Source: Catenuloplanes atrovinosus
GTDB lineage: Bacteria; Actinomycetota; Actinomycetes; Mycobacteriales; Micromonosporaceae
Assembly: GCF_031458235.1 (NCBI RefSeq)
Contig: NZ_JAVDYB010000001.1
Coordinates: 1,385,001-1,449,000 of the forward strand
Direction: 5' to 3'
Length of the DNA stretch: 64,000 nt
Shown here: positions 1 to 64,000 of the stretch, one piece after another
How positions within the stretch are numbered: position 1 is the first letter of the stretch
How the letters are laid out: each line of letters starts with the position of its first letter
The notes under the pieces: model-generated
What the model was told of the DNA's origin: nothing
What the model saw: the letters and a program-made list of their open reading frames with translations, nothing else
Database searches by the model: none
Made by a program: the position numbers and the translations under genes

Positions 1-192
1 ATTCTGGCGAATAGCACCCTGTTGAGTCCTGAAGGAACAACCGTGAGGTTGGGTCTTCGAGGAACGGAACGCCAGGCATGACCTTGCGCCAAATATCTCG
101 GCCGGTAGGCTGGCTGATTTGGTGTGTGGTGGTTGTGGGTTGGTTGTTTGTTGAGAATTGCACAGTGGACGCGAGCATCTTGTTTACTCTGT
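1..192 (+). other. 16S-23S internal transcribed spacer (3' part)
   Basis: The segment ahead of 23S carries the actinobacterial spacer motif TGTTGAGTCCTGAAGGAAC near position 20 and a boxA-like TTGAGAATTG at 151-160. No tRNA cloverleaf is visible, which fits the tRNA-free spacers usual in actinobacteria. The 16S gene lies to the left of the window. Confidence 0.85.
161..180 (+). other. left arm of the 23S precursor processing stem
   Basis: CACAGTGGACGC and following bases are complementary to 3286-3304, downstream of 23S. Together they form the long helix that brackets pre-23S and is normally cut by RNase III. Confidence 0.8.
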
Positions 193-3269
<3,077 letters not shown>

Positions 3270-3285
3270 CAGTCCTTTAAGCGTA

Positions 3286-3304
3286 GATGTTTGCGTCCAC
3301 TGTG
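3286..3304 (+). other. right arm of the 23S precursor processing stem
   Basis: GATGTTTGCGTCCACTGTG pairs with 161-180, including G-U pairs, enclosing the whole 23S precursor. Confidence 0.8.
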
Positions 3305-3354
3305 TGATGTCTGAGCAAACAACCGTGATGTTTTCCGGTTGATATGTTCATAGT

Positions 3355-3472
3355 GTTACGGCGGTTATAGCGGAGGGGAAACGCCCGGTCACATTCCGAA
3401 CCCGGAAGCTAAGCCCTCCAGCGCCGATGGTACTGCACTCGGGAGGGTGTGGGAGAGTAGGACACCGCCGGA
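3355..3472 (+). rRNA. rrf: 5S ribosomal RNA
   Basis: 118-nt 5S rRNA, 85 nt after 23S. Its ends (GTTACGGCGGT and ACACCGCCGGAC) pair as helix I. The internal sequences CCGAACCCGGAAGCTAAG and GGTACTGCACTCGGGAGG match actinobacterial 5S consensus. It is transcribed as the last member of the rrn operon. Confidence 0.97.
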
Positions 3473-3480
3473 CTTCTTTA

Positions 3481-3518
3481 CAATTGAGGGCCACCCTTCC
3501 CGGGTCGGCCCTTAGTTG
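3481..3518 (+). terminator. rrn operon terminator
   Basis: A 12-bp stem (CAATTGAGGGCC with GGCCCTTAGTTG, two G-U pairs) directly follows 5S and is followed by TTGTATTT. It is probably the intrinsic terminator of the rRNA operon. Confidence 0.8.
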
Positions 3519-3564
3519 TATTTCGGGCTCGCCCGGGCCGGGCGACATATCTCGACAGTAAGCC

Positions 3565-3585
3565 GGCGCTGCGAGCGGCAGCGCC
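3565..3585 (+). promoter_or_regulatory. leader hairpin before the RGG/TPR gene
   Basis: GGCGCTGC and GCAGCGCC form a perfect 8-bp stem with a 5-nt loop, a few bases upstream of the ribosome binding site GGAAGGA (about 3590-3596). It could tune translation of the RNA-binding-type protein downstream. That role is inference. Confidence 0.4.
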
Positions 3586-3605
3586 CCCAGGAAGGATGTA
3601 CCCCT

Positions 3606-6600
3606 GTGAACCCAGGACCGGACGGCGACAACCCGCGTTCTCGGCGGGATGACGGCCGCGACGGGCGGGGCCGCGACGACGCTCGCGGCAGCCGCGACAG
3701 TCGTGGCGGTGACCGGGACTTCCGGGGCGGCGACTCCCGCGGCGCCGGCGGCTTCCGCGACCGCGACTCTCGCGGCGGCGACTCTCGCGGCGGCGGTTTC
3801 CGTAGCGGCGGCGACCGTGACTCCCGTGGTGGCGGCTTCCGCAGCGGTGGAGATCGCGACTCCCGTGGTGGCGGCTTCCGTTCCGGCGGTGACCGTGACT
3901 CGCGTGGCGGTGGCTTCCGCAGCGGCGGCGACCGCGAGGGCGGTTTCCGCTCCGGTGGCGACCGCGACTCGCGCGGTGGTGGCTTCCGTTCCGGTGGCGA
4001 CCGCGATTCGCGTGGTGGCGGCTTCCGTAGCGGTGGCGACCGTGACTCGCGTGGTGGTGGGTTCCGCTCCGGGGGTGACCGTGAGGGCGGTTTCCGCTCC
4101 GGTGGCGACCGTGATTCGCGCGGTGGTGGGTTCCGTTCCGGCGGCGACCGTGACTCCCGTGGTGGCGGCTTCCGCGACCGCGAGGGACAGGGTGGCGGCT
4201 TCCGTAGCGGTGGCGACCGTGACTCGCGTGGTGGTGGTTTCCGCTCCGGGGGTGACCGTGAGGGCGGTTTCCGCGGTGGCGACCGTGACTCGCGCGGCGG
4301 CGGTTTCCGTTCCGGCGGCGACCGTGACTCCCGTGGCGGCGGCTTCCGCGAGCGTGAGGGACAGGGCGGCGGATTCCGCGGCGGGGATCGTGACTCGCGG
4401 GGTGGCGGCTTCCGCGACCGCGAGGGCGGCTTCCGCTCCGGCGGCGACCGTGACTCCCGCGGCGGCGGTTTCCGCTCCGGCGGCGACCGTGACTCGCGTG
4501 GTGGCGGCTTCCGCTCCGGCGGCGACCGCGACTCGCGTGGTGGCGGCTTCCGGGACCGTGAGGGCCAGGGCGGCGGCTTCCGCAGCGGCGGCGACCGTGA
4601 CTCCCGTGGCGGCGGCTTCCGCTCCGGCGGCGACCGTGACTCGCGCGGTGGCGGCCCTCGTGAGGGCGGCTTCCGTGGCGGCGACTCCCGTGGTGGAGAC
4701 TCCCGTGGTGGCGCGCCGCGTGAGGGCGGTTTCCGCGGTGGTGACCGTGACTCGCGTGGTGGCGGGTTCCGGGACCGTGAGGGCGGGTTCCGCGGTGGCG
4801 ACCGTGAGTCGCGCGGTGGTGGCTTCGGCGGTGCCCGCGAGGGTGGCTTCCGTGGCGGTGACCGGGACTCCCGTGGCGGCGGCTTCCGCGGTGGCGACCG
4901 CGAGGGCGGCTACCGGGGTGGTGACCGCGACTCGCGCGGCGGCGGTTTCCGTGGGGGCGACCGCGAGGGCGGTTTCCGTTCCGGTGGTGACCGTGACTCG
5001 CGTGGCGGCAACTTCCGGTCCGGTGGTGACCGTGACTCCCGGGGTGGTGGCTTCCGCGAGCGTGAGGGTGGCTTCCGGGGCGGCGACCGCGACTCGCGCG
5101 GTGGCGGGTTCCGCGAGCGTGAGGGTGGCTTCCGCGGCGGTGACCGTGACTCGCGCGGCGGCGGGTTCCGCGAGCGTGAGGGCGGCTCCCGCGGGGACTC
5201 GCGCGGTGGCTTCCGGGAGCGTGAGGGGGACGTCCGTAACGATCGGGGCGGGTTCCGCGAGCGCGAGGGCCAGGGGCAGGGCGGTCTCCGGGACGGTGAC
5301 CGGGGCGAGGACCGTACCGGTGGCACGCAGGCCGCGCCGGTCATCCCGGACGACGTCGAGGCGACCGAGCTCGATCGGGACGTACGCGCGGAACTGCTCT
5401 CGCTGAACAAGCCGGTGCAGGAGAGCGTCGCCCGGCACCTGGTGATGACCGGCCGGCTGGTCGACGAGGAGCCGGAGGAGGCGCTGGCGCACGCGCTGGC
5501 GGCCCGGCGGCTCGCCTCCCGGATCGCGGTCGTGCGCGAGGCCGTGGGCCTGGCCGCGTACCACGCCGGCGAGTGGCAGACCGCGATCGCCGAGCTCCGT
5601 ACGTACCACCGGATGAGCGGCAAGCAGACGCACGTCGCCGTGCTCGCGGACTGTGAGCGGGCGCTCGGGCGTCCGGAGCGCGCGATCGACCTGTTCCGCA
5701 ACACCGACAGCGCGACGCTGCCCAAGGACGCGGCCGTGGAGCTGCTGATCGTGGCCGCCGGCGCCCGTGGCGACATGGGCCAGAACGACGCGGCCGTCTC
5801 GATGCTGCAGGTCCGCGAGCTGACCGCCGAGGGCAACGCGCCGTGGGCCGGCCGGCTGCGCTACGCCTACGCCGACGCACTCCTCTCCGCCGGCCGCCGC
5901 GAGGAGGCCCGCGAGTGGTTCGCGCGCGCCGCGGCCGCCGACGAGGACGCCGTCACCGACGCCGCCGAGCGTCTCCTCGAACTCGACGGCGTCGAGATCG
6001 AGGACGACGACCAGTCCGACGACCCCTCCTCCTCCACCACCTCCGCGGCCCCTCACGCCACCACCGGCGCGGCAGCCGACGAGGACGACGAGGCCGACCT
6101 CGACGAGGACGCCGACGAGGGCGAGGGCGATCGCGACGGCGACGATGACGATCGCGACGACGACGATCGCGACGATGACGATGACGATCGCGACGACGAC
6201 GATAACGACGACGATCGCGACGACGACGATGACGACGACGATCGCGACGACGACGATGACGACGACGATCGCGACGATGACGATCGCGACGACGACGATG
6301 ACGATGACGATCGCGACGACGACGACGACGATGACGATGACGATGACGATCGCGAGGGCGACGACGATCGCGATGACGAGGATGACGACGATCGCGACGG
6401 CGACGACGATGATCTCGGCGACGACGACGATGATCTCGATGAGGATGATGAAGAGGACGACGTCGAGTCGGATGAGGACGAGGAACTGACCGGCACTGCC
6501 GGTTCCGGTGCCGAGTCCGAGAGTGCCGAGTCCGGCGCGGGGGAGAAGAACGCCGCCGACGAGGATGATGAGGACGCGAAGCTGAAGGCCAAGGAGGCCG

Positions 6601-6659
6601 CGGAGTCCTCGGCCTCGCGCGACCTCGGCCCGAAGTTCAACGACGGCACCACCCGCTGA
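3606..6659 (+). CDS. RGG-repeat / TPR-like / poly-Asp polyampholyte protein
   Basis: 1017-residue protein in three blocks. Residues about 20-575 are arginine/glycine repeats built on RDSRGGGFRSGGD (13-residue units, plus RDREGQ and REREG variants), i.e. dense RGG boxes of the type that bind RNA and phase-separate. Residues about 577-798 are a helical region with TPR-like repeats, resembling the TPR protein that sits upstream of the HAD/tlyA genes in other actinobacteria (Rv1691-like). Residues about 800-960 are almost pure Asp with Arg, and a Lys/Glu/Ala tail follows. I chose GTG 3606 because GGAAGGA lies just upstream; an earlier in-frame TTG lies inside the rRNA terminator. It lies directly behind the rRNA operon. 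The function is unknown; ribosome- or RNA-related condensation is an inference from composition and place. Confidence 0.85.
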   Translation: MNPGPDGDNPRSRRDDGRDGRGRDDARGSRDSRGGDRDFRGGDSRGAGGFRDRDSRGGDSRGGGFRSGGDRDSRGGGFRSGGDRDSRGGGFRSGGDRDSRGGGFRSGGDREGGFRSGGDRDSRGGGFRSGGDRDSRGGGFRSGGDRDSRGGGFRSGGDREGGFRSGGDRDSRGGGFRSGGDRDSRGGGFRDREGQGGGFRSGGDRDSRGGGFRSGGDREGGFRGGDRDSRGGGFRSGGDRDSRGGGFREREGQGGGFRGGDRDSRGGGFRDREGGFRSGGDRDSRGGGFRSGGDRDSRGGGFRSGGDRDSRGGGFRDREGQGGGFRSGGDRDSRGGGFRSGGDRDSRGGGPREGGFRGGDSRGGDSRGGAPREGGFRGGDRDSRGGGFRDREGGFRGGDRESRGGGFGGAREGGFRGGDRDSRGGGFRGGDREGGYRGGDRDSRGGGFRGGDREGGFRSGGDRDSRGGNFRSGGDRDSRGGGFREREGGFRGGDRDSRGGGFREREGGFRGGDRDSRGGGFREREGGSRGDSRGGFREREGDVRNDRGGFREREGQGQGGLRDGDRGEDRTGGTQAAPVIPDDVEATELDRDVRAELLSLNKPVQESVARHLVMTGRLVDEEPEEALAHALAARRLASRIAVVREAVGLAAYHAGEWQTAIAELRTYHRMSGKQTHVAVLADCERALGRPERAIDLFRNTDSATLPKDAAVELLIVAAGARGDMGQNDAAVSMLQVRELTAEGNAPWAGRLRYAYADALLSAGRREEAREWFARAAAADEDAVTDAAERLLELDGVEIEDDDQSDDPSSSTTSAAPHATTGAAADEDDEADLDEDADEGEGDRDGDDDDRDDDDRDDDDDDRDDDDNDDDRDDDDDDDDRDDDDDDDDRDDDDRDDDDDDDDRDDDDDDDDDDDDREGDDDRDDEDDDDRDGDDDDLGDDDDDLDEDDEEDDVESDEDEELTGTAGSGAESESAESGAGEKNAADEDDEDAKLKAKEAAESSASRDLGPKFNDGTTR
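3690..5330 (+). repeat. 39-bp-type in-frame tandem repeats coding the RGG region
   Basis: Degenerate tandem units of about 39 nt encode RDSRGGGFR(S)GGD. Length changes stay in frame and third positions vary freely, so selection appears to act on the protein. Confidence 0.85.
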
Positions 6660-6680
6660 TCCGGCTTCATCGCTGATTTA

Positions 6681-6714
6681 CAGAAGGCCCCGGCCACTCG
6701 GCCGGGGCCTTCTG
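6681..6714 (+). terminator. intrinsic-type terminator
   Basis: A near-perfect inverted repeat (CAGAAGGCCCCGGC with GCCGGGGCCTTCTG, 6-nt loop) lies 21 nt after the RGG/TPR stop codon. Confidence 0.85.
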
Positions 6715-6750
6715 CATGCCATCGCCCCGGCGCCTGTCGACGATAAGCCG

Positions 6751-6773
6751 ATATTTCAGGCGCGAAGCGCCCG
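6751..6773 (+). repeat. short hairpin related to the dispersed palindrome element
   Basis: The stretch ATTTCAGGCGCGAAGCGCCC nearly matches 57139-57161 (two differences over 23 nt) and contains the hairpin GGGCGC/GCGCCC-type stem with a GAA loop. The same ATTTCGGGCGC core, reversed, is at 40974-40990. Like those copies it lies beside a tandem array (7010-7143). Confidence 0.55.
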
Positions 6774-6929
6774 CGGCCGCATCCGACGCACGACGCCGGC
6801 CCGGGCAAGCCGACGCGCCGGGAACAACGCGCCCGCCGCCGTCACGTGCCTGGCGGGTGCTGCCGCGAATGCCGCCCGGCGCCGGTGCCGCGCCCGGCCG
6901 CCGGCCCGCCTCCCACCTCTCCCGCGCGC

Positions 6930-6987
6930 CGATCTAGGGCGGATGCCAGCGCTTTGATCTCCAACTACGCGAATGTCCCCTAGATCG
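6930..6987. repeat. inverted repeat CGATCTAGGG ... CCCCTAGATCG
   Basis: A 10-bp inverted repeat with a 37-nt loop lies in the noncoding stretch between the RGG/TPR gene terminator and the 18-bp array. The rest of 6774-6929 shows no convincing gene. Confidence 0.5.
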
Positions 6988-7009
6988 CGGGGGCGGCGGG
7001 GCGGCAGGG

Positions 7010-7143
7010 CGGAGGGCGCGGCGGGGGGCGGAGGGCGCGCCGGGGGCGGAGGGCGCGCCGGGGGCGGAGGGCGCGCCGGGGGCGGAGGGCGCGCCGGGGG
7101 CGGCGGGGGCGGAGGGCGCGGAGGGCGCGGAGGGCGCGCCGGG
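7010..7143. repeat. GC-only minisatellite, about 18-bp unit
   Basis: About four near-identical copies of GGCGGAGGGCGCGCCGGG are followed by shorter GGCGGAGGGCGC variants. The + strand is strongly purine-biased and almost lacks A and T. It ends 15 bp before the 3' end of the MerR gene. All frames are open only because of composition, so I do not call a protein here. Confidence 0.8.
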
Positions 7144-7158
7144 GAGGGGGTGGAGGGG

Positions 7159-7560
7159 TCAGGGGGTGGTGGCGAGGGCGGGGGTGGCCGGGTATGGGGT
7201 GTGGTGTTCGCAGGCGGAGGGGGTTTGGGAGCTGATGATGATGGCGTTGAGGCGGTCGCGGGTGGCGATGAGGTCCTGGATCTGGCGGTCGATGCGGTCG
7301 CGTTCGGCCTTGAGGAGAGCGGTGGAATGCTCACTGGGCTCGTTGGCGTCGACGCAGGGGAGGAGTTCGGCGATGTGGCGGCTGGAGAGGCCGGCGCCGT
7401 AGAGCTGCTGGATCAGGCGGACGCGCTCGACGGCCGGCTCGGGGTAGTGGCGCTGGCCGCTGGCGCTGCGGGCGGCGTGCAGCAGGCCCTGCTCCTCGTA
7501 GTAGCGCAGCGCGCGCACGCTCACGCCGGCGCGGGTGGACAGGTCGCCGATTCGCATCAT
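7159..7560 (-). CDS. MerR-family transcriptional regulator, copy 1
   Basis: 133-residue one-component regulator. The N-terminus IGDLSTRAGVSVRALRYYEE is a MerR winged helix-turn-helix. A Pro-rich wing (GQRHYPEPAVERV), the effector helix and a coiled-coil dimerisation helix (about residues 75-115) follow. Cysteines occur in LLPC and in the C-terminal CEHH, possible redox or ligand sites. ATG 7560 is used (a second ATG is at 7557), with GGGAG upstream. It is divergent from the dehydrogenase at 7651 with a MerR-type operator between, so it probably activates that gene and represses itself. The whole pair is duplicated at 8337-9523. Confidence 0.88.
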   Translation of the reverse strand: MMRIGDLSTRAGVSVRALRYYEEQGLLHAARSASGQRHYPEPAVERVRLIQQLYGAGLSSRHIAELLPCVDANEPSEHSTALLKAERDRIDRQIQDLIATRDRLNAIIISSQTPSACEHHTPYPATPALATTP

Positions 7561-7579
7561 CGCTGCTCCCGGGAAGGTG

Positions 7580-7611
7580 TTGCCTCTGACGTCAGTGTCA
7601 GGTTCTAGCGT
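7580..7611 (+). promoter_or_regulatory. MerR-type promoter/operator, module 1
   Basis: TTGCCT (-35, 7580-7585) and CTAGCG/TAGCGT (-10, 7605-7611) are separated by 19-20 bp, the overlong spacer typical of MerR-activated promoters. The spacer contains the dyad TGAC-N6-GTCA. Almost the same element is at 8754-8785. Confidence 0.75.
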
Positions 7612-7650
7612 AGCTCCCGGCAGGCGAACAACTCGCAACGGGAGGAAAGC

Positions 7651-8355
7651 ATGCGGATCGCGAACCAGATCGCCCTGGTCACCGGCGCCAATCGAGGGTT
7701 GGGGCGGCATTTCGCGGAGCAGCTGCTGGAGCGCGGCGCGGCGAAGGTCTACGCGACGGCGCGGCGGCCGGAGGCGGTCGATCTGCCGGGCGTGGAGGTG
7801 CTGCGGCTGGACGTCACGGACCAGGCTTCGATCACGGAGGCGGCGGCCCGGGCGACGGACGTGACGCTGCTGGTCAACAACGCGGGGATCTCCACCCGGT
7901 CCAACCTGCTCACCGGTGACCCGGCGGACGTCCGGGCCGACCTGGACACCAACTTCTGGGGCACGCTGGCGGTCACCAAGGCGTTCGCGCCGATCCTGGG
8001 AGCGAACGGGGGTGGCGGCATCCTCAACGTACTGTCCGCGATGTCCTGGTTCTCCTATGACGGGTCGAACTCGTACGCGGTGGCGAAGGCGGCGGCGTGG
8101 GCGCTGACCAACGGGGTGCGGCTGGAGCTGGCGGGGCAGGGCACCCGGGTCGCCGCGTTCCACCTGGGGGTGGCGGACACGGACTTCTCGGCCTGGTACA
8201 CCGCGACCCCGAAGATGGACCCGGCGGCCGTGGTACGGGCGGGGCTGGACGGGCTGGAGGCGGGGCAGATCGAGATCCTGGGCGACGAGTGGTCCGCCGC
8301 CATCAAGGCGTCGCTGGCGAGGGACCCGCGCGAGTTCTACCCCGCGGTGGCGTGA
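7651..8355 (+). CDS. short-chain dehydrogenase/reductase, copy 1
   Basis: 234-residue classical SDR, probably a cytoplasmic NAD(P)-dependent oxidoreductase of unknown substrate. The nucleotide-binding TGANRGLG motif is at about residues 11-18, NNAG near 75, a catalytic Ser near 130 (NVLSAMSW) and YAVAK (Tyr/Lys pair) near 145-149. GGAGGAAAGC upstream is a good ribosome binding site for ATG 7651. The last 19 nt overlap the convergent MerR copy 2. It is closely similar along its whole length to the SDR at 8825. Confidence 0.9.
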   Translation: MRIANQIALVTGANRGLGRHFAEQLLERGAAKVYATARRPEAVDLPGVEVLRLDVTDQASITEAAARATDVTLLVNNAGISTRSNLLTGDPADVRADLDTNFWGTLAVTKAFAPILGANGGGGILNVLSAMSWFSYDGSNSYAVAKAAAWALTNGVRLELAGQGTRVAAFHLGVADTDFSAWYTATPKMDPAAVVRAGLDGLEAGQIEILGDEWSAAIKASLARDPREFYPAVA

Positions 8356-8732
8356 GCCGGGTACACCAGGTGGCCGCAGGTGCCCGGGGTGGCGGTGGTG
8401 CACTCGACGATCACCTCGTCGAGGCGGTCGCGGGTGGCGACGAGCTCCCGGATCTGCCGGTCGATGCGGTCGCGTTCGGTGCGCAGCAGCGTGATCGCCT
8501 CGTCCGTGGCCTCCTGCGCGTCCACGCAGGGGAGCAGCACGGAGAGCGAGCGGCTGGACAGGCCGGCGGCGAACAGGCCCTGGATCAGGCCGACGCGTTC
8601 CACCGCGGCCTCGGGGTAGGCGCGCTGCCCGCCGCCGGTGCGCGCGGCGGGCAGCAGGCCCTGCTCCTCGTAGTAGCGCAGCGCGCGCGTGCTCACGCCG
8701 GTCTTCGCGGCCAGGTCGCCGATGCGGATCAC
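8337..8732 (-). CDS. MerR-family transcriptional regulator, copy 2
   Basis: 131-residue paralogue of the regulator at 7159, with the same HTH (IGDLAAKTGVSTRALRYYEE), wing (GQRAYPEAAVERV) and LLPCVDA motif. Its C-terminal cysteines (CTTATPGTCGH) differ from copy 1. GTG 8732 is chosen because CTGGAG lies 6 nt upstream; a longer reading from TTG 8759 would start inside the -35 box. It is divergent from the second SDR and its 3' end overlaps that of the first SDR. Confidence 0.88.
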   Translation of the reverse strand: MIRIGDLAAKTGVSTRALRYYEEQGLLPAARTGGGQRAYPEAAVERVGLIQGLFAAGLSSRSLSVLLPCVDAQEATDEAITLLRTERDRIDRQIRELVATRDRLDEVIVECTTATPGTCGHLVYPAHATAG

Positions 8733-8753
8733 GCGGGCTCCAGGAGATCGGAC

Positions 8754-8785
8754 TTGCAATTGACGTCAACGTCAAGTTTTAGCGT
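8754..8785 (+). promoter_or_regulatory. MerR-type promoter/operator, module 2
   Basis: TTGCAA (8754-8759), a 19-bp spacer with the perfect dyad TTGACG-TCAACGTCAA, then TTAGCG/TAGCGT (8779-8785). It aligns base for base in layout with 7580-7611, including the shared downstream TAGCTCCCGGC. Confidence 0.8.
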
Positions 8786-8824
8786 AGCTCCCGGCCACAT
8801 CAGCCACTGAAGGGGAGCGACGTC

Positions 8825-9523
8825 ATGAAACTGGAGAACTCGGTCGCGCTGGTCACCGGCGCCAACCGTGGGCTGGGCCGGGACTTCGCGGAGCAACTGC
8901 TGGAGCGCGGCGCGGCCAAGGTCTACGCGACGGCGCGCCAGCCCGAGTCCGTCGACCTGCCGGGCGCCGAGGTGCTGCGGCTGGACATCACCGATCCGGC
9001 GTCGATCGCGGACGTGGCGGCCCGGGCCACGGACCTGACCCTGCTGGTCAACAACGCGGGCAACGCGTCGTTCGCGAACCTGGTGGACGGCGACGAGACG
9101 GAGATCCGAGGCCAGCTGGACGTGTTCTTCTGGGGGCCGCTGCGGCTGGTGCGCGCGTTCGCGCCGATCCTGCGGGCGAACGGCGGCGGTGGAATCCTCA
9201 ACATCAACTCCGCGATGTCCTGGGTGGCGGGCGGCCGGGCGAACGCCTACCACGTGGCCAAGGCCGCGCAGTGGGCGATGACCAACTCGGTGCGCGGCGA
9301 GCTCGACGGCCAGGGCACCCACGTCGCGGGCGCGTACTTCGGCATGACGGACACCGGTCACCAGGACTTCTGGACCGGGCCGCTGAACGACGCGGCGGAG
9401 ATCGCGAGGCGCACGCTGACCGCGTGCGAGGCGGGCGAGGTCGAGATCATCCCGGACGAGCTGGGTGCGAACGCGAAGGCGATGCTGGCGGGTCCGCCGC
9501 GGGTCCACCCCACGGCGGGGTGA
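8825..9523 (+). CDS. short-chain dehydrogenase/reductase, copy 2
   Basis: 232-residue classical SDR, paralogue of the 7651 gene. TGANRGLG is at residues 11-18, NNAG near 75, a Ser in NINSAMSW and YHVAK carries the catalytic Tyr and Lys. The substrate-side loop after the active site (YFGMTDTGHQDFW) differs from copy 1 (HLGVADTDFSAWY), so the duplicates may have diverged in substrate. GAAGGGGAGCGACGTC precedes ATG 8825. It lies behind the second MerR operator. Confidence 0.9.
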   Translation: MKLENSVALVTGANRGLGRDFAEQLLERGAAKVYATARQPESVDLPGAEVLRLDITDPASIADVAARATDLTLLVNNAGNASFANLVDGDETEIRGQLDVFFWGPLRLVRAFAPILRANGGGGILNINSAMSWVAGGRANAYHVAKAAQWAMTNSVRGELDGQGTHVAGAYFGMTDTGHQDFWTGPLNDAAEIARRTLTACEAGEVEIIPDELGANAKAMLAGPPRVHPTAG

Positions 9524-9578
9524 CGCGCGAGCACGCCTGGAATGATCGGGGCGGAACAGCGACGGCCGAGGAGGCAGC

Positions 9579-10403
9579 GTGAGCGATCGTCTGATCGACG
9601 GGTACGACCTGGTGATCTTCGACCTGGACGGGGTGGTCTACCTGATCGACCAGCCGATCCCGGGCGCGGTCGAGGCCATCGCGCGGCTGCACGAGGCCGG
9701 GATTCCGGTCGCCTACGCCACGAACAACGCGTCCCGCCGGGCCGCCGACGTGGCCGCGCTGCTCACCGGCATGGGCATCCCGGCCACGCCGGAGGAGGTG
9801 CTGACCTCGGCGGGCGCGTCCGCGGCCGTGCTGGCGGACCGGCTGCCGGCCGGCGCGAAGGTGCTGGTCGTCGGCGCGGACGCGCTGCGCGCCGAGATCG
9901 AGGCCGCCGGGCTGACCGTGGTCGGCAAGGCGGAGGACCGGCCGGCCGCGGTCGCGCAGGGATACGGCCCGGCGGTCGGCTGGGCGGACCTGGCCGAGGC
10001 GAGCGTGGCGATCCGGGCCGGCGCGATGTGGCTGGCCACCAACACGGACAAGACGCTGCCCAGCCCGCGCGGGCCGCTGCCCGGCAACGGGTCGCTGGTC
10101 GCGGCGCTTCGCCACGCGCTCGGCCGGGACCCGGACGTGATCGTCGGCAAGCCGGCGCCCGCGCTGTTCACCACCGCGGCGGAGCGGGTCGGGGCCAGGA
10201 AGGCGCTGGTCGTCGGCGACCGGCTGGACACCGACCTGGAAGGCGCGGTCCGGGCCGGCATGGACGGGCTGCTCGTGCTCACCGGCGTGCACACGATCGA
10301 GGACCTGCGCGCGGCCCCGGCGGAACAGAAGGCCACGTTCGTCGCGGCCGACCTGGGCGGCCTCTTCGCGCCGGCGGTCAAGGCGGACGACTACAAGGCC
10401 TAG
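9579..10403 (+). CDS. HAD-superfamily IIA hydrolase (NagD-like)
   Basis: 274-residue cytoplasmic phosphatase of the NagD/haloacid dehalogenase IIA type. Motif I FDLDGVVY (nucleophile Asp near residue 15), motif II ATNNAS near 47, the IIA cap domain, then motif III GKPAP near 190 and motif IV VVGDRLDTD near 208. It starts at GTG behind GAGGCAGC. Its position upstream of tlyA matches Rv1692 in M. tuberculosis, reported there as a glycerol-3-phosphate phosphatase. Substrate specificity here is inferred from position only. A strong hairpin begins at its stop codon. Confidence 0.88.
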   Translation: MSDRLIDGYDLVIFDLDGVVYLIDQPIPGAVEAIARLHEAGIPVAYATNNASRRAADVAALLTGMGIPATPEEVLTSAGASAAVLADRLPAGAKVLVVGADALRAEIEAAGLTVVGKAEDRPAAVAQGYGPAVGWADLAEASVAIRAGAMWLATNTDKTLPSPRGPLPGNGSLVAALRHALGRDPDVIVGKPAPALFTTAAERVGARKALVVGDRLDTDLEGAVRAGMDGLLVLTGVHTIEDLRAAPAEQKATFVAADLGGLFAPAVKADDYKA

Positions 10404-10456
10404 AGACCCGTTCGAGGGGTACGGAGTCCGGCCCCGTACCCCTCGAACGGGTTCTC
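10403..10456. terminator. bidirectional terminator between convergent genes
   Basis: A stem of at least 20 bp (GAGACCCGTTCGAGGGG arm at 10403-10424 with its complement ending at 10456) starts in the HAD stop codon and ends in the stop codon of the convergent SCP2-like gene, so it can serve both. Confidence 0.85.
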
Positions 10457-10790
10457 AGAGAAGCTTGCGGAGCTTGAGCAGGTCGAACGGGTTGGCGCCG
10501 ATCTTCACCTGGCCGGCGCCGACCGCCTTCATCACGTCGAGCCGGCCGTTGACCAGCTCGATCAGGTCGTCGCTGTTCGCGGTGAGGGAGATCTTCGCCT
10601 TCGGGTCGTCGCCGTCGGCGATGTCGACCAGCCGGCCGTCCACCAGCTTGCCGTGGAACGCGGTGCCCAGGTCGGGGACGCGCGCGGCGAGCGTGCGGTT
10701 GAGGTCGATGCGCTGCTGGGCCGCCGCGTTCGCGGCGAGCCGCGCCGCGAGGGTGTTCAATGCCGCCCGAACCTCGTCTACGCTGGCCAC
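10455..10790 (-). CDS. SCP2 sterol-binding-domain-like small protein
   Basis: 111 residues. The core, with NRTLAARVPDLGTAFHGKLVDG, then DPKAKISLTANSDDL and a final MKAVGAGQVKIGANPFDLLKLRKLL-type segment, resembles actinobacterial SCP2-fold proteins that bind lipids. GTG 10790 is preceded by GGAGAGGATCAGGC; the longer frame upstream is arginine-rich and unlikely. It is convergent with the HAD gene. The precise ligand is unknown. Confidence 0.7.
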   Translation of the reverse strand: MASVDEVRAALNTLAARLAANAAAQQRIDLNRTLAARVPDLGTAFHGKLVDGRLVDIADGDDPKAKISLTANSDDLIELVNGRLDVMKAVGAGQVKIGANPFDLLKLRKLL

Positions 10791-10911
10791 GCCTGATCCT
10801 CTCCACGCCGGTCGCCGGTCTCCCGCACGGTACCGCACGGGTCCGGCGGCGTCGCCCGGTAGCGTGGCACGCGCGGGGACTGTGCTGAGCGGAACAGTGA
10901 GGGGAAGCCGG

Positions 10912-11601
10912 ATGCAGAAGGAAGCGTGGCGGGCCTACCTGGACCTCGCCCTGGGACTGACCGAGAGCTCGCGCAAGCAGGCCACCAGGACCGCCATGCG
11001 GCTGGTCGGCAAGGGCGGCGCGACCGCGGCCCAGCTCCAGACGATGGTCGAGGAGGCGCTGGCCGCCGGCACGGCGAACCGAGCCGTGGTCGAGCGCCTG
11101 GTCCGCAACGAGGTCGACCGCGCGCTCGGCGTGGTCGGACTGGCCAAGTCGGACGACGTGGCCGCGCTGCGGCAGCGGGTCGCCGACCTGGAGGCGCGGC
11201 TGGCCGGGCCGGTGGACGTGCCCGGTGACCTGCCGGTCGACGCCACGGTGGAGGCCGCCGCGGCCGCGTCCGCGGCGACCGTCGCACCGGTGACACCGGC
11301 GCCCGGGACACCTCTGGCGAAGAAGACGGTGGCGAAGAAGGCCGTGGCCAAGAAGGCGGTGGCGAAGGCGCCGGCCGGCGGCACCGCGGTCCCGGACGCG
11401 CTCGCCGCGCCCGCGGCGCCGGCCGAGGACGAGCCGGTGGTGGAGCCGCCGTCCGCCACGCCCGCGCAGCGGATCACGCCGCCGCGCAAGGCACCGGCGA
11501 GGAAGACGCCCGCCGACCTGCCGCCCGCGGTGAAGAAGGCGCCGGCCAAGCGCGCCAAGAAGGTCGCGGCGCCGGTGCTGGACGAGGGGACCGGCAGCTG
11601 A
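10912..11601 (+). CDS. phasin-like protein with Lys/Ala-rich histone H1-like tail
   Basis: 229 residues. Residues 1-100 are amphipathic helices (MQKEAWRAYLDLALGLTESS..., ending in a coiled coil AALRQRVADLEARL) like the PHA-granule/phasin-regulator family. Residues about 135-229 are low-complexity Ala/Pro/Lys with AKKAVAKKAVAKAPA and PPRKAPARKTPADLP stretches that recall histone H1 or HU-type tails. It starts at ATG 10912 after GAGGGGAAGCCG. The stop overlaps the next ATG (TGATG at 11599-11603), so the two are coupled. It could bind nucleic acid or granules; this is unresolved. Confidence 0.75.
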   Translation: MQKEAWRAYLDLALGLTESSRKQATRTAMRLVGKGGATAAQLQTMVEEALAAGTANRAVVERLVRNEVDRALGVVGLAKSDDVAALRQRVADLEARLAGPVDVPGDLPVDATVEAAAAASAATVAPVTPAPGTPLAKKTVAKKAVAKKAVAKAPAGGTAVPDALAAPAAPAEDEPVVEPPSATPAQRITPPRKAPARKTPADLPPAVKKAPAKRAKKVAAPVLDEGTGS

Positions 11602-11834
11602 TGAGCACGCCGTTCCCGGTGCCGCGCCCGCCGGCCGTGCCCCGGCCGCCGACGAGCGCGCCGCCGGTCCCGCTCACCGAGCCCGGCGACGGGACCACCG
11701 GGCACCCGGCCGTGGACGCGATGCTCGCCTCGCTGGCGAACGCGGCGTCGCTGTCCCCGGCCGACCAGATCGCCGAGTACGAGGCCGCGCACCAGATCCT
11801 GCGCGAGACGCTCGCCACGATCGACCAGGCCTGA
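11601..11834 (+). CDS. small conserved-type protein upstream of tlyA
   Basis: 77 residues: a Pro-rich N-terminal third (PFPVPRPPAVPRPP) and a helical C-terminus ending ILRETLATIDQA. It corresponds in place to the small gene between the HAD and tlyA in M. tuberculosis (Rv1693). It overlaps the previous stop by one base and lies 34 nt before tlyA. No known function. Confidence 0.7.
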   Translation: MSTPFPVPRPPAVPRPPTSAPPVPLTEPGDGTTGHPAVDAMLASLANAASLSPADQIAEYEAAHQILRETLATIDQA

Positions 11835-11868
11835 CCGCTCCTCCCGGAAGACACGTGAAGAACACCGC

Positions 11869-12753
11869 ATGGCACGCCGCATCCGTCTAGACGCCGAACT
11901 CGTCCGCCGCGGCCTGGCCCGCTCCCGTGAGCAGGCCGCCGCGCTCATCGAGGCCGGCCGCGTCGAGGTCCGGGGCGTGGTCGCCCGCAAGGCCGCCGCG
12001 CAGCTCGACCCCGCCGAGCCGATCGTGGTCACCGGCGCGGACCCGGTCGACGAGTACGTGTCCCGCGGCGGGCACAAGCTGGCCGGCGCGCTCGCCGCGT
12101 TCGGGCCGCGCGGGCTGGCCGTGGCCGGCCGGCGGTGCCTGGACGCGGGCGCGTCCACCGGCGGCTTCACCGACGTGCTGCTGCGCGCGGGCGCGGCCGA
12201 GGTGGTCGCCGTGGACGTCGGCTACGGCCAGCTCGCCTGGCGGCTGCGTACCGATGAGCGGGTGCGGGTCTTCGAGCGCACGAACGTGCGCTCGCTCACG
12301 CCGGAGCTGATCGGTGGCCCGGTCGACCTGGTCGTGTCGGACCTGTCGTTCATCTCACTGCGCCTGGTGCTGCCCGCGCTGGCCGACTGCGCGCTGCCGG
12401 GCGCCGACCTGGCGCTGATGGTGAAGCCGCAGTTCGAGGTCGGCAGGGAGCGCGTCGGCGAGGGCGGCGTGGTGCGCGATCCCGCGCTGCGCGCCGACGC
12501 GGTGCTCGACGTCTGCGCCGCCGCGCTCACGCTGGGGCTGGGGCTGGCCGGCGTGGCCGCGAGCCCGCTGCCCGGGCCGAGCGGCAACGTGGAGTTCTTC
12601 GTGTGGCTGCGCCGGGGTGCGCCGGCCGCGGATCCGGGCCATGTGCGCGCGGTCGTCGAGGCCGGACCCACGGGTACGGTGGCGGAGCACGCGCCGGACT
12701 CCGGCGCGGAATCGCTTGTTGACAGGGGAGTGACGAGTGACGAGCACCGCTAA
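11869..12753 (+). CDS. tlyA: TlyA family rRNA 2'-O-methyltransferase
   Basis: 294 residues. An N-terminal S4 RNA-binding domain (residues about 5-65, RIRLDAELVRRGLARSREQA) is followed by a Rossmann methyltransferase fold with SAM motif LDAGASTGGFTDVLL near residue 90. In mycobacteria the enzyme methylates 16S C1409 and 23S C1920, and its loss gives capreomycin/viomycin resistance. The C-terminal 25 residues are a variable extension. It starts with ATG 11869 and overlaps the NAD kinase gene by 17 nt, as in the conserved tlyA-nadK-recN operon. Confidence 0.95.
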   Translation: MARRIRLDAELVRRGLARSREQAAALIEAGRVEVRGVVARKAAAQLDPAEPIVVTGADPVDEYVSRGGHKLAGALAAFGPRGLAVAGRRCLDAGASTGGFTDVLLRAGAAEVVAVDVGYGQLAWRLRTDERVRVFERTNVRSLTPELIGGPVDLVVSDLSFISLRLVLPALADCALPGADLALMVKPQFEVGRERVGEGGVVRDPALRADAVLDVCAAALTLGLGLAGVAASPLPGPSGNVEFFVWLRRGAPAADPGHVRAVVEAGPTGTVAEHAPDSGAESLVDRGVTSDEHR

Positions 12754-13639
12754 CCGGTCGGCGCTGCTGGTGACCCACACCGGGCGCCGGCACAGCACGG
12801 AGCACGCGGCGTCGATAGCGAACGACCTCGTGCGCGCGGGCTTCGAGGTGCGGGTGGTGGCCTCCGAGATCGGCGACCTGGACCTGCCGCCGGGCGTGAC
12901 GCCGGTGTTCGGCCCGGCCGCGGCCGAGGGCGTCGAGATCGTGTTCGCGCTCGGCGGTGACGGCACGTTCCTGCGCGCGGCGGAGCTGGCCCGGCCGAAC
13001 AAGGCGCCGCTGCTCGGCATCAACCTCGGCAAGGTCGGCTTCCTGGCCGAGGCGGAGATCAGCGACATCGACCAGGCCGTGGCGGACGTGGTGCGCGGGG
13101 CGTACACGGTGGACGAGCGGCTCACCCTGGACGTCAAGGCCGAGCTGGACGGCGAGCTGATCGCGGAGAGCTGGGCGCTCAACGAGGTCACGGTGGAGAA
13201 GGGCCAGCGCGCGCAGATGCTGGAGCTGCGCGTGGACGTGGACGGCCGGCCGCTGTCCCGGTACGGCTGTGACGGCGTGGTCTGCGCGACGCCGACCGGG
13301 TCCACGGCGTACGCGTTCTCGGCCGGCGGCCCGGTGGTCTGGCCCGAGGTGGAGGCGCTGCTGCTGGTGCCGGTCGCGGCGCACGCGCTGTTCAGCAAGC
13401 CGCTGGTGACCGCGCCCACGTCCACGTTCGTGATCACCGTGGACCCGTACACGTCGGTGGCCACGCTCTGCGCGGACGGCCACCGCGTCTTCGACCTGCC
13501 GCCCGGCGCGAAGGTCACGGTCCGGCGTGGCGCGCAGCCGGTGCGTGTCGTGCAGCTCGCGCCGCGCCCGTTCACCGATCGGCTGGTGGCGAAATTCGAC
13601 CTCCCGGTCCTCGGCTGGAGGGGTACGAAGCGGCGCTAA
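12737..13639 (+). CDS. nadK: NAD kinase
   Basis: 300-residue ATP-NAD kinase that makes NADP. The GGDGT signature (LGGDGTFLRAAEL) is near residue 73, and the NE/D motif (WALNEVTVEKG) and GSTAYAFSAGGP follow in the C-terminal beta domain. GTG start; the reading begins inside the end of tlyA. Length and order match PpnK/NadK in the tlyA-nadK-recN operon. Confidence 0.96.
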   Translation: MTSTANRSALLVTHTGRRHSTEHAASIANDLVRAGFEVRVVASEIGDLDLPPGVTPVFGPAAAEGVEIVFALGGDGTFLRAAELARPNKAPLLGINLGKVGFLAEAEISDIDQAVADVVRGAYTVDERLTLDVKAELDGELIAESWALNEVTVEKGQRAQMLELRVDVDGRPLSRYGCDGVVCATPTGSTAYAFSAGGPVVWPEVEALLLVPVAAHALFSKPLVTAPTSTFVITVDPYTSVATLCADGHRVFDLPPGAKVTVRRGAQPVRVVQLAPRPFTDRLVAKFDLPVLGWRGTKRR

Positions 13640-13712
13640 TCACCGCGCTCGCCGCAATTGGCGTGCCCCTCGGCTGGAAAAGTGTCGGAGGACGCGGCTA
13701 CTGTCTTTGCCT

Positions 13713-15470
13713 GTGCTGGAAGAGCTGCGCATCACCGGCCTGGGCGTCATCGAGGACACCACGCTGCCGCTGACCGGCGGCATGAACGTGATAACCGGTG
13801 AGACCGGCGCCGGGAAGACCATGGTCGTGACCGGCCTCGGCCTGCTGTTCGGCGGGCGGGCCGACGCCGGCCGCGTCCGGTCCGACCCGGGCCGCGCGGT
13901 CGTCGAGGGACGGCTGCGCCTCAAGGGCGCGATCGCGGACGCCGTGCTGGCCCGCATCACGGACGCGGGCGCCGAGCCGGACGACGACGGCGCGGTGATG
14001 CTGTCGCGCACCGTCACGATCGAGGGCCGGTCCCGCGCGCACGTCGGCGGGCGCTCCGCGCCGGTCGCGGTGCTCACCGACGTCGGCGAGCGGGTGCTGG
14101 CCGTGCACGGCCAGTCCGACCAACTGCGCCTGCTGCGCCCGGCGGAGCAGCGCGCCGCGCTCGACCGGTTCGCCGGCCCCGAGCACGAGAAGCTGCTGGA
14201 GACGTTCCGCGAGACGTTCGCCAAGTGGCGGCGCACCGCGGACGACCTGGCCGACCGACGCCGCAACGCGCGCGACCGCAACCAGGAGGCCGACCTGCTC
14301 AAGCTCGGCCTGGACGAGATCACCCGGGTCGACCCGCAGCCGGGTGAGGACGACGAGCTGAAGGCGGAGGCGCAGCGCCTGGAGCACGCGGAGGGGCTGC
14401 GCACCGCGGCCGCGCTGGCGTACCAGTCGGTCGCCGGCGGGGCCGAGGCCGGCGACGAGACGCCGGACGCGACCAGCCTGCTCGGCGTGGCCCGGCGGAC
14501 GCTGGAGGGACAGGCCACGGTCGACTCCAAGCTCGCCGACCTGGCGGCCCGGCTGGAGGAGGCGGCGACGCTGATCGGTGACGTGTCCGCGGAGCTGTCG
14601 TCCTACCTGGACGCGCTGGACGCGGACCCGAACCGGCTGGCCGCCATCTACGAGCGGCGTGCGCTGCTGCGCGGCCTGACCCGGAAGTACGCGGACGACA
14701 TCGACGGCGTGATCGCCTGGGCCGAGACCGCGCGCACCCGGCTCGGTGAGCTGGACACCTCGGACGAGCTGCTGGAGGAGCTGGAGAAGGAGCGCCAGCG
14801 CCTGGAGGCCGAGGTCGCGGAGCAGGCGGCGCGGCTGACCGCCGCCCGCACCGAGGCGGCCGGCCGCTTCGCGGAGGAGGTCAGCGTCGAGCTGGCCGGC
14901 CTGGCGATGCCGCACGCGCGCGTCGAGGTGGCCGTGCTGCCGCGCACGGCCGGCCGGAGCGAGCCCTCGGTGACGGTGGACGGCACCGAGGTCGGCGTCA
15001 CCGCGGACGGCGCGGACGAGGTGGAGCTGCGGCTGCTGGCCCACCCGGGCGCGCCCGCGCTGCCGCTGCAGCGTGGCGCCTCCGGCGGTGAGCTGTCCCG
15101 CGTGATGCTCGCGATCGAGGTGGTCTTCGCCGGCGCCGGCGGCCCGCCCACGCTGGTCTTCGACGAGGTCGACTCCGGCGTCGGCGGCACCGCCGCGGTG
15201 GAGATCGGGCGGCGGCTGGCCCGGCTGGCGCGCAGCCATCAGGTCCTGGTGGTGACGCACCTGCCGCAGGTCGCGGCGTTCGCGGACCGCCACCTGGTGG
15301 TGGCGAAGGACACCGGCGGCGCGGTCACCACCAGCGGCGTGCGGGTGGTCGAGGACACGGACCGGGCACGGGAGCTGTCCCGCATGCTCGCCGGCCTGCC
15401 CGATTCCGACCTCGGCATCGCGCACGCGGAGGAGCTGCTGGCCGTCGCCGACCGGGAGAAGCGCCGCTGA
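13713..15470 (+). CDS. recN: DNA repair protein RecN
   Basis: 585-residue SMC-like ATPase that tethers DNA ends in double-strand break repair. Walker A GETGAGKT is near residue 33. A long coiled-coil middle (about 150-370) follows, then the ABC signature ASGGELSRVM near 455 and Walker B LVFDEVDSGVGG near 485. The start is taken as GTG 13713 (VLEELRITGLG). An in-frame TTG six bases earlier is possible, and neither has a strong ribosome binding site. The gap from nadK is 73 nt. Confidence 0.95.
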   Translation: MLEELRITGLGVIEDTTLPLTGGMNVITGETGAGKTMVVTGLGLLFGGRADAGRVRSDPGRAVVEGRLRLKGAIADAVLARITDAGAEPDDDGAVMLSRTVTIEGRSRAHVGGRSAPVAVLTDVGERVLAVHGQSDQLRLLRPAEQRAALDRFAGPEHEKLLETFRETFAKWRRTADDLADRRRNARDRNQEADLLKLGLDEITRVDPQPGEDDELKAEAQRLEHAEGLRTAAALAYQSVAGGAEAGDETPDATSLLGVARRTLEGQATVDSKLADLAARLEEAATLIGDVSAELSSYLDALDADPNRLAAIYERRALLRGLTRKYADDIDGVIAWAETARTRLGELDTSDELLEELEKERQRLEAEVAEQAARLTAARTEAAGRFAEEVSVELAGLAMPHARVEVAVLPRTAGRSEPSVTVDGTEVGVTADGADEVELRLLAHPGAPALPLQRGASGGELSRVMLAIEVVFAGAGGPPTLVFDEVDSGVGGTAAVEIGRRLARLARSHQVLVVTHLPQVAAFADRHLVVAKDTGGAVTTSGVRVVEDTDRARELSRMLAGLPDSDLGIAHAEELLAVADREKRR

Positions 15471-15504
15471 CGCCGGGCGCCCGCTCGTTCCTGAGCGGGC
15501 CACC

Positions 15505-15586
15505 GCGGGACCGGCAGGGAGGAGCCCTGGCGACGACCGGTGCCCGCGGGAGCGTGCGGGCCGCGGCCACGCCGGGAGTGGGAGAG
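15505..15586 (+). repeat. dispersed 80-bp repeat, copy 1
   Basis: An 82-bp block 34 nt after the recN stop. It begins GCGGGACCGGCAGGGAGGAG and includes CGACGACCGGTGCCCGCGGG and GCGGCCACGCCGGGAG. It matches 57888-57970 (same strand) and 47712-47794 (opposite strand) at about 90 percent by eye. The core TGCCCGCGGGAGC is also the anchor of the 74-bp array at 41281-41920. Confidence 0.85.
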
Positions 15587-15705
15587 AATGAACGCATCGT
15601 GACGTGAGTGCGGACACAGGTCCCCGCGGATTGAGCGGAATTCGCCTGGTCAGAGGCATTTTGTCGGCATGTCGCGTGAACGGCGGGCCGAGTTCTCGTG
15701 TCACG

Positions 15706-16893
15706 ATGATGGCGATGCGTCTACCCACTCTGCGCCGCACCCGGCCCGCCGAACCGGGGATCGTTGCCGGCACCGCTCGGCTGGACCGCCGCACGAAGCG
15801 GCTGGCCGGACGGCTGCGTCCGGGCGAGATCGCCGTGATCGACCACGTGGACCTGGACCGGGTCGCGGCCGACTCGCTGGTGGCCGTGGGCGTGGCCGCG
15901 GTGCTCAACGCGAAGCCGTCGATCTCCGGGCGGTACCCGAACCTGGGGCCGGAGGTGCTGGTCAAGGCCGGCATCCCGCTGCTGGACGACCTGGGCGAGG
16001 GGGTGTTCCAGCAGATCCGCGAGGGCGACACCGTGCGGATCGAGGGGAACACCGTGTTCGCCGGCGACGAGGCGCTGGTGCACGGCACCCGCCAGGACGC
16101 GGAGTCCGTGGCCAAGGCGATGGCCGACGCGCGCGAGGGGCTGTCGGTGCAGCTCGAGGCGTTCGCGGCGAACACCATGGACTACCTCAAGCAGGAACGT
16201 GACCTGCTGCTCGACGGCGTCGGCGTGCCGGAGATCGAGACGCGGATCAACGGCCGGCACGTGCTGATCGTGGTGCGGGGGTACGACTACCGCGCCGACC
16301 TGGACGTGCTGCGGCCGTACATCCGGGAGTACCGGCCGGTGCTGATCGGTGTGGACGGCGGCGCGGACGCGCTGGTCGAGGCCGGGTACACGCCCGACAT
16401 GATCATCGGGGACATGGACTCGGTGAGCGACGACGTGCTCCGCTGCGGCGCGGAGGTCGTGGTGCACGCGTACCCGGACGGGCGCGCACCGGGACTGCCG
16501 CGCGTCCACCAGCTCGGTGTCCCGGCGATCACCTTCCCGGCCGCGGCGACCAGCGAGGACATCGCGCTGCTGCTGGCGGACGAGAAGGGCGCCGAACTGA
16601 TCGTGGCGGTGGGCACCCACTACACGCTGGTCGAGTTCCTGGACAAGGGACGCGGCGGCATGGCGTCGACGTTCCTGACCCGGCTGCGGGTCGGCGGCAA
16701 GCTGGTCGACGCGAAGGGCGTGAGCCGGCTCTACAAGCAGACCATCCCGGGATCGTCGCTGCTGCTGCTCGCGGGCTCCGCGATCGCGGCGATGACGGCG
16801 GCCGTGACGGTCTCCACCGTGGGTAAGGCGTACCTCGGTGTGGCCTCCGAGTGGTGGGACAATCTGGTGTTCCAGCTCGGCCAGCTGTTCTAG
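15706..16893 (+). CDS. steA: SteA-like cytokinetic protein
   Basis: 395 residues from ATG 15706 (ATG 15709 and 15715 are alternatives; no clear ribosome binding site). A thiamin-pyrophosphokinase-like fold (VLIGVDGGADALVEAGYTPD, IIGDMDSVSDDVL near residues 215-250) is preceded by the SGRYPNLGPEVLV segment typical of the family. One hydrophobic helix near the C-terminus (SLLLLAGSAIAAMTAAVTV) is followed by a short outside tail. In Corynebacterium SteA acts with SteB at the division septum; it corresponds to Rv1697. It is followed 17 nt later by steB. Confidence 0.9.
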   Translation: MMAMRLPTLRRTRPAEPGIVAGTARLDRRTKRLAGRLRPGEIAVIDHVDLDRVAADSLVAVGVAAVLNAKPSISGRYPNLGPEVLVKAGIPLLDDLGEGVFQQIREGDTVRIEGNTVFAGDEALVHGTRQDAESVAKAMADAREGLSVQLEAFAANTMDYLKQERDLLLDGVGVPEIETRINGRHVLIVVRGYDYRADLDVLRPYIREYRPVLIGVDGGADALVEAGYTPDMIIGDMDSVSDDVLRCGAEVVVHAYPDGRAPGLPRVHQLGVPAITFPAAATSEDIALLLADEKGAELIVAVGTHYTLVEFLDKGRGGMASTFLTRLRVGGKLVDAKGVSRLYKQTIPGSSLLLLAGSAIAAMTAAVTVSTVGKAYLGVASEWWDNLVFQLGQLF

Positions 16894-16910
16894 ATCAGAA
16901 AGCGCTACCC

Positions 16911-17846
16911 GTGATCAATTTCCGGTACCACGTCGTGTCGCTCACCGCGGTGTTCCTCGCGCTGGCGATCGGGCTGGTGGTCGGCACCGCCGCGCTGAAC
17001 GGGCCGGCCGTCGACGCGCTGGACGGCCAGGTGCAGAAGCTCAGCAAGGACAACAGCCAGCTGCGGGAGAGCGTCGGCCAGTTGCAGGACGAGGTGAACT
17101 CGCAGGAGGACTTCGCGGTCGGCGCGGCCCCGATCCTGCTGGACGGCAAGCTCACCGGCCGGCGCGTGACGATGGTGGTGCTGCCGGGCGGCGGCGACTA
17201 CGCGGAGCAGTTGCGCACCATGCTGACCACGGCCGGCGCGAAGCTGACCGGGCGCGTCGACATCCGGGAGAGCTTCCTGGACTCCGCGGAGAACAGCGTG
17301 AACCTGCTGGACCTGGCGCACCGCGCGGTGCAGACCACGCTGCCGGCGGCCGGGCTGCCGAGAAACGCCAACGGCGTGGAGACCTCGGCCGCGCTGCTGG
17401 CCACCGCGCTCTACGACCGGACGCCGCCGGCCACCGACCCGGACCGCAACGCGGTGCTGGCCGCGTACGCCGCCGCGAAGTACATCACGGTGGAGAACGA
17501 CAAGGTCGCCGGCCCGGCCGAGGCCGTGGTGATCGTGGGCGGGCTGCCGCCGACCGACGAGAAGGCGGACGACAAGAACGAGTCGGCCGTGACGCTGGTG
17601 GCGCAGTTCGACGCGGCCGGGAAGCTGGTGGTGGGCGGCAACGGCGTCGGCGACGGCAACGTGGTCGCGGGCATCCGCGGCGACGCGGCGCTGTCCAAGA
17701 CGATCGCGACCGTGGACAACGTGAACACCGCACAGGGCGCGATCGTCACCTGCCTGGCGCTGTCCGACGTGGTCGGCGCGAACAAGGTCGGCCACTACGG
17801 CCTCGGCGCGGGCGCGACGTCGATACTGCCCACCCGGGCTCAGTGA
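16911..17846 (+). CDS. steB: SteB / MctB-like membrane-anchored protein (copper transporter family)
   Basis: 311 residues from GTG 16911. An N-terminal membrane helix (LTAVFLALAIGLVVGTAAL, residues about 10-28) is followed by a coiled coil (about 40-70) and an outside domain. Mycobacterial MctB (Rv1698) is linked to copper export, and the corynebacterial homologue SteB pairs with SteA in cell division. The steA-steB pairing here supports the second role. No heavy-metal motif is evident in the visible sequence. Confidence 0.88.
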   Translation: MINFRYHVVSLTAVFLALAIGLVVGTAALNGPAVDALDGQVQKLSKDNSQLRESVGQLQDEVNSQEDFAVGAAPILLDGKLTGRRVTMVVLPGGGDYAEQLRTMLTTAGAKLTGRVDIRESFLDSAENSVNLLDLAHRAVQTTLPAAGLPRNANGVETSAALLATALYDRTPPATDPDRNAVLAAYAAAKYITVENDKVAGPAEAVVIVGGLPPTDEKADDKNESAVTLVAQFDAAGKLVVGGNGVGDGNVVAGIRGDAALSKTIATVDNVNTAQGAIVTCLALSDVVGANKVGHYGLGAGATSILPTRAQ

Positions 17847-17871
17847 TCGCGCCGTTCCTAGACTGAGACGC

Positions 17872-18714
17872 ATGGCCGTCCCCCGAATCCTGGCGCTCGC
17901 CGCGGGCGCGCTCGCCGCGCGCGCCGCACTGACCGCGGTCCGGCGCAGCCCGGTCAACCCGTCGCTTGCGCGCGCCAACTTCCGCGGCCGTACGGTGACG
18001 CTGGCCGGCGGGCCCGCGCTCGCGGCCGGTGCGTCCGTCGCCGCCGCGGCCGGCGCGCCGACCGGCCCGGCCGCCGCGGCCGCGCTCACCGCCGGGCTCG
18101 TCTCCGGTGCGGTCGGCCTCTACGACGACGTGGCCGGCAACCGGCCGGAGCAGAGGGCGGCCAAGGGCTTCGCCGGCCACCTGCGCGCGCTCCGGCACGG
18201 CCGGGTCACCAGCGGCCTCGTCAAGATCGCCGGGGTGGGCGCGGCCGGGCTGGCCGCGTCCGCGCTGCTGTCGCTGGATCGCCCGGCGCGCCGGACGGCG
18301 TGGGGCACGGTGGCGGACGTGGCGCTCGGCGCGGGCGTCATCGCCGGTACGGCGAACCTGGTCAACCTGCTCGACCTGCGGCCCGGCCGCGCGATCAAGG
18401 CGAGCGCGCTGATCGCCGTGCCGCTGCTGCCCACCCGCGCGGGCGGACCGGCGGCCGGCGCGCTCGGCGCCGCGGCCGGGCTGCTGCCGGAGGACCTGGA
18501 CGAGCAGATCATGCTCGGCGACTCCGGCGCGAACGCGCTCGGCGCGCTGCTCGGCGTGGCGATCGCGGCCCAGGCCGGCCCGGCCGGCCGCGCGGTGATC
18601 CTGGCGGGCCTGGCCGGGTTGACCGCGGCCAGCGAGCGGGTCAGCTTCACCGCGGTCATCCAGCGCACGCCCGGCCTGCGCGACCTGGACGAGCTCGGGC
18701 GGCGGCAGAGCTGA
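17872..18714 (+). CDS. PNPT (MraY/WecA)-like membrane protein
   Basis: 280 residues, Ala/Leu-rich with about seven to eight membrane segments. Motifs of polyprenyl-phosphate phosphosugar transferases are recognisable: GLYDDVAGN near residue 83, NLVNLLDLRPGRA near 162 and MLGDSGANALGALLG near 211. It is shorter than typical MraY (about 360 residues), so the N-terminal helices seem reduced. It is one base pair from the MurJ-like gene and may act on the same lipid carrier. Activity is not established. Confidence 0.7.
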   Translation: MAVPRILALAAGALAARAALTAVRRSPVNPSLARANFRGRTVTLAGGPALAAGASVAAAAGAPTGPAAAAALTAGLVSGAVGLYDDVAGNRPEQRAAKGFAGHLRALRHGRVTSGLVKIAGVGAAGLAASALLSLDRPARRTAWGTVADVALGAGVIAGTANLVNLLDLRPGRAIKASALIAVPLLPTRAGGPAAGALGAAAGLLPEDLDEQIMLGDSGANALGALLGVAIAAQAGPAGRAVILAGLAGLTAASERVSFTAVIQRTPGLRDLDELGRRQS

Positions 18715-18715
18715 C

Positions 18716-20356
18716 GTGGCGCCCGGCGTGAGGTCGCGGACCGTCGTCGGCGCCGCCGCGCTGATCGCGGTGCTCACCGTGGTCAGCCGCCTGGCCGGTT
18801 TCGGGCGGACCACGGTGTTCGCCTGGACGGTCGGCGCGACCGACCTGGGCGACACCTACCTGGCCGCGAACACGCTGCCGAACATCGTCTTCGAGCTGGT
18901 CGCGGGCGGCGCGCTGGCCGGCCTGGTGGTCCCGCTGCTGGCCGGGCCGGTGGAGCGCGGCGACCGGGAGCGGGCCGGGCGGATCACCTCAGCGCTGCTC
19001 GGCTGGGTGCTGGTGCTGCTGATCCCGGTCGCGGTCGTGGTCGCGGTGGCGGCCGGCCCGCTGACCCGGACGATCATGCCGGCGGCCACGCCCGCGGAGC
19101 TGGAGACCGGCGCGCGCATGCTGTGCGTGTTCGCGCCGCAGTTGCCGCTCTACGGCGTCGGCGTGGTGCTCACCGGCGTGCTCCAGGCGCACCGCCGGTT
19201 CGCCTGGCCGGTGATCGCGCCGCTGCTGTCCAGCGTCACCGTGATCGGCGTCTACCTGGCCTTCGGCGGCGTCGAGGGCGCGGGGACCGGAATCGCGGAC
19301 GTCTCGCGTACCGGCGAGCTGATCCTGTCCGTGGGCACCACCTGCGGCGTGGTGGTGCTCTCCGGCTGCCTGCTGTTCCCGGTGGCCGCGCTGCGCCTGC
19401 CGCTGCGGCCGACGCTGCGCCTGCCGGAGGACGCGCGGGCCCGGGTGCTGAGGCTCGGCTGGGCCGGGCTGGTCACGGTCGGCGCGCAACAGCTGGCGCT
19501 GCTGGTCGTGATCGGTCAGGCCAGCGGCGGGCCGGCCGGCACGACCGTGCTGTTCAACCTGGCGCAGACCGTGTTCCTGCTGCCCTGGGCCGTGCTCGCG
19601 GTGCCGCTGGCCACCGCGGCGTACCCGGGGCTTTCCACCGCGGACGACGCCGGCTACCGATCGCTGCTGGCCCGGACCGCGCGGCAGACCGCGCTGGCGA
19701 GCTGTCTCGGCGCGGCCGGGATCACCGCGGTGGCCATCCCGGCCGCCGCGCTGCTCACCGGCGGCGGGGCACTGGCCGGCGGCATCGTGGCGTTCGCGCC
19801 CGGACTGATCGGATACGGACTGTTCGCGCTGCTGTCCCGCGCGCTGTACGCCCGCGGCCGCACCGCCGCCGCGGCCGGCGCGACCGCGGCGGCCTGGGCG
19901 CTGGTGGCCGTGCTCGCGCTCGGCCTCTCCGCCGCCACCGCGCCCGCGCACCGCGTGCTGGTGCTCGGGCTCGCCCACTCCGCGGGCATGCTGGTCCTGG
20001 GCGTGCTGATGCTGGCCGCGGTACGGCGCACGGCCGGCCCGGACGCGCTGGCCGGACTGGGCCGCACGCTCCCGGCCGGGCTGCTCGCCGCGGTCGCCGC
20101 CGGTGCCGCCGGGTACGCCGTCGCCGCGCTGACCGATCCGACCCCGGCGCCCGCGTTCGCGGTGCTGCAGGGCATGCTGTGCGGGTTCGCCGGGCTCGCG
20201 GTGTTCCTGGGTGTCGCGCTGGTGCTCGACCGGGACCAGCTCGTGAGGCTCGCCCGGCGTGGCGGCGCGCGGACCGGATCGCCCGCGTCGGGTACCTTGC
20301 CGGACGGTGAGGACGACGCGCGGGCGCCCGCGCGGGACGGAGGGGACCGCAGGTGA
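18716..20356 (+). CDS. murJ: MurJ/MviN-family lipid II flippase-like protein
   Basis: 546 residues with about 14 membrane helices. The N-terminal VSRLAGFGRTTVFAWTVGAT followed by NTLPNIVFELVAGGALAGLVVPLL is the MurJ/MVF signature. The basic and acidic residues lining the MurJ cavity are only partly visible (for example LFNLAQTVFLLPWAV). The last 35 residues form a charged cytoplasmic tail. GTG start one base after the preceding stop; the 3' end overlaps the glycosyltransferase gene by 4 nt. It is probably a flippase for a lipid-linked cell envelope intermediate, and may be a second MurJ paralogue. Confidence 0.85.
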   Translation: MAPGVRSRTVVGAAALIAVLTVVSRLAGFGRTTVFAWTVGATDLGDTYLAANTLPNIVFELVAGGALAGLVVPLLAGPVERGDRERAGRITSALLGWVLVLLIPVAVVVAVAAGPLTRTIMPAATPAELETGARMLCVFAPQLPLYGVGVVLTGVLQAHRRFAWPVIAPLLSSVTVIGVYLAFGGVEGAGTGIADVSRTGELILSVGTTCGVVVLSGCLLFPVAALRLPLRPTLRLPEDARARVLRLGWAGLVTVGAQQLALLVVIGQASGGPAGTTVLFNLAQTVFLLPWAVLAVPLATAAYPGLSTADDAGYRSLLARTARQTALASCLGAAGITAVAIPAAALLTGGGALAGGIVAFAPGLIGYGLFALLSRALYARGRTAAAAGATAAAWALVAVLALGLSAATAPAHRVLVLGLAHSAGMLVLGVLMLAAVRRTAGPDALAGLGRTLPAGLLAAVAAGAAGYAVAALTDPTPAPAFAVLQGMLCGFAGLAVFLGVALVLDRDQLVRLARRGGARTGSPASGTLPDGEDDARAPARDGGDRR

Positions 20357-21486
20357 CCGCAGGCGACTGGGCCGGTGGGGTGGCGCTCGTGCTCGCGACC
20401 AGCACCGGCGGCGTGGGGCAGCACGTGGCCTCGCTGGTCCGCGGGCTGACCGCGGCCGGCATCACGGTCACGGTCTGCGGGCCGGACGCGACCGAGCGCC
20501 TGTTCCACTTCTCCGAGCTGGGCGCGCGGTTCGTGGCGGTGGAGATCCCGGCCAACCCGGCGCCGTCGGACGCGCGCGCGGTCAGCGCGCTGCGCACCGC
20601 GCTCGCCGCCCCGGACGTCGACGTGGTGCACGCGCACGGCCTGCGCGCCGGGTTCGTCGCCACGCTCGCCCGCCCCCGCCAGCCGCTCGTGGTCACCTGG
20701 CACAACGCCATGCTCGCCGGCGGCCTGCGCGGGCGCGTCGCCCAGTTGCTGGAGCGCGCGGTCGCGGCCGCGGCCCGGATCACGCTCGGCGCCTCCGAGG
20801 ACCTGGTCGAGCGCGCCCGCGCGGTCGGCGCGCGGGACGCCCGGCTCGGCCCGGTGGCCGCGCCCTCGCTCGGCCCGGCCAGGCGCACCCGCGCGGCCGT
20901 GCGCGCCGAGTTCGGCGTCGGGCCGGAGACGCCGGTGATCCTCTCCGTCGGCCGGCTGCACCCGCAGAAGCGGTACGACATCCTGGTCGCCGCGGCCGGA
21001 CGCTGGCGCGAGCGCCGCCCCACGCCGGTCGTGCTGATCGCCGGCACCGGCCCCAGCTACCTGCCGCTGGCCGCCAGCATCTCCGCCGCGCACGCGCCGG
21101 TCACGCTGCTCGGCCACCGCACCGACGTCGCCGACCTGCTGGCCGGCGCGGACCTCGCGGTCGTCACCAGCGACTGGGAGGCGCGCCAGCTCTTCGCGCA
21201 GGAGGCGCTGCAGGCCGGCCTGCCGCTGGTCGCGACCGCGGTCGGCGGCCTGCCCGGCCTGGTCGGCGACGCCGCGGTGCTGGTCCCGGCCGGTGACGTG
21301 GACGCGGTCGACGCCGCGGTCCGCCGCCTGCTGGACGACCCGGAGCTGCGCGCCGACCTGAGCACCCGGGCCCGCACGCACGCCGCGGCGTGGCCCACCG
21401 AGGCGGACACCGTCGCGGCGGTGCGCGCGGTCTACGCGGAGCTGGTCCCGGAGCCGGCGCGGGGAGACCGCGAGGATCACGGCTGA
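20353..21486 (+). CDS. glycosyltransferase family 4
   Basis: 377-residue GT-B enzyme. The N-terminal domain has STGGVGQHVASLVRGL (donor/acceptor loop) and HAHGLRAGF. The C-terminal domain has SVGRLHPQKRYD near residue 200 and the GT4 EX7E motif (WEARQLFAQEAL) near 277. It is likely cytoplasmic and peripheral to the membrane. It overlaps murJ by 4 nt and the next gene by 1 nt, so it is translated with envelope-related membrane proteins. The sugar donor is unknown. Confidence 0.88.
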   Translation: MTAGDWAGGVALVLATSTGGVGQHVASLVRGLTAAGITVTVCGPDATERLFHFSELGARFVAVEIPANPAPSDARAVSALRTALAAPDVDVVHAHGLRAGFVATLARPRQPLVVTWHNAMLAGGLRGRVAQLLERAVAAAARITLGASEDLVERARAVGARDARLGPVAAPSLGPARRTRAAVRAEFGVGPETPVILSVGRLHPQKRYDILVAAAGRWRERRPTPVVLIAGTGPSYLPLAASISAAHAPVTLLGHRTDVADLLAGADLAVVTSDWEARQLFAQEALQAGLPLVATAVGGLPGLVGDAAVLVPAGDVDAVDAAVRRLLDDPELRADLSTRARTHAAAWPTEADTVAAVRAVYAELVPEPARGDREDHG

Positions 21487-23663
21487 TGCCGCGCCGCGTC
21501 ACACCGTGGCTGGTCGTGCTGGCCGTGGTGATCGGCAGCATGGTCGCGCTCAGCGTGCGGCCGGTCGCCGCCACCGTGGACACCGACGCCGACTACGTGA
21601 TCGTGGTGGGCGTGCCCGGTCTGCGCTGGGACGATCTGGACCCGGCCGGCACGCCCGCGCTGTGGGCACTGGCGGAGCGCGGCGCGATCGGCGCGCTGTC
21701 GGTCCGGTCGGTCGCGGAGCCGACCTGCCCGGCCGACGGCTGGCTCACGCTCGGCGCCGGCAACTACGCGGCCTGGGGCGAGCCGCCGGCGGACCCGCGG
21801 TCGTGCGCGCCGGTGGACGTGACGATAGAGGAGCCGGACGGCATCGGGGCGAATCTGCCGGGCCAGCCGGCCGCGGTCGAGTACAACGCGCGCCAGCCGT
21901 GGGGCACGGTGCCGGGCGCGCTCGCCGAGTCGGTGCGCTGCACCACCGCGGTCGGCCCGGGCGCGGCGATCGCGGCGGCCCGCCCGTTCGGCCGGGTCGA
22001 CCGCTACGAGGCGACGCTGCCGGCCGACCCGGCGACCGCGCTGTCCCGGTGCGTGCTCAGCATCGTGGACGCGGGCACGGTGCAGGGCGCCGGCGCGCGG
22101 CGCGCCGCGGCGGTGCGGGCCGCGGACGACGTCCTCGGCCGGGTGCTCGCGGCCCGGCCGGACCGGTCGCTGGTGCTGGTCGCGGGCCTGTCCGACACCG
22201 GGGCGGAGCAGCGGCTGCACGTGGCGATCGCGGACGGCCCCGGCTGGGACCGGTCCTGGATGACCTCGGCCAGCACCGCCCGGGACGGGTACGTGGCACT
22301 GGTCGACCTGGCACCCACCGCGCTGACCGCGCTCGGCCGGGAGCTGCCGGCCGGGCGGTTCGACGGGCACGCGGCCACCGCCGCGGGCGGCCGTCCCGCC
22401 GCGCTGGCGGAGGCGATCACGCGGCCGTCGGACGCGGACCGGGAGGCGCGCGCCCAGGGGCGTACCTCCGCGTGGTTCTTCGGCATCCTGACCGCCGCGC
22501 AACTCGCGCTGTACGCGCTGCTGGTGCCGGTGCTGCGCCGCACGTACGCGCACAGCGGGCCGCCCGGGCCGCCGCTGCCGCCGCGCTGGCTGACCGACGG
22601 CGCGGAACTGGCGCTGATCGCGGCCGCGCTGGCCACCCCGGCCGCGCTGGTCGCGGACCTGGCGCCGTGGTGGCGGGCGAGCCACCCGACGATGGTGTTC
22701 GCGGCCGTGACGATCGTGCTGACGCTGGCCGGCACGCTGGCGGTACGGCTGGCCCGCCGCTACCGATCCACGCTGTTCCCGCTCGGCACCGTGGCCGCCG
22801 CGTCCGCCGTGGTCGTGGTCGCGGACGTGCTCTCCGGCTCGACGTTGCAGCTCAACGGCGTCGCCGGCTACTCCACACTGGCCGGTGGCCGGTACGCCGG
22901 GATCGGCACGGCCGGGCTCGGCGTACTGACCGCGGGCGTGCTGCTCGCCGCCGCCGCGCTCGGCCAGCTGATGCGCCCGCTCCGCCCGCTGCTCATGGTG
23001 GTGCTCGGCGGCGCGGCCGTGATGGTGGTCGGCAGCCCGTTCCTCGGTGCGCACGCGATCGGCGCGGTGGCGCTCACCGCCGGCGTCTGCGTGGCGACCG
23101 CGCTCTGCACCGGCGGCTGGATCGGCTTCGGCCGGGTCGCCGCCACGACCGCGGCCGGCGTGGTGGTCACGCTCGGCTTCGCGCTGCTGGACGTGCGGCG
23201 GCCCGAGGCGGAGCGCGGCAGCCTTGGCCGGATTCTCGCGTCGCTGGCGGACGGCACCAGCGGCATCGCGGTGCAGCGCGCCACCGGGTCGAACGTGGCG
23301 GCGCTGGTCAGTCCGCTCACCGTGCTGACGCTGGCGGTGGCCGCGCTGGCCTGGTTCGTGCTGCTGCGGCCGTGGGGCGGGCTGAAGCGGCTGTTCGGGC
23401 TCACTCCCGCGGTCCGCGCCGCGCTGGCCGGCACCTCGGTGACCACGATCGCGGCCGGCGTGCTGGGCGGGTCCGCGCTGCACGTGGCCGGCGCGGCGGC
23501 GGCGGTGGCGGGCCCGCTGGCGGCGCTGACCGCGCTGCGCGTGCTCGGCCACGCGGCGGACCGCACGCGCCCGCCGGTCGCGCCGCTGATCGAGGCGCCG
23601 CCGGAGGATGTGAGTCGCGGCACGCATGCCACGGCCACGCGCAGTGACCACCCGGGCGAGTGA
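21486..23663 (+). CDS. large membrane protein with alkaline-phosphatase-like exterior domain
   Basis: 725 residues. A signal-anchor helix (residues about 8-27) is followed by an outside domain with VVGVPGLRWDDLDPAGTPALWALAERGAIGALSVRS, the layout of sulfatase/phosphodiesterase-fold N-termini, though the metal ligands are incomplete. From about residue 330 on there are roughly ten membrane helices. A Pro-rich linker follows the first one. ATG 21486 overlaps the glycosyltransferase stop (TGATG). It is the last gene of the run steA-steB-PNPT-murJ-GT4, so a role in export or modification of a surface polymer is plausible but unproved. Confidence 0.75.
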   Translation: MPRRVTPWLVVLAVVIGSMVALSVRPVAATVDTDADYVIVVGVPGLRWDDLDPAGTPALWALAERGAIGALSVRSVAEPTCPADGWLTLGAGNYAAWGEPPADPRSCAPVDVTIEEPDGIGANLPGQPAAVEYNARQPWGTVPGALAESVRCTTAVGPGAAIAAARPFGRVDRYEATLPADPATALSRCVLSIVDAGTVQGAGARRAAAVRAADDVLGRVLAARPDRSLVLVAGLSDTGAEQRLHVAIADGPGWDRSWMTSASTARDGYVALVDLAPTALTALGRELPAGRFDGHAATAAGGRPAALAEAITRPSDADREARAQGRTSAWFFGILTAAQLALYALLVPVLRRTYAHSGPPGPPLPPRWLTDGAELALIAAALATPAALVADLAPWWRASHPTMVFAAVTIVLTLAGTLAVRLARRYRSTLFPLGTVAAASAVVVVADVLSGSTLQLNGVAGYSTLAGGRYAGIGTAGLGVLTAGVLLAAAALGQLMRPLRPLLMVVLGGAAVMVVGSPFLGAHAIGAVALTAGVCVATALCTGGWIGFGRVAATTAAGVVVTLGFALLDVRRPEAERGSLGRILASLADGTSGIAVQRATGSNVAALVSPLTVLTLAVAALAWFVLLRPWGGLKRLFGLTPAVRAALAGTSVTTIAAGVLGGSALHVAGAAAAVAGPLAALTALRVLGHAADRTRPPVAPLIEAPPEDVSRGTHATATRSDHPGE

Positions 23664-26276
<2,613 letters not shown>

Positions 26277-26290
26277 AACAAGATATGCCG

Positions 26291-26322
26291 ATGGCCGACG
26301 TTTCCGTGGAAACGTCGGCCAT
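26291..26322 (+). terminator. terminator after the pyrG-Nudix unit
   Basis: A perfect 15-bp stem (ATGGCCGACGTTTCC with its complement) with a 2-nt centre lies 14 nt after the Nudix stop. Its low-GC surroundings (GTGTTATGG) are unusual for this window. Confidence 0.8.
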
Positions 26323-26411
26323 GGCGTGTTATGGCTTCATGATCTAAGGTGCGCACAGTGGGGCGCGCGTTTCGCCCTACACTGCGGTCAACGCGTGAAA
26401 GGGTCATCGAC

Positions 26412-27527
26412 GTGAAGGTCGGCATTCCCCGCGAGGTCAAGAACAACGAGTTCCGGGTCGCGATCACACCGGCCGGCGTACACGAGCTCACCCGCCACGG
26501 CCACGAGGTGTTCGTCGAGGCCGGCGCCGGTCTCGGCTCGTCCATCACCGACGAGGAGTACACGTCCGCCGGCGGCACCATCCTGTCCTCCGCGGACGAG
26601 GTCTGGGGCGCGGCGGAGCTGGTGCTCAAGGTCAAGGAGCCGATCGCGGAGGAGTACCACCGCATGCGCGAGGGGCAGGTGCTCTTCACCTACCTGCACC
26701 TGGCCGCGTCCAAGGAGTGCACGGACGCGCTGATCGAGCGGAAGGTCACCGGCATCGCGTACGAGACCGTGGAGACGCCGGACCGGCAGCTGCCGCTGCT
26801 CGCGCCGATGTCCGAGGTGGCCGGCCGGCTCGCCCCGCAGGTCGGCGCGTACCACCTGATGCGTTCCGGCGGCGGGCGCGGCGTGCTGATGGGCGGCGTC
26901 TCCGGCGTGTACGCGGCGAAGACCGTGGTGATCGGCGCCGGCGTCTCCGGCATGAACGCGGCCGCGATCGCGCTCGGCCTGCAGTCCGAGGTGCTGATCC
27001 TGGACATGAACATCAACCGGCTGCGGGCCGCGGACGCGATCTACCGCGGGCACCTGCAGACCGTGACGTCCAACGCGTTCGAGGTGGAGCGCGCCGTGCT
27101 GGACGCGGACCTGGTGATCGGCGCGGTGCTGGTGCCCGGCGCGAAGGCCCCGACGCTGATCTCCAACGAGCTGGTCTCCCGGATGAAGCCGGGCAGCGTG
27201 CTGGTCGACATCTCCATCGACCAGGGCGGCTGCTTCGAGGACTCGCGGCCGACCACGCACGCGGACCCGGTCTACAAGGTCCACGAGTCCATCTTCTACT
27301 GCGTGGCGAACATGCCCGGCGCGGTGCCGCACACCAGCACGTACGCGCTGACCAACGTCACGCTGCCGTACGCGGTGGCGCTGGCCGACCACGGCTGGCG
27401 GGACGCGCTGCGCGCCGACGCGTCGCTGGCCAAGGGGCTGAACACGCACGCGGGCGCGGTCACCTACGGCCCGGTCGCGGAGGCGCACGGGATGAACGTG
27501 CTGCCGCTGGCCGAGGTGCTCGCCTGA
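26412..27527 (+). CDS. ald: alanine dehydrogenase
   Basis: 371 residues from GTG 26412. It interconverts alanine with pyruvate and ammonia using NAD. The N-terminal [19 protein letters not shown] carries the pyruvate-binding Arg, Lys and His appear in LKVKEP and YLHLAAS (near residues 74 and 95), and the NAD fold has [13 protein letters not shown] near 175. Catalytic Asp lies in SIDQGG near 270. It sits in the same place as ald or pald genes beside xerD in other actinobacteria. A possible -10 TACACT is at 26378-26383. Confidence 0.95.
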
Positions 27528-27549
27528 AAGAGTGTCGTACGGGTCGATT

Positions 27550-28494
27550 ATGGTCAGCGGCGTGCTCCCGACGGACCGGGCCGTGCGCGGCTACCTCGAC
27601 CACCTGACGGTCGAGCGCGCGCTCTCGGCGAACACGCTGGTGTCGTACCGGCGAGATCTCGATCGTTATCTGGAGTTCCTGGCCGGTGCCGAGATCCATG
27701 ATCTCGGCACCGTCACCGCGGGCGACCTCACCCGCCACCTGAGCGCGCTGCGCACCGGCGACGACGACCACCCGCCGCTGTCCGCCTCGTCCGCCGCCCG
27801 GGCCATGTCCGCGGTCCGCGGCCTGCACCGCTTCGCCGTGCGCGAGGGCCTGGCGGCCGACGACCCGTCCCGCGAGGTCAAGCCGCCGGTCCCGCCGCGC
27901 CGGCTGCCCAAGGCACTGGAGGTCGACGAGGTCGAGCGGCTGCTCGCGGTGCCGCGGACCGACTCGCCGCGCGGGCTGCGCGACCGGGCGCTGCTGGAGT
28001 TCCTGTACGGCACCGGTGCGCGCATCTCCGAGGCGGTCGGCGCGGCCGTCGACGACGTCGACCTGGACGACGCGACCGTGCTGCTGCGCGGCAAGGGCGG
28101 CCGGTCCCGGCTGGTCCCGATCGGCGGCTACGCCCGGGACGCGCTCGCGGCCTACCTGGTGCGGGGCCGTCCCACGCTGGTGCGGGCCGGCCGGGGCACC
28201 CCGGCGGTGTTCTGCAACGCGCGCGGCGGGCCGCTGTCCCGGCAGAGCGCCTGGACCATCCTGCACCGCGCCGCCGAAGCGGCCGGCCTCCCGGTCGACG
28301 GCCCGCGCGCGGTCTCCCCGCACACGCTGCGGCACTCCTTCGCCACCCACCTGCTGGACGGCGGCGCGGACGTGCGCGTCGTGCAGGAACTGCTCGGTCA
28401 CGCCTCGGTCACCACCACGCAGATCTACACGCTGGTCACCGTGGACCGCCTCCGCGAGATCTACGCGACCGCCCACCCTCGCGCGCTGGCCTGA
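27550..28494 (+). CDS. xerD: tyrosine recombinase XerD
   Basis: 314 residues from ATG 27550 (a start at 27532 is possible). The N-terminal SAM-like DNA-binding domain (about 15-100) is followed by the catalytic domain with Arg in GARISE, Lys in [21 protein letters not shown] and the nucleophile Tyr in TTQIYTLV near residue 297. With XerC it resolves chromosome dimers at dif. The downstream parA-scpA-scpB genes make this a chromosome-segregation neighbourhood (Rv1701 position). Confidence 0.95.
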
Positions 28495-28661
28495 GCGCGC
28501 GTATACACCCTCGCCGAACCCGACACGCCGGGAAGGGTGGTCACCGTGTGGTCGTGTCGTGTCGTAGAGTCGGGATTCGGCGTGGATCTCATGGAGGGCG
28601 CCGGTCGGCTGGGACGCTCACCAGGGTGTAGCGTCGGGCAGTCGTGGGAGGGGGCGCAGGG

Positions 28662-29594
28662 ATGACGGGCAACGGTGACCGTGCCGAATCGTGGACCTCG
28701 GTCCTCCGCGAGCAGCAGAACTCCCTCGACATCGGCGCCGAGCTGGGCCCCAGCGACCCAGCGGCGTATACGATGCGCAAGCCGATCCCGGAGCCGATGC
28801 CGACCGACCGGCACGGACCGGCGCGGATCATCGCGATGGCGAACCAGAAGGGTGGCGTGGGCAAGACCACGACCACCATCAACCTGGGCGCCGCGCTCGC
28901 CGAGTACGGCCGCCGCGTCCTGGTCGTCGACTTCGACCCGCAGGGCGCGCTCTCCGTCGGCCTCGGGGTGAACCCGCACAACCTGGACCTGACCGTCTAC
29001 AACCTGCTCATGCAGGACGACGTGACGGCCGAGGACGTGCTGATCAAGACGGACATCGCCGGCCTGCACCTGCTCCCGGCGAACATCGACCTCTCCGCGG
29101 CCGAGATCCAGCTGGTCAACGAGGTGGCGCGGGAGATGGCGCTGGCCCGGGTGCTGCGCTCGGTCCGCAAGGAGTACGACTACATCCTGATCGACTGCCA
29201 GCCCTCGCTCGGCCTGCTCGCGATAAACGCCCTCACCGTCGCGCACGGTGTGCTGATCCCGCTGGAGTGCGAGTTCTTCAGCCTGCGCGGCGTCGCGCTG
29301 CTGCTGGACACGATCGACAAGGTGCGCGAGCGGCTGAACTTCGATCTGGAGCTGGAGGGCATCCTCGCCACCATGTACGACTCCCGCACCACGCACTGCC
29401 GCCAGGTGCTGCAGCGCGTCGTGGAGGCGTTCGGCGACAAGGTGTACCAGACCGTGATCACCAAGACCGTGAAGTTCCCGGAGTCGACCGTGGCCGGCGC
29501 GCCGATCACGTCGCTCGACCCGGCGTCCTCCGGCGCCCGCAACTACCGTCAGCTGGCACGCGAGGTCATCGCGGCGCAGGCCGAGCGCGGATAG
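28662..29594 (+). CDS. parA: ParA-family ATPase
   Basis: 310 residues from ATG 28662 behind GGGAGGGGGCGCAGGG. The deviant Walker A KGGVGKTTTT lies near residue 67, with Walker A' VDFDPQ near 96 and Walker B IDCQPS near 182. An N-terminal extension of about 50 residues precedes the fold. There is no parB next to it; this is the second, scpAB-linked ParA of actinobacteria (Rv1708-like), distinct from the Soj near oriC. It probably acts with SMC-ScpAB in chromosome organisation. Confidence 0.92.
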   Translation: MTGNGDRAESWTSVLREQQNSLDIGAELGPSDPAAYTMRKPIPEPMPTDRHGPARIIAMANQKGGVGKTTTTINLGAALAEYGRRVLVVDFDPQGALSVGLGVNPHNLDLTVYNLLMQDDVTAEDVLIKTDIAGLHLLPANIDLSAAEIQLVNEVAREMALARVLRSVRKEYDYILIDCQPSLGLLAINALTVAHGVLIPLECEFFSLRGVALLLDTIDKVRERLNFDLELEGILATMYDSRTTHCRQVLQRVVEAFGDKVYQTVITKTVKFPESTVAGAPITSLDPASSGARNYRQLAREVIAAQAERG

Positions 29595-29600
29595 GCGCCG

Positions 29601-30296
29601 GTGCTCTTCGCTCTCGCGTCGCCGGTCGCGTTCGTCGGCTTCGTCCTCTCGTTCCTGCTGGCCGTCGTGGTCCGCGCGGTGGCGATCCGGCTGGCGACGC
29701 GCGCCGCCGGGCTGGAGCAGCGCCGGACCCGGATCGGCTTCTCGCCGCGCCACGACTTCGACGTGTTCGGCGTGGTCGCCTGCCTGATCGGCGGCATGGG
29801 CTGGGGCCGCGGCATCGAGGTCGACGACCTGCCCTCGTGGCGGGGGCGCGGGCGCAAGGCCATGGTGTACGCGGCCGGCCCGCTCTCCGTCCTCGTGCTG
29901 TCGCAGCTCGTGCTGCTCGCGTTCGTGCTCGGCTTCCCCGGCTACCGCCCGCTGCTCGCCGTGGCCCGGCCGCTGAACGTGAAGACCGGCCTGCTGATCA
30001 CGGCGAACGGCGACGTGGCCGGCATCGCCGCCGAGATCATCGCCGCGATCGGCGTCGGCCTGTTCACGTTCGCGCTGTTCGACCTGATCCCGCTGCCGCC
30101 GCTGGACGGCTGGGGCCTGCTCTGGTGCAGCCTGCGCAACCCCGGCTCGGCCGCGCAGAGCGCCCGGCTGTGGCTGGTGGAGAAGAACCTCGGCGTGGTG
30201 CTGCTCTTCGTGCTGCAGCTGTTCCCGTTCGGCGGGCTGGCCTGGGTGCTGCTCGACCCGATCGGCGCGCCGCTGCTGAGGATCTGGGCCTGGTGA
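29601..30296 (+). CDS. M50 (site-2 protease)-like membrane protein, catalytically degenerate
   Basis: 231 residues, about five to six membrane helices, GTG start 7 nt after parA. The second metal-site motif is present as LIPLPPLDGW near residue 165. The first metal motif HExxH expected in helix one is missing (the aligned stretch reads VVVRAVAIRL), and HDFDVFG lies in the first loop. It is therefore probably a pseudo-protease, or a family member with another function. Its place between parA and scpA is constant in many actinobacteria. Confidence 0.75.
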   Translation: MLFALASPVAFVGFVLSFLLAVVVRAVAIRLATRAAGLEQRRTRIGFSPRHDFDVFGVVACLIGGMGWGRGIEVDDLPSWRGRGRKAMVYAAGPLSVLVLSQLVLLAFVLGFPGYRPLLAVARPLNVKTGLLITANGDVAGIAAEIIAAIGVGLFTFALFDLIPLPPLDGWGLLWCSLRNPGSAAQSARLWLVEKNLGVVLLFVLQLFPFGGLAWVLLDPIGAPLLRIWAW

Positions 30297-30364
30297 GCGT
30301 CGACCACGTCACCGGGCCGGAGTCCGCGCCGCCGGGGGATGACGGGGTCGGCTACGGTCGGCCG

Positions 30365-31249
30365 ATGGCGGACACGCCGGTCGACGACCACAACGCAGCC
30401 GCCGCCGAGGGTACGGGCACCGGCTTCCGGGTCCGCCTGCACAACTTCGAGGGCCCGTTCGACCTGCTCCTCCAGCTGATCGGCAAGCACAAGCTGGACG
30501 TCACCGAGGTGGCGCTGCACACGGTCACGGACGAGTTCATCGCGTACATCCGCGCGATGGGCGACGACTGGGACCTGGACGAGGCCAGCGAGTTCCTGAT
30601 CATCGCGGCCACGCTGCTGGACCTGAAGGCGGCCCGGCTGCTGCCCGCGGCCGAGGTGGAGAACGAGGAGGACCTGGCCCTGCTGGAGGCCCGGGACCTG
30701 CTCTTCGCGCGGCTGCTGCAGTACAAGGCGTACAAGGAGGCGTCCGCGGTCATCGCGGACCTGGAGCGCGACGGCGCCCGCCGCTACCCGCGCGCGGTCA
30801 GCCTGGAGCCGCGGTTCGCGGAGGCGCTGCCCGACCTGGTCTTCGGCTTCGGCCCGGACCGGCTGCTCAAGATAGCGATCCGGGCGTTCACGCCGAAGGT
30901 GCCGCCGACCGTGGCCGTGCACCACATCCACCAGGTGCGGGTCAGCGTGCGCGAGCACGCGGACATCGTGCAGGACCGGCTGCGCCGCGCCGGGATCGCC
31001 ACGTTCGACGTGCTGTGCGCCGACTGCGAGTCGACGCTGGAGATGGTGGCCCGGTTCCTGGCACTGCTGGAGCTGTACCGCGAGGGTCTGGTCGCGTTCA
31101 CCCAGCCGGAGGCGCTGGGCGAGCTGACCGTGCGCTGGACCGGCGGGGAGACCGCGGCCGAGCTGCGGGTCGACGACTACGAGGGCACCACGGAGAAGGA
31201 CACGGCCAAGGACGATCCGGCCGAGGCGCAGGGGGAGGGCGAGGCGTGA
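30365..31249 (+). CDS. scpA: segregation and condensation protein A
   Basis: 294 residues from ATG 30365. A start at GTG 30293, overlapping the M50-like stop (GTGA), would add 24 residues and couple translation. FRVRLHNFEGPFDLLLQLIGKHKLDVTEV is the kleisin N-terminal helix region that binds the SMC neck. A helical middle (LIIAATLLDLKAARLLP) and a winged-helix C-terminus follow. It forms the SMC-ScpA-ScpB condensin. It overlaps scpB by 4 nt. Confidence 0.93.
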   Translation: MADTPVDDHNAAAAEGTGTGFRVRLHNFEGPFDLLLQLIGKHKLDVTEVALHTVTDEFIAYIRAMGDDWDLDEASEFLIIAATLLDLKAARLLPAAEVENEEDLALLEARDLLFARLLQYKAYKEASAVIADLERDGARRYPRAVSLEPRFAEALPDLVFGFGPDRLLKIAIRAFTPKVPPTVAVHHIHQVRVSVREHADIVQDRLRRAGIATFDVLCADCESTLEMVARFLALLELYREGLVAFTQPEALGELTVRWTGGETAAELRVDDYEGTTEKDTAKDDPAEAQGEGEA

Positions 31250-32127
31250 CCACGGACGACAACCGCGAGTCACTGGCGGACGCGGCGGCCGCGTGGGTCC
31301 CGCCCTGGGAGCGCCCCAGGCCGGCTCAGCCGGAGACGTCCGAGCCCGGCCCGGTGGCCGAAGATCGAGAAACCGGAGCCGCCGAGGGTACGGACCCGGT
31401 GCCGGCATCCGGCCCCGAACCCGGCGAGCGCGGATCGGAGCCGGCCGGTGCTCCGTCCGTACCGGTGCAGAAGGGGAAGCCGGAGCCGGCGGAACCGGAG
31501 GCGGCCGGCGCGGACCGGCCCGCGCCGAAGCGGCGCCGGGCGAAGCCCAAGCCGGCCGAGCCGGAGCCGGAGCCGGTGTCGCTGATCGACGACGCGGAGC
31601 TGCGCGGCGCGCTGGAGGCGATCCTGCTGGTCGTGGACGAGCCGGTCGCCGAGGTGATGCTCTCCCAGGTGCTGGAGCAGCCCACCGAGCGGGTCACGCA
31701 GATGCTGTACGTGCTGTCCGGCGAGTACACCGAGCGCGGGCACGGCTTCGACCTGCGGCGGGTGGCCGGTGGCTGGCGGCTGTACACCCGTCCGGAGTAC
31801 GCGGCGTACGTGGAGCGGTTCGTGCTGGACGGGCAGACCGCGCGGCTGACCCAGGCCGCGCTGGAGACGCTCGCCGTGGTCGCCTACAAGCAGCCGTGCA
31901 GCAGGTCACAGGTCTCCGCCATCCGAGGTGTGAACTGTGACGGTGTGATGCGTACGCTTGTCACCCGGGGGCTCGTGGAGGAGTGCGGCGCGGACGTGTC
32001 GGGCGCGCACCTCTACCGGACCACCACCCTGTTCCTGGAGAAACTCGGCATCGACTCGGTCGCGCAGCTTCCGCCGCTCGCGCCGTTCCTGCCGGACAAC
32101 GTGGAAGAGATCGTCACCGATGCCTGA
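31246..32127 (+). CDS. scpB: segregation and condensation protein B
   Basis: 293 residues from GTG 31246. The first about 110 residues are a Pro/Glu/Ala-rich disordered extension. The tandem winged-helix core starts near LIDDAELRGALEAILLVVDEPV and includes LTQAALETLAVVAYKQPCSRSQVSAIRGVN, the conserved ScpB segment. It binds ScpA in the condensin complex. The stop overlaps the next gene by 8 nt. Confidence 0.93.
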   Translation: MTTDDNRESLADAAAAWVPPWERPRPAQPETSEPGPVAEDRETGAAEGTDPVPASGPEPGERGSEPAGAPSVPVQKGKPEPAEPEAAGADRPAPKRRRAKPKPAEPEPEPVSLIDDAELRGALEAILLVVDEPVAEVMLSQVLEQPTERVTQMLYVLSGEYTERGHGFDLRRVAGGWRLYTRPEYAAYVERFVLDGQTARLTQAALETLAVVAYKQPCSRSQVSAIRGVNCDGVMRTLVTRGLVEECGADVSGAHLYRTTTLFLEKLGIDSVAQLPPLAPFLPDNVEEIVTDA

Positions 32128-32854
32128 GAACGACGGCGCCGAACGGCTGCAGAAGGTCATGGCCGTGGCCGGTGTCGGGTCCCGCCGCGCCTGCGAGACG
32201 CTGATCGCGCGCGGCAAGGTCACCGTGGACGGGCGCCTCGCCCGGCTCGGCGACCGCGCGAACCCGGCCACCTCCGTGATCATGGTGAACGGCGAGCGGC
32301 TCGCCGCCGACCAGACTTTGGTCTACCTCGCGATGAACAAGCCCCGCGGCGTGGTCTCGACCATGGCGGACGAGAAGGGGCGCTCCGCGATCTCCGACTT
32401 CCTCGGCCGGGTCGAGCAGCGCGTCTACCACGTGGGCCGGCTCGACCAGGACTCCGAGGGCCTGCTGCTGCTCACCAACGACGGCACGCTCGCGCACAAG
32501 CTGACCCACCCGTCGTACGGCGTGGCCAAGACCTATCTCTGCGAGGTCGCCGGCCCGTTGCCGCGCGCGGTCGGCCGGCGGCTGCTCGCGGGCGTGGAGC
32601 TGGAGGACGGCCCGGCCAAGGCGGACGCGTTCCGCCTGGTCGACACGCTCGGCAAGACCGCGCAGATCGAGATCACGCTGCACGAGGGCCGCAAGCACAT
32701 CGTCCGCCGCCTGATGGACGAGGTCGGCCACCCGGTGTCCCGGCTGATCCGCACCTCGATCGGCCCGATCAAGCTGGGCGATCTCCGCTCCGGCCGCACC
32801 CGCCGCCTCAACAACGGCGAGATCGCCGCGCTGTTCGCGGCGGTGGAGGACTAG
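32120..32854 (+). CDS. rluB: 23S rRNA pseudouridine synthase, RluB/RsuA family
   Basis: 244 residues from ATG 32120. An S4 RNA-binding domain (residues 8-60) is followed by the pseudouridine synthase fold with the catalytic Asp in GRLDQDSEGLLLLTND near residue 106 and the HEGRKHIVRRLM motif near 195. It converts uridine to pseudouridine in rRNA. It lies between scpB and cmk as in Rv1711. Confidence 0.92.
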   Translation: MPENDGAERLQKVMAVAGVGSRRACETLIARGKVTVDGRLARLGDRANPATSVIMVNGERLAADQTLVYLAMNKPRGVVSTMADEKGRSAISDFLGRVEQRVYHVGRLDQDSEGLLLLTNDGTLAHKLTHPSYGVAKTYLCEVAGPLPRAVGRRLLAGVELEDGPAKADAFRLVDTLGKTAQIEITLHEGRKHIVRRLMDEVGHPVSRLIRTSIGPIKLGDLRSGRTRRLNNGEIAALFAAVED

Positions 32855-32926
32855 CCCGATTCCTGCGTGTGCCGGGTCACCGGGCATGATTGGAGAGTTG
32901 TCCGGGGCATGGCGAGTGGAGGAACG

Positions 32927-33598
32927 GTGGAAGAAAACGGGCGATGTGTGGTGGCCGTGGACGGGCCGTCCGGGTCCGGCAAGTCCACCGTGTCGCGGCG
33001 GCTGGCGACGGCGCTCGGCGCGCGCTACCTCGACACCGGCGCCATGTACCGGGCCGTGACCTGGGCTGTTCTGCAGTCCGGCGTCGCCGTCGCGGACGCG
33101 GAGGCCGTCGCCAAGGTCGCGTCGTCGGTGTCGCTGGAGATCGGTACGGACCCGGCCGCGCCGTTCGTCCGGGTGGACGGCGTCGCGGTCGACGGCCCGA
33201 TCCGTGGCGCCGAGGTGACCGCGGCCGTGTCCGCCGTGGCCTCGGTCGCGGCCGTGCGGCAGCTCCTCGTCGCGCAGCAGCGCGCGATCATCGCGGACGC
33301 CGGCCGGATCGTGGTCGAGGGGCGGGACATCGGCACGGTCGTCGCGCCGGACGCGTCGCTGAAGGTCTACCTGACCGCGTCCGCGGAGGCGCGCGCCCAG
33401 CGCCGCAGCCTGGAGAACGCCACGGACGTCGCGGCCACCCAGGCCGACCTGGCCCGCCGGGACCGGATCGACTCCAGCCGTACGGTGGACCCGCTGACCC
33501 AGGCCGAGGACGCGGTCGTGCTGGACACCACCGCGATGGGCATCGACGAGGCCGTGGCACGACTCCGGGAACTACTCGATGCGCGGGTGACCGCATGA
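32927..33598 (+). CDS. cmk: cytidylate kinase
   Basis: 223 residues from GTG 32927, preceded by GGAGG with a 4-nt spacing, which decides against the upstream ATG 32909. The P-loop GPSGSGKST is near residue 14, followed by [15 protein letters not shown] (NMP binding) and [15 protein letters not shown]. It phosphorylates CMP and dCMP. It overlaps der by 4 nt (ATGA). Confidence 0.94.
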
Positions 33599-34974
33599 CT
33601 GCTGAGGTTGTAGAGGAAATGTCGGACACTACGGTCGTTAACCCCGTCGTCGCGGTGGTCGGCCGTCCCAACGTCGGCAAGTCGACGCTGGTCAACCGCA
33701 TCATCGGCCGTCGCCAGGCGGTCGTGCAGGACGTGCCGGGCGTGACCCGCGACCGCGTCCCGTACGACGCCGAGTGGCTGGGCCGTCAGTTCACCGTGGT
33801 CGACACCGGCGGCTGGGAGCCGGACGCGAAGGACCGCGCCGCCGCCATCGCCGCCCAGGCCGAGGCCGCCATCGCCACCGCGGACGTGGTGCTGTTCGTG
33901 GTCGACGCGGTCGTCGGCAGCACGAACGTGGACGAGGCCGCGGTCAAGATGCTGCGCCGCAGCCACAAGCCGGTGATCCTGGTGGCGAACAAGGTCGACA
34001 ACCAGAACCTGGAGATCGAGGCGACCAGCCTCTGGTCGCTCGGGCTCGGCCAGCCGTACCCGGTCTCCGCGCTGCACGGCCGCGGCTCCGGCGAACTGCT
34101 GGACGCGCTGCTCGACGCCATGCCGGACGCGCCGCGCCTGGTCGAGGAGGGCGAGCGCGGCCCCCGCCGCATCGCGCTGGTCGGCCGGCCGAACGTGGGC
34201 AAGTCCAGCCTGCTCAACCGGCTGGCCAAGGAGGAGCGCGCGGTCGTCGACTCGGTCGCCGGCACCACGGTCGACCCGGTCGACAGCCTGGTCGAGCTGG
34301 GCGGCGAGGTGTGGCAGTTCGTCGACACCGCCGGGCTGCGCAAGCGCGTCGGCCAGGCCAGCGGCACGGAGTACTACGCGTCGCTGCGCACCAACGCCGC
34401 GATCGAGGCCGCCGAGGTCGCGGTCGTGCTGCTGGACGCGTCCGAGGTGATCAGCGAGCAGGACCAGCGGATTCTCAGCATGGTCGTCGAGTCCGGGCGC
34501 GCGCTGGTCATCGCGTTCAACAAGTGGGACCTGGTCGACGACGACCGCCGCCACTACCTGGAGAAGGAGATCGAGCGCGAGCTGCGCCGCATCCCCTGGG
34601 CGGTCCGGGTGAACATCTCCGCGAAGTCCGGCCGCGCGGTCGACAAGCTGGCCCCGGCGATCCGCAAGGCGCTGGCCAGCTGGGAGATGCGGGTGCCGAC
34701 CGGCCACCTCAACCAGTGGCTGACCGCGCTGACCCAGGCGACGCCGCACCCGGTCCGCGGCGGACGCGCGCCGCGCATCCTGTTCGCGACCCAGCCGGGC
34801 GTGGCGCCGCCGCGGTTCGTGCTGTTCACCACGGGACCGCTGGACGCCGGGTACCAGCGGTTCGTGGAGCGGAAGCTGCGCGAGGAGTTCGGCTTCGAGG
34901 GCTCGCCGATCGAGATCGCGGTCAAGCCGCGCAAGCAGATCGGCCCCGGCGGGCGCGGCAAGGCGCACGGCTGA
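33595..34974 (+). CDS. der: ribosome biogenesis GTPase Der (EngA)
   Basis: 459 residues. Two GTPase domains each have a G1 GRPNVGKS motif (near residues 22 and 200), G3 DTGG/DTAG and G4 NKVD/NKWD. A C-terminal KH-like domain follows ([17 protein letters not shown]). It acts in 50S subunit maturation. It starts at ATG 33595 inside the cmk stop. It is the last gene of the conserved block and converges on the quinone reductase gene 16 nt later. Confidence 0.96.
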
Positions 34975-34990
34975 GTCGCCGTGCGGCGGC

Positions 34991-35893
34991 TCAGCCGATC
35001 TCGATGGTGAGCCTGCCGTGCGGGTGGCCGCGCTCGCTCTCCGCGTGCGCGGCCGCGGCCTCGGCCAGCGGATATCCGCGGCGGTGCAGAATCCGCACGC
35101 CGCGGTCGGTCACCCACCGCGCGAGCTCCTCCAGCATCTCGCGGGTCTGGTCGCCACCGGTGGAGAACGGGACGCCGAACTCGGCGGCGCCCAGGTCCGC
35201 GATCGTGATGATCCGGTCGGTGGTGCCGCGCAGCGCGATCGAGCCGGGCAGCATGCCGTACCCGGAGGCGTCGTAGACCGCGTCCACGCCGGCCGGGGTG
35301 ACCGCGCGGACCCGGTCGATCCAACCGTCGCCGTACTCGACCGGCACCACGCCGAGCGCGCGCAGCTCGTCGTGGTGCCGCGCACCGGCGGTGCCGACCA
35401 CGGTCACGCCGCGCGCGAGCGCGACCTGGGCCGCGAACCGGCCGGTGGTGCCGCCGGCGCCGTGGATGAGCAGCGTCTCGCCGGGCGCCACCCGCAGCAG
35501 CGGGAGGTCGCGGAGCGCGGCCGCGGCCGCGATCGACAGCGAGGCGGCGTCGGCCCAGGACAGTGCGGCCGGCTTGCGCGCGACCGGGCCGGCCAGCGCG
35601 TACTCCGCGTACGCGCCGGTGGCCGCCCAGCCGAAGACCTCGTCGCCCGGGCGCAGATCCACGTCCGGGCCGGTCGCGTCGACCACGCCGGCCAGTTCCA
35701 GGCCGGGAACGTGCGGGAAGGTGAGCGGCACCAGGTCGCGCAGCATGCCGCTGCGGAACTTCCAGTCGCTCGGGTTCACGCCGGCCGCGCGGACGGCCAC
35801 CCGCACCTGGCCGGGGCCGGGCTCCGGGACGGGCATCTCGGACAGGGTCAGCACCTCGGGGCCGCCGTACTCGCTGAATGTGATCGCCCGCAT
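34991..35893 (-). CDS. NADP-dependent quinone oxidoreductase / zinc-free alcohol dehydrogenase
   Basis: 300 residues of the medium-chain dehydrogenase family. It begins MRAITFSEYGGPEVLTL, has a GroES-like domain to about residue 110, and a nucleotide fold with LIHGAGGTTGRFAAQVA near 140. Zinc-binding cysteines are absent, as in quinone reductases (Qor). ATG 35893 follows AAGGAGAACAAC, better than the longer frame from 35947. It is divergent from the LuxR gene. Confidence 0.88.
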   Translation of the reverse strand: MRAITFSEYGGPEVLTLSEMPVPEPGPGQVRVAVRAAGVNPSDWKFRSGMLRDLVPLTFPHVPGLELAGVVDATGPDVDLRPGDEVFGWAATGAYAEYALAGPVARKPAALSWADAASLSIAAAAALRDLPLLRVAPGETLLIHGAGGTTGRFAAQVALARGVTVVGTAGARHHDELRALGVVPVEYGDGWIDRVRAVTPAGVDAVYDASGYGMLPGSIALRGTTDRIITIADLGAAEFGVPFSTGGDQTREMLEELARWVTDRGVRILHRRGYPLAEAAAAHAESERGHPHGRLTIEIG

Positions 35894-36009
35894 GTTGTTC
35901 TCCTTCGGTGAGGGCCGTCCGGGCCAGTGAACCCGTCCGATGATCACGGTGACCCCGCTCGAACGAGCGGTACCGGCCAGCCGGACGAGCAGGGCTCTAG
36001 CCTTGGGCC

Positions 36010-37236
36010 ATGAACGCGCGCTATCTGCTCGACGTCGTGGAACGGTTGCTGACGGCGCCCAGGACGGAGCTGTATCCGCTGTTCACCGCGGAGCTGGCCA
36101 CGCTCGTCCCGCATCGGGCCTCGGTCGTCCACACCGGCGACTGCGCCCGTACGCCGCTCGCGACGGCCGGCGACCCGGCGATCACCGAGGCGGTGACCAC
36201 GGCGGAGGTGCTGCGGCTGCGGACGGCCGGCCCGTCGCCCGCGCTGGTCGACGGCGTGCTGGGCGGTGCCGTACGCCGGCTCGTGCTGCTGTCCGCGGGC
36301 GCGTCGCTGCTGGTGGTGGTGCCGGAGCGGGCGGAGCCGCCGGCGGAGGCGCTCGACGTGGCGGCCCGGCTGTGGCGCGTGCTGAGCGTGGACCAGCACC
36401 GGCGGGCGACCGAGCAGGCGCCGGGCATGCTGGCCGGGAGCCTGGCCGCGGCGGCGGCGCGCTCGCAGGCGATCGCGGACCTCGGCCAGACCTTCGAGAC
36501 CACGCTCACGTCGCTGCTGACCGTGCTGCGGTCCGGCCGCCTCCCGGACGCGGTGGCGCGCCGCACCGCGATCGACGTGGCCGCCGAGGCGCTGCTCGAC
36601 CTGCGTGCCGTGGCCGGCCGGGACCGGGAGGTGTCGTCCGCGCCGGTGAGCGCCGCGTTCGCGGTCCTGGAGGAGCAACTCGCCCACCTGGTGCGGCACA
36701 CGGAGGTGGAGATCTCGCTGGCCGGGCCGGGTGCGGAGGACCCGGTGCCGCAGGACCTCGCGCATGCGGCCCGCGCGGTGACGCGCGGCCTGGTGCTCGC
36801 CGCGATCGCCCGGCCGGGGACCACGCGCGTGCGGGCATCCTGGCGGATCGACGGCCCGGCCCTGCGGATCACGGTCCGCGACGACGACCCGCACGCGGGC
36901 GGCGCCGACGGCCCGGCCGCCGAGGTGGCGCGGCGGCTGGCCGCGCTCGGCGGCGGCTGGGAGGCCGACGCGGTGCCCGGGTGGGGGACCACGGTCATCG
37001 CGACGCTGCCGCGCACGGCCGTCGCGCCGGCCGACCCCGGCCCGCTCGGCCGGCTGCACCCGCGCGAGCTGGAGGTGCTGGACGGTATCGCGCGCGGGCT
37101 CCGCAATCGGGCGATCGCGGACGAACTGCGGCTGAGCGAGCACACGGTCAAGTTCCACGTGCGCAACGTCCTGGAGAAGCTGGGCGTGCGCTCCCGCGGC
37201 GAGGCCGCCGCCCTCGCGCATGTCAACCAAGGTTGA
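36010..37236 (+). CDS. LuxR-type regulator with GAF-like and kinase-ATPase-like regions
   Basis: 408 residues. The C-terminal HTH (residues about 345-400: LHPRELEVLDGIARGLRNRAIADELRLSEHTVKFHV in pieces) is LuxR/NarL type. The segment before it (about 215-340), with ITVRDDDPHAGG and GWGTTVIATLP, resembles the ATP-binding fold of histidine kinases. The N-terminal 130 residues may form a GAF-like sensor. No receiver domain is seen. One 16-bp palindrome of the downstream HTH/Clp-N operon overlaps its stop codon. Confidence 0.75.
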   Translation: MNARYLLDVVERLLTAPRTELYPLFTAELATLVPHRASVVHTGDCARTPLATAGDPAITEAVTTAEVLRLRTAGPSPALVDGVLGGAVRRLVLLSAGASLLVVVPERAEPPAEALDVAARLWRVLSVDQHRRATEQAPGMLAGSLAAAAARSQAIADLGQTFETTLTSLLTVLRSGRLPDAVARRTAIDVAAEALLDLRAVAGRDREVSSAPVSAAFAVLEEQLAHLVRHTEVEISLAGPGAEDPVPQDLAHAARAVTRGLVLAAIARPGTTRVRASWRIDGPALRITVRDDDPHAGGADGPAAEVARRLAALGGGWEADAVPGWGTTVIATLPRTAVAPADPGPLGRLHPRELEVLDGIARGLRNRAIADELRLSEHTVKFHVRNVLEKLGVRSRGEAAALAHVNQG

Positions 37237-37237
37237 C
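37222..37237. promoter_or_regulatory. palindromic operator 1 (GTCAACC-AA-GGTTGAC)
   Basis: A perfect 16-bp palindrome spanning the LuxR stop codon, 32 bp before the start of the HTH gene. It is a near copy of the site at 37249-37266. Confidence 0.8.
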
Positions 37238-37248
37238 GAATGCCGCGC

Positions 37249-37266
37249 TGTCAACTACGGTTGACA
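37249..37266. promoter_or_regulatory. palindromic operator 2 (TGTCAACT-AC-GGTTGACA type)
   Basis: An 18-bp near-perfect palindrome ending 2 bp before the ATG of the HTH gene. Centre-to-centre distance to site 1 is 28 bp. It probably binds the HTH product in autoregulation. Confidence 0.8.
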
Positions 37267-37268
37267 GC

Positions 37269-37499
37269 ATGAGCGAGGGAACGGATCTCGCCACCGCGGC
37301 GGCCGGGCCCGACGTACGGGTCGGGCTGCGCGCCACGGTGGCACTGCGAAAACTGGCCGAGCGCCTGGAGGCGCTCCAGGTGGCGAACGCGCGACGGCAG
37401 GGCTGGTCGTGGCAGGAGATCGCCGACGCACTGGAGGTCTCCCGGCAGGCCGTGCACAAGAAGCACGCCGGACGGACGAGGGGGAACGGGGATGTTTGA
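37269..37499 (+). CDS. small helix-turn-helix protein
   Basis: 76 residues. The C-terminal half, WQEIADALEVSRQAVHKKHA, is a clear HTH. The N-terminal half is a helix rich in Ala/Leu. It starts at ATG 37269 and overlaps the Clp-N gene by 8 nt. Two GTCAAC/GTTGAC palindromes lie directly upstream, so it is likely the operon's own repressor or activator. Confidence 0.85.
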   Translation: MSEGTDLATAAAGPDVRVGLRATVALRKLAERLEALQVANARRQGWSWQEIADALEVSRQAVHKKHAGRTRGNGDV

Positions 37500-38070
37500 G
37501 CGATTCACCGCCGAGGCGCGGGCCATGGTCGTCCAGGCCCAGGTCGAGGCGCGCGAGCTGGGGCACACCGAGATCGGCACCGAGCACGTGCTGCTCGCGC
37601 TGCTCGGCGCGGACTCCGGCGAGGCCGGCTACGTGCTGCGCGGCGCCGGCCTCGACCGCGACGGCGTCCGCGCGCGCATCCAGGCGCTGATCGACCAGCC
37701 GCCGCTCGGCCCGGAGGACGCGGCCGCGCTGCGCGCCATCGGCATCGACCTGGACGCGGTGCTGGCCCGGATGGACGAGACCTTCGGCAGCCCGCCGGTG
37801 CGGCCGGACCCGCGCCCGGAGCCGGGCCGGAAGTGGTGGCAGCTGCCGAAGGGCGGGCACATCCCGTTCGGCGCGCACGCGAAGAAGACGCTCGAGCTGT
37901 CGCTGCGCGAGGCACTGGCGCTGCACTCCCGCGAGCTGCGGCCGGAACACATCCTGCTCGGCCTGCTCCGCACGCGCGAAAGCCTGGGCGTGCGCGTGCT
38001 GACCGACGCGGGCCTCGACCCCGACGCACTCCGGCAGGACGTGCTCGCCACGCTCCGCAAGGCGGCCTGA
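37492..38070 (+). CDS. Clp N-terminal-domain protein without ATPase
   Basis: 192 residues with two Clp_N (double repeat) units: MFERFTAEARAMVVQAQVEA...GTEHVLLALLG at 1-75 and AKKTLELSLREALALHSREL...EHILLGLLR at about 122-185. It resembles the ClpC N-domain but has no Walker motifs, so it is probably an adaptor or substrate-binding protein in proteostasis. It is co-transcribed with the HTH gene and followed by a terminator hairpin. Confidence 0.88.
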   Translation: MFERFTAEARAMVVQAQVEARELGHTEIGTEHVLLALLGADSGEAGYVLRGAGLDRDGVRARIQALIDQPPLGPEDAAALRAIGIDLDAVLARMDETFGSPPVRPDPRPEPGRKWWQLPKGGHIPFGAHAKKTLELSLREALALHSRELRPEHILLGLLRTRESLGVRVLTDAGLDPDALRQDVLATLRKAA

Positions 38071-38077
38071 GCGGGCC

Positions 38078-38099
38078 TGGGGCCGGTGCACCGGCCCCA
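38078..38099 (+). terminator. terminator after the HTH/Clp-N operon
   Basis: A perfect 22-bp palindrome (TGGGGCCGGTG / CACCGGCCCCA) 8 nt after the stop. Nothing gene-like is seen in 38100-38378 apart from composition-driven open frames. Confidence 0.75.
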
Positions 38100-38378
38100 C
38101 CCGGCTCGCGGCGGCGGCGTCCGGCCGACCGCACCGCTCACGTTCTCGTGCCGCGGGTCCGCGCCGCCGTCGATGCCGACGGTGTCCCGGACCCGCGCGG
38201 TGAGCGTGGCGGTGACGTAGGGCGCTCACCGGTTCCCCACGTGTCCCAGCGGCCCACGACATGCGGATTCGGGTCGGCGGGCACGATGCGCTTGCTGATG
38301 GACGCGCGCCGGTGTAAGCAGCGCGGCTGAATCCGTTCAGGGCCGTCGCGGCGGGGCGGTGCGCCGCGCGGTCCCTCG

Positions 38379-38573
38379 CTACGCCTCGGTCAGATCGTCG
38401 GGCGCCAGCTCGCGCGTCACCAGCCACGCACCCAACTCGGGAAGGCCGCGCAGCGTCCGCCCGTGCGCCGCCACACTGCCGCCCAGCAGCTCGAACACCC
38501 GAATCCGCCGCTCCTCGATCTGAATCCGCCACCGCCGCCCGTCACAATCCAGCGACGTGATCAACACCCGCAC
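38379..38573 (-). CDS. small hypothetical protein
   Basis: 64 residues from GTG 38573 (VRVLITSLDCDGRRWRIQIE...). It is predicted to have beta strands (RRWRIQIEERRIRVFELL) and a Leu-rich helix. An upstream ATG at 38609 is possible. It has no recognised family, and GC3 and composition look coding. Low-to-moderate confidence. Confidence 0.5.
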   Translation of the reverse strand: MRVLITSLDCDGRRWRIQIEERRIRVFELLGGSVAAHGRTLRGLPELGAWLVTRELAPDDLTEA

Positions 38574-38755
38574 CGCGGCAGCGTAACCCGTCCAAAACCC
38601 CAAAATCACAATATTTCATCGGTACGCAGCTGCCACTGCCGCCGCCCGGCGGATGCACCCGCCGCCCAGCTCACCCCCGCTCGCCCCACCTCCGCCGGGC
38701 GCGGCCCTCAGCCGAAACCGGCCGCGTTCCGGCATGCTCGCCCGGCTCCAGCGCC

Positions 38756-39381
38756 GGCCGGCGCTGCTGATGCCGCCGGCGGCGGCGCTGCTGTTGCGGC
38801 TGGCTGGCGCTGCTGGTGTGGCCGGCGCTGGTGGGCTGGCTGGCGCTGCTGGTGCGGCTGGCTGGCGTTGCTTGCGTTGCTGGTGTGGCCGGCGGCGGCG
38901 TTGCTGGTGGGGCTGTGGCGTTGCTGCTGTGGCTGGTCGGCGTTGCTGGTGCGGTCGGCGGCGTTGCTGGTGCGGCCGGCGGCGTTGCTGGTGTGGCCGG
39001 CGGCGTTGCTGGTGTGGCTGGCTGTGGTTGCTGGTGCGGTCGGCGGCGGCGTTGCTGGTGTGGCTGGCTGGCGTTGCTGGTGCGCTCGGCGGCGGCGTTG
39101 CTGGTGCGGCTGGCGGCGTTGCTGGTGTGGCTGGCTGTGGTTGCTGGGTCGGTCGGCGGCGGCGTTGCTGGTGCGGCTGGCGGCGTTGCTGGTGTGGCTG
39201 GCTGTGGTTGCTGGGTCGGTCGGCGGCGGCGTTGCTGGTGCGGCTGGCGGCGTTGCTGGTGTGGCTGGCTGTGGTTGCTGGTGTGGCCGGCGGTGGCGCT
39301 GCTGGTGCGGCTGGCTGGGGTTGCGGTGTGGCCGGCGGTGGCGTTGCTGGTGTGGCCGGCTGGCGTTGCTGGTGTGGCCGG
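38756..39381. repeat. G/T-rich tandem array, 21-22-bp basic unit with a 67-bp higher-order unit
   Basis: About 28 degenerate copies of GGCGTTGCTGGTGTGGCTGG-like units. From 39087 to 39287 three 67-bp units follow at an exact 67-bp spacing (starts 39087, 39154, 39221). The + strand almost lacks A over more than 600 nt. The period is not a multiple of three, so reading frames rotate and I call no protein. Confidence 0.85.
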
Positions 39382-39791
39382 TCGGCGACAAGGCGGACGA
39401 GTTCGGTGCGCCGGGTAGCTGCCCGGCTGCTCGACCGGCGCCGGGCGGGCCGTCGTCCATTCCCGCCGTGCGGTCGTCGAGCTGCGATGTCGCGGTGCCT
39501 GGCCCGCACGTGCGGCCTCGCCCCGCTCCCGCCCGCCCGCCCGAATCTTGCCGTTTGTCCCCACTTACGGATCACCCGCGGGTGTCGGCCGGACCGACCC
39601 GATCCGGGTGAATTCTCGGCGGATTCGATCCGGTGCCCGGCAGGCTTTTGGTCAGCTAGGCACGGGTTCGCGCGATGCCTGGCTCGTCGTCGATGTGGTG
39701 GATCGTGGCGTTTGTGGCGTGCCGATCCGGGCGTATCGGTCTAGGGTTGACGGCACGGGAAGCAGTCGAGGAGGCGAGCGGGAGGGCTCAC
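39382..39791. other. noncoding stretch after the G/T-rich array
   Basis: 410 nt of ordinary composition between the array and the small membrane-anchored protein gene. No gene, RNA or clear regulatory site is recognised apart from the ribosome binding site region GGAGGGCTCAC at 39781-39791. Confidence 0.4.
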
Positions 39792-40205
39792 GTGGCGATT
39801 CGGCCGTGGCATCTGTTCGGCGTTATCGTCGCCTTCGGCGTCGGTCCCGCGGTGTGGATCGGCGGCAGCCTGGTCTCCGAACCGGCCTCCGGCACCACTC
39901 CCGCCCCATCGACGTCCTCGACGTCCGCGTCACCGACCCCGTCGGCGAGTTCCACGACCCCGTCCGCCGGTGACACCGCCGCGCCCGCCCCCGGCGCCCC
40001 CGCCACCTGGCTCCCGACCGCGGCCCCGCCCCCCAGCGTCGCCCCGACGGCCACGCCCCCCGCGACCCGGCCACCCACCACCGCGCCGAACGGCACCCCC
40101 GCCACCCGCACCCCCACGGCCAGCGTCCCGCGCCCGTCCTGGTCGATCATCCTGCCCCCGATCTTCCCCGCCCCCACCACTCCACCCGCCGGCAACACCC
40201 CCTGA
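39792..40205 (+). CDS. membrane-anchored Thr/Pro/Ala-rich protein
   Basis: 137 residues from GTG 39792, preceded by GGGAGGGCTCAC. One N-terminal hydrophobic helix (WHLFGVIVAFGVGPAVWIGGSL, residues about 6-27) is followed by an about 105-residue extracytoplasmic tail of Thr, Pro, Ser and Ala. It looks like a cell-wall-spanning stalk. No domain is recognised. A GC hairpin follows at 40230. Confidence 0.65.
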   Translation: MAIRPWHLFGVIVAFGVGPAVWIGGSLVSEPASGTTPAPSTSSTSASPTPSASSTTPSAGDTAAPAPGAPATWLPTAAPPPSVAPTATPPATRPPTTAPNGTPATRTPTASVPRPSWSIILPPIFPAPTTPPAGNTP

Positions 40206-40229
40206 CCCGCGGCGCATCCTGATCACGGC

Positions 40230-40262
40230 GCGGGCCGGCAACGTCGGACAGCGCCGGCCCGC
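40230..40262 (+). terminator. possible terminator hairpin
   Basis: GCGGGCCGGC and GCCGGCCCGC form a perfect 10-bp stem with a 13-nt loop, 25 nt after the preceding stop. No T-run follows. Confidence 0.5.
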
Positions 40263-40502
40263 CTTCGCTCGCCGCGGCCACCTGACGGCGCGGCCGATGC
40301 CGTCCCGCTCGCCCGCGGACCGCCTCCCTCGCCGACGCCACTCGGCACCACTCGCGATTCCCCACCTCCCGTCCGCCGACATCGCGGCGGTTGTCGCGCC
40401 CTCGTCTGCCGACACCAGGATGATCGCCACGTCCTCGTTCGCCGGTGTCGTGGCGGTTGTCGTGCTGTCGTCTGCTGGGTCGCGGCGATCACCGCACTCC
40501 CG

Positions 40503-40931
40503 TTCGTCGGTGTCGGGGTAATCGCCGTGCTCTCGTTCGTCGGTGTCGGGGTGATTGCCGTGCTCTCGTTTGTCGGTGTCGGGATGATTGCCGTGCTCTC
40601 GTTTGTCGGTGTCGGGGTGATTGCCGTGCTCTCGTTTGTCGGTGTCGGGATGATTGCCGTGCTCTCGTTCGTCGGTGTCGGGGTGATTGCCGTGCTCTCG
40701 TTTGTCGGTGTCGGGATGATTGCCGTGCTCTCGTTCGTCGGTGTCGCGGTGATTGCCGTGCCCCCGTTCGCCGGTGTCGTGGCGGTTGTCGTGCTGTCGT
40801 CTGCCGGTGTCGCGGTGATTGCCGTGCCCCCGTTTGTCGGTGTCGCGGTGATTGCCGCGCCCCCGTTCATCGGTGTCGCCACGATCGCCGCGCCCCCGTT
40901 CGTCGGTGTCACGACGATCACCGCACCTCTC
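40503..40931. repeat. 33-bp tandem array, 13 units in exact register
   Basis: Units start every 33 bp (40503, 40536, 40569 ... 40899). The basic unit is TTCGTCGGTGTCGGGGTGAT followed by TGCCGTGCTCTCG. More degenerate units extend left to about 40405. The unit is 11 codons, so frames are kept on both strands: a hydrophobic repeat on + and a charged Arg/Glu/His/Asn/Asp repeat on -. Neither frame has a ribosome binding site. Which strand, if any, is translated is open. Confidence 0.85.
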
Positions 40932-40973
40932 GTTCGCTGGCATCAGGAGGCGGTTCCGAACTCGGCCTTGTGA

Positions 40974-41080
40974 GCGCCCGAAATGTCGGCATCAAGCGTC
41001 GAGTGTCGATGCGTAGTGTGACTATGTGAGGCTCAGGCACGTAATTCGGCCCGAATAACGTGCCTGAGCCTCACAAGGTG
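40974..41080 (-). repeat. dispersed palindromic element, copy A
   Basis: The core is a 25-bp inverted repeat around 41050 (left arm 41025-41049, right arm 41051-41075) with one mismatch. The stem contains TGTGAGGCTCAGGCAC. Flanks match copy B (57036-57161) in reverse orientation: TTGATCGCTCAC on one side, CATAG-CACA and the distal ATTTCGGGCGC (here 40974-40990, reversed) on the other. Confidence 0.85.
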
Positions 41081-41280
41081 AGCGATCAAGCGAGATCGCG
41101 CGAAAGGTCACCCGCGAGCCGCTCAGCCACGTCGATCGCGGCGGCAACGTGCTTTTCCGCGTCGCGCTCGCCGTCTTTCGTGGTGGCGTGGCCGGACCGG
41201 CGGGGGTGTTTCCGCAGGGTGGAGCGCAAGAACTCGACCGGAGCGGAGCGACGCCAACGGAGTCGCAGCCCACGGCGACG

Positions 41281-41920
41281 CTTGCCCGCGGGAGCATGCG
41301 GACCTCGGACCGCGGATGCCGAAGGCTCGTGCCGCAGCGACCACCGGGTCTGGGTCCGGGGCCGTGCCCGAAGCCGGCGCAGTGTCCGCAGGAGCATGTG
41401 GACTGCGGCCGACGCCGGAAGCGAGAAGACCGGGGTCCGGGGCTGTCCCCGGAGCCCGGCGCATTGCCCGCGGGCACATAGGGAAGCCGGCCACGCCGGT
41501 GCGGAAGCCGGAGCCGTGGACTCCGCAGCCCTCCCCGGAGCCCGGCGCATTGCCCGCGGGGGGATGTGGAATTCGGCCGCGCCGGTCGCCGTGGGTTCGG
41601 GGTCCGTTCGGGAGCCCGGTGCGTTGCCCGCGGGGGCATGCGGAACTCGTCCACGCTGGACGCCGTGGGTTCCGGGGCCGTTCGGGAGTCCGGCGCATTG
41701 CCCGCGGGGGCATGCGGAACTCGTCCACGCTGGACGCCGTGGGTTCCGGGGCCGTCGGGGAGCCCGGCGCATTGCCCGCGAGGGCATACGCAACCCGGCC
41801 AGGCCGGGAGCCGTGGACTCCCGACCGTCCCCAGAGCCCGGTGCATCGCCCGCGGGCACCTGCGGAACCCGGCCACGCCGGAAGCGAGAAAGCCGATGTC
41901 CGAAGTGGGCACAGCCGCGG
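41281..41920. repeat. 74-bp tandem array sharing the core of the dispersed 80-bp repeat
   Basis: Units are anchored by TGCCCGCGGG at about 41465, 41551, 41625, 41699, 41773 and 41846. The last steps are 74 bp; one step is 86. Looser units lie at about 41284 and 41391. Each has TGCCCGCGGG-GCATGCGG, then CGGCCACGCCGG-like and CCGTGGGTTCCGGGGCCGT-like blocks. Open frames run through on both strands but show no domain. The array ends about 65 bp before the 3' end of the DUF1772 gene. Confidence 0.8.
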
Positions 41921-41986
41921 GAAGAGCGCCCTGGGGCCGCCCCGCCGGAACCGGACGATGTGGCTGGGGGCCGGTGGCGTCGGATG

Positions 41987-42478
41987 CTACGACATCAGGG
42001 CCGCGATCAGGACCAATGCGACCGTGAGGGTCGTTGCCACGGTGCGGAGGGCGTGCCAGCGGGCCCAGGGCTGCTCGAACCAGCGGCGGACCGTGCCGGC
42101 CTCCGCGTCCGTGGTGGTGGCCAGGTCGACGGCGTCGAGGCGGTTGTTGAGGGGGATGTTGGCGCCGACCGTGATGCCGAAGCCGCCCACGATGTAGAGC
42201 AGGGACGCGGCCAGCAGCAGGGAGCCGACGGTGGACCAGCCGTCCTGGAGGCGCAGGATCAGCGCGAGCGGCAGCAGCACCAGCGGGCCGAGGAACGCGA
42301 CCAGGAACACCGGGTTCACGATCGCCACGTTGATCGACTGCATGGCGCGCAGGTAGCCGGTGTCGCCGAGGCGGCCCAGGCCACGGTTGGTCACGAAGGA
42401 GAAGGAGAAGAAGAGGCCGGCGATGAGGGCGGTCAACGTTCCGGCCAGCACCAGGGACACGTCGGCGAGCAGATCCAT
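41987..42478 (-). CDS. DUF1772 (anthrone oxygenase-like) membrane protein
   Basis: 163 residues from ATG 42478, four membrane segments. SLVLAGTLTALIAGLFFSFSFVTNRGLG, NVAIVNPVFLVAF and the later NIPLNNRLDAVDL and WHALRTVATTLT motifs are those of DUF1772 proteins, some of which act as anthrone oxygenase-like enzymes. It is divergent from the LysR gene and possibly under its control. Confidence 0.85.
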   Translation of the reverse strand: MDLLADVSLVLAGTLTALIAGLFFSFSFVTNRGLGRLGDTGYLRAMQSINVAIVNPVFLVAFLGPLVLLPLALILRLQDGWSTVGSLLLAASLLYIVGGFGITVGANIPLNNRLDAVDLATTTDAEAGTVRRWFEQPWARWHALRTVATTLTVALVLIAALMS

Positions 42479-42605
42479 GACCGAGACGGTACGCGGAGAG
42501 CGCGCTCCCGGCGTACCCGCGAAGCGGCTTCGACCGCTATCCGAACGTACCGCTGGATCGATCGACAAGCTTGTCTCCGTCACCGGGGGATAGCAGAATC
42601 GGCGG

Positions 42606-43514
42606 ATGGGCGACCGCCGCGAGCCGAGCATCCACCAGCTGCGCCTGCTCCTCGGCCTCGCCACGCACCTCCACTTCGGACGCGCGGCCGAGGCGCTGAA
42701 GATCAGCCAGTCCGCGCTCAGCATGCAGATTCGCGCGCTGGAGGACCGGCTCGGCGTCCGGCTGATCGAGCGGACCAGCCGCACCGCGGAGCTGACGACG
42801 GCCGGCCGCGCGCTGCTGCCGGTGATCGAGGAGGCGGTGGCCGCGATCGACCGGCTGCTGGCGGCGGCCGCGGCGCGCAGTGCCGACCTCGACCGGGAGC
42901 TGATCGTCGGCGCGGTCGACACCGAGGCCGCGATGCCGCACACCGCCGCGATCCTGCGCCGCGTGCAGACCGGCGACCCGCCGATCCGGGTGAGCGTGCG
43001 CAGCATCGGGTTCGTCGACCAGATCAGGGCGCTGACCAGCGGCAAGGTAGACGTGGCGTTTCTCCGGCCGCCGCTGCCGCCGGGCATCGAGTCGCTGCAC
43101 CTGGCCACCGAGCCGCGCGTCGCCTGCCTGTCCGCGGCCGACCCGCTGGCCCGCGCCGGCCGGCCGGTCCCGCTGTCCCGCCTGGCCCGGCACGTGTTCC
43201 TGGACGTGCCGGCCGGCGTACCGCGCGACTGGTGGTCGTTCTGGGCGGTCGATCCGCGGCCGGACGGCACGCCGGTCACCTACGGTCCGGTCGTCGGCGA
43301 CCTGGAGGCGCTGCTCACGGCGGTGGCGGACGGGCGCGGCATCGCGTTCCTGCCCGCGGCCGCGCGCACCGTGTTCGCCCGGCCGGGTGTGGCCTATCTG
43401 GACGTCGTCGACCTGCCGCCGGCCACGTCCGCGCTGGCCTGGCTGGCGGAGAATTCGCAGGCGCCGGCGGTCGCGGCGATCCGGGCCGCCGCGTGGAGTC
43501 TGCTGAAGGCGTGA
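42606..43514 (+). CDS. LysR-family transcriptional regulator
   Basis: 302 residues. The N-terminal winged HTH (FGRAAEALKISQSALSMQIR, residues about 20-45) and linker helix are followed by a LysR substrate-binding domain in two lobes (about 90-295). Divergent orientation to DUF1772, with 127 bp between, suggests classical LysR control of that gene. ATG 42606. Confidence 0.92.
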   Translation: MGDRREPSIHQLRLLLGLATHLHFGRAAEALKISQSALSMQIRALEDRLGVRLIERTSRTAELTTAGRALLPVIEEAVAAIDRLLAAAAARSADLDRELIVGAVDTEAAMPHTAAILRRVQTGDPPIRVSVRSIGFVDQIRALTSGKVDVAFLRPPLPPGIESLHLATEPRVACLSAADPLARAGRPVPLSRLARHVFLDVPAGVPRDWWSFWAVDPRPDGTPVTYGPVVGDLEALLTAVADGRGIAFLPAAARTVFARPGVAYLDVVDLPPATSALAWLAENSQAPAVAAIRAAAWSLLKA

Positions 43515-43524
43515 CCCGCGCCCC

Positions 43525-43552
43525 GCCACCGCCCGGCGATCCGGACGGTGGC
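43525..43552. terminator. hairpin between convergent LysR and PatB genes
   Basis: GCCACCGCCCGG and CCGGACGGTGGC pair with one mismatch around a 4-nt loop. It can serve both convergent genes. Confidence 0.6.
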
Positions 43553-43579
43553 GAGCACCGCTGTCGCGGCCACCGGTTC

Positions 43580-44695
43580 TCAGATCGCCGCGCTGATTCT
43601 GGAGAGCAGTTCGGCCAGCAGGTCCGGGCTGGTGGCGAAGTTGATCCGGATGTGGCCGCGGGTGCCCGGCGAGTACTCCGCGCCGACGCCCAGCTTTACG
43701 GCCGCGTGGCGCAGCAGGTGGTCGGCCGGGTCGGGGCCGAACGGGGAGCCGGTGCAGTCCAGCCAGGCCAGGTAGGTGGCCTGCGGCTCGCGGTAGCGGG
43801 TGTCCCAGGGCAGGGTCGCGGCCCACTCGGTGATCATGGCGCGGTTCGCGGTGAGCACGGTCATCAGCTCCTCCAGCCATGGGCCGGCCTCGCGCCAGGC
43901 GCTGACGGTGGCGACGCGGCCGTGGATGCCGGGCTGGCCGAGGTAGTCCGGCGGCAGCGCCTCCAGTTCCTGCCGCAGCGCGCCGTCCCCGAGGTGGGCG
44001 ACCGCGCAGCGTACCCCCGCGATGTTGAATGCCTTGGTCGCCGACGTCGCGGTGACCGTGCGGGACGCGGCGTCGGGGGAGAGCGACGCGAACGGGATGT
44101 GCCGGTGCGGCGCGAAGACCACGTCGGCGTGGATCTCGTCGGAGAAGACGGTCAGGCCGAGCCGCGCGGCGGCGTCCGCGAGCGCGTCCAACTCGGCACG
44201 CGTGAACACGTGGCCGGTCGGGTTGTGCGGGTTGACCAGGACCAGCATGGCGCAGTCGCGCAGGTGTTCCACCGCGTCGAAGTCCGGCGGCGGGGGCACC
44301 GGCAGCGGCACGATGTGCCGGCCGGCCCGGGTGATCGAGGCCAGGAACGGCGGGTAGTTCGGCACGTGCACGGCGATGCGGTCGCCGGGCCGGGTCGCGT
44401 GCTCGATCGTCACCTGGAGCGTCTGGATGAGATCGGTGAAGACGCGGGTACGGCCGGGCGCGGGCGTCCAGCCGTGCCGCGCCGCCATCCGCTCCTCGAA
44501 CGCGGCGATCACCGGGTCGCCGGCCGGCCAGTGCGGATAGCCGAGGTCGGTGAGCTCCGCCAGCCGGCGCAGGATCACCGGCGCGGGGGTGAAGTCCATG
44601 TCCGCGACCCACGCGCCGAGCACGCCCTCCGGCAGCGAGCCCCACTTGACGCCGTGGCCGGCCCGCAGCCGCGCCTGATCGACGGAGAAGCTCAT
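43580..44695 (-). CDS. PLP-dependent MalY/PatB-type aminotransferase / C-S lyase
   Basis: 371-residue fold-type I PLP enzyme. WGSLPEGVLGAWVADMDF at the N-terminus is diagnostic of the MalY/PatB cystathionine beta-lyase branch. LVNPHNPTGHVFTR, FSDEIHADVVF and the PLP-lysine motif TSATKAFNIAGVR near residue 220 follow. It probably cleaves C-S bonds of cysteine conjugates or cystathionine. Its start overlaps the end of the DinB gene by 4 nt. Confidence 0.92.
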   Translation of the reverse strand: MSFSVDQARLRAGHGVKWGSLPEGVLGAWVADMDFTPAPVILRRLAELTDLGYPHWPAGDPVIAAFEERMAARHGWTPAPGRTRVFTDLIQTLQVTIEHATRPGDRIAVHVPNYPPFLASITRAGRHIVPLPVPPPPDFDAVEHLRDCAMLVLVNPHNPTGHVFTRAELDALADAAARLGLTVFSDEIHADVVFAPHRHIPFASLSPDAASRTVTATSATKAFNIAGVRCAVAHLGDGALRQELEALPPDYLGQPGIHGRVATVSAWREAGPWLEELMTVLTANRAMITEWAATLPWDTRYREPQATYLAWLDCTGSPFGPDPADHLLRHAAVKLGVGAEYSPGTRGHIRINFATSPDLLAELLSRISAAI

Positions 44696-45165
44696 GCCGT
44701 CTCCCCTTCCCGGACGAGGACGAGCGCGTCACGGAGGATCTCCATCTGGCCGTGGTGCTGCGCCAGCTCCTCCAGCACGTGCAGCAGCGCGCCGCCGCGG
44801 GTGAGCGTGCGCGGCGGCCCGGCGTACGAGGCCGGGGGAGTGTCCCGCAGCGGCGCGGCCCCGTCCAGCCCGGACGCGTCGGACGCGAGCCGGTCGCGCA
44901 GCGCGCGCACCTCCGCCAGCAGCGGCGCGACCGGCCCGGACGCGGTGAACTCCGCGTCCCGGTCCCGGCTCACCGGCCGGCCGGCGACCAGCGCGCCGGA
45001 CCAGTAGTCGGCGACGCCCACACAGTGCGTGAGCAGCGCGTACGGCGTGTTGGCGCCGGGCAGTGGCGCGCGGTTGGCCAGCTCGTCGCCGAGCTGGGCC
45101 ACGATCGCGGCCATGCCGTCCAGCGCCCGCCCGGCGAAATACAGATAGTCGTCCCCGGATATCAA
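44692..45165 (-). CDS. DinB-superfamily protein (mycothiol-dependent type)
   Basis: 157 residues from TTG 45165, chosen because AAGGAGG lies 5 nt upstream. The four-helix DinB bundle is suggested by YFAGRALDGMAAIVAQLGDEL, the metal-ligand His in LTHCVGVADYW and the HVLEELAQHHGQMEILRD motif with His pair near residue 137. Members act as thiol-dependent (mycothiol or bacillithiol) transferases. It is paired with a PatB-like C-S lyase, which fits thiol conjugate handling. Confidence 0.88.
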   Translation of the reverse strand: MISGDDYLYFAGRALDGMAAIVAQLGDELANRAPLPGANTPYALLTHCVGVADYWSGALVAGRPVSRDRDAEFTASGPVAPLLAEVRALRDRLASDASGLDGAAPLRDTPPASYAGPPRTLTRGGALLHVLEELAQHHGQMEILRDALVLVREGETA

Positions 45166-45181
45166 CGCGACCTCCTTCGTC

Positions 45182-45202
45182 GTCACCTGCTGAGGGGGTG
45201 AC
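45182..45202. promoter_or_regulatory. palindromic operator GTCACC-N9-GGTGAC, site 1
   Basis: One of two 21-bp dyads with identical half sites and spacing, in the divergent DinB/CGNR intergenic space, 46 bp apart. Confidence 0.75.
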
Positions 45203-45227
45203 GGCAAGAACCATTGCGCGGGTCTGC

Positions 45228-45248
45228 GTCACCTGTCAAGGTGGTGAC
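45228..45248. promoter_or_regulatory. palindromic operator GTCACC-N9-GGTGAC, site 2
   Basis: Same half sites as 45182-45202. It ends on the base before the GTG start of the CGNR gene, so a bound protein would block its expression. Confidence 0.75.
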
Positions 45249-45836
45249 GTGGAGTTCGTGTTCATCGGCGGCAACCTGGCGCTCGACCTGCTCGGCACGC
45301 TCAAATGGCGCCGCACCGCCCCGGAGGAGTTCCTGCGCACCCCGGCGGACGCGGCCCGCTGGGCGGTCGAGTCCGGCGTGGTCACCGTCGCCCCGCGGGT
45401 CACCGAGGCCGAGCTGGAGTCGCTCCGCGCGCTGCGCGAGACCATCTACCGCCTGGTCACCGGCCCTTCGGCGGCGCGCGCCGACGTGGCCGCGCTCAAC
45501 GCCGCCGCGGCCGGCCCGCGCGTCGAGACCACGCTCACCGCCGCGGGCGCCCGGCGCACCGGCGGCGTCGCCGCGGTCGCGGCCGACGTGGCCACCGCCG
45601 CGATCACGCTGCTCGGCGACGTGCGCACCGGGCGGGAGACGCGGTTGCGCGAGTGCGAGCGCCCGGACTGCACGCGCCTCTTCCTGGACCGGTCCCGGGG
45701 GCGTACCCGCTCCTGGTGCGGGATGGCCGAGTGCGGCAACCGGGTCAAGGCCGCGGAGTACCGCGCGCGCAAGGCCGCGGTCCGGACGTCCCGACGGACC
45801 GCGAGTCCGTCGGCACCGGGAGACCGCGTGGCGTGA
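45249..45836 (+). CDS. CGNR zinc-finger (ABATE-type) regulator
   Basis: 195 residues from GTG 45249. The N-terminal ABATE-like domain (FIGGNLALDLLGTL) is followed by the C-terminal zinc finger CERPDCTRLFLDRSRGRTR-SWC-GMAECGNRVKA. The four cysteines and CGNR signature are intact. It is a probable DNA-binding transcription factor, divergent from the DinB/PatB pair and sitting on two shared operators, so it likely controls both sides. Confidence 0.88.
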   Translation: MEFVFIGGNLALDLLGTLKWRRTAPEEFLRTPADAARWAVESGVVTVAPRVTEAELESLRALRETIYRLVTGPSAARADVAALNAAAAGPRVETTLTAAGARRTGGVAAVAADVATAAITLLGDVRTGRETRLRECERPDCTRLFLDRSRGRTRSWCGMAECGNRVKAAEYRARKAAVRTSRRTASPSAPGDRVA

Positions 45837-45870
45837 TAGGGAATCCCCCGACCGATCGAGGAGCAGCGCC

Positions 45871-46668
45871 GTGAGCACTTCCGTCGCCGGTGTCGACGCG
45901 CGGCTGGCCGCCGTCTACCGCTACGAGATCCTGGACACCCCACGGGACGGTACGTTCGAGGGCTTCGCCCGCATCGCGGCGCGGCAGTTCCGGGTGCCGA
46001 TCGCGACCGTGACCATCGTGGACGCCGATCGCGTCTGGTTCGCCGCCGCCGAGGGCCTGCCCGGCGTCACCCAGATCGGCACCGAGCCGGGCCTGTGCGC
46101 GTCCGCCGTGCTGCGCGCCGGACCGTACGTGGTGAACGACGCGCTGGTCGACCCGCGCACCATGGAGCACCCGCTGGTTCGCGGCGAGCTCGGGCTGCGC
46201 TTCTACGCCGCCGCGCCGATCACCACCCGGGACGGCCACCGCCTCGGCACGGTCAACGTGATCGACTCCGCCGCCCGGGACGTGTCCGACGACGAGACCG
46301 CGCTGCTCACCGAGCTGGCCGGCCTGGTCGCCCAGCACCTCGAACTGCGCCTGGCCACGCTGCTCGCGGTCCGGGCCGAGCAGGAACTGCGCCGGGACGC
46401 GGACGCGCGCGCCGCCGCCTCCGCCGAACTGGTGCAGCGCATGCGCACGGCCGGCGCGGTGCAGCGCGTCGCCGGCACGCCCCCGGACACCTGCCAGCTC
46501 GGCGGCCCCGCCGGCTGCACCGCGCCGGCCGAGCTGAAGGTCGCCGACACGTGGGGCGACCACGCCTGGGGCTGCCAGCGCCACGTCGAGGAGATCCTCA
46601 CCCACGCCTCCTCGGTCTTCCTGGCCAGCCAGGAGCTGAACGGGCTGGCGGGCTATCGCGGCCGTTAG
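45871..46668 (+). CDS. GAF-domain protein
   Basis: 265 residues from GTG 45871 with GAGGAG upstream. A single GAF domain (residues about 12-170, including ARQFRVPIATVTIVDADRVWF and AAPITTRDGHRLGTVNVID) is followed by a coiled-coil helix and a Cys-containing C-terminal segment (CQLGGPAGCTAPAELKVADT, WGCQRHVEEIL). No output domain is seen, so it may be a partner sensor. Confidence 0.8.
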   Translation: MSTSVAGVDARLAAVYRYEILDTPRDGTFEGFARIAARQFRVPIATVTIVDADRVWFAAAEGLPGVTQIGTEPGLCASAVLRAGPYVVNDALVDPRTMEHPLVRGELGLRFYAAAPITTRDGHRLGTVNVIDSAARDVSDDETALLTELAGLVAQHLELRLATLLAVRAEQELRRDADARAAASAELVQRMRTAGAVQRVAGTPPDTCQLGGPAGCTAPAELKVADTWGDHAWGCQRHVEEILTHASSVFLASQELNGLAGYRGR

Positions 46669-46673
46669 GCACG

Positions 46674-47711
46674 ATGGACCGCATGGGCATCAGGTACCCC
46701 GCGCCGCTGCGGCCCGGCGACCGGATCGGCGTCACGGCCCCGTCCAGCGGCGTCCCGGCCGACCTCGCCGGCCGCCTCACCCACGCGATCCGCACGGTCG
46801 AGCGGCGCGGCTACGAGGTGGTCGTCGGCGACTGCATGGACGGCACCCGGCACGTCAGCGCGCCCGCCGCCGACCGCGCCCGCGAGCTGATGGCGATGCT
46901 GACCGACCCGTCGATCAAGGCCGTCGCCCCGCCCTGGGGCGGCGAGACCGCGATCGACCTGCTGCCCCTGCTCGACTGGGACACGCTCGCCGACGCCGCC
47001 CCCACCTGGTTCGTCGGCTACTCCGACCTCTCCACGATCATGACCCCGTTGACGCTGCTCACCGGCGTCGCGACCGTCCACGGCAACAACCTGATGGACA
47101 CGCCCTACCGTCCCCCCGCGGGCCTGCTCTCCTGGCTCGACGTGGTCACGATGACCCCCGGCACCACCTTCACCCAGACCCCGCCCGGCCGGTACCGCAC
47201 CGCCGGCCAGGACGACTGGGAGACGGACCCCGAGGCCGACACACTGACGCTGGACGGCACCGGCCGCTGGACCCGCCTCGACGCCGGCACCGGTGACCTC
47301 AAGGTCTCCGGCCGGCTGATCGGCGGCTGCATCGAAACGCTGTGCAACCTGACCGGCACCGTCTACGGCGACATCGCCGGCTTCGCCCGCGCCTACGCCC
47401 CCGACGGCCTGCTCATCTACCTGGAAGCCGCGGAGGGCGAGGCCGGCACCATCTGCCGCGCACTGCACGGCATGCGCCTCGCCGGCTTCTTCACCGGCGC
47501 CAACGCCGTCCTCATCGGCCGCACCGCCGCCCCACCCTCCCCCTGGCTCACCCAGCACGACGCCGTCCGCGACGCCCTCGGCGGTCTCGACATCCCCATC
47601 ATCGCGGACGTCGAATGCGGCCACGTCCCGCCGTACCTCCCGCTGATCAACGGCGCCCAGGCCACGGTCCGCCTCACCGACTCGGTCCAGGAGATCACCC
47701 AAACCCTGTAG
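46674..47711 (+). CDS. S66 family LD-carboxypeptidase / MccF-like peptidase
   Basis: 345 residues from ATG 46674 (ATG 46683 is an alternative). The Ser-Glu-His triad is recognisable: nucleophile Ser in FVGYSDLSTIM near residue 120, Glu in GGCIETLCN near 220 and His in ECGHVPPYLPL near 320. S66 enzymes cleave murein tetrapeptide L,D bonds or microcin C-type adducts. No signal peptide, so cytoplasmic and either recycling or detoxification. The dispersed repeat copy 2 begins at the base after its stop. Confidence 0.88.
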   Translation: MDRMGIRYPAPLRPGDRIGVTAPSSGVPADLAGRLTHAIRTVERRGYEVVVGDCMDGTRHVSAPAADRARELMAMLTDPSIKAVAPPWGGETAIDLLPLLDWDTLADAAPTWFVGYSDLSTIMTPLTLLTGVATVHGNNLMDTPYRPPAGLLSWLDVVTMTPGTTFTQTPPGRYRTAGQDDWETDPEADTLTLDGTGRWTRLDAGTGDLKVSGRLIGGCIETLCNLTGTVYGDIAGFARAYAPDGLLIYLEAAEGEAGTICRALHGMRLAGFFTGANAVLIGRTAAPPSPWLTQHDAVRDALGGLDIPIIADVECGHVPPYLPLINGAQATVRLTDSVQEITQTL

Positions 47712-47794
47712 ATCTACCCGCTTCCGGCGTGGCCGCTGCCCGCATGCTCGGAGCGGGCACCGGTCGTCGCTGGCGCTCCTCCCTGCCGGTCCCG
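47712..47794 (-). repeat. dispersed 80-bp repeat, copy 2 (reverse)
   Basis: On the minus strand it reads CGGGACCGGCAGGGAGGAGC, then CGACGACCGGTGCCCGC and GCGGCCACGCCGGAAGCGGG. It matches copies at 15505 and 57888. It abuts the stop codon of the S66 peptidase gene and fills the convergent gap with the M56 gene. Confidence 0.85.
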
Positions 47795-47873
47795 TCGCCG
47801 GTCCCGCCAGCCGCCAGCGGGCCGCCGAGCGCGGTCGGCGCATCTGGGACGCCGGTATCGGTCGCGCGCCGAA

Positions 47874-48809
47874 CTACGGGAGCCAGGCGGTGGCGAAGAT
47901 GACGAAATCGGAGGCGGCGACCGCGTCGGAGAGGATGAAGGTGAGGCTGAGCAGCGTGAGGGCGATCAGGCCGGCGCGGGTGCGGCGGGTGGCCGTGGCC
48001 GGGTCCTGCATCGCCTGGACGCGGCCGAGGGCGTGACCGCGGCCTCCGCCGTGCATGCCGGTCACGGTCGGCTTGCCGGCCGCGGTGGGGGAGGAGAGCG
48101 CGGTGGGGTGGTCGAGCGTGGCGAGCGCGGCCTTGGCGACGCTGCGGGCGGTCAGGTGGCGGTCGCCGACCTCGGCGGCGGCGTCCTCGTCGGCCCAGCG
48201 TTCGACCAGGTAGGAGACCGAATCCCGGACCGGCGTCAGGATGGGGTTGAGCGCGGCGGCGGTGGACGCGGCGGCGGCGATCCGGTGGTGGCGCCGGGAC
48301 AGGTGCGAGCGCTCGTGGGCCAGGACCACGCGGCGCTCGTCCGGCGTGAGCAGGCGGATCATGCCGGTGGTGAGCAGCACGTGGCCGGGGCGGCCGGGGA
48401 CCGCGACGGCGAACGGGGCGGACCAGTCGGCGATCACCACGCCGTCGTCGCCGGGGTGGCCGGTCTCGCGCAGCCGGCGGTGGACGGCCTCGCGGCGGCG
48501 GACGTCGAGCCCGTACCGGATCAGCGCGACCATCAGCAGCACGATCGCGGTGATCGCGACGGCGTCCGGGACCGGCTCGGGCAGGCGGGGACGGCCCGGC
48601 TCGTTGTGCGCGACCAGCGGCGGCGGAAGGTCGTCGAGCAGCGTGGCGACCAGCAGCACCAGCGACGCGGTGGACGTCAGGCCCGCGGTCAGCGCCGCGC
48701 CGGCCAGCGCGCGTGCCGTGGCCGCGGGCGCGGAGCCGGCCGCGATCGGGCGGGCCAGCAGCGCGAGCGCGGCGGACAACACGATCGGGACGTAGACCCA
48801 CACGGTCAC
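47874..48809 (-). CDS. M56 (BlaR1-like) membrane metallopeptidase
   Basis: 311 residues, four to five membrane helices, with zinc motif HExxH in VVLAHERSHLSRRHH near residue 165 and the downstream WADEDAAAE Glu region. BlaR1-type peptidases cleave the BlaI repressor; this one lacks the beta-lactam-binding sensor domain. Its GTG overlaps the blaI-like stop by 4 nt. Confidence 0.9.
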   Translation of the reverse strand: MTVWVYVPIVLSAALALLARPIAAGSAPAATARALAGAALTAGLTSTASLVLLVATLLDDLPPPLVAHNEPGRPRLPEPVPDAVAITAIVLLMVALIRYGLDVRRREAVHRRLRETGHPGDDGVVIADWSAPFAVAVPGRPGHVLLTTGMIRLLTPDERRVVLAHERSHLSRRHHRIAAAASTAAALNPILTPVRDSVSYLVERWADEDAAAEVGDRHLTARSVAKAALATLDHPTALSSPTAAGKPTVTGMHGGGRGHALGRVQAMQDPATATRRTRAGLIALTLLSLTFILSDAVAASDFVIFATAWLP

Positions 48810-49168
48810 GGCCGGTCCGCCTCCAGGAACGCGCGCAGCGCCGCCGCGTCCGCGTCGTCGAGCGTGGCCGCGAACTGTTGCAGCACCCGCTCGCGGTCCG
48901 GGCGCCCGGTCAGCGTGGCGCGCATCGTCTCGGCCGCGAACGCGGCCTCGTCCTTGGCCGGCCAGTACACGTGGCCGCGGCCGGCCGGCCGCCGCACCAG
49001 GCGGCCCTTGTCGTGCAGCCGGCCCAGGATCGTGAGCACCGTGTTGTACGCCAGCGTGCTCCCCAGCGCGGCCTGCACCTCCGCCGGCGTCAGCGCGCGC
49101 TCGGCCGCCCAGAGCGCGGCCATCACCTCCGCCTCCAGCGCGCCCGGCGCCCGTCGTCCCTCACTCAC
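48806..49168 (-). CDS. BlaI/MecI/CopY-family repressor
   Basis: 120 residues from GTG 49168, GGGGAGG upstream. The winged HTH ALEAEVMAALWAAERALTPAEV...TLAYNTVLTILGRLHDKGRLVRR is typical of BlaI. It is paired with the M56 protease in the standard blaI-blaR1 arrangement; the signal is likely cell wall or copper stress. A clear TACA-type operator is not visible in the 24-bp gap to the sigma gene. Confidence 0.9.
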   Translation of the reverse strand: MSEGRRAPGALEAEVMAALWAAERALTPAEVQAALGSTLAYNTVLTILGRLHDKGRLVRRPAGRGHVYWPAKDEAAFAAETMRATLTGRPDRERVLQQFAATLDDADAAALRAFLEADRP

Positions 49169-49192
49169 GATGTCTACCTCCCCAGGTTCCGC

Positions 49193-50404
49193 TCACTCTA
49201 GCGCTGCCACCGCGTCCCGCTGCCGGTGCAGGAACGCCCGGGCCGGACCGTTCTCGGTGCGGGAGATCGCCTCGTCGTACGCCGCGACCGCCTCCCCGTT
49301 CCGCCCGAGCCGGCGCAGCAGGTCCGCCCGTACCGCGTGAAAGAGCTGATAATCGGCGAGCGGCAGGGCGTCGACCAGCGCCAGCGCCGCCTCCGGCCCG
49401 TCGACCTCGGCCACCGCGACCGCCCGGTTGAGCTCCGCCACCGGGCCCGGCGCGACCACCAGCAGCTGGTCGTAGAGCGCCACCACCTGCGCCCAGTCCG
49501 TCTCCGCCGCGGTGTGCACCGCGTTGATCGCGGCCTGGATCTGGTACGTACCCGGCCGACCCGCCCGCAGGCAGGCCCGCACGAGGTGCTTACCCTCCGC
49601 CACCAGCGCCCGATCCCACAGACTCCGGTCCTGGTCGCGCAGCAGCACCACCTCGCCGTCCGGGCCGACCCGGGCCGGGCGGCGCGCCTCGGCGAGCAGC
49701 ATCAGTGCGAGCAGCCCCGCCGCCTCGGGCTCGTGCGGGAGCAGCGTGACCAGCAGCCGCCCCAGCCGGATCGCCTCCGCGCACAGGTCGTCGCGGGTGA
49801 GCGCGTCGCCGGCGGTCGCGGCGTACCCCTCGTTGAATATGAGATAGATCGTCGCCAGTACGGCGTCGAGGCGCTCCGGCAGCTCGCCGCCCTCCGGAAT
49901 CCGGTACGGGATGCGGGCGTCCCGGATCTTCGCCTTCGCGCGGGCGAGGCGCTGCGCCATCGTGGCCTCGGAGGTGAGGAACGCGCGCGCGATCTCGGCG
50001 GTGGTCAGGCCGCCGATCAGGCGCAACGTGAGCGCGACGCGGGCGGGCAGGTTGAGCGCGGGGTGGCAGCAGGTGAAGATCAGGCGGAGGCGGTCGTCGC
50101 CGTACTCGTCGTCGGCGAGCGAGTCGGTGTCGGCCATCGCCGGGGGCTCGTGCAGCCGGGCCAGCTTCTCCCGGCCCACCGCCTCCCGGCGAAGCCGGTC
50201 GATGGCCCGGTTGCGCGCGGCCGTGATGATCCAGCCGGCCGGGCTGGGCGGCGGACCGTGCTCCGCCCATCGGCGGGCGGCGGCGAGGAACGCGTCCTGG
50301 ACGACGTCCTCGGCGAGGTCCAGATCGCCGTAGGCGCGGGCGAGCACGGAAACGGCGCGTCCGTACTCGGCGCGGTAGATCGCGTCGAGCTCCTTCTTGC
50401 TCAC
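49193..50404 (-). CDS. ECF sigma factor, ECF42 type with C-terminal extension
   Basis: 403 residues from GTG 50404 (longer frames lack support). Sigma-2 (YRAEYGRAVSVLARAYGDLDLAEDVVQDAF) and sigma-4 (LTLRLIGGLTTAEIARAFLTSEATMAQRLARAK in pieces) are followed by a large DUF6596/TPR-like domain (about 190-400) including LFNEGY-like FNEGYAATAGD. ECF42 factors have no classical anti-sigma, and the C-terminal extension is required for activity in studied cases. Their targets are DGPF/YCII genes; one lies at 57977 in this window. Confidence 0.9.
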   Translation of the reverse strand: MSKKELDAIYRAEYGRAVSVLARAYGDLDLAEDVVQDAFLAAARRWAEHGPPPSPAGWIITAARNRAIDRLRREAVGREKLARLHEPPAMADTDSLADDEYGDDRLRLIFTCCHPALNLPARVALTLRLIGGLTTAEIARAFLTSEATMAQRLARAKAKIRDARIPYRIPEGGELPERLDAVLATIYLIFNEGYAATAGDALTRDDLCAEAIRLGRLLVTLLPHEPEAAGLLALMLLAEARRPARVGPDGEVVLLRDQDRSLWDRALVAEGKHLVRACLRAGRPGTYQIQAAINAVHTAAETDWAQVVALYDQLLVVAPGPVAELNRAVAVAEVDGPEAALALVDALPLADYQLFHAVRADLLRRLGRNGEAVAAYDEAISRTENGPARAFLHRQRDAVAALE

Positions 50405-50685
50405 GAAGGCGACTTTTCCAGGGCCGGACTGAGAGGTAGCTGCGAGGGGCCCGTTCCGTAGGGAGAGCGCGGCGACCCACCGGGCGAGATCTCGGCATGG
50501 GGCGAACCGCGATTCGTGCTTCGGCTCCGTACGGCGGATGCGGTACCCGGCCCGTTCCCGTACGTGAGCGAGCTGACCTGCCATTTGACGTATCAGGCAG
50601 ACGATTTTCCGCCCCGTCTCGCGGACTCTGGGTGAGCAGCACGGCAATTCTGCCGGGTGCGGCTCAACAGAAGGAGAGACACCCC

Positions 50686-50889
50686 ATGGAAGACCTCATC
50701 GCAATGGTGGTCGCGCCGGTCGTGGGATTCGCGACACGGGCGGCCGTCAAGAAGGGCATCGCCGTCCTCAAGGCGCGGGGGGTGGCGGTCCAGCCCTGGG
50801 TGGAGACGATAGCGCCGTCGATCGCCGGCGGGTTGGCCAGCCTCGGAGCCGCCGCCGGTTCCGCCCCGCCGGTCGACTACGGGCGGTGA
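50686..50889 (+). CDS. small Ala/Gly-rich protein, first gene of an unknown operon
   Basis: 67 residues from ATG 50686 with AAGGAGAGACACCCC upstream. A hydrophobic N-terminal helix (MVVAPVVGFATRAAVKKGIA) is followed by a Gly/Ala segment and VDYGR at the end. It has no known family. It is separated from the next gene by 6 nt. It could be a membrane-active or structural peptide; no evidence decides. Confidence 0.75.
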   Translation: MEDLIAMVVAPVVGFATRAAVKKGIAVLKARGVAVQPWVETIAPSIAGGLASLGAAAGSAPPVDYGR

Positions 50890-50895
50890 GCCGGC

Positions 50896-51417
50896 ATGCC
50901 TGTGGTCGGACCCGATGTCTTCACCACCGTCCCGCTGATCTACGACAGTGACGATCGCGGTTTCGCCGGTCCTGCCGACATGGACGGACCGGTCGTCGGC
51001 ACCCTGCGCTTCCGGCTGCGCCCGGGCGGCGAGCTCGACCTCGAGTTCGCCCTCGAGTACGGGCATCCGAACATCCGCTACGACGTGGCGCTGACCGCCG
51101 GCGCGTCGCATGACCTCGGCTCGGGGTGGGTTCAGGTCGGCATTCTGACCACCGGCCCGGACGGCCGGGGGTCGGCGGCGATCAGCGTCCCGCCGGGAGT
51201 GCTGAGGCAGCCGCCGTTCGGCCCCGGCTCGCGCACCGACCACGTCGACATCATCGAGTTCGGCAAGCTCTTCACCGCCGGTGCGTTCGCGGCCGGCGCC
51301 GTCAACTACGTCGTCTGCCCCGGTGACGTGCGGCCGCGCGACGCCGCGATCGAGCACCGCGGCACGGGCGACCCCACCATCACCTCACGAGAGGAGACCG
51401 ACCATGCCTCCGACTGA
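50896..51417 (+). CDS. predicted all-beta hypothetical protein of the unknown operon
   Basis: 173 residues from ATG 50896. Strand-rich pattern (VGTLRFRLRPGGELDLEFAL, YDVALTAGASHDLG, WVQVGILTTGPDGRGSAAIS) followed by a Cys-containing tail. No signal peptide. It overlaps the next gene by 14 nt, suggesting strict co-translation. I recognise no family. Confidence 0.75.
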   Translation: MPVVGPDVFTTVPLIYDSDDRGFAGPADMDGPVVGTLRFRLRPGGELDLEFALEYGHPNIRYDVALTAGASHDLGSGWVQVGILTTGPDGRGSAAISVPPGVLRQPPFGPGSRTDHVDIIEFGKLFTAGAFAAGAVNYVVCPGDVRPRDAAIEHRGTGDPTITSREETDHASD

Positions 51418-53230
51418 CCTGACCACCCCGATCGCCGCGGAGAACCTGGCCCTCTTCGGCCCCGGCACCCCGGGCAAGGCCGCCCGGCTGAATTACGACG
51501 TACCGCTGCCCGGCGTCTACTCCTGGGACCGGATCTCGGAGATCGAGATGCCTGCCGAGTGGTTCACCGCGAGCGCCGCCGAGGCCGGCACCTCGCTGGT
51601 CGAGATGGGCGTGGTGAAGGGCAGCGAGGGCAGGCTGACCGCCGTCGACCGCGGCCTGCTGGCCAAGTATTTCCGGGCGATGATGCCGCCGGCGGCCCGG
51701 CCGTCGTTGCGGCTGGTCGCCGAGGTCGGCGGCGAGGTGGCCCCGCAGGTGCAGAAACCGCCGGGGAGGACCGCCGTCACGGCGACCGGCGATCTGCGGG
51801 GCATGCAGGAGCGGGCCCTCACGCTGAACGTGCCGGTCGACGTGGACATCGAACGGATCCGCGTCGACTCGTACATCGGCAAGCTGGCCGACAAGGAGGC
51901 CGCGCTGGACGCCGCGCAGAAGCGGACGATCGTCCTCCCGGCCCCGGGGATCGGCGCCAGTGTCCGGCCGATCGAGGCCGACCCGCTCGCGCCGGCCACG
52001 CCGCGGTTCGCGCTGGTGGAGACGTGGGAACTGCGGTCCTTCCTCGGCGACTACGGCCTGGGCCGGACGCTGCAGACCTTCTCGCTGCTGCCCGGTGAGC
52101 GGACCACGGTAACCACGCAGACGTGGCGGACCGACTCGGCGACCCGCGAGGACGCCACCTCGATCTTCGACTCGTCCGACTCGTCGGCGCAGACGCGGTT
52201 CACCTCGGCCCTGAGCAACGAGACCGGGGCCGCGTTCCAGGACCAGGGCGGCTGGGCGATGTCAGTGTCCACCTCTGCGGCGGCCGGCTTCAACGTCGGC
52301 GTCGTGCACGGCAAGTTCGACCTGCAGACCGGGTTCGCCGCCAACCACCAGGAAGCCAGCCAACGCTGGAGCAACCAGGTCGCCACGGCGACGGCCGAGC
52401 ACGCCGCCCAGGTCAACAACTCCCGGCGGCAGAGCGTCGAGTCGGTGGCGGCGGAGTCGTCCGCGGCCGGCTCGTCCACCACCACGGTGCGGGAGATCGC
52501 CAACACCAACCTGCGCCGGGTGCTCAACTTCGTCTTCCGCGAGCTCAACCAGACGTACGAGACGTACGTGGTGCTGCGCGACATCAAGGTGGCCTTCTTC
52601 AACGGGCGGCCCGGCTCCGCCGAGATCGTGCCGCTGGCCGACCTGGGCCGGTTGCTGCGCCGGCAGCTGCGTGACGACGCGCAACTGCGGGACCGGGTAG
52701 CCCGATGGATCTTGTCGGCCTGCGCGCAGCGGATCGACTACGCCACCGAGACCAAGACGACGCTGCAGGTCGGCACCAACCCGACCGGTGTCGAGTACGA
52801 CTGGAACCCGGCCACCGTCGACGCCCAGGGTGAGCTGGTGTTCCCCGGCGACGTGCTGCAGTCGACGGTCCGGTGGCGGTTCATGCCCGGCGTCCGGTCC
52901 AAGGCGCCGCACGCCGTCGACGGGGTGATCATGAGCCGGACCAGCATCGTCCTGCGCACCGACAACCTGGTCGTCGAGGCGCTGCTCGGGCAGGCGGACG
53001 CCCTGGACCCGTACGCGTCGGCGCTGCAGGCGATCGACCTGGCCGACCGGCAGTCGCAGATCAAGGCCCGGGACGTGGAGACCCGGCGGACCGTCGACGC
53101 GCTGGAACTGGTGGCCGCGCAGGCCGCCACCGAGCGGATCGCGGCTTGGCAGAAGCTGTTCCCGGACGAGCCGGAGATTCAGGTGGTCCCGGTCGCCTCG
53201 GTGGAGACCAACGGCAAGGTCGACCCCTGA
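51404..53230 (+). CDS. 608-residue hypothetical protein, possible pore- or assembly-type
   Basis: From ATG 51404 after GAGGAGACCGACC. Residues about 200-250 include the motif LGRTLQTFSLLPGERTTVTT. Residues about 240-370 are rich in Ser, Thr, Ala, Gln and Asn, with an alternating stretch (WAMSVSTSAAAGFNVGVVHG) such as forms beta-hairpins in pore-forming proteins, then a helical segment rich in Ala/Gln. Residues about 385-470 (RVLNFVFRELNQTYETYVVL) look globular, and the last 80 form a long helix. No transmembrane helices or signal peptide. Pore formation is only an inference from the pattern. Confidence 0.75.
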   Translation: MPPTDLTTPIAAENLALFGPGTPGKAARLNYDVPLPGVYSWDRISEIEMPAEWFTASAAEAGTSLVEMGVVKGSEGRLTAVDRGLLAKYFRAMMPPAARPSLRLVAEVGGEVAPQVQKPPGRTAVTATGDLRGMQERALTLNVPVDVDIERIRVDSYIGKLADKEAALDAAQKRTIVLPAPGIGASVRPIEADPLAPATPRFALVETWELRSFLGDYGLGRTLQTFSLLPGERTTVTTQTWRTDSATREDATSIFDSSDSSAQTRFTSALSNETGAAFQDQGGWAMSVSTSAAAGFNVGVVHGKFDLQTGFAANHQEASQRWSNQVATATAEHAAQVNNSRRQSVESVAAESSAAGSSTTTVREIANTNLRRVLNFVFRELNQTYETYVVLRDIKVAFFNGRPGSAEIVPLADLGRLLRRQLRDDAQLRDRVARWILSACAQRIDYATETKTTLQVGTNPTGVEYDWNPATVDAQGELVFPGDVLQSTVRWRFMPGVRSKAPHAVDGVIMSRTSIVLRTDNLVVEALLGQADALDPYASALQAIDLADRQSQIKARDVETRRTVDALELVAAQAATERIAAWQKLFPDEPEIQVVPVASVETNGKVDP

Positions 53231-53243
53231 CAGGAGGCCCGTC

Positions 53244-54137
53244 ATGGGTGCGGAGACAGCAGTCACCGCCACGCCCACCAGCGGTCCGTACCAGCGGGTC
53301 ATCGTCTTCGACGAGAGCGAGGCCGAGCCGATCGTGGCCGACGTCGTGGTCTTCGACGACGCTGAGGTCGCCCCGATCGTCGGCGGCATCCGGCCCAGCC
53401 CGTACGACGCGGTCGTCGCGTTCAGCGACGCCGAAGGGCTGACCATCGGGGCGGCCCCGGACGCGGCAGCACTCGCCCGCCAGATGGACCGGGCCACCTC
53501 CGACCCGGTGGTCGTGACCACCGGGCCGGAAGACCGGCCGGACTGGTGGCCAGGCGCCACCAACGGCATCTCGTTCGAGCTGCACGACGCCTGGCAGCTA
53601 CCGCCGCCGGACGGCGTCCGGGCCGAGTTGCCACTGCCCCAGACGCAGGTGCTGAGCTGGCTGCAGCATCACCGCTCGGAAATCCGCGGAGCCGCTCGCG
53701 AGTTCCGGGTCGACCCACGGGCGATCGCCGGTGCGATCGCCTGGGAGGCGCTGCAGAACGCGCGCACGGTGTCGCTGCGCTCGGTCGGCCCGGGCAAGGT
53801 GCACGTGGACGCCGACGTAGTGACACAGACCGAGCAGACAGGCCTGCTGCCCGTCCGGACGTCGGCGCAGCGGCGCGAGCTGCTGCGCCGCCCCGGCCAG
53901 GCGATCCGCTACATCGCCGCGATCATGTCGGCGAAGGCGGCGATCGCGGAGGCGTTCGGCTACTCGATGCGCGACCGCCCGGACCTGCTGACCAACGAGT
54001 ACGTGGCACGCAGCCTGACCGAGTGGACCGACCACCTGACCGAGCGCCCGGCCGGTGACCTGGTCGCCGCCGAGGACATGGCCTTGTGGACCCGGGCACA
54101 CCTGCGGTATCTCGAAAGAGGCGTCGGCACCCGATAG
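53244..54137 (+). CDS. hypothetical protein with lysozyme-like helix motif
   Basis: 297 residues from ATG 53244, AGGAGG upstream, 13 nt after the previous stop. The N-terminal 75 residues hold three imperfect repeats of the type VxVFDD/ESAExxPIV (RVIVFDESEAEPI, VVVFDDAEVAPI, VVAFSDAEGLTI). Residues about 145-215 have FRVDPRAIAGAIAWEALQN and SVGPGKVHVDAD, a layout resembling the lysozyme/transglycosylase fold with a possible catalytic Glu at 168. The C-terminus is helical. There is no secretion signal. Confidence 0.7.
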   Translation: MGAETAVTATPTSGPYQRVIVFDESEAEPIVADVVVFDDAEVAPIVGGIRPSPYDAVVAFSDAEGLTIGAAPDAAALARQMDRATSDPVVVTTGPEDRPDWWPGATNGISFELHDAWQLPPPDGVRAELPLPQTQVLSWLQHHRSEIRGAAREFRVDPRAIAGAIAWEALQNARTVSLRSVGPGKVHVDADVVTQTEQTGLLPVRTSAQRRELLRRPGQAIRYIAAIMSAKAAIAEAFGYSMRDRPDLLTNEYVARSLTEWTDHLTERPAGDLVAAEDMALWTRAHLRYLERGVGTR

Positions 54138-54164
54138 CCGCCGGACCGAGGCGGGGAGGACACC

Positions 54165-54869
54165 GTGACCAGGATCCGCGTGCTCGTGGTGGACGACGAG
54201 CCCTTGGTCCGCGCCGGCCTGGTGATGCTGCTCGACGCCGAGGAGAGCATCTCGGTGGTCGGCCAGGCCGGCGACGGCGCCGAGGCCGTCGACCTCGCCG
54301 TCCGGCTTCGCCCGGACGTGGTCGTCATGGACCTGCGCATGCCGGGCGTGGACGGCGTCGAGGCGACCCGGCGGCTGGTCTCGGACGAGTTCGCCGACCT
54401 GGTCGGCGGCACGGTGCCGGTACTGATGCTGACCACGTTCCACGACGACACCGCGGTCCACACCGCGCTGCGTGCGGGCGCGTCCGGTTTCGTGCTGAAG
54501 AGCGCCGCACCGTCCGACCTGGCCGCGGCGATCCGGGCGGTGGTGGCCGGTAACGCCTGGCTGGACCCGGTGGTGGCACGCAAGCTGCTGCGCGACTTCA
54601 CCGCGCACCCCGAGCTGGGCATGCCTACCCCGGCCGAACTGGGTCAGCTGACCCGGCGGGAGACCGAGGTGCTGACCCTGGTCGCACACGGCATGAACAA
54701 CGCGGCCGTCGCCGCGCACTTCGTGGTCAGCGAGGCCACGGTGCGCACTCACGTGAGCCGGATCCTGGTGAAGCTGGGGCTGCACGACCGGTCACAGGCG
54801 GTGGCCGCCGCGTACCAGACCGGCCTCGTCAAACCCGGTGACCGGCCCCCGCTCCGGGACAGGCGCTGA
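54165..54869 (+). CDS. NarL/FixJ-family response regulator
   Basis: 234 residues from GTG 54165. The receiver domain has acidic DDE at 10-12, phospho-acceptor Asp 56 in VVVMDLRMPG and Lys in VLKSA near 109. The C-terminal LuxR-type HTH is LTRRETEVLTLVAHGMNNAA...VRTHVSRILVKL. It lies 27 nt after the lysozyme-like gene, probably in the same operon, and converges with the kinase at 54873 (3-nt gap). Confidence 0.93.
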   Translation: MTRIRVLVVDDEPLVRAGLVMLLDAEESISVVGQAGDGAEAVDLAVRLRPDVVVMDLRMPGVDGVEATRRLVSDEFADLVGGTVPVLMLTTFHDDTAVHTALRAGASGFVLKSAAPSDLAAAIRAVVAGNAWLDPVVARKLLRDFTAHPELGMPTPAELGQLTRRETEVLTLVAHGMNNAAVAAHFVVSEATVRTHVSRILVKLGLHDRSQAVAAAYQTGLVKPGDRPPLRDRR

Positions 54870-54872
54870 CGG

Positions 54873-56048
54873 TCAGGCCGCCGGGGTGGGCAGCATGGCC
54901 ACCACCTCGAATCCGCCCTCGGCGGTGCGCCCGGCGATCAGGTCCCCGCCGGCGACCTCCACCCGCTCGCGCAGGCCGACCAGGCCGTGCCCGGTGCCGG
55001 CGTGCCCGTCCGGCGGCGCGGACCCCGGCCCGTTCCGCACCTGAATCCGCAGGTTGTGCGACCAGTCCAGGCGCACCGTGGTGTCGGCGCCCAAGCCCGC
55101 GTGCCGGCTGACGTTGGTCAGCGCCTCCTGGACCACCCGGAACGCGGTCAGCGCGATGCTGGGGTCGACCGGCCGGGGTTCGCCCCACGTCTCCAGCCGG
55201 ACCGGCAGGCCGGCGCGGCGCATGCCGGCCAGCAACTCCTCCAGCCGGTCGGCGTCCACCGGTTCGGTGACCGGGCCGGGCGTGGTCTCCTCCTCCGCCG
55301 GCTGGGTGCGGCGGAGTACGACCAGCATCCGTCGCAGCTCGTTCATCGCCTGCGCGCCCGCGTCCCGGACGTGCGCCAACGCCTCCTCCGCCCGGTCCGG
55401 GTCGCGGCGCAGCAGCCGGTGCGCGCCGCCGGCCTGCAGCACCATCACGGTGACCGCGTGCGAGATGATGTCGTGCAGTTCGCGGGCCACCCGCAGGCGT
55501 TCGGCGGCGACCGCCTCCCGGGCTGCGGCCAGCCGCTGCCTTTCAGCCAGCACCGCGCGCCGGCGACTGCGGTACGACCAGTGCCCGACTGCCCAGGCGG
55601 TGCCGTAGGCGATGCCGTAGACCAGCATGCCGGCCAGTAGGACGCCCACCTGGTCCGCGGGCGCGGCGGCGGTGACCTCCTGGGCGATGCCGCCGCCGAG
55701 CGGCACCACCACGAGCAGCAGAGCCGGTGTCGCGTAGCGGGACGGCAGCCGAGCGGACACCGTGAACAGCGCGACGACCAGCGGCATGATCGCCTGATAT
55801 CCCGGCACGAACAGGGCGCCGGTGGTGACCAGCCACACCAGGGCGTAGACCAGCGCCGGCGCCGCCCGGCGCCACACCAGCGGCAGGCAGCCGAGCGCGG
55901 CGTAACCGGCGATGACATGGGCTGGCGCGCCGATCGGGGCACGCCCGGCAAGCGTGACCGCGGCGTCCGAGAAGAGTGCGACGTCGACGAACCACACCGC
56001 CACCGCCAGCGCGATGTCGGCCGGATAACGGGCCGCGGTGCCCGGCAT
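54873..56048 (-). CDS. NarL-type (HisKA_3) sensor histidine kinase
   Basis: 391 residues from ATG 56048. About five to six membrane helices (residues 12-155) with short loops. HisKA_3 dimerisation with His 192 in ARELHDIISHAVTVMV. The HATPase domain has VVQEALTNVSRHAG and GHGLVGLRERVEVAGGDLI. No large outside domain, so it may sense membrane state. It converges with the response regulator, its likely partner, and is 2 nt behind the Trp/Cys-tailed protein. Confidence 0.92.
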   Translation of the reverse strand: MPGTAARYPADIALAVAVWFVDVALFSDAAVTLAGRAPIGAPAHVIAGYAALGCLPLVWRRAAPALVYALVWLVTTGALFVPGYQAIMPLVVALFTVSARLPSRYATPALLLVVVPLGGGIAQEVTAAAPADQVGVLLAGMLVYGIAYGTAWAVGHWSYRSRRRAVLAERQRLAAAREAVAAERLRVARELHDIISHAVTVMVLQAGGAHRLLRRDPDRAEEALAHVRDAGAQAMNELRRMLVVLRRTQPAEEETTPGPVTEPVDADRLEELLAGMRRAGLPVRLETWGEPRPVDPSIALTAFRVVQEALTNVSRHAGLGADTTVRLDWSHNLRIQVRNGPGSAPPDGHAGTGHGLVGLRERVEVAGGDLIAGRTAEGGFEVVAMLPTPAA

Positions 56049-56050
56049 GA

Positions 56051-56638
56051 TCAGTACGGCTCGTCCGGGACGCACAGGCAGATCAGCGGCCAGAGGCACG
56101 GCCACCCGCTGAACAACTCGTCGAGCGTCGGGGCGGTCAACTCCTGGTGCCGCGGCTCGCGCTGCCGGCGCTCCAGCACGCCGGCCTCGCTGAGCATGCC
56201 GACCGGCAGCTCGAACTGTTCCGGCCGGGCGATGCGCAGCTCCACGAACGCGGTACGGATGTCGCCGCCGGCGGCCAGCAGCGCCGCCCGCAGCCGTTCC
56301 GGCGGCACGTGGCCGACCTGCGCGCGGTAGCGGGAGTGACCGCCCAGCGTCAGGATCGCCGCCAGCGGGGCGTCGGCACCGACCCGCATCGGCACGATCT
56401 TGCGGGGGCCCAGCCGTTCGATCGGCGTCTCCAGGCGGGTGGGGAACGGGATGATCACAGCCTGCACGTCGGAGCCCGCGGTCCAGACCTCCGGCGGCGG
56501 CGCGGGCACCAGCACGGCGTCGGAGTCCATCAGCAGCCCGACCGCCCGGTGGCCGGTGGTCAGGTCGGACGCGCCGTGCGACTGGATCGATACACGCAGA
56601 TCGGTGGCGAGCGCGGTAACGGAGCACACGAGGCTCAT
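56051..56638 (-). CDS. hypothetical protein with Trp/Cys/Pro tail, coupled to the kinase
   Basis: 195 residues from ATG 56638 after GGAGAGG. The N-terminus GHRAVGLLMDSDAVLVPAPPPEVW recalls the first strands of trypsin-like proteases, but no Ser-His-Asp triad follows. The C-terminus ends LFSGWPCLWPLICLCVPDEPY, with three Cys and two Trp in the last 20 residues. The stop is two bases before the kinase ATG. A redox- or ligand-sensing partner of the kinase is conceivable. No family recognised. Confidence 0.7.
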   Translation of the reverse strand: MSLVCSVTALATDLRVSIQSHGASDLTTGHRAVGLLMDSDAVLVPAPPPEVWTAGSDVQAVIIPFPTRLETPIERLGPRKIVPMRVGADAPLAAILTLGGHSRYRAQVGHVPPERLRAALLAAGGDIRTAFVELRIARPEQFELPVGMLSEAGVLERRQREPRHQELTAPTLDELFSGWPCLWPLICLCVPDEPY

Positions 56639-57035
56639 CGTCCTCTCCGCCGCGCCAACGTCACCAGAGCGCGCTCCGTCGCATTGCCGATACGCGACCG
56701 TGGACTGCCCGCCGGTCCACGAGGCTCGTGACGGCAATCTCCAGCGCGATCTCGTCGGCACGAGGCGTAACCGGCGTCCGCGCTGGTCGCACAGAACGTG
56801 ACGGCTGCGCCGGCCACGGCGCACGACGGGCGGTGGTTGAGCGTGTTGCGGGAATGCGCCCGGTCGTTCAACGCGCGGGTACCGGCTCGGGTGCCCGGCG
56901 CGCTCGTTCAGCGGTCAGCACGTCCCGGCTGTGTTCGCGTGCCGGCAGGACAACGGTGTAGGTGACACCCATCGTCGGCGCGGGACCCTTATGAAATTGA
57001 TCCGTGAGAGGACCATTTCCTCAGCGGTATGGGAT
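56639..57035. other. intergenic region before the palindrome island
   Basis: About 400 nt without a supported gene. A 78-residue minus-strand frame ending in an ATGA overlap with the 56638 start is weak. Short inverted motifs (GTTGAGCG ... CGTTCAAC at about 56834-56872) are visible. Nothing else stands out. Confidence 0.4.
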
Positions 57036-57161
57036 TGATCGCTCACTGTGTGAGCCTCAGGCACCTTATTCGCGCCGAATAACGTGCCTGAGGCTCACAT
57101 AGCCACAGTGGACGATCGACTCCGCCGTCAATATGGCGAAATTTCGGGCGCGAAGCGCCCG
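57036..57161 (+). repeat. dispersed palindromic element, copy B
   Basis: A 24-bp inverted repeat (57049-57072 with 57076-57099, one mismatch) is extended by an outer CACTGTG / CACAGTG pair (57044-57050, 57104-57110). It is followed by a second hairpin in ATTTCGGGCGCGAAGCGCCC (57141-57160). Compared with copy A the stem has G-C turned to C-G at the same pair (TGTGAG-C/G-CTCAG), a compensatory change. Confidence 0.85.
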
Positions 57162-57263
57162 GGATTCGTGCTGTGGTCGACCGGGAAGGTGTGGTGGGCC
57201 GGGTCTGCGCTGGGGCGGCCCTTGCGGCACGCGGATGGCTGCGATCGGCCGGGACGACCGCGG

Positions 57264-57670
57264 CGGTTGGCTGGGCCAGCGCGGTCGGCCGGAACCGCGG
57301 CGGTTGGCTGGGCCGGCGCGGTCGGCCGGAACCGCGGCGGTTGGCTGGGCCGGCGCGGTCGGCCGGAACCGCGGCGGTTGGCTGGGCCGGCGCGGTCGGC
57401 CGGAACCGCGGCGGTTGGCTGGGCCGGCGCGGTCGGCCGGAACCGCGGCGGTTGGCTGGGCCGGCGCGGTCGGCCGGAACCGCGGCGGTTGGCTGGGCCG
57501 GCGCGGTCGGCCGGAACCGCGGCGGTTGGCTGGGCCGGCGCGGTCGGCCGGAACCGCGGCGGTTGGCTGGGCCGGCGCGGTCGGCCGGAACCGCGGCGGT
57601 TGGCTGGGCCGGCGCGGTCGGCCGGAACCGCGGCGGTTGGCTGGGCCGGCGCGGTCGGCCGGAACCGCGC
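57264..57670. repeat. 37-bp tandem array, 11 units
   Basis: Eleven almost identical units start every 37 bp from 57264 (57301, 57338 ... 57634), e.g. CGGTTGGCTGGGCCGGCGCG. The period is not divisible by three, so all frames rotate through the array; the long open frames on both strands are composition artefacts. Near identity suggests recent expansion. Confidence 0.9.
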
Positions 57671-57880
57671 GGTGGGCCGGGACCGCCGGGTGGGCCGGGA
57701 CTGCGCGGTGGGCTGGGACCGCCGGGTGGGCTGGGACCGCGCGGTGGGCTGGGACCGCCGGGTGGGCTGGGACCGCGCGGTGGGCCGGGACCGCCGAGTG
57801 GGCCGGGACTGCGCGGTGGGCTGGGACCGCGCGGTGGGCTGGAACCGCGGGGTGGGGCCGGGACCCGCGGGAGGGTGGGG
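57671..57880. repeat. 18-bp-type array following the 37-bp array
   Basis: Alternating GCGCGGTGGGCTGGGACC and GCCGGGTGGGCTGGGACC units with CC/TC variants, about eleven copies, degenerating after 57840. It is G-rich on the + strand. Confidence 0.8.
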
Positions 57881-57887
57881 ACCGACG

Positions 57888-57970
57888 GCGGGAATGGCAG
57901 GGAGGAGCGCCGGCGACGACCGGTGCCCGCGGGAGCATGCGGGCAGCGGCCACGCCGGGAGCGGGAAGAG
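57888..57970 (+). repeat. dispersed 80-bp repeat, copy 3
   Basis: 83 bp starting GCGGGAATGGCAGGGAGGAG and including CGACGACCGGTGCCCGCGGG, AGCATGCGGGCAGCGG and CACGCCGGGAGCGGGAAGAG. It ends 6 bp before the stop of the YCII gene. Confidence 0.85.
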
Positions 57971-57976
57971 AAGATC

Positions 57977-58315
57977 TTAAGAGCTGCCCGGGTGGAAGGC
58001 CCGCACCTCGACCGGCAGCGTGAGCGCCGTGGAGAGCCTGGTGGCCCAGTGCAGGGCCGCGTCCAGGTCCGGTACGTCCAGGATGGTGAGCCCGCCGACG
58101 TGTTCCTTGGCTTCCACGTAGGGGCCGTCGGTGATGAGGGAGTCGCGGACCACGGTGGCGGAGGCGGCGTCGGTGAGGCCGCCGGCGAAGACCCAGACGC
58201 CGGCGTCGCGCATGGCGGTGTTGACGATCTCGACGTCGCGCATGATGGGGTCGAGGACCTCGGGGCCGGGTGGGGGGCCGTCGGGCTGCTGGATGCTGAG
58301 CAGGTAGTGGGGCAT
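57977..58315 (-). CDS. YCII/DGPF-domain protein
   Basis: 112 residues from ATG 58315 with AGGAGGACGAC upstream. The YCII-related fold MPHYLLSIQQPDG...VWVFAGGLTDAASATVV...ITDGPYVEAKEHVGGL has DGPYVEAKE, the DGPF-like signature. These small proteins are the usual regulon of ECF42 sigma factors, possibly linked to stress or antibiotic tolerance. A TGTCGA-type promoter lies 33 bp upstream. Confidence 0.9.
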   Translation of the reverse strand: MPHYLLSIQQPDGPPPGPEVLDPIMRDVEIVNTAMRDAGVWVFAGGLTDAASATVVRDSLITDGPYVEAKEHVGGLTILDVPDLDAALHWATRLSTALTLPVEVRAFHPGSS

Positions 58316-58347
58316 GTCGTCCTCCTGGTAGTCGGTGTCACCACCTA

Positions 58348-58374
58348 TACGAACGAGCGGGGGCGGGATCGACA
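58348..58374 (-). promoter_or_regulatory. putative ECF42-type promoter of the YCII gene
   Basis: On the minus strand TGTCGA (58369-58374) and CGTA (58348-58351) are separated by 17 bp. As I recall, ECF42 targets carry TGTCGA at -35 and CG(A/T)C at -10. The -35 is exact and the -10 is off by one base. Confidence 0.6.
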
Positions 58375-58385
58375 TGCGGGGGAAG

Positions 58386-58416
58386 AAAAAAGGGGCCGCC
58401 GGAGATCGGCGGCCCC
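58386..58416 (-). terminator. intrinsic terminator of the DUF2752-RDD operon
   Basis: Read on the minus strand: GGGGCCGCCG, short loop, CGGCGGCCCC and then a run of T (complement of AAAAAA at 58386-58391). It is the most classical terminator in the window. Confidence 0.9.
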
Positions 58417-58430
58417 ACGCGCAGATCAGA

Positions 58431-59096
58431 TCAACGGGCGCTGACGACGACCGTCTTCATGATCTTGTCGGCGAAGGTCTGGTTCTTGTCGTCCCAGATC
58501 GGCCACAGGTAACCGATGTAGCAGGGGATGCCGTCCAGGATGTGGCAGATGCCACGGACGAAGACGAGCAGCGGGCCGATCGGCTGGCCGTCGTTCTCGC
58601 TGATCAGCTTGATGCCGAGGGCCTTCTTGCCCCAGCTCTGGCCGGTCCGGCCCTGGAGCCAGATCTGGTTGTAGACGCTGAGCAGCACGCCGAGCAGGAC
58701 GAGAACCCAGTAGATCGGGCCGGGGGTGGTCGGGGTGACCAGGCCGGTGGCCGCGTCGGTCTGGGTGCCGGGGCCGTCGATCAGGTAGGCGAGGATGCTG
58801 AACGGGGCGACGATCAGGCCGTCGACCAGCGTGGCACCGACGCGGTGGAACCAGCTGGCGTAGGACGCGGGCGCCCCGTAACCGCCGCCGTAGCCTCCGC
58901 TCTGCGGCGTGCCGTACGAGGGCTGCTGTCCGTACGCCGGCTGGCCGTACGCGGGCTGCTGAGGCTGGGGCTGCCCGTACGACGGCTGCTGCGGCTGCTG
59001 CTGACCGTAGGAGGGCTGCTGGCCGTAGTTCGGCTGCTGCTGGCCATAGCCGGGCTGCTGCCCGTACGGCTGGCCCTGGTTGGGCGGGTATGTCAC
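58431..59096 (-). CDS. RDD-family membrane protein with Gln/Tyr/Pro-rich N-terminus
   Basis: 221 residues from GTG 59096 (CAAGGAGC upstream). Residues 1-75 are QQPGYGQQ-type low complexity, prion-like in make-up. Residues about 80-215 are an RDD domain with about four membrane helices: ASWFHRVGATLVDGLIV, RTGQSWGKKALGIKLI. It lies 19 nt behind DUF2752. RDD proteins are poorly understood; some exchange Na+ or Li+ for H+. Confidence 0.9.
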   Translation of the reverse strand: MTYPPNQGQPYGQQPGYGQQQPNYGQQPSYGQQQPQQPSYGQPQPQQPAYGQPAYGQQPSYGTPQSGGYGGGYGAPASYASWFHRVGATLVDGLIVAPFSILAYLIDGPGTQTDAATGLVTPTTPGPIYWVLVLLGVLLSVYNQIWLQGRTGQSWGKKALGIKLISENDGQPIGPLLVFVRGICHILDGIPCYIGYLWPIWDDKNQTFADKIMKTVVVSAR

Positions 59097-59115
59097 GAAA
59101 AGCTCCTTGAAGGGA

Positions 59116-59526
59116 TCAGCTCAGAACGAGCCGGTTCAATTGGAACACCCAGCTCGCCGCGGCGAGGAGAGCGACACTCCACTCCACGCGCCGTCGCGCA
59201 CGTGCCCCGAGGCGATCGGGCGCCGCCAGCACCCCGGCGGCCCGCAGCGCCAGCAACGGCACCACGGCGACCGCCAGCGCCGCCAGGGCGAGCACGCCCG
59301 GGTTGGCGGCGGCCGCGCCGGCTACGTCACCGTGGACGAGCGCGACGGATGCGGTCGTCAGGCCGCAGAACGGGCAGGGCACGCCGGTCACCGCGTACGT
59401 CGGGCACGGCGCACCCAAGCCGGTCGCGGAGGTGAACGTGGGCCAGGCGAGCGCCGCGGCTCCGGCGGCGAGGCCGAGGAGGCCGAGCCGTTCCGGCACC
59501 GAGACGTACCTTGCTGTCACGTTCAT
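59116..59526 (-). CDS. DUF2752 membrane protein
   Basis: 136 residues, about three membrane helices, with the family signature CPTYAVTGVPCPFCGLTTA near residues 41-59, where the three cysteines could bind metal or form disulfides. It is the first gene of the pair with the RDD protein. The function of DUF2752 is unknown. Confidence 0.9.
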   Translation of the reverse strand: MNVTARYVSVPERLGLLGLAAGAAALAWPTFTSATGLGAPCPTYAVTGVPCPFCGLTTASVALVHGDVAGAAAANPGVLALAALAVAVVPLLALRAAGVLAAPDRLGARARRRVEWSVALLAAASWVFQLNRLVLS

Positions 59527-59606
59527 CCGTCCTGCTCAGGGTGGAGGGGGCGACTGATAGTAGGACAACGATCACTACATCGGCCACCCCGATCCACGAG
59601 ATCAGG

Positions 59607-61031
59607 TCAGGGTGCCCGGCGCAGCCACTGCTGGTTGGCCCCACCATTACAGCCGTACTGCGCAAGCCGGGCGCCGTCCGAGGCCGAAGCGCTGATCACA
59701 TCGAGGCAGCGGCCGCTGTGCCGGGCCACCAGGCGTGCGTATCCGGAGCCGGCGTCCTGCACCTGCCACTGCTGGTTGGTGCCGAGCCCGCAGGCGTACT
59801 GGATCACCCGGGCGCCGTCCGCGGTGTCGCCGGACGTGACGTCGAGGCAGCGGGCGCTGTGCCGGGCCTGCACCTGGACGTACCCGTTGCCGAGGTTCTT
59901 CAGGTAGAACTGCTGGTTGTGGCCGGTGCCGCAGGCGTACTGGACGGCCTCGGCGTTGTTCGCCGGGTCCCCGTTCACGATGTCGGCGCACTTGCCGGAG
60001 TGCCGGGCCACCAGGTTGACGTAACCGCTGGTCAGACCGGTCACGCTGCCGGCGGCGGCGTCGATCGACAGCTCCGGGTAGTAGGACAGGCTCATCGTGG
60101 TCGCGGACGGGAACGAGATCGGCAGCCACACGTACTGCGAGTCGTTGACCGTGCCGCCGATCGAGTTGCCCCAGCGGTCGCCCAGGTAGAGGAACGAGTC
60201 GCCCAGCGGCAGCACGAACGTGCTCTGCGAGCCGAACGTCACGCTGTCGCCCACGTTCTGCCAGGCGCTCCACGTGCCGGTGATGGAGGTGGCGGTGGAG
60301 TAGCGCGCCTGGTTGGGGTTCCAGCCGGTGGCGCCGGAGGTGAGCATGAAGTAGACGCCGTTGCGCTTGAACAGCGCCGGGGCCTCGCGGTGGTCGCCCG
60401 GCCAGGACCGCACCAGCGCGGCCGTGTTCGTGTAGTCCGCGGTCAGCCGGTAGACGTGCAGGTCGTAGTTCTCGTTCGCCGCGGAGATCATGTAGCCGGT
60501 GCCGTCGGTGTCCACGAACGCGGTGATGTCCCGCGACATGTGCTGGCCGAGCGGCCGGAAGCTGCCCCGGTAGGTGTAGTCTCCGTCGACCGTGGCGGAC
60601 ACCGCGACGGCCGCGCGCGCCTCCCCGTAGTCGACGCCGTTCTCCTTGTGCATCCACATCACGAACTGTCCGGTACCCGCGTTGTAGATGACCTTCGGGC
60701 GTTCGATGTTCGCGACCTGGAGTTCCGCGGCGGACGACTGGGTCAGCACGTCGTTGCGGAACTCCCAGTTCCTCAGGTCCGTGGAGCGGTAGACCGACAC
60801 GGCCCGGAACGTGTTGTCGGCGTTGCGGTTCTCGCCGAACCAGTAGTAGTAGGAGCCGTGCTTCAGGATGCCGCCGCCGTGCGCGTGCACGGGATTCCCG
60901 GCGGTGTCCCGGAACTGCACCGCGTTCGTGATCGTGACGGGCGCGGCCGAGGCGGGAGCGGGCGGGGCGAGGAGCGCCGCTGTCGCGGCGAGGACCGCGA
61001 GCGCGGCGAGGGTGCGGATACGGGCGGACAC
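59607..61031 (-). CDS. secreted glycoside hydrolase family 43 with RICIN-type lectin domain
   Basis: 474 residues from GTG 61031 (GGAGGTCGGC upstream). Residues 1-38 are a signal peptide (basic start, hydrophobic core ALAVLAATAALLA, cleavage near ASA-APV). Residues about 45-335 are a five-bladed GH43-like fold with NPVHAHGGGILKHGSYYYWF, SRDITAFVDTDGTGYM and HREAPALFKRNGVYFM (acidic residues likely catalytic). Residues about 345-474 are three RICIN/CBM13 repeats ending QQF, QQW and QQW. It likely attacks a galactan or arabinan side chain outside the cell. Confidence 0.9.
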   Translation of the reverse strand: MSARIRTLAALAVLAATAALLAPPAPASAAPVTITNAVQFRDTAGNPVHAHGGGILKHGSYYYWFGENRNADNTFRAVSVYRSTDLRNWEFRNDVLTQSSAAELQVANIERPKVIYNAGTGQFVMWMHKENGVDYGEARAAVAVSATVDGDYTYRGSFRPLGQHMSRDITAFVDTDGTGYMISAANENYDLHVYRLTADYTNTAALVRSWPGDHREAPALFKRNGVYFMLTSGATGWNPNQARYSTATSITGTWSAWQNVGDSVTFGSQSTFVLPLGDSFLYLGDRWGNSIGGTVNDSQYVWLPISFPSATTMSLSYYPELSIDAAAGSVTGLTSGYVNLVARHSGKCADIVNGDPANNAEAVQYACGTGHNQQFYLKNLGNGYVQVQARHSARCLDVTSGDTADGARVIQYACGLGTNQQWQVQDAGSGYARLVARHSGRCLDVISASASDGARLAQYGCNGGANQQWLRRAP

Positions 61032-61050
61032 GCCGACCTCCAAGTGGGCG

Positions 61051-62988
61051 TCATGGGACGGTCGGATCCCAGGTGATGGACGGCCCGCCGCCCGGTGGAG
61101 GACGGCGGGAGTATCGGGGGGCCGCACCGAGGCGCACGCGGATCTCCTCCCCGTCCGGGAGGACCGCCACCACCTCGTCGCGGTCCGCGCTGACCGCCGG
61201 CGCGACGTCGGTGACCGGGCCGGCCAGCGTGACCAGTGCGACGTACACGGCGGTGCCGCCCGGGTGCGGCGCGCCGGTCAGGTACGGCGTGGCCGAGCGG
61301 GTGCCGAACGCGTTGGCGCCGGACATCCGCTGCACGCCGGCCGACGACCAGCCGTGCAGGCCCACGATCCGGCTGGTCAGCCCCGCGGGACCGACGACCT
61401 CGGCGGTACGGTCGTGCGCCCGCGCCGCGGGCGTCGACGCACCCGCGACCGCGAACCCGCCGGTCCGCGGCACCCACCCGGCCGGCGCGGTGATCCGGTC
61501 GATCCGCAGCTCGCTCGCCGCGCCGCAGAGCACGCTCGCGGTCTCCACGGTCACCTCGCCGTCCACGTACCGGGACGCGGCGAACCGGTCGGCCACGCCG
61601 ATCCGGTGGATGCGCCGCCGGCGGGTGACCGGCCCGCCGCCCGGCGGCTCCAGCCCGGTGTGCCCGTCGGTGTTCCGCTCCCAGGCGCGCGTCTCCGTCT
61701 CCGGCGCGGTGTGCGTGCTGTACGCGAGCTTGGCGTAGTGCGGGTCGTCGCGCTCCGGGTCGTCGCCGAGTTCCGCCGGCACCTTGATGTGGTCGCTGCC
61801 GTGGTTGTAGAGCCGCACCACGCCGTCCGCCCGGGTGCCGCGCAGCAGCCAGCCGGGCGCGGGCAGCGCCCGGTCGACGTCGCCGCGCTCGACCGCGGCC
61901 GGCTCCTCGGTCGCGGTCCAGACCGGGTGGCCGGCCGGGAGCAGCAGCCCCAGGAAGCCCTTCGCGGCCCAGTACGGCGACGCCGGCCCCGAGTACGGCT
62001 GCGTGATCGGCGGGAACTGCCCGTGGTAGCCGAGCCGCAGCAGCCCGGCCTCGTCCGGCGCGCCCCGGTCCGCGAAGTAGCGCAGCGCGCCGGAGGCCAG
62101 CCGCCGCGTCTCGCCCGGCGGCAGCGGCGTCGCGTCCGCCAGCGCGCCGGTCCACAGCGCGGCCGCGGCCGCGTACCGGTAGGTCAGCGACCGGCCCTGG
62201 TGCATCGGCGCGCCGTCGCGGGCGAACATCAGCCGGAAGTCGTCCAGGAACGCGTGCAGCCGCTCCCGGTACCGTGCCACGCGGTCGGAGCCGGCCGCGC
62301 CCGGCATCCGCGCCCAGAGCAGCGGGTAGAGGTGCATGGCCCAGCCGGCGTAGTGGTCGTAGTGCTGGCCGGCGCCGTCGGAGTACCAGCCGCCGCCCCG
62401 GTACCAGCCCTCGATCGCGTCCAGGCCGCCGGTGATCTCGGCGGGGTCGTGCCGGCCGCCGGTGTCCGCCAGGAACTGCTCGACCACGACCTGGAACAGC
62501 AGCCAGTTGCACGGCCACGGGCGCGTGCCGACGATCCCCTCCAGCCAGCGGTGCACCGACCGGCGCACGCCGGCGTCGAGCCGGTCCCACAGCCAGGGGC
62601 GCGTCTCGGCCAGCATCAGCGCCACGGACGCGGCCTCGACGATCGGCTGCGAGTAGTCCTCGATCGGGGGCCACGCGTACCGGTGGCGCGGGTCCGTGCC
62701 GGTGGCCAGGCCCTCGGCGTACCGCTCGATCAGGATTTTCGCCCTGGGGGTCTCGCCGCGGTCGCCGGAGATGCGCATGCCGGCCAGCAGGAACGTGCGG
62801 GCGAAGCCCTCGAGGCCGTCGGAGGTGGCGCCGGCCCGGCTGGTGCGGCCGGGCAGCCGGATCTGGGCGAAACCGGGCACCGCGTACGGCACGACGGCCT
62901 CCAGCAGGTGGTCGGCCATCGCCTCCCAGTGCGCGCGGGTCCAGCCGGTGTGCGGCGAGCGGATCCGGTCTTCCGAGGGGAGCTCCAC
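61051..62988 (-). CDS. DUF2264 glycoside-processing protein
   Basis: 645 residues from GTG 62988 (GAGGGGAGCTCC upstream). Residues about 15-380 are an alpha/alpha-barrel typical of DUF2264: HWEAMADHLLEAVVPYAVPGFAQI, GWYRGGGWYSDGAGQHYDHYAGWAMH and YWAAKGFLGLLLP are characteristic blocks. The C-terminal half is a beta-rich domain. There is no signal peptide, so probably cytoplasmic action on imported oligosaccharide. It is 19 nt before the GH43 gene, one operon. Confidence 0.88.
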   Translation of the reverse strand: MELPSEDRIRSPHTGWTRAHWEAMADHLLEAVVPYAVPGFAQIRLPGRTSRAGATSDGLEGFARTFLLAGMRISGDRGETPRAKILIERYAEGLATGTDPRHRYAWPPIEDYSQPIVEAASVALMLAETRPWLWDRLDAGVRRSVHRWLEGIVGTRPWPCNWLLFQVVVEQFLADTGGRHDPAEITGGLDAIEGWYRGGGWYSDGAGQHYDHYAGWAMHLYPLLWARMPGAAGSDRVARYRERLHAFLDDFRLMFARDGAPMHQGRSLTYRYAAAAALWTGALADATPLPPGETRRLASGALRYFADRGAPDEAGLLRLGYHGQFPPITQPYSGPASPYWAAKGFLGLLLPAGHPVWTATEEPAAVERGDVDRALPAPGWLLRGTRADGVVRLYNHGSDHIKVPAELGDDPERDDPHYAKLAYSTHTAPETETRAWERNTDGHTGLEPPGGGPVTRRRRIHRIGVADRFAASRYVDGEVTVETASVLCGAASELRIDRITAPAGWVPRTGGFAVAGASTPAARAHDRTAEVVGPAGLTSRIVGLHGWSSAGVQRMSGANAFGTRSATPYLTGAPHPGGTAVYVALVTLAGPVTDVAPAVSADRDEVVAVLPDGEEIRVRLGAAPRYSRRPPPGGGPSITWDPTVP

Positions 62989-63020
62989 GACGGCACCTTA
63001 GTTCTCGGGCCCGAAACACT

Positions 63021-63049
63021 TCAATGCTTGACGAATGAAAGTCCATTGA
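63021..63049. promoter_or_regulatory. inverted repeat TCAATG-N17-CATTGA, likely ROK operator
   Basis: It lies in the 76-bp divergent space between the DUF2264/GH43 operon and the ROK regulator. The interior CTTGACG may be a -35 box for the ROK gene. It is the likely binding site of the regulator at 63065. Confidence 0.6.
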
Positions 63050-63064
63050 TTACCGTCCACATCC

Positions 63065-64000
63065 ATGGATCGCCGATCTTCGATCGCCGCCATCGTCCGG
63101 GCGGTGCTCGCGGCGGGCCCGCTGCGCCGCGCCGACCTGGAGGCGCGCACCGGGCTGTCGCAGCCCACCATCGCGAAGCTGACCCGCGCGCTGATCGACT
63201 CCGGCTACCTCACCGAGACCACCGCCGGCGGTGCGCCCGGCCACATCGGGCGCCCGGCCGCCGCGCTCGACGTGCGCGCGCACCGCGCCTTCTTCGCCGG
63301 CGTCAAGGTCACCCCGGACGAGCTGATCGGCGTGGTCACCGACCTGCGCGCGGTGGTCCACGGCACCGCGCACGTGCCGCTCGGCGACGCCCGCACCCCG
63401 CCGGACGTGGTCGCCGCGATCGCCCGGCTCACCGCGCAGCTGCGCCGCGAGCACCCGGTCGGCGCGCTCGGCGTGTCCGTGGCCGGGGACGTCGACCGGG
63501 ACACCGGCGTCGCGCGGTACGAGCCGTTCCTCGGCTGGCACGACGTGGCTTTGGCCGAGCTGTGCGCGGAGGCGACCGGGCTGCGCACGGTGGCGGACAA
63601 CGACATCCGCGCGCTCACCGAGGCGGAGAACTGGTTCGGCGCCGGCGCGGACGCGCGGTCGTTCCTGCTGGTCGCGGTGGGGTCCGGCGTCACCAGCGGG
63701 CTGGTCGTGGACGGCCGGGTGCTGACCGGCGCGCACGGCGTCGCGGGCGAACTCGGGCACGTGCCGATCGATCGGCGCGGGCCGAAGTGCTACTGCGGGG
63801 CGCGCGGGTGCCTCGAGGCGGTCGCGTCGGAGCCGGCGCTGCTGCGGAGGGTCGCGGACGCGACCGGCGCGCCCGGGGTCACGCTGGATCGCGCCATCAG
63901 GCTGGCCCGCCTCGGCGACCCGCGGGTCGGCGAGGTATTCGCCGAGGCGGGTCGCGCGATCGGTCAGGCCGTCGGCGGGGTGATCAATCTGATCGGCCCG
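63065..64000 (+). CDS. ROK-family transcriptional regulator (cut by window end)
   Basis: 312 codons are visible with no stop by 64000. The winged HTH (residues about 5-60, RRADLEARTGLSQPTIAKLTRALIDSGYLTE) is followed by the ROK fold with VAVGSGVTSGLVVDGRVL and the zinc motif CYCGARGCLEAVASEPAL near residue 245. It is a sugar-responsive repressor, divergent from and probably controlling the DUF2264-GH43 operon. ATG 63065. Confidence 0.92.
   Translation, partial: MDRRSSIAAIVRAVLAAGPLRRADLEARTGLSQPTIAKLTRALIDSGYLTETTAGGAPGHIGRPAAALDVRAHRAFFAGVKVTPDELIGVVTDLRAVVHGTAHVPLGDARTPPDVVAAIARLTAQLRREHPVGALGVSVAGDVDRDTGVARYEPFLGWHDVALAELCAEATGLRTVADNDIRALTEAENWFGAGADARSFLLVAVGSGVTSGLVVDGRVLTGAHGVAGELGHVPIDRRGPKCYCGARGCLEAVASEPALLRRVADATGAPGVTLDRAIRLARLGDPRVGEVFAEAGRAIGQAVGGVINLIGP

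Follow-up and report, generated by a model that had tools for sequence, protein, structure and literature searches.

What do four tightly packed genes of Catenuloplanes atrovinosus, none of which falls into a family of the libraries we searched, do for their host or to other cells? We analysed these genes, here called A to D, within a window of 64,000 nucleotides (the whole stretch of DNA under study), which lies within one contig of 8.9 Mb. A preliminary description of the locus had proposed a toxin acting on membranes or murein, a lysis or self-sacrifice device, or a phage-tail-like remnant. Our preferred reading, to which we give a probability of roughly 55%, is that C and D, as a pair of genes, belong to an undescribed toxin-delivery module of wide distribution, in which C is a pore-type carrier and D a docked cargo that probably cuts murein.

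Four adjacent genes on one strand

The four genes have exactly the coordinates and spacings first proposed, all on the plus strand, with 6 nt between A and B, an overlap of 14 nt between B and C, and 13 nt between C and D (Table 1). A codon-usage gene caller trained on related DNA returned the same four genes, placing the start of B 2 codons later, and gene A has a good Shine-Dalgarno sequence. The GC content of A to D (0.71 to 0.72) is close to that of the window (0.728), so composition shows no sign of recent import; GC3 of the genes is 0.88 to 0.96. Hydropathy over 19 residues peaked at 1.7 for A, 1.3 for B, 1.05 for C, and 1.4 for D. These low values, which come from hydropathy and not from a dedicated predictor, indicate no clear signal peptide or membrane helix in any of the four proteins, in line with the lack of secretion signals noted at the outset. 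A divergent gene resembling a sigma factor lies upstream of A, and downstream of D there are a response regulator and a convergent kinase-like gene (names by eye). The operon may extend into the response regulator, which starts 27 nt after D.

Table 1. Positions within the window of the genes and candidate features described in the text.
Feature	Positions	Strand	Remarks
Gene A	50686..50889	+	67 aa, Ala/Gly-rich, function not assigned; first in local operon; ORF
Gene B	50896..51417	+	173 aa, beta-looking by eye; ORF
Gene C	51404..53230	+	608 aa, candidate carrier, pore-forming-toxin-like architecture predicted from model; ORF
Gene D	53244..54137	+	297 aa, candidate cargo: N-terminal repeats and probable cell-wall hydrolase domain
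SLLPGERTT signature, C residues 227-235	52082..52108	+	Conservation in 58 sequences
Candidate amphipathic membrane hairpin, C residues 284-316	52253..52351	+	Beta-moment peaks, inside helical insertion between long strands
Candidate docking tags, D residues 16-73, three copies of V-[VI]-[VA]-F-x-[DE] type	53289..53462	+	
Candidate catalytic residue, D Glu168	53745..53747	+	Invariant in 4/4 aligned sequences
Response regulator (by eye)	54165..54869	+	27 nt after D; possible regulator, membership putative

Gene C is coupled to a single, variable downstream gene

Neither A nor B had a meaningful match in Pfam, NCBIfam, PHROGs, or PADLOC. The searched C loci yielded no relative of either (best E 0.14 for A and 0.093 for B), and the ORFs upstream of C in loci L060 to L064, read by eye, included no gene like A or B. 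A search for B in 300 genomes of the same family matched 3, namely B itself and two weak hits (E 5.6e-5 and 1.0e-4) that we judged to be chance; they overlap an acyltransferase-like gene, with no B-like gene called there. A and B look like local additions. The four genes first described as a unit are real genes, but only C and D are conserved together as a pair, A and B having no relatives in the searched C loci.

Of 75 evaluable loci, 59 have a gene on the same strand that follows C by no more than 100 nt, a count that errs both ways; the corresponding figures are 11 of 71 for the upstream neighbour of C and 22 of 70 for the second gene downstream. On the side of undercounting, the D orthologue of L061, approximately 11 nt after C, escaped the gene caller, and L062 was excluded for a gap of 171 nt; on the other side, the 59 include doubtful partners that are short ORFs or ordinary genes (L084, L106, L110) or, by eye, a helicase (L137). 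These 59 partners belong to 41 families, the largest with nine members. Ten were dropped before the Pfam scan as near-duplicates (L070, L074, L075, L136, L117) or as doubtful (L106, L110, L137, L084, L086). Among the 50 partners scanned, Pfam recognised one each of HH_signal, cellulase, M23, Ntox44, Tae4, Endonuclea_NS_2, LysM, M15, and Phage_base_V, and YkuD in one partner below the cut-off, while most had no Pfam match; a second Tae4 partner occurs in L155 (6.7e-19). Of these domains, Tae4 is an amidase, M23 and M15 are peptidases, and HH_signal is a Hedgehog domain. In the genome-contig loci, which the analysis of relative positions covered, neighbour families found in at least 3 loci at one fixed position were either families of the first downstream gene or came from closely related strains, and broad families (by eye, LuxR-type regulators and transporters among them) occupied mixed positions around C. 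We take C and its downstream gene to form a conserved and widespread two-gene module, a proposed carrier with its cargo, that is absent from the family libraries searched.

The diversity of the partners also bears on the proposed lysis or self-sacrifice device, in which A or C would open the membrane of the producing cell and D would digest its own wall. Such a device would agree with the lack of clear signal peptides in A to D, with the short and mildly hydrophobic gene A, and with a D that is probably murein-active. However, A and B were not found with C in the other loci searched, and the cellulase, endonuclease, Hedgehog, and Ntox44 cargos of other loci fit self-lysis poorly. We found no positive evidence for this idea and regard it as very unlikely.

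Relatives of C are patchy and spread over many phyla

Matches to C occurred in 22 of 300 genomes of the same family (its own included, several of them weak), in 9 of 295 genomes of the class to which a Chryseobacterium genome belongs (this one counted, two weak), and in 1 of 346 genomes drawn across the phylum, which was its own; on this last count, the gene is patchy. A pattern scan of the genome-contig collection gave 137 relatives, 80 of which were kept, and the C ORF was recovered in 78 of these 80 loci. The resulting tree has 78 rows (the window and 77 others) from 14 phyla, archaea included, and the family reaches from Actinomycetota to Lokiarchaeota. Phylum labels change 25 times on the tree, compared with a minimum of 13 and with 50.0 for shuffled labels; judged from this tree, transfer of C is plausible. 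The C protein of the window falls in a fully supported clade of six rows, the other five being Actinomycetota. On a plasmid of S. meliloti, a C relative lies in a conjugation region and is followed by an Ntox44 protein. This plasmid was matched with C, L129, or L064 as the query, and L064 gave an additional weak match in Streptomyces nigrescens. Phage records contained no C relatives, and the pattern scan of IMG/VR yielded no confirmed one. Our literature searches of open-licence PMC papers brought up no description of C or of the C-D module.

The predicted fold of C weakly resembles pore-forming toxins

C gave no meaningful match in Pfam, NCBIfam, PHROGs, PADLOC, or PDB sequences; Pfam returned nothing but DUF7934 at E 4.3 and no membership of an aerolysin-like family. 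Both C and D were without a match to known secretion-linked trafficking domains in Pfam, NCBIfam, PHROGs, and PADLOC. The structure alignment of C (58 sequences, with 57 of 63 listed C sequences taken in) contains 17 invariant columns. The SLLPGERTT motif reported for the 608-residue protein is present where Table 1 places it, with L228 and E232 invariant and L229, P230, G231, and T234 conserved in at least 90% of the sequences. The alternating small/polar segment is also real and family-wide in this alignment, the peaks of beta-amphipathicity in well-occupied columns including residues 229-242, 284-298, and 304-316.

The AlphaFold (AF2) model of C (pLDDT 79.6, pTM 0.73) predicts long strands around an amphipathic insertion, with the lowest confidence at residues 289-303, between helices 245-287 and 311-340. 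In a structural search of the model against the PDB, all 50 matches listed were weak, and 44 of these 50 are what we take to be beta-pore-forming toxins; the top rows were the aerolysin-like and related toxins Tpp80Aa1, Dln1, aerolysin, monalysin, and BinB. One protein of Yasminevirus, a giant virus, matched the model in a viral structure library with E 3.1e-10. The weak PDB matches suggest a pore-like fold for C. Its long strands, its amphipathic insertion, and its top structural rows resemble aerolysin-like and small beta-pore-forming toxins, but the scores are weak, there is no sequence match, and no secretion signal was seen; C also has an extra helical insertion, a long C-terminal helix (residues 535-572), and an enzyme cargo as a partner. 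The initial suggestion of a pore-forming or murein-active toxin pointed in the right direction, given this weak proximity of C to beta-pore-forming toxins and the pairing of several of its relatives with peptidoglycan-acting enzymes. The lysozyme-like fold of D was not confirmed by profile searches or by the AlphaFold model of D.

The same viral structure library gave weak Foldseek rows to phage tail proteins (best about E 0.6), as might be expected if the operon were a phage-tail-like remnant. PHROGs, in contrast, offered no meaningful match (best E 0.17 for C, 0.48 for D, and 0.035 for the S. meliloti relative), and the absence of C from phage records and from the confirmed results of the IMG/VR scan, together with the lack of a sheath association (below), makes a phage-tail remnant extremely improbable.

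D combines N-terminal repeats with a probable wall-hydrolase domain

D also lacked a meaningful match in Pfam, NCBIfam, PHROGs, PADLOC, or PDB sequences. Orthologues lie directly after C in L060 (Streptomyces cylindrosporus, 57% identity) and L061 (Geodermatophilus obscurus, 47%). In a more remote relative (29%), encoded on a Streptomyces plasmid, a signal-peptide-like stretch takes the place of the D repeats, and no C is annotated or called beside this relative in the plasmid sequence that was read. Because the D domain thus also occurs in a seemingly secreted protein, it fits an extracellular or wall target. Four other non-self matches to D look spurious: two, in L056 and L059, fall in ATP synthase subunit genes (by eye), and the other two have no D-like gene.

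The repeat motif of D starts at residues 19, 34, and 57. Its score was reached by 1 of 500 shuffles of D, by 0 of 500 of the L060 orthologue, and by 2 of 500 of the L061 orthologue. No structure was predicted for residues 16-73, in a model of low confidence throughout (pLDDT 39). Downstream, Glu168 sits in RAIAGAIAWEALQN, and W167, E168, N172, and G-x-G-K-V-H at 182-187 are invariant in D and its three relatives, the most remote of which is 29% identical. We take this pattern, a Glu after an Ala/Ile-rich helix, to resemble a lysozyme-type catalytic motif. The Glu168 highlighted in the preliminary description is conserved in D and these relatives, but the lysozyme-like fold proposed with it found no match in Pfam, in PDB profiles, or with hhalign (run against two single sequences only), nor did the low-confidence AlphaFold model confirm it. 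The conserved residues suggest that the C-terminal domain of D is probably a cell-wall hydrolase.

Cargos share short N-terminal tags in some lineages

Several Bacteroidota cargos have a short NPW-containing start and then diverge. The C proteins of L099 and L100 are 84% identical, and their cargos are alike (80%) over 45 residues only; the L099 cargo is a Tae4 protein, and the L100 cargo had no recognised domain. Two cargo genes of L123 are almost identical over about 33 N-terminal residues, beyond which one is like Tae4 (E 0.069) and the other like M23 (E 0.038), both below the cut-off. A shared N-terminus with an exchanged C-terminal domain was seen in L099/L100, in L116/L122, and in the L123 array, but not among the D orthologues. 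NPW occurs within the first 60 residues of 4 of 59 partners compared to 5 of 971 other genes, two of these five being the extra L123 cargos. Eight of eleven later-searched loci were read (L158, L159, and L162 were left out). All four new cargos among them carry NPW (L154, L155, L156, and L161, the C part of the last being a fragment only); L152 repeats the L121 cargo (NPW) and L153 the L118 cargo (no NPW), and L157 and L160 had no cargo that we could see.

In the clade of the window, D and the cargos of L060 and L061 repeat a YxxVxVF[DE]-like motif, and those of L063 and L064 repeat GYTG. The repeats are significant relative to shuffles in these five and not in L062, and the C-terminal 90 residues of the cargos of the clade are not repetitive, except in L063. 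A motif fit, before which fifteen of the 59 partners were dropped, did not establish a universal cargo tag.

Pore-forming toxins act alone in many systems, and C could be one of them, the next gene encoding an independent enzyme that is released alongside and does not dock. The Streptomyces-plasmid relative of D with no C beside it would agree with this. Against it, the tested cargos, from Bacteroidota loci, have no hydrophobic N-terminus (0/21), yet some of them share short tags on unrelated domains, and nucleases and amidases would have to reach the cytoplasm or periplasm. We therefore consider a stand-alone toxin unlikely. The gene next after the cargo in Bacteroidota is a candidate immunity gene: 11 of 16 such genes start with a hydrophobic segment, compared to 63 of 217 other genes (p = 0.0019). 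Under a stricter lipobox rule, applied before this one, the counts were 3 of 15 and 17 of 211. No candidate immunity gene follows D within the window.

A tag-addressed carrier compared with known systems

In the carrier-cargo reading, C would be a soluble protein with an amphipathic hairpin, like a beta-pore-forming toxin, and the hairpin may enter a target membrane once C has oligomerised. The flexible N-terminus of D, with its three short repeats, would dock on C, which would translocate the cargo, and the C-terminal domain with Glu168 would then cut peptidoglycan. In other loci, carriers of this kind have different enzymes as neighbours, some with lineage-specific N-terminal tags. This reading draws most strongly on the gene-order statistics and on tag-sharing in some lineages; it is weakest where it concerns how C folds, what type of enzyme D is, and how docking, export, and delivery would proceed. 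More tentatively, and at somewhat less than even odds, the module may represent a new class of delivery system, in which a carrier of the pore type, complete in itself and occurring from Actinomycetota to Lokiarchaeota, with one giant-virus protein as a structural relative, takes interchangeable enzymes in trans by short N-terminal tags into or onto other cells, with no dedicated secretion apparatus.

The tags could instead be loading signals, with C an adaptor that loads tagged effectors into an eCIS or T6SS encoded elsewhere. Tae4 is, by its Pfam name, a T6SS effector family, one cargo has the baseplate OB domain Phage_base_V, and the host genome contains one sheath match approximately 1.1 Mb from the window. 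However, the sheath family PF04984, which we take not to cover T6SS sheaths, so that the counts exclude those, was present in 14 of 22 C-positive genomes of the family compared to 191 of 300 overall (lists compared by reading). Outside the family, it occurred in 4 of 13 genomes with C from mixed phyla (one match falling below the curated cut-off) and in 2 of 15 genomes without C from a single class. On these counts, C seems not to depend on such a sheath. By eye, we also recognised no injection-system gene among the neighbour families present in at least 3 C loci. We regard an adaptor of this kind as quite unlikely. eCIS effectors carry N-terminal signals on diverse toxins, and this likeness and the environmental hosts are common to both systems; the lack of a sheath association and of a recognised injection gene nearby sets C apart.

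Binary AB toxins combine a translocating pore with separate enzyme subunits. As a mechanism, the C module would resemble them in its separate pore and enzyme chains and in the docking of the enzyme by its N-terminus that we propose. It differs in having no shown homology to them, in its very diverse cargo, and in the occurrence of C in bacteria, archaea, and, structurally, one giant-virus protein.

With no entry in the libraries searched and 14 phyla in the 78-row tree, the C family flags the next gene as a candidate effector, and C could serve as a handle for finding many new toxins and enzymes, including orphan probable wall hydrolases like D. With polymorphic toxin systems (2012, PMC3482391), the C loci share variable toxin domains behind a common N-terminus, cassettes arranged in tandem, Ntox44, Tae4, and endonuclease cargos, and, in Bacteroidota, genes behind the cargo that are candidates for immunity. 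In contrast to those systems, the trafficking part (C) and the toxin are separate polypeptides here, with only short tags shared, and no match links C to a known trafficking domain. Provided that docking and translocation are real, C would act as a modular carrier to which proteins are addressed by tags, whereas polymorphic toxins are encoded in cis.

Cargos beside relatives of C, and a D-like domain

At a Paenibacillus locus, the gene immediately 3' of a relative of C, the proposed pore-type carrier, encodes a cargo that Pfam identifies as a Hedgehog N-terminal signalling domain, with E = 3.1e-50. On S. meliloti plasmid pAK76, a second relative and an Ntox44 protein are together flanked by a relaxase gene on one side and by type IV secretion genes on the other. 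In a Bacteroidia MAG, a single C is surrounded by three cargos bearing the short N-terminal NPW motif, and the gene after each of them has a signal-peptide-like start by eye; this locus is apparently an array of toxin cassettes. The domain of D, the proposed cargo in the window, has a likeness in a Streptomyces plasmid protein, in which a signal-peptide-like stretch stands in place of the D-type N-terminal repeats.

Coordinates of the features discussed
Locus	Position	Feature
L170	5725-6732	Protein with D-like domain
L114	9166-9732	Hedgehog-domain cargo
L031	11188-15060	C relative and Ntox44 protein
L039	7972-9765	Distant C relative
L123	2827-10428	C with NPW-tagged cargos
Window	57066-57980	Repetitive DNA

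Distant relatives and structural match

Distant relatives of C were found at L039, L041, L046, and L051 (E 5e-14 to 9e-8). The L039 protein contains hemopexin repeats (Pfam), and the other three resemble it by eye; an M23-like gene (Pfam match below cut-off) lies two genes past it, and an LGFP-repeat protein adjoins the L051 relative. Long C-like proteins (1030-1051 aa) occur in four genomes of the host's family (L040, L044, L045, and L049), all sharing two further gene families nearby, and a Pfam search with the L045 members matched no family.

When the AlphaFold model of C was searched against the viral structure library BFVD, the sole match with E <= 0.001 was giant-virus (Yasminevirus) protein A0A5K0U6Q4 (E = 3.1e-10).

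Elsewhere in the window, a long, highly repetitive Pro/Ala/Arg-coding stretch has several open frames on both strands and is probably tandem repeat DNA, not a gene.
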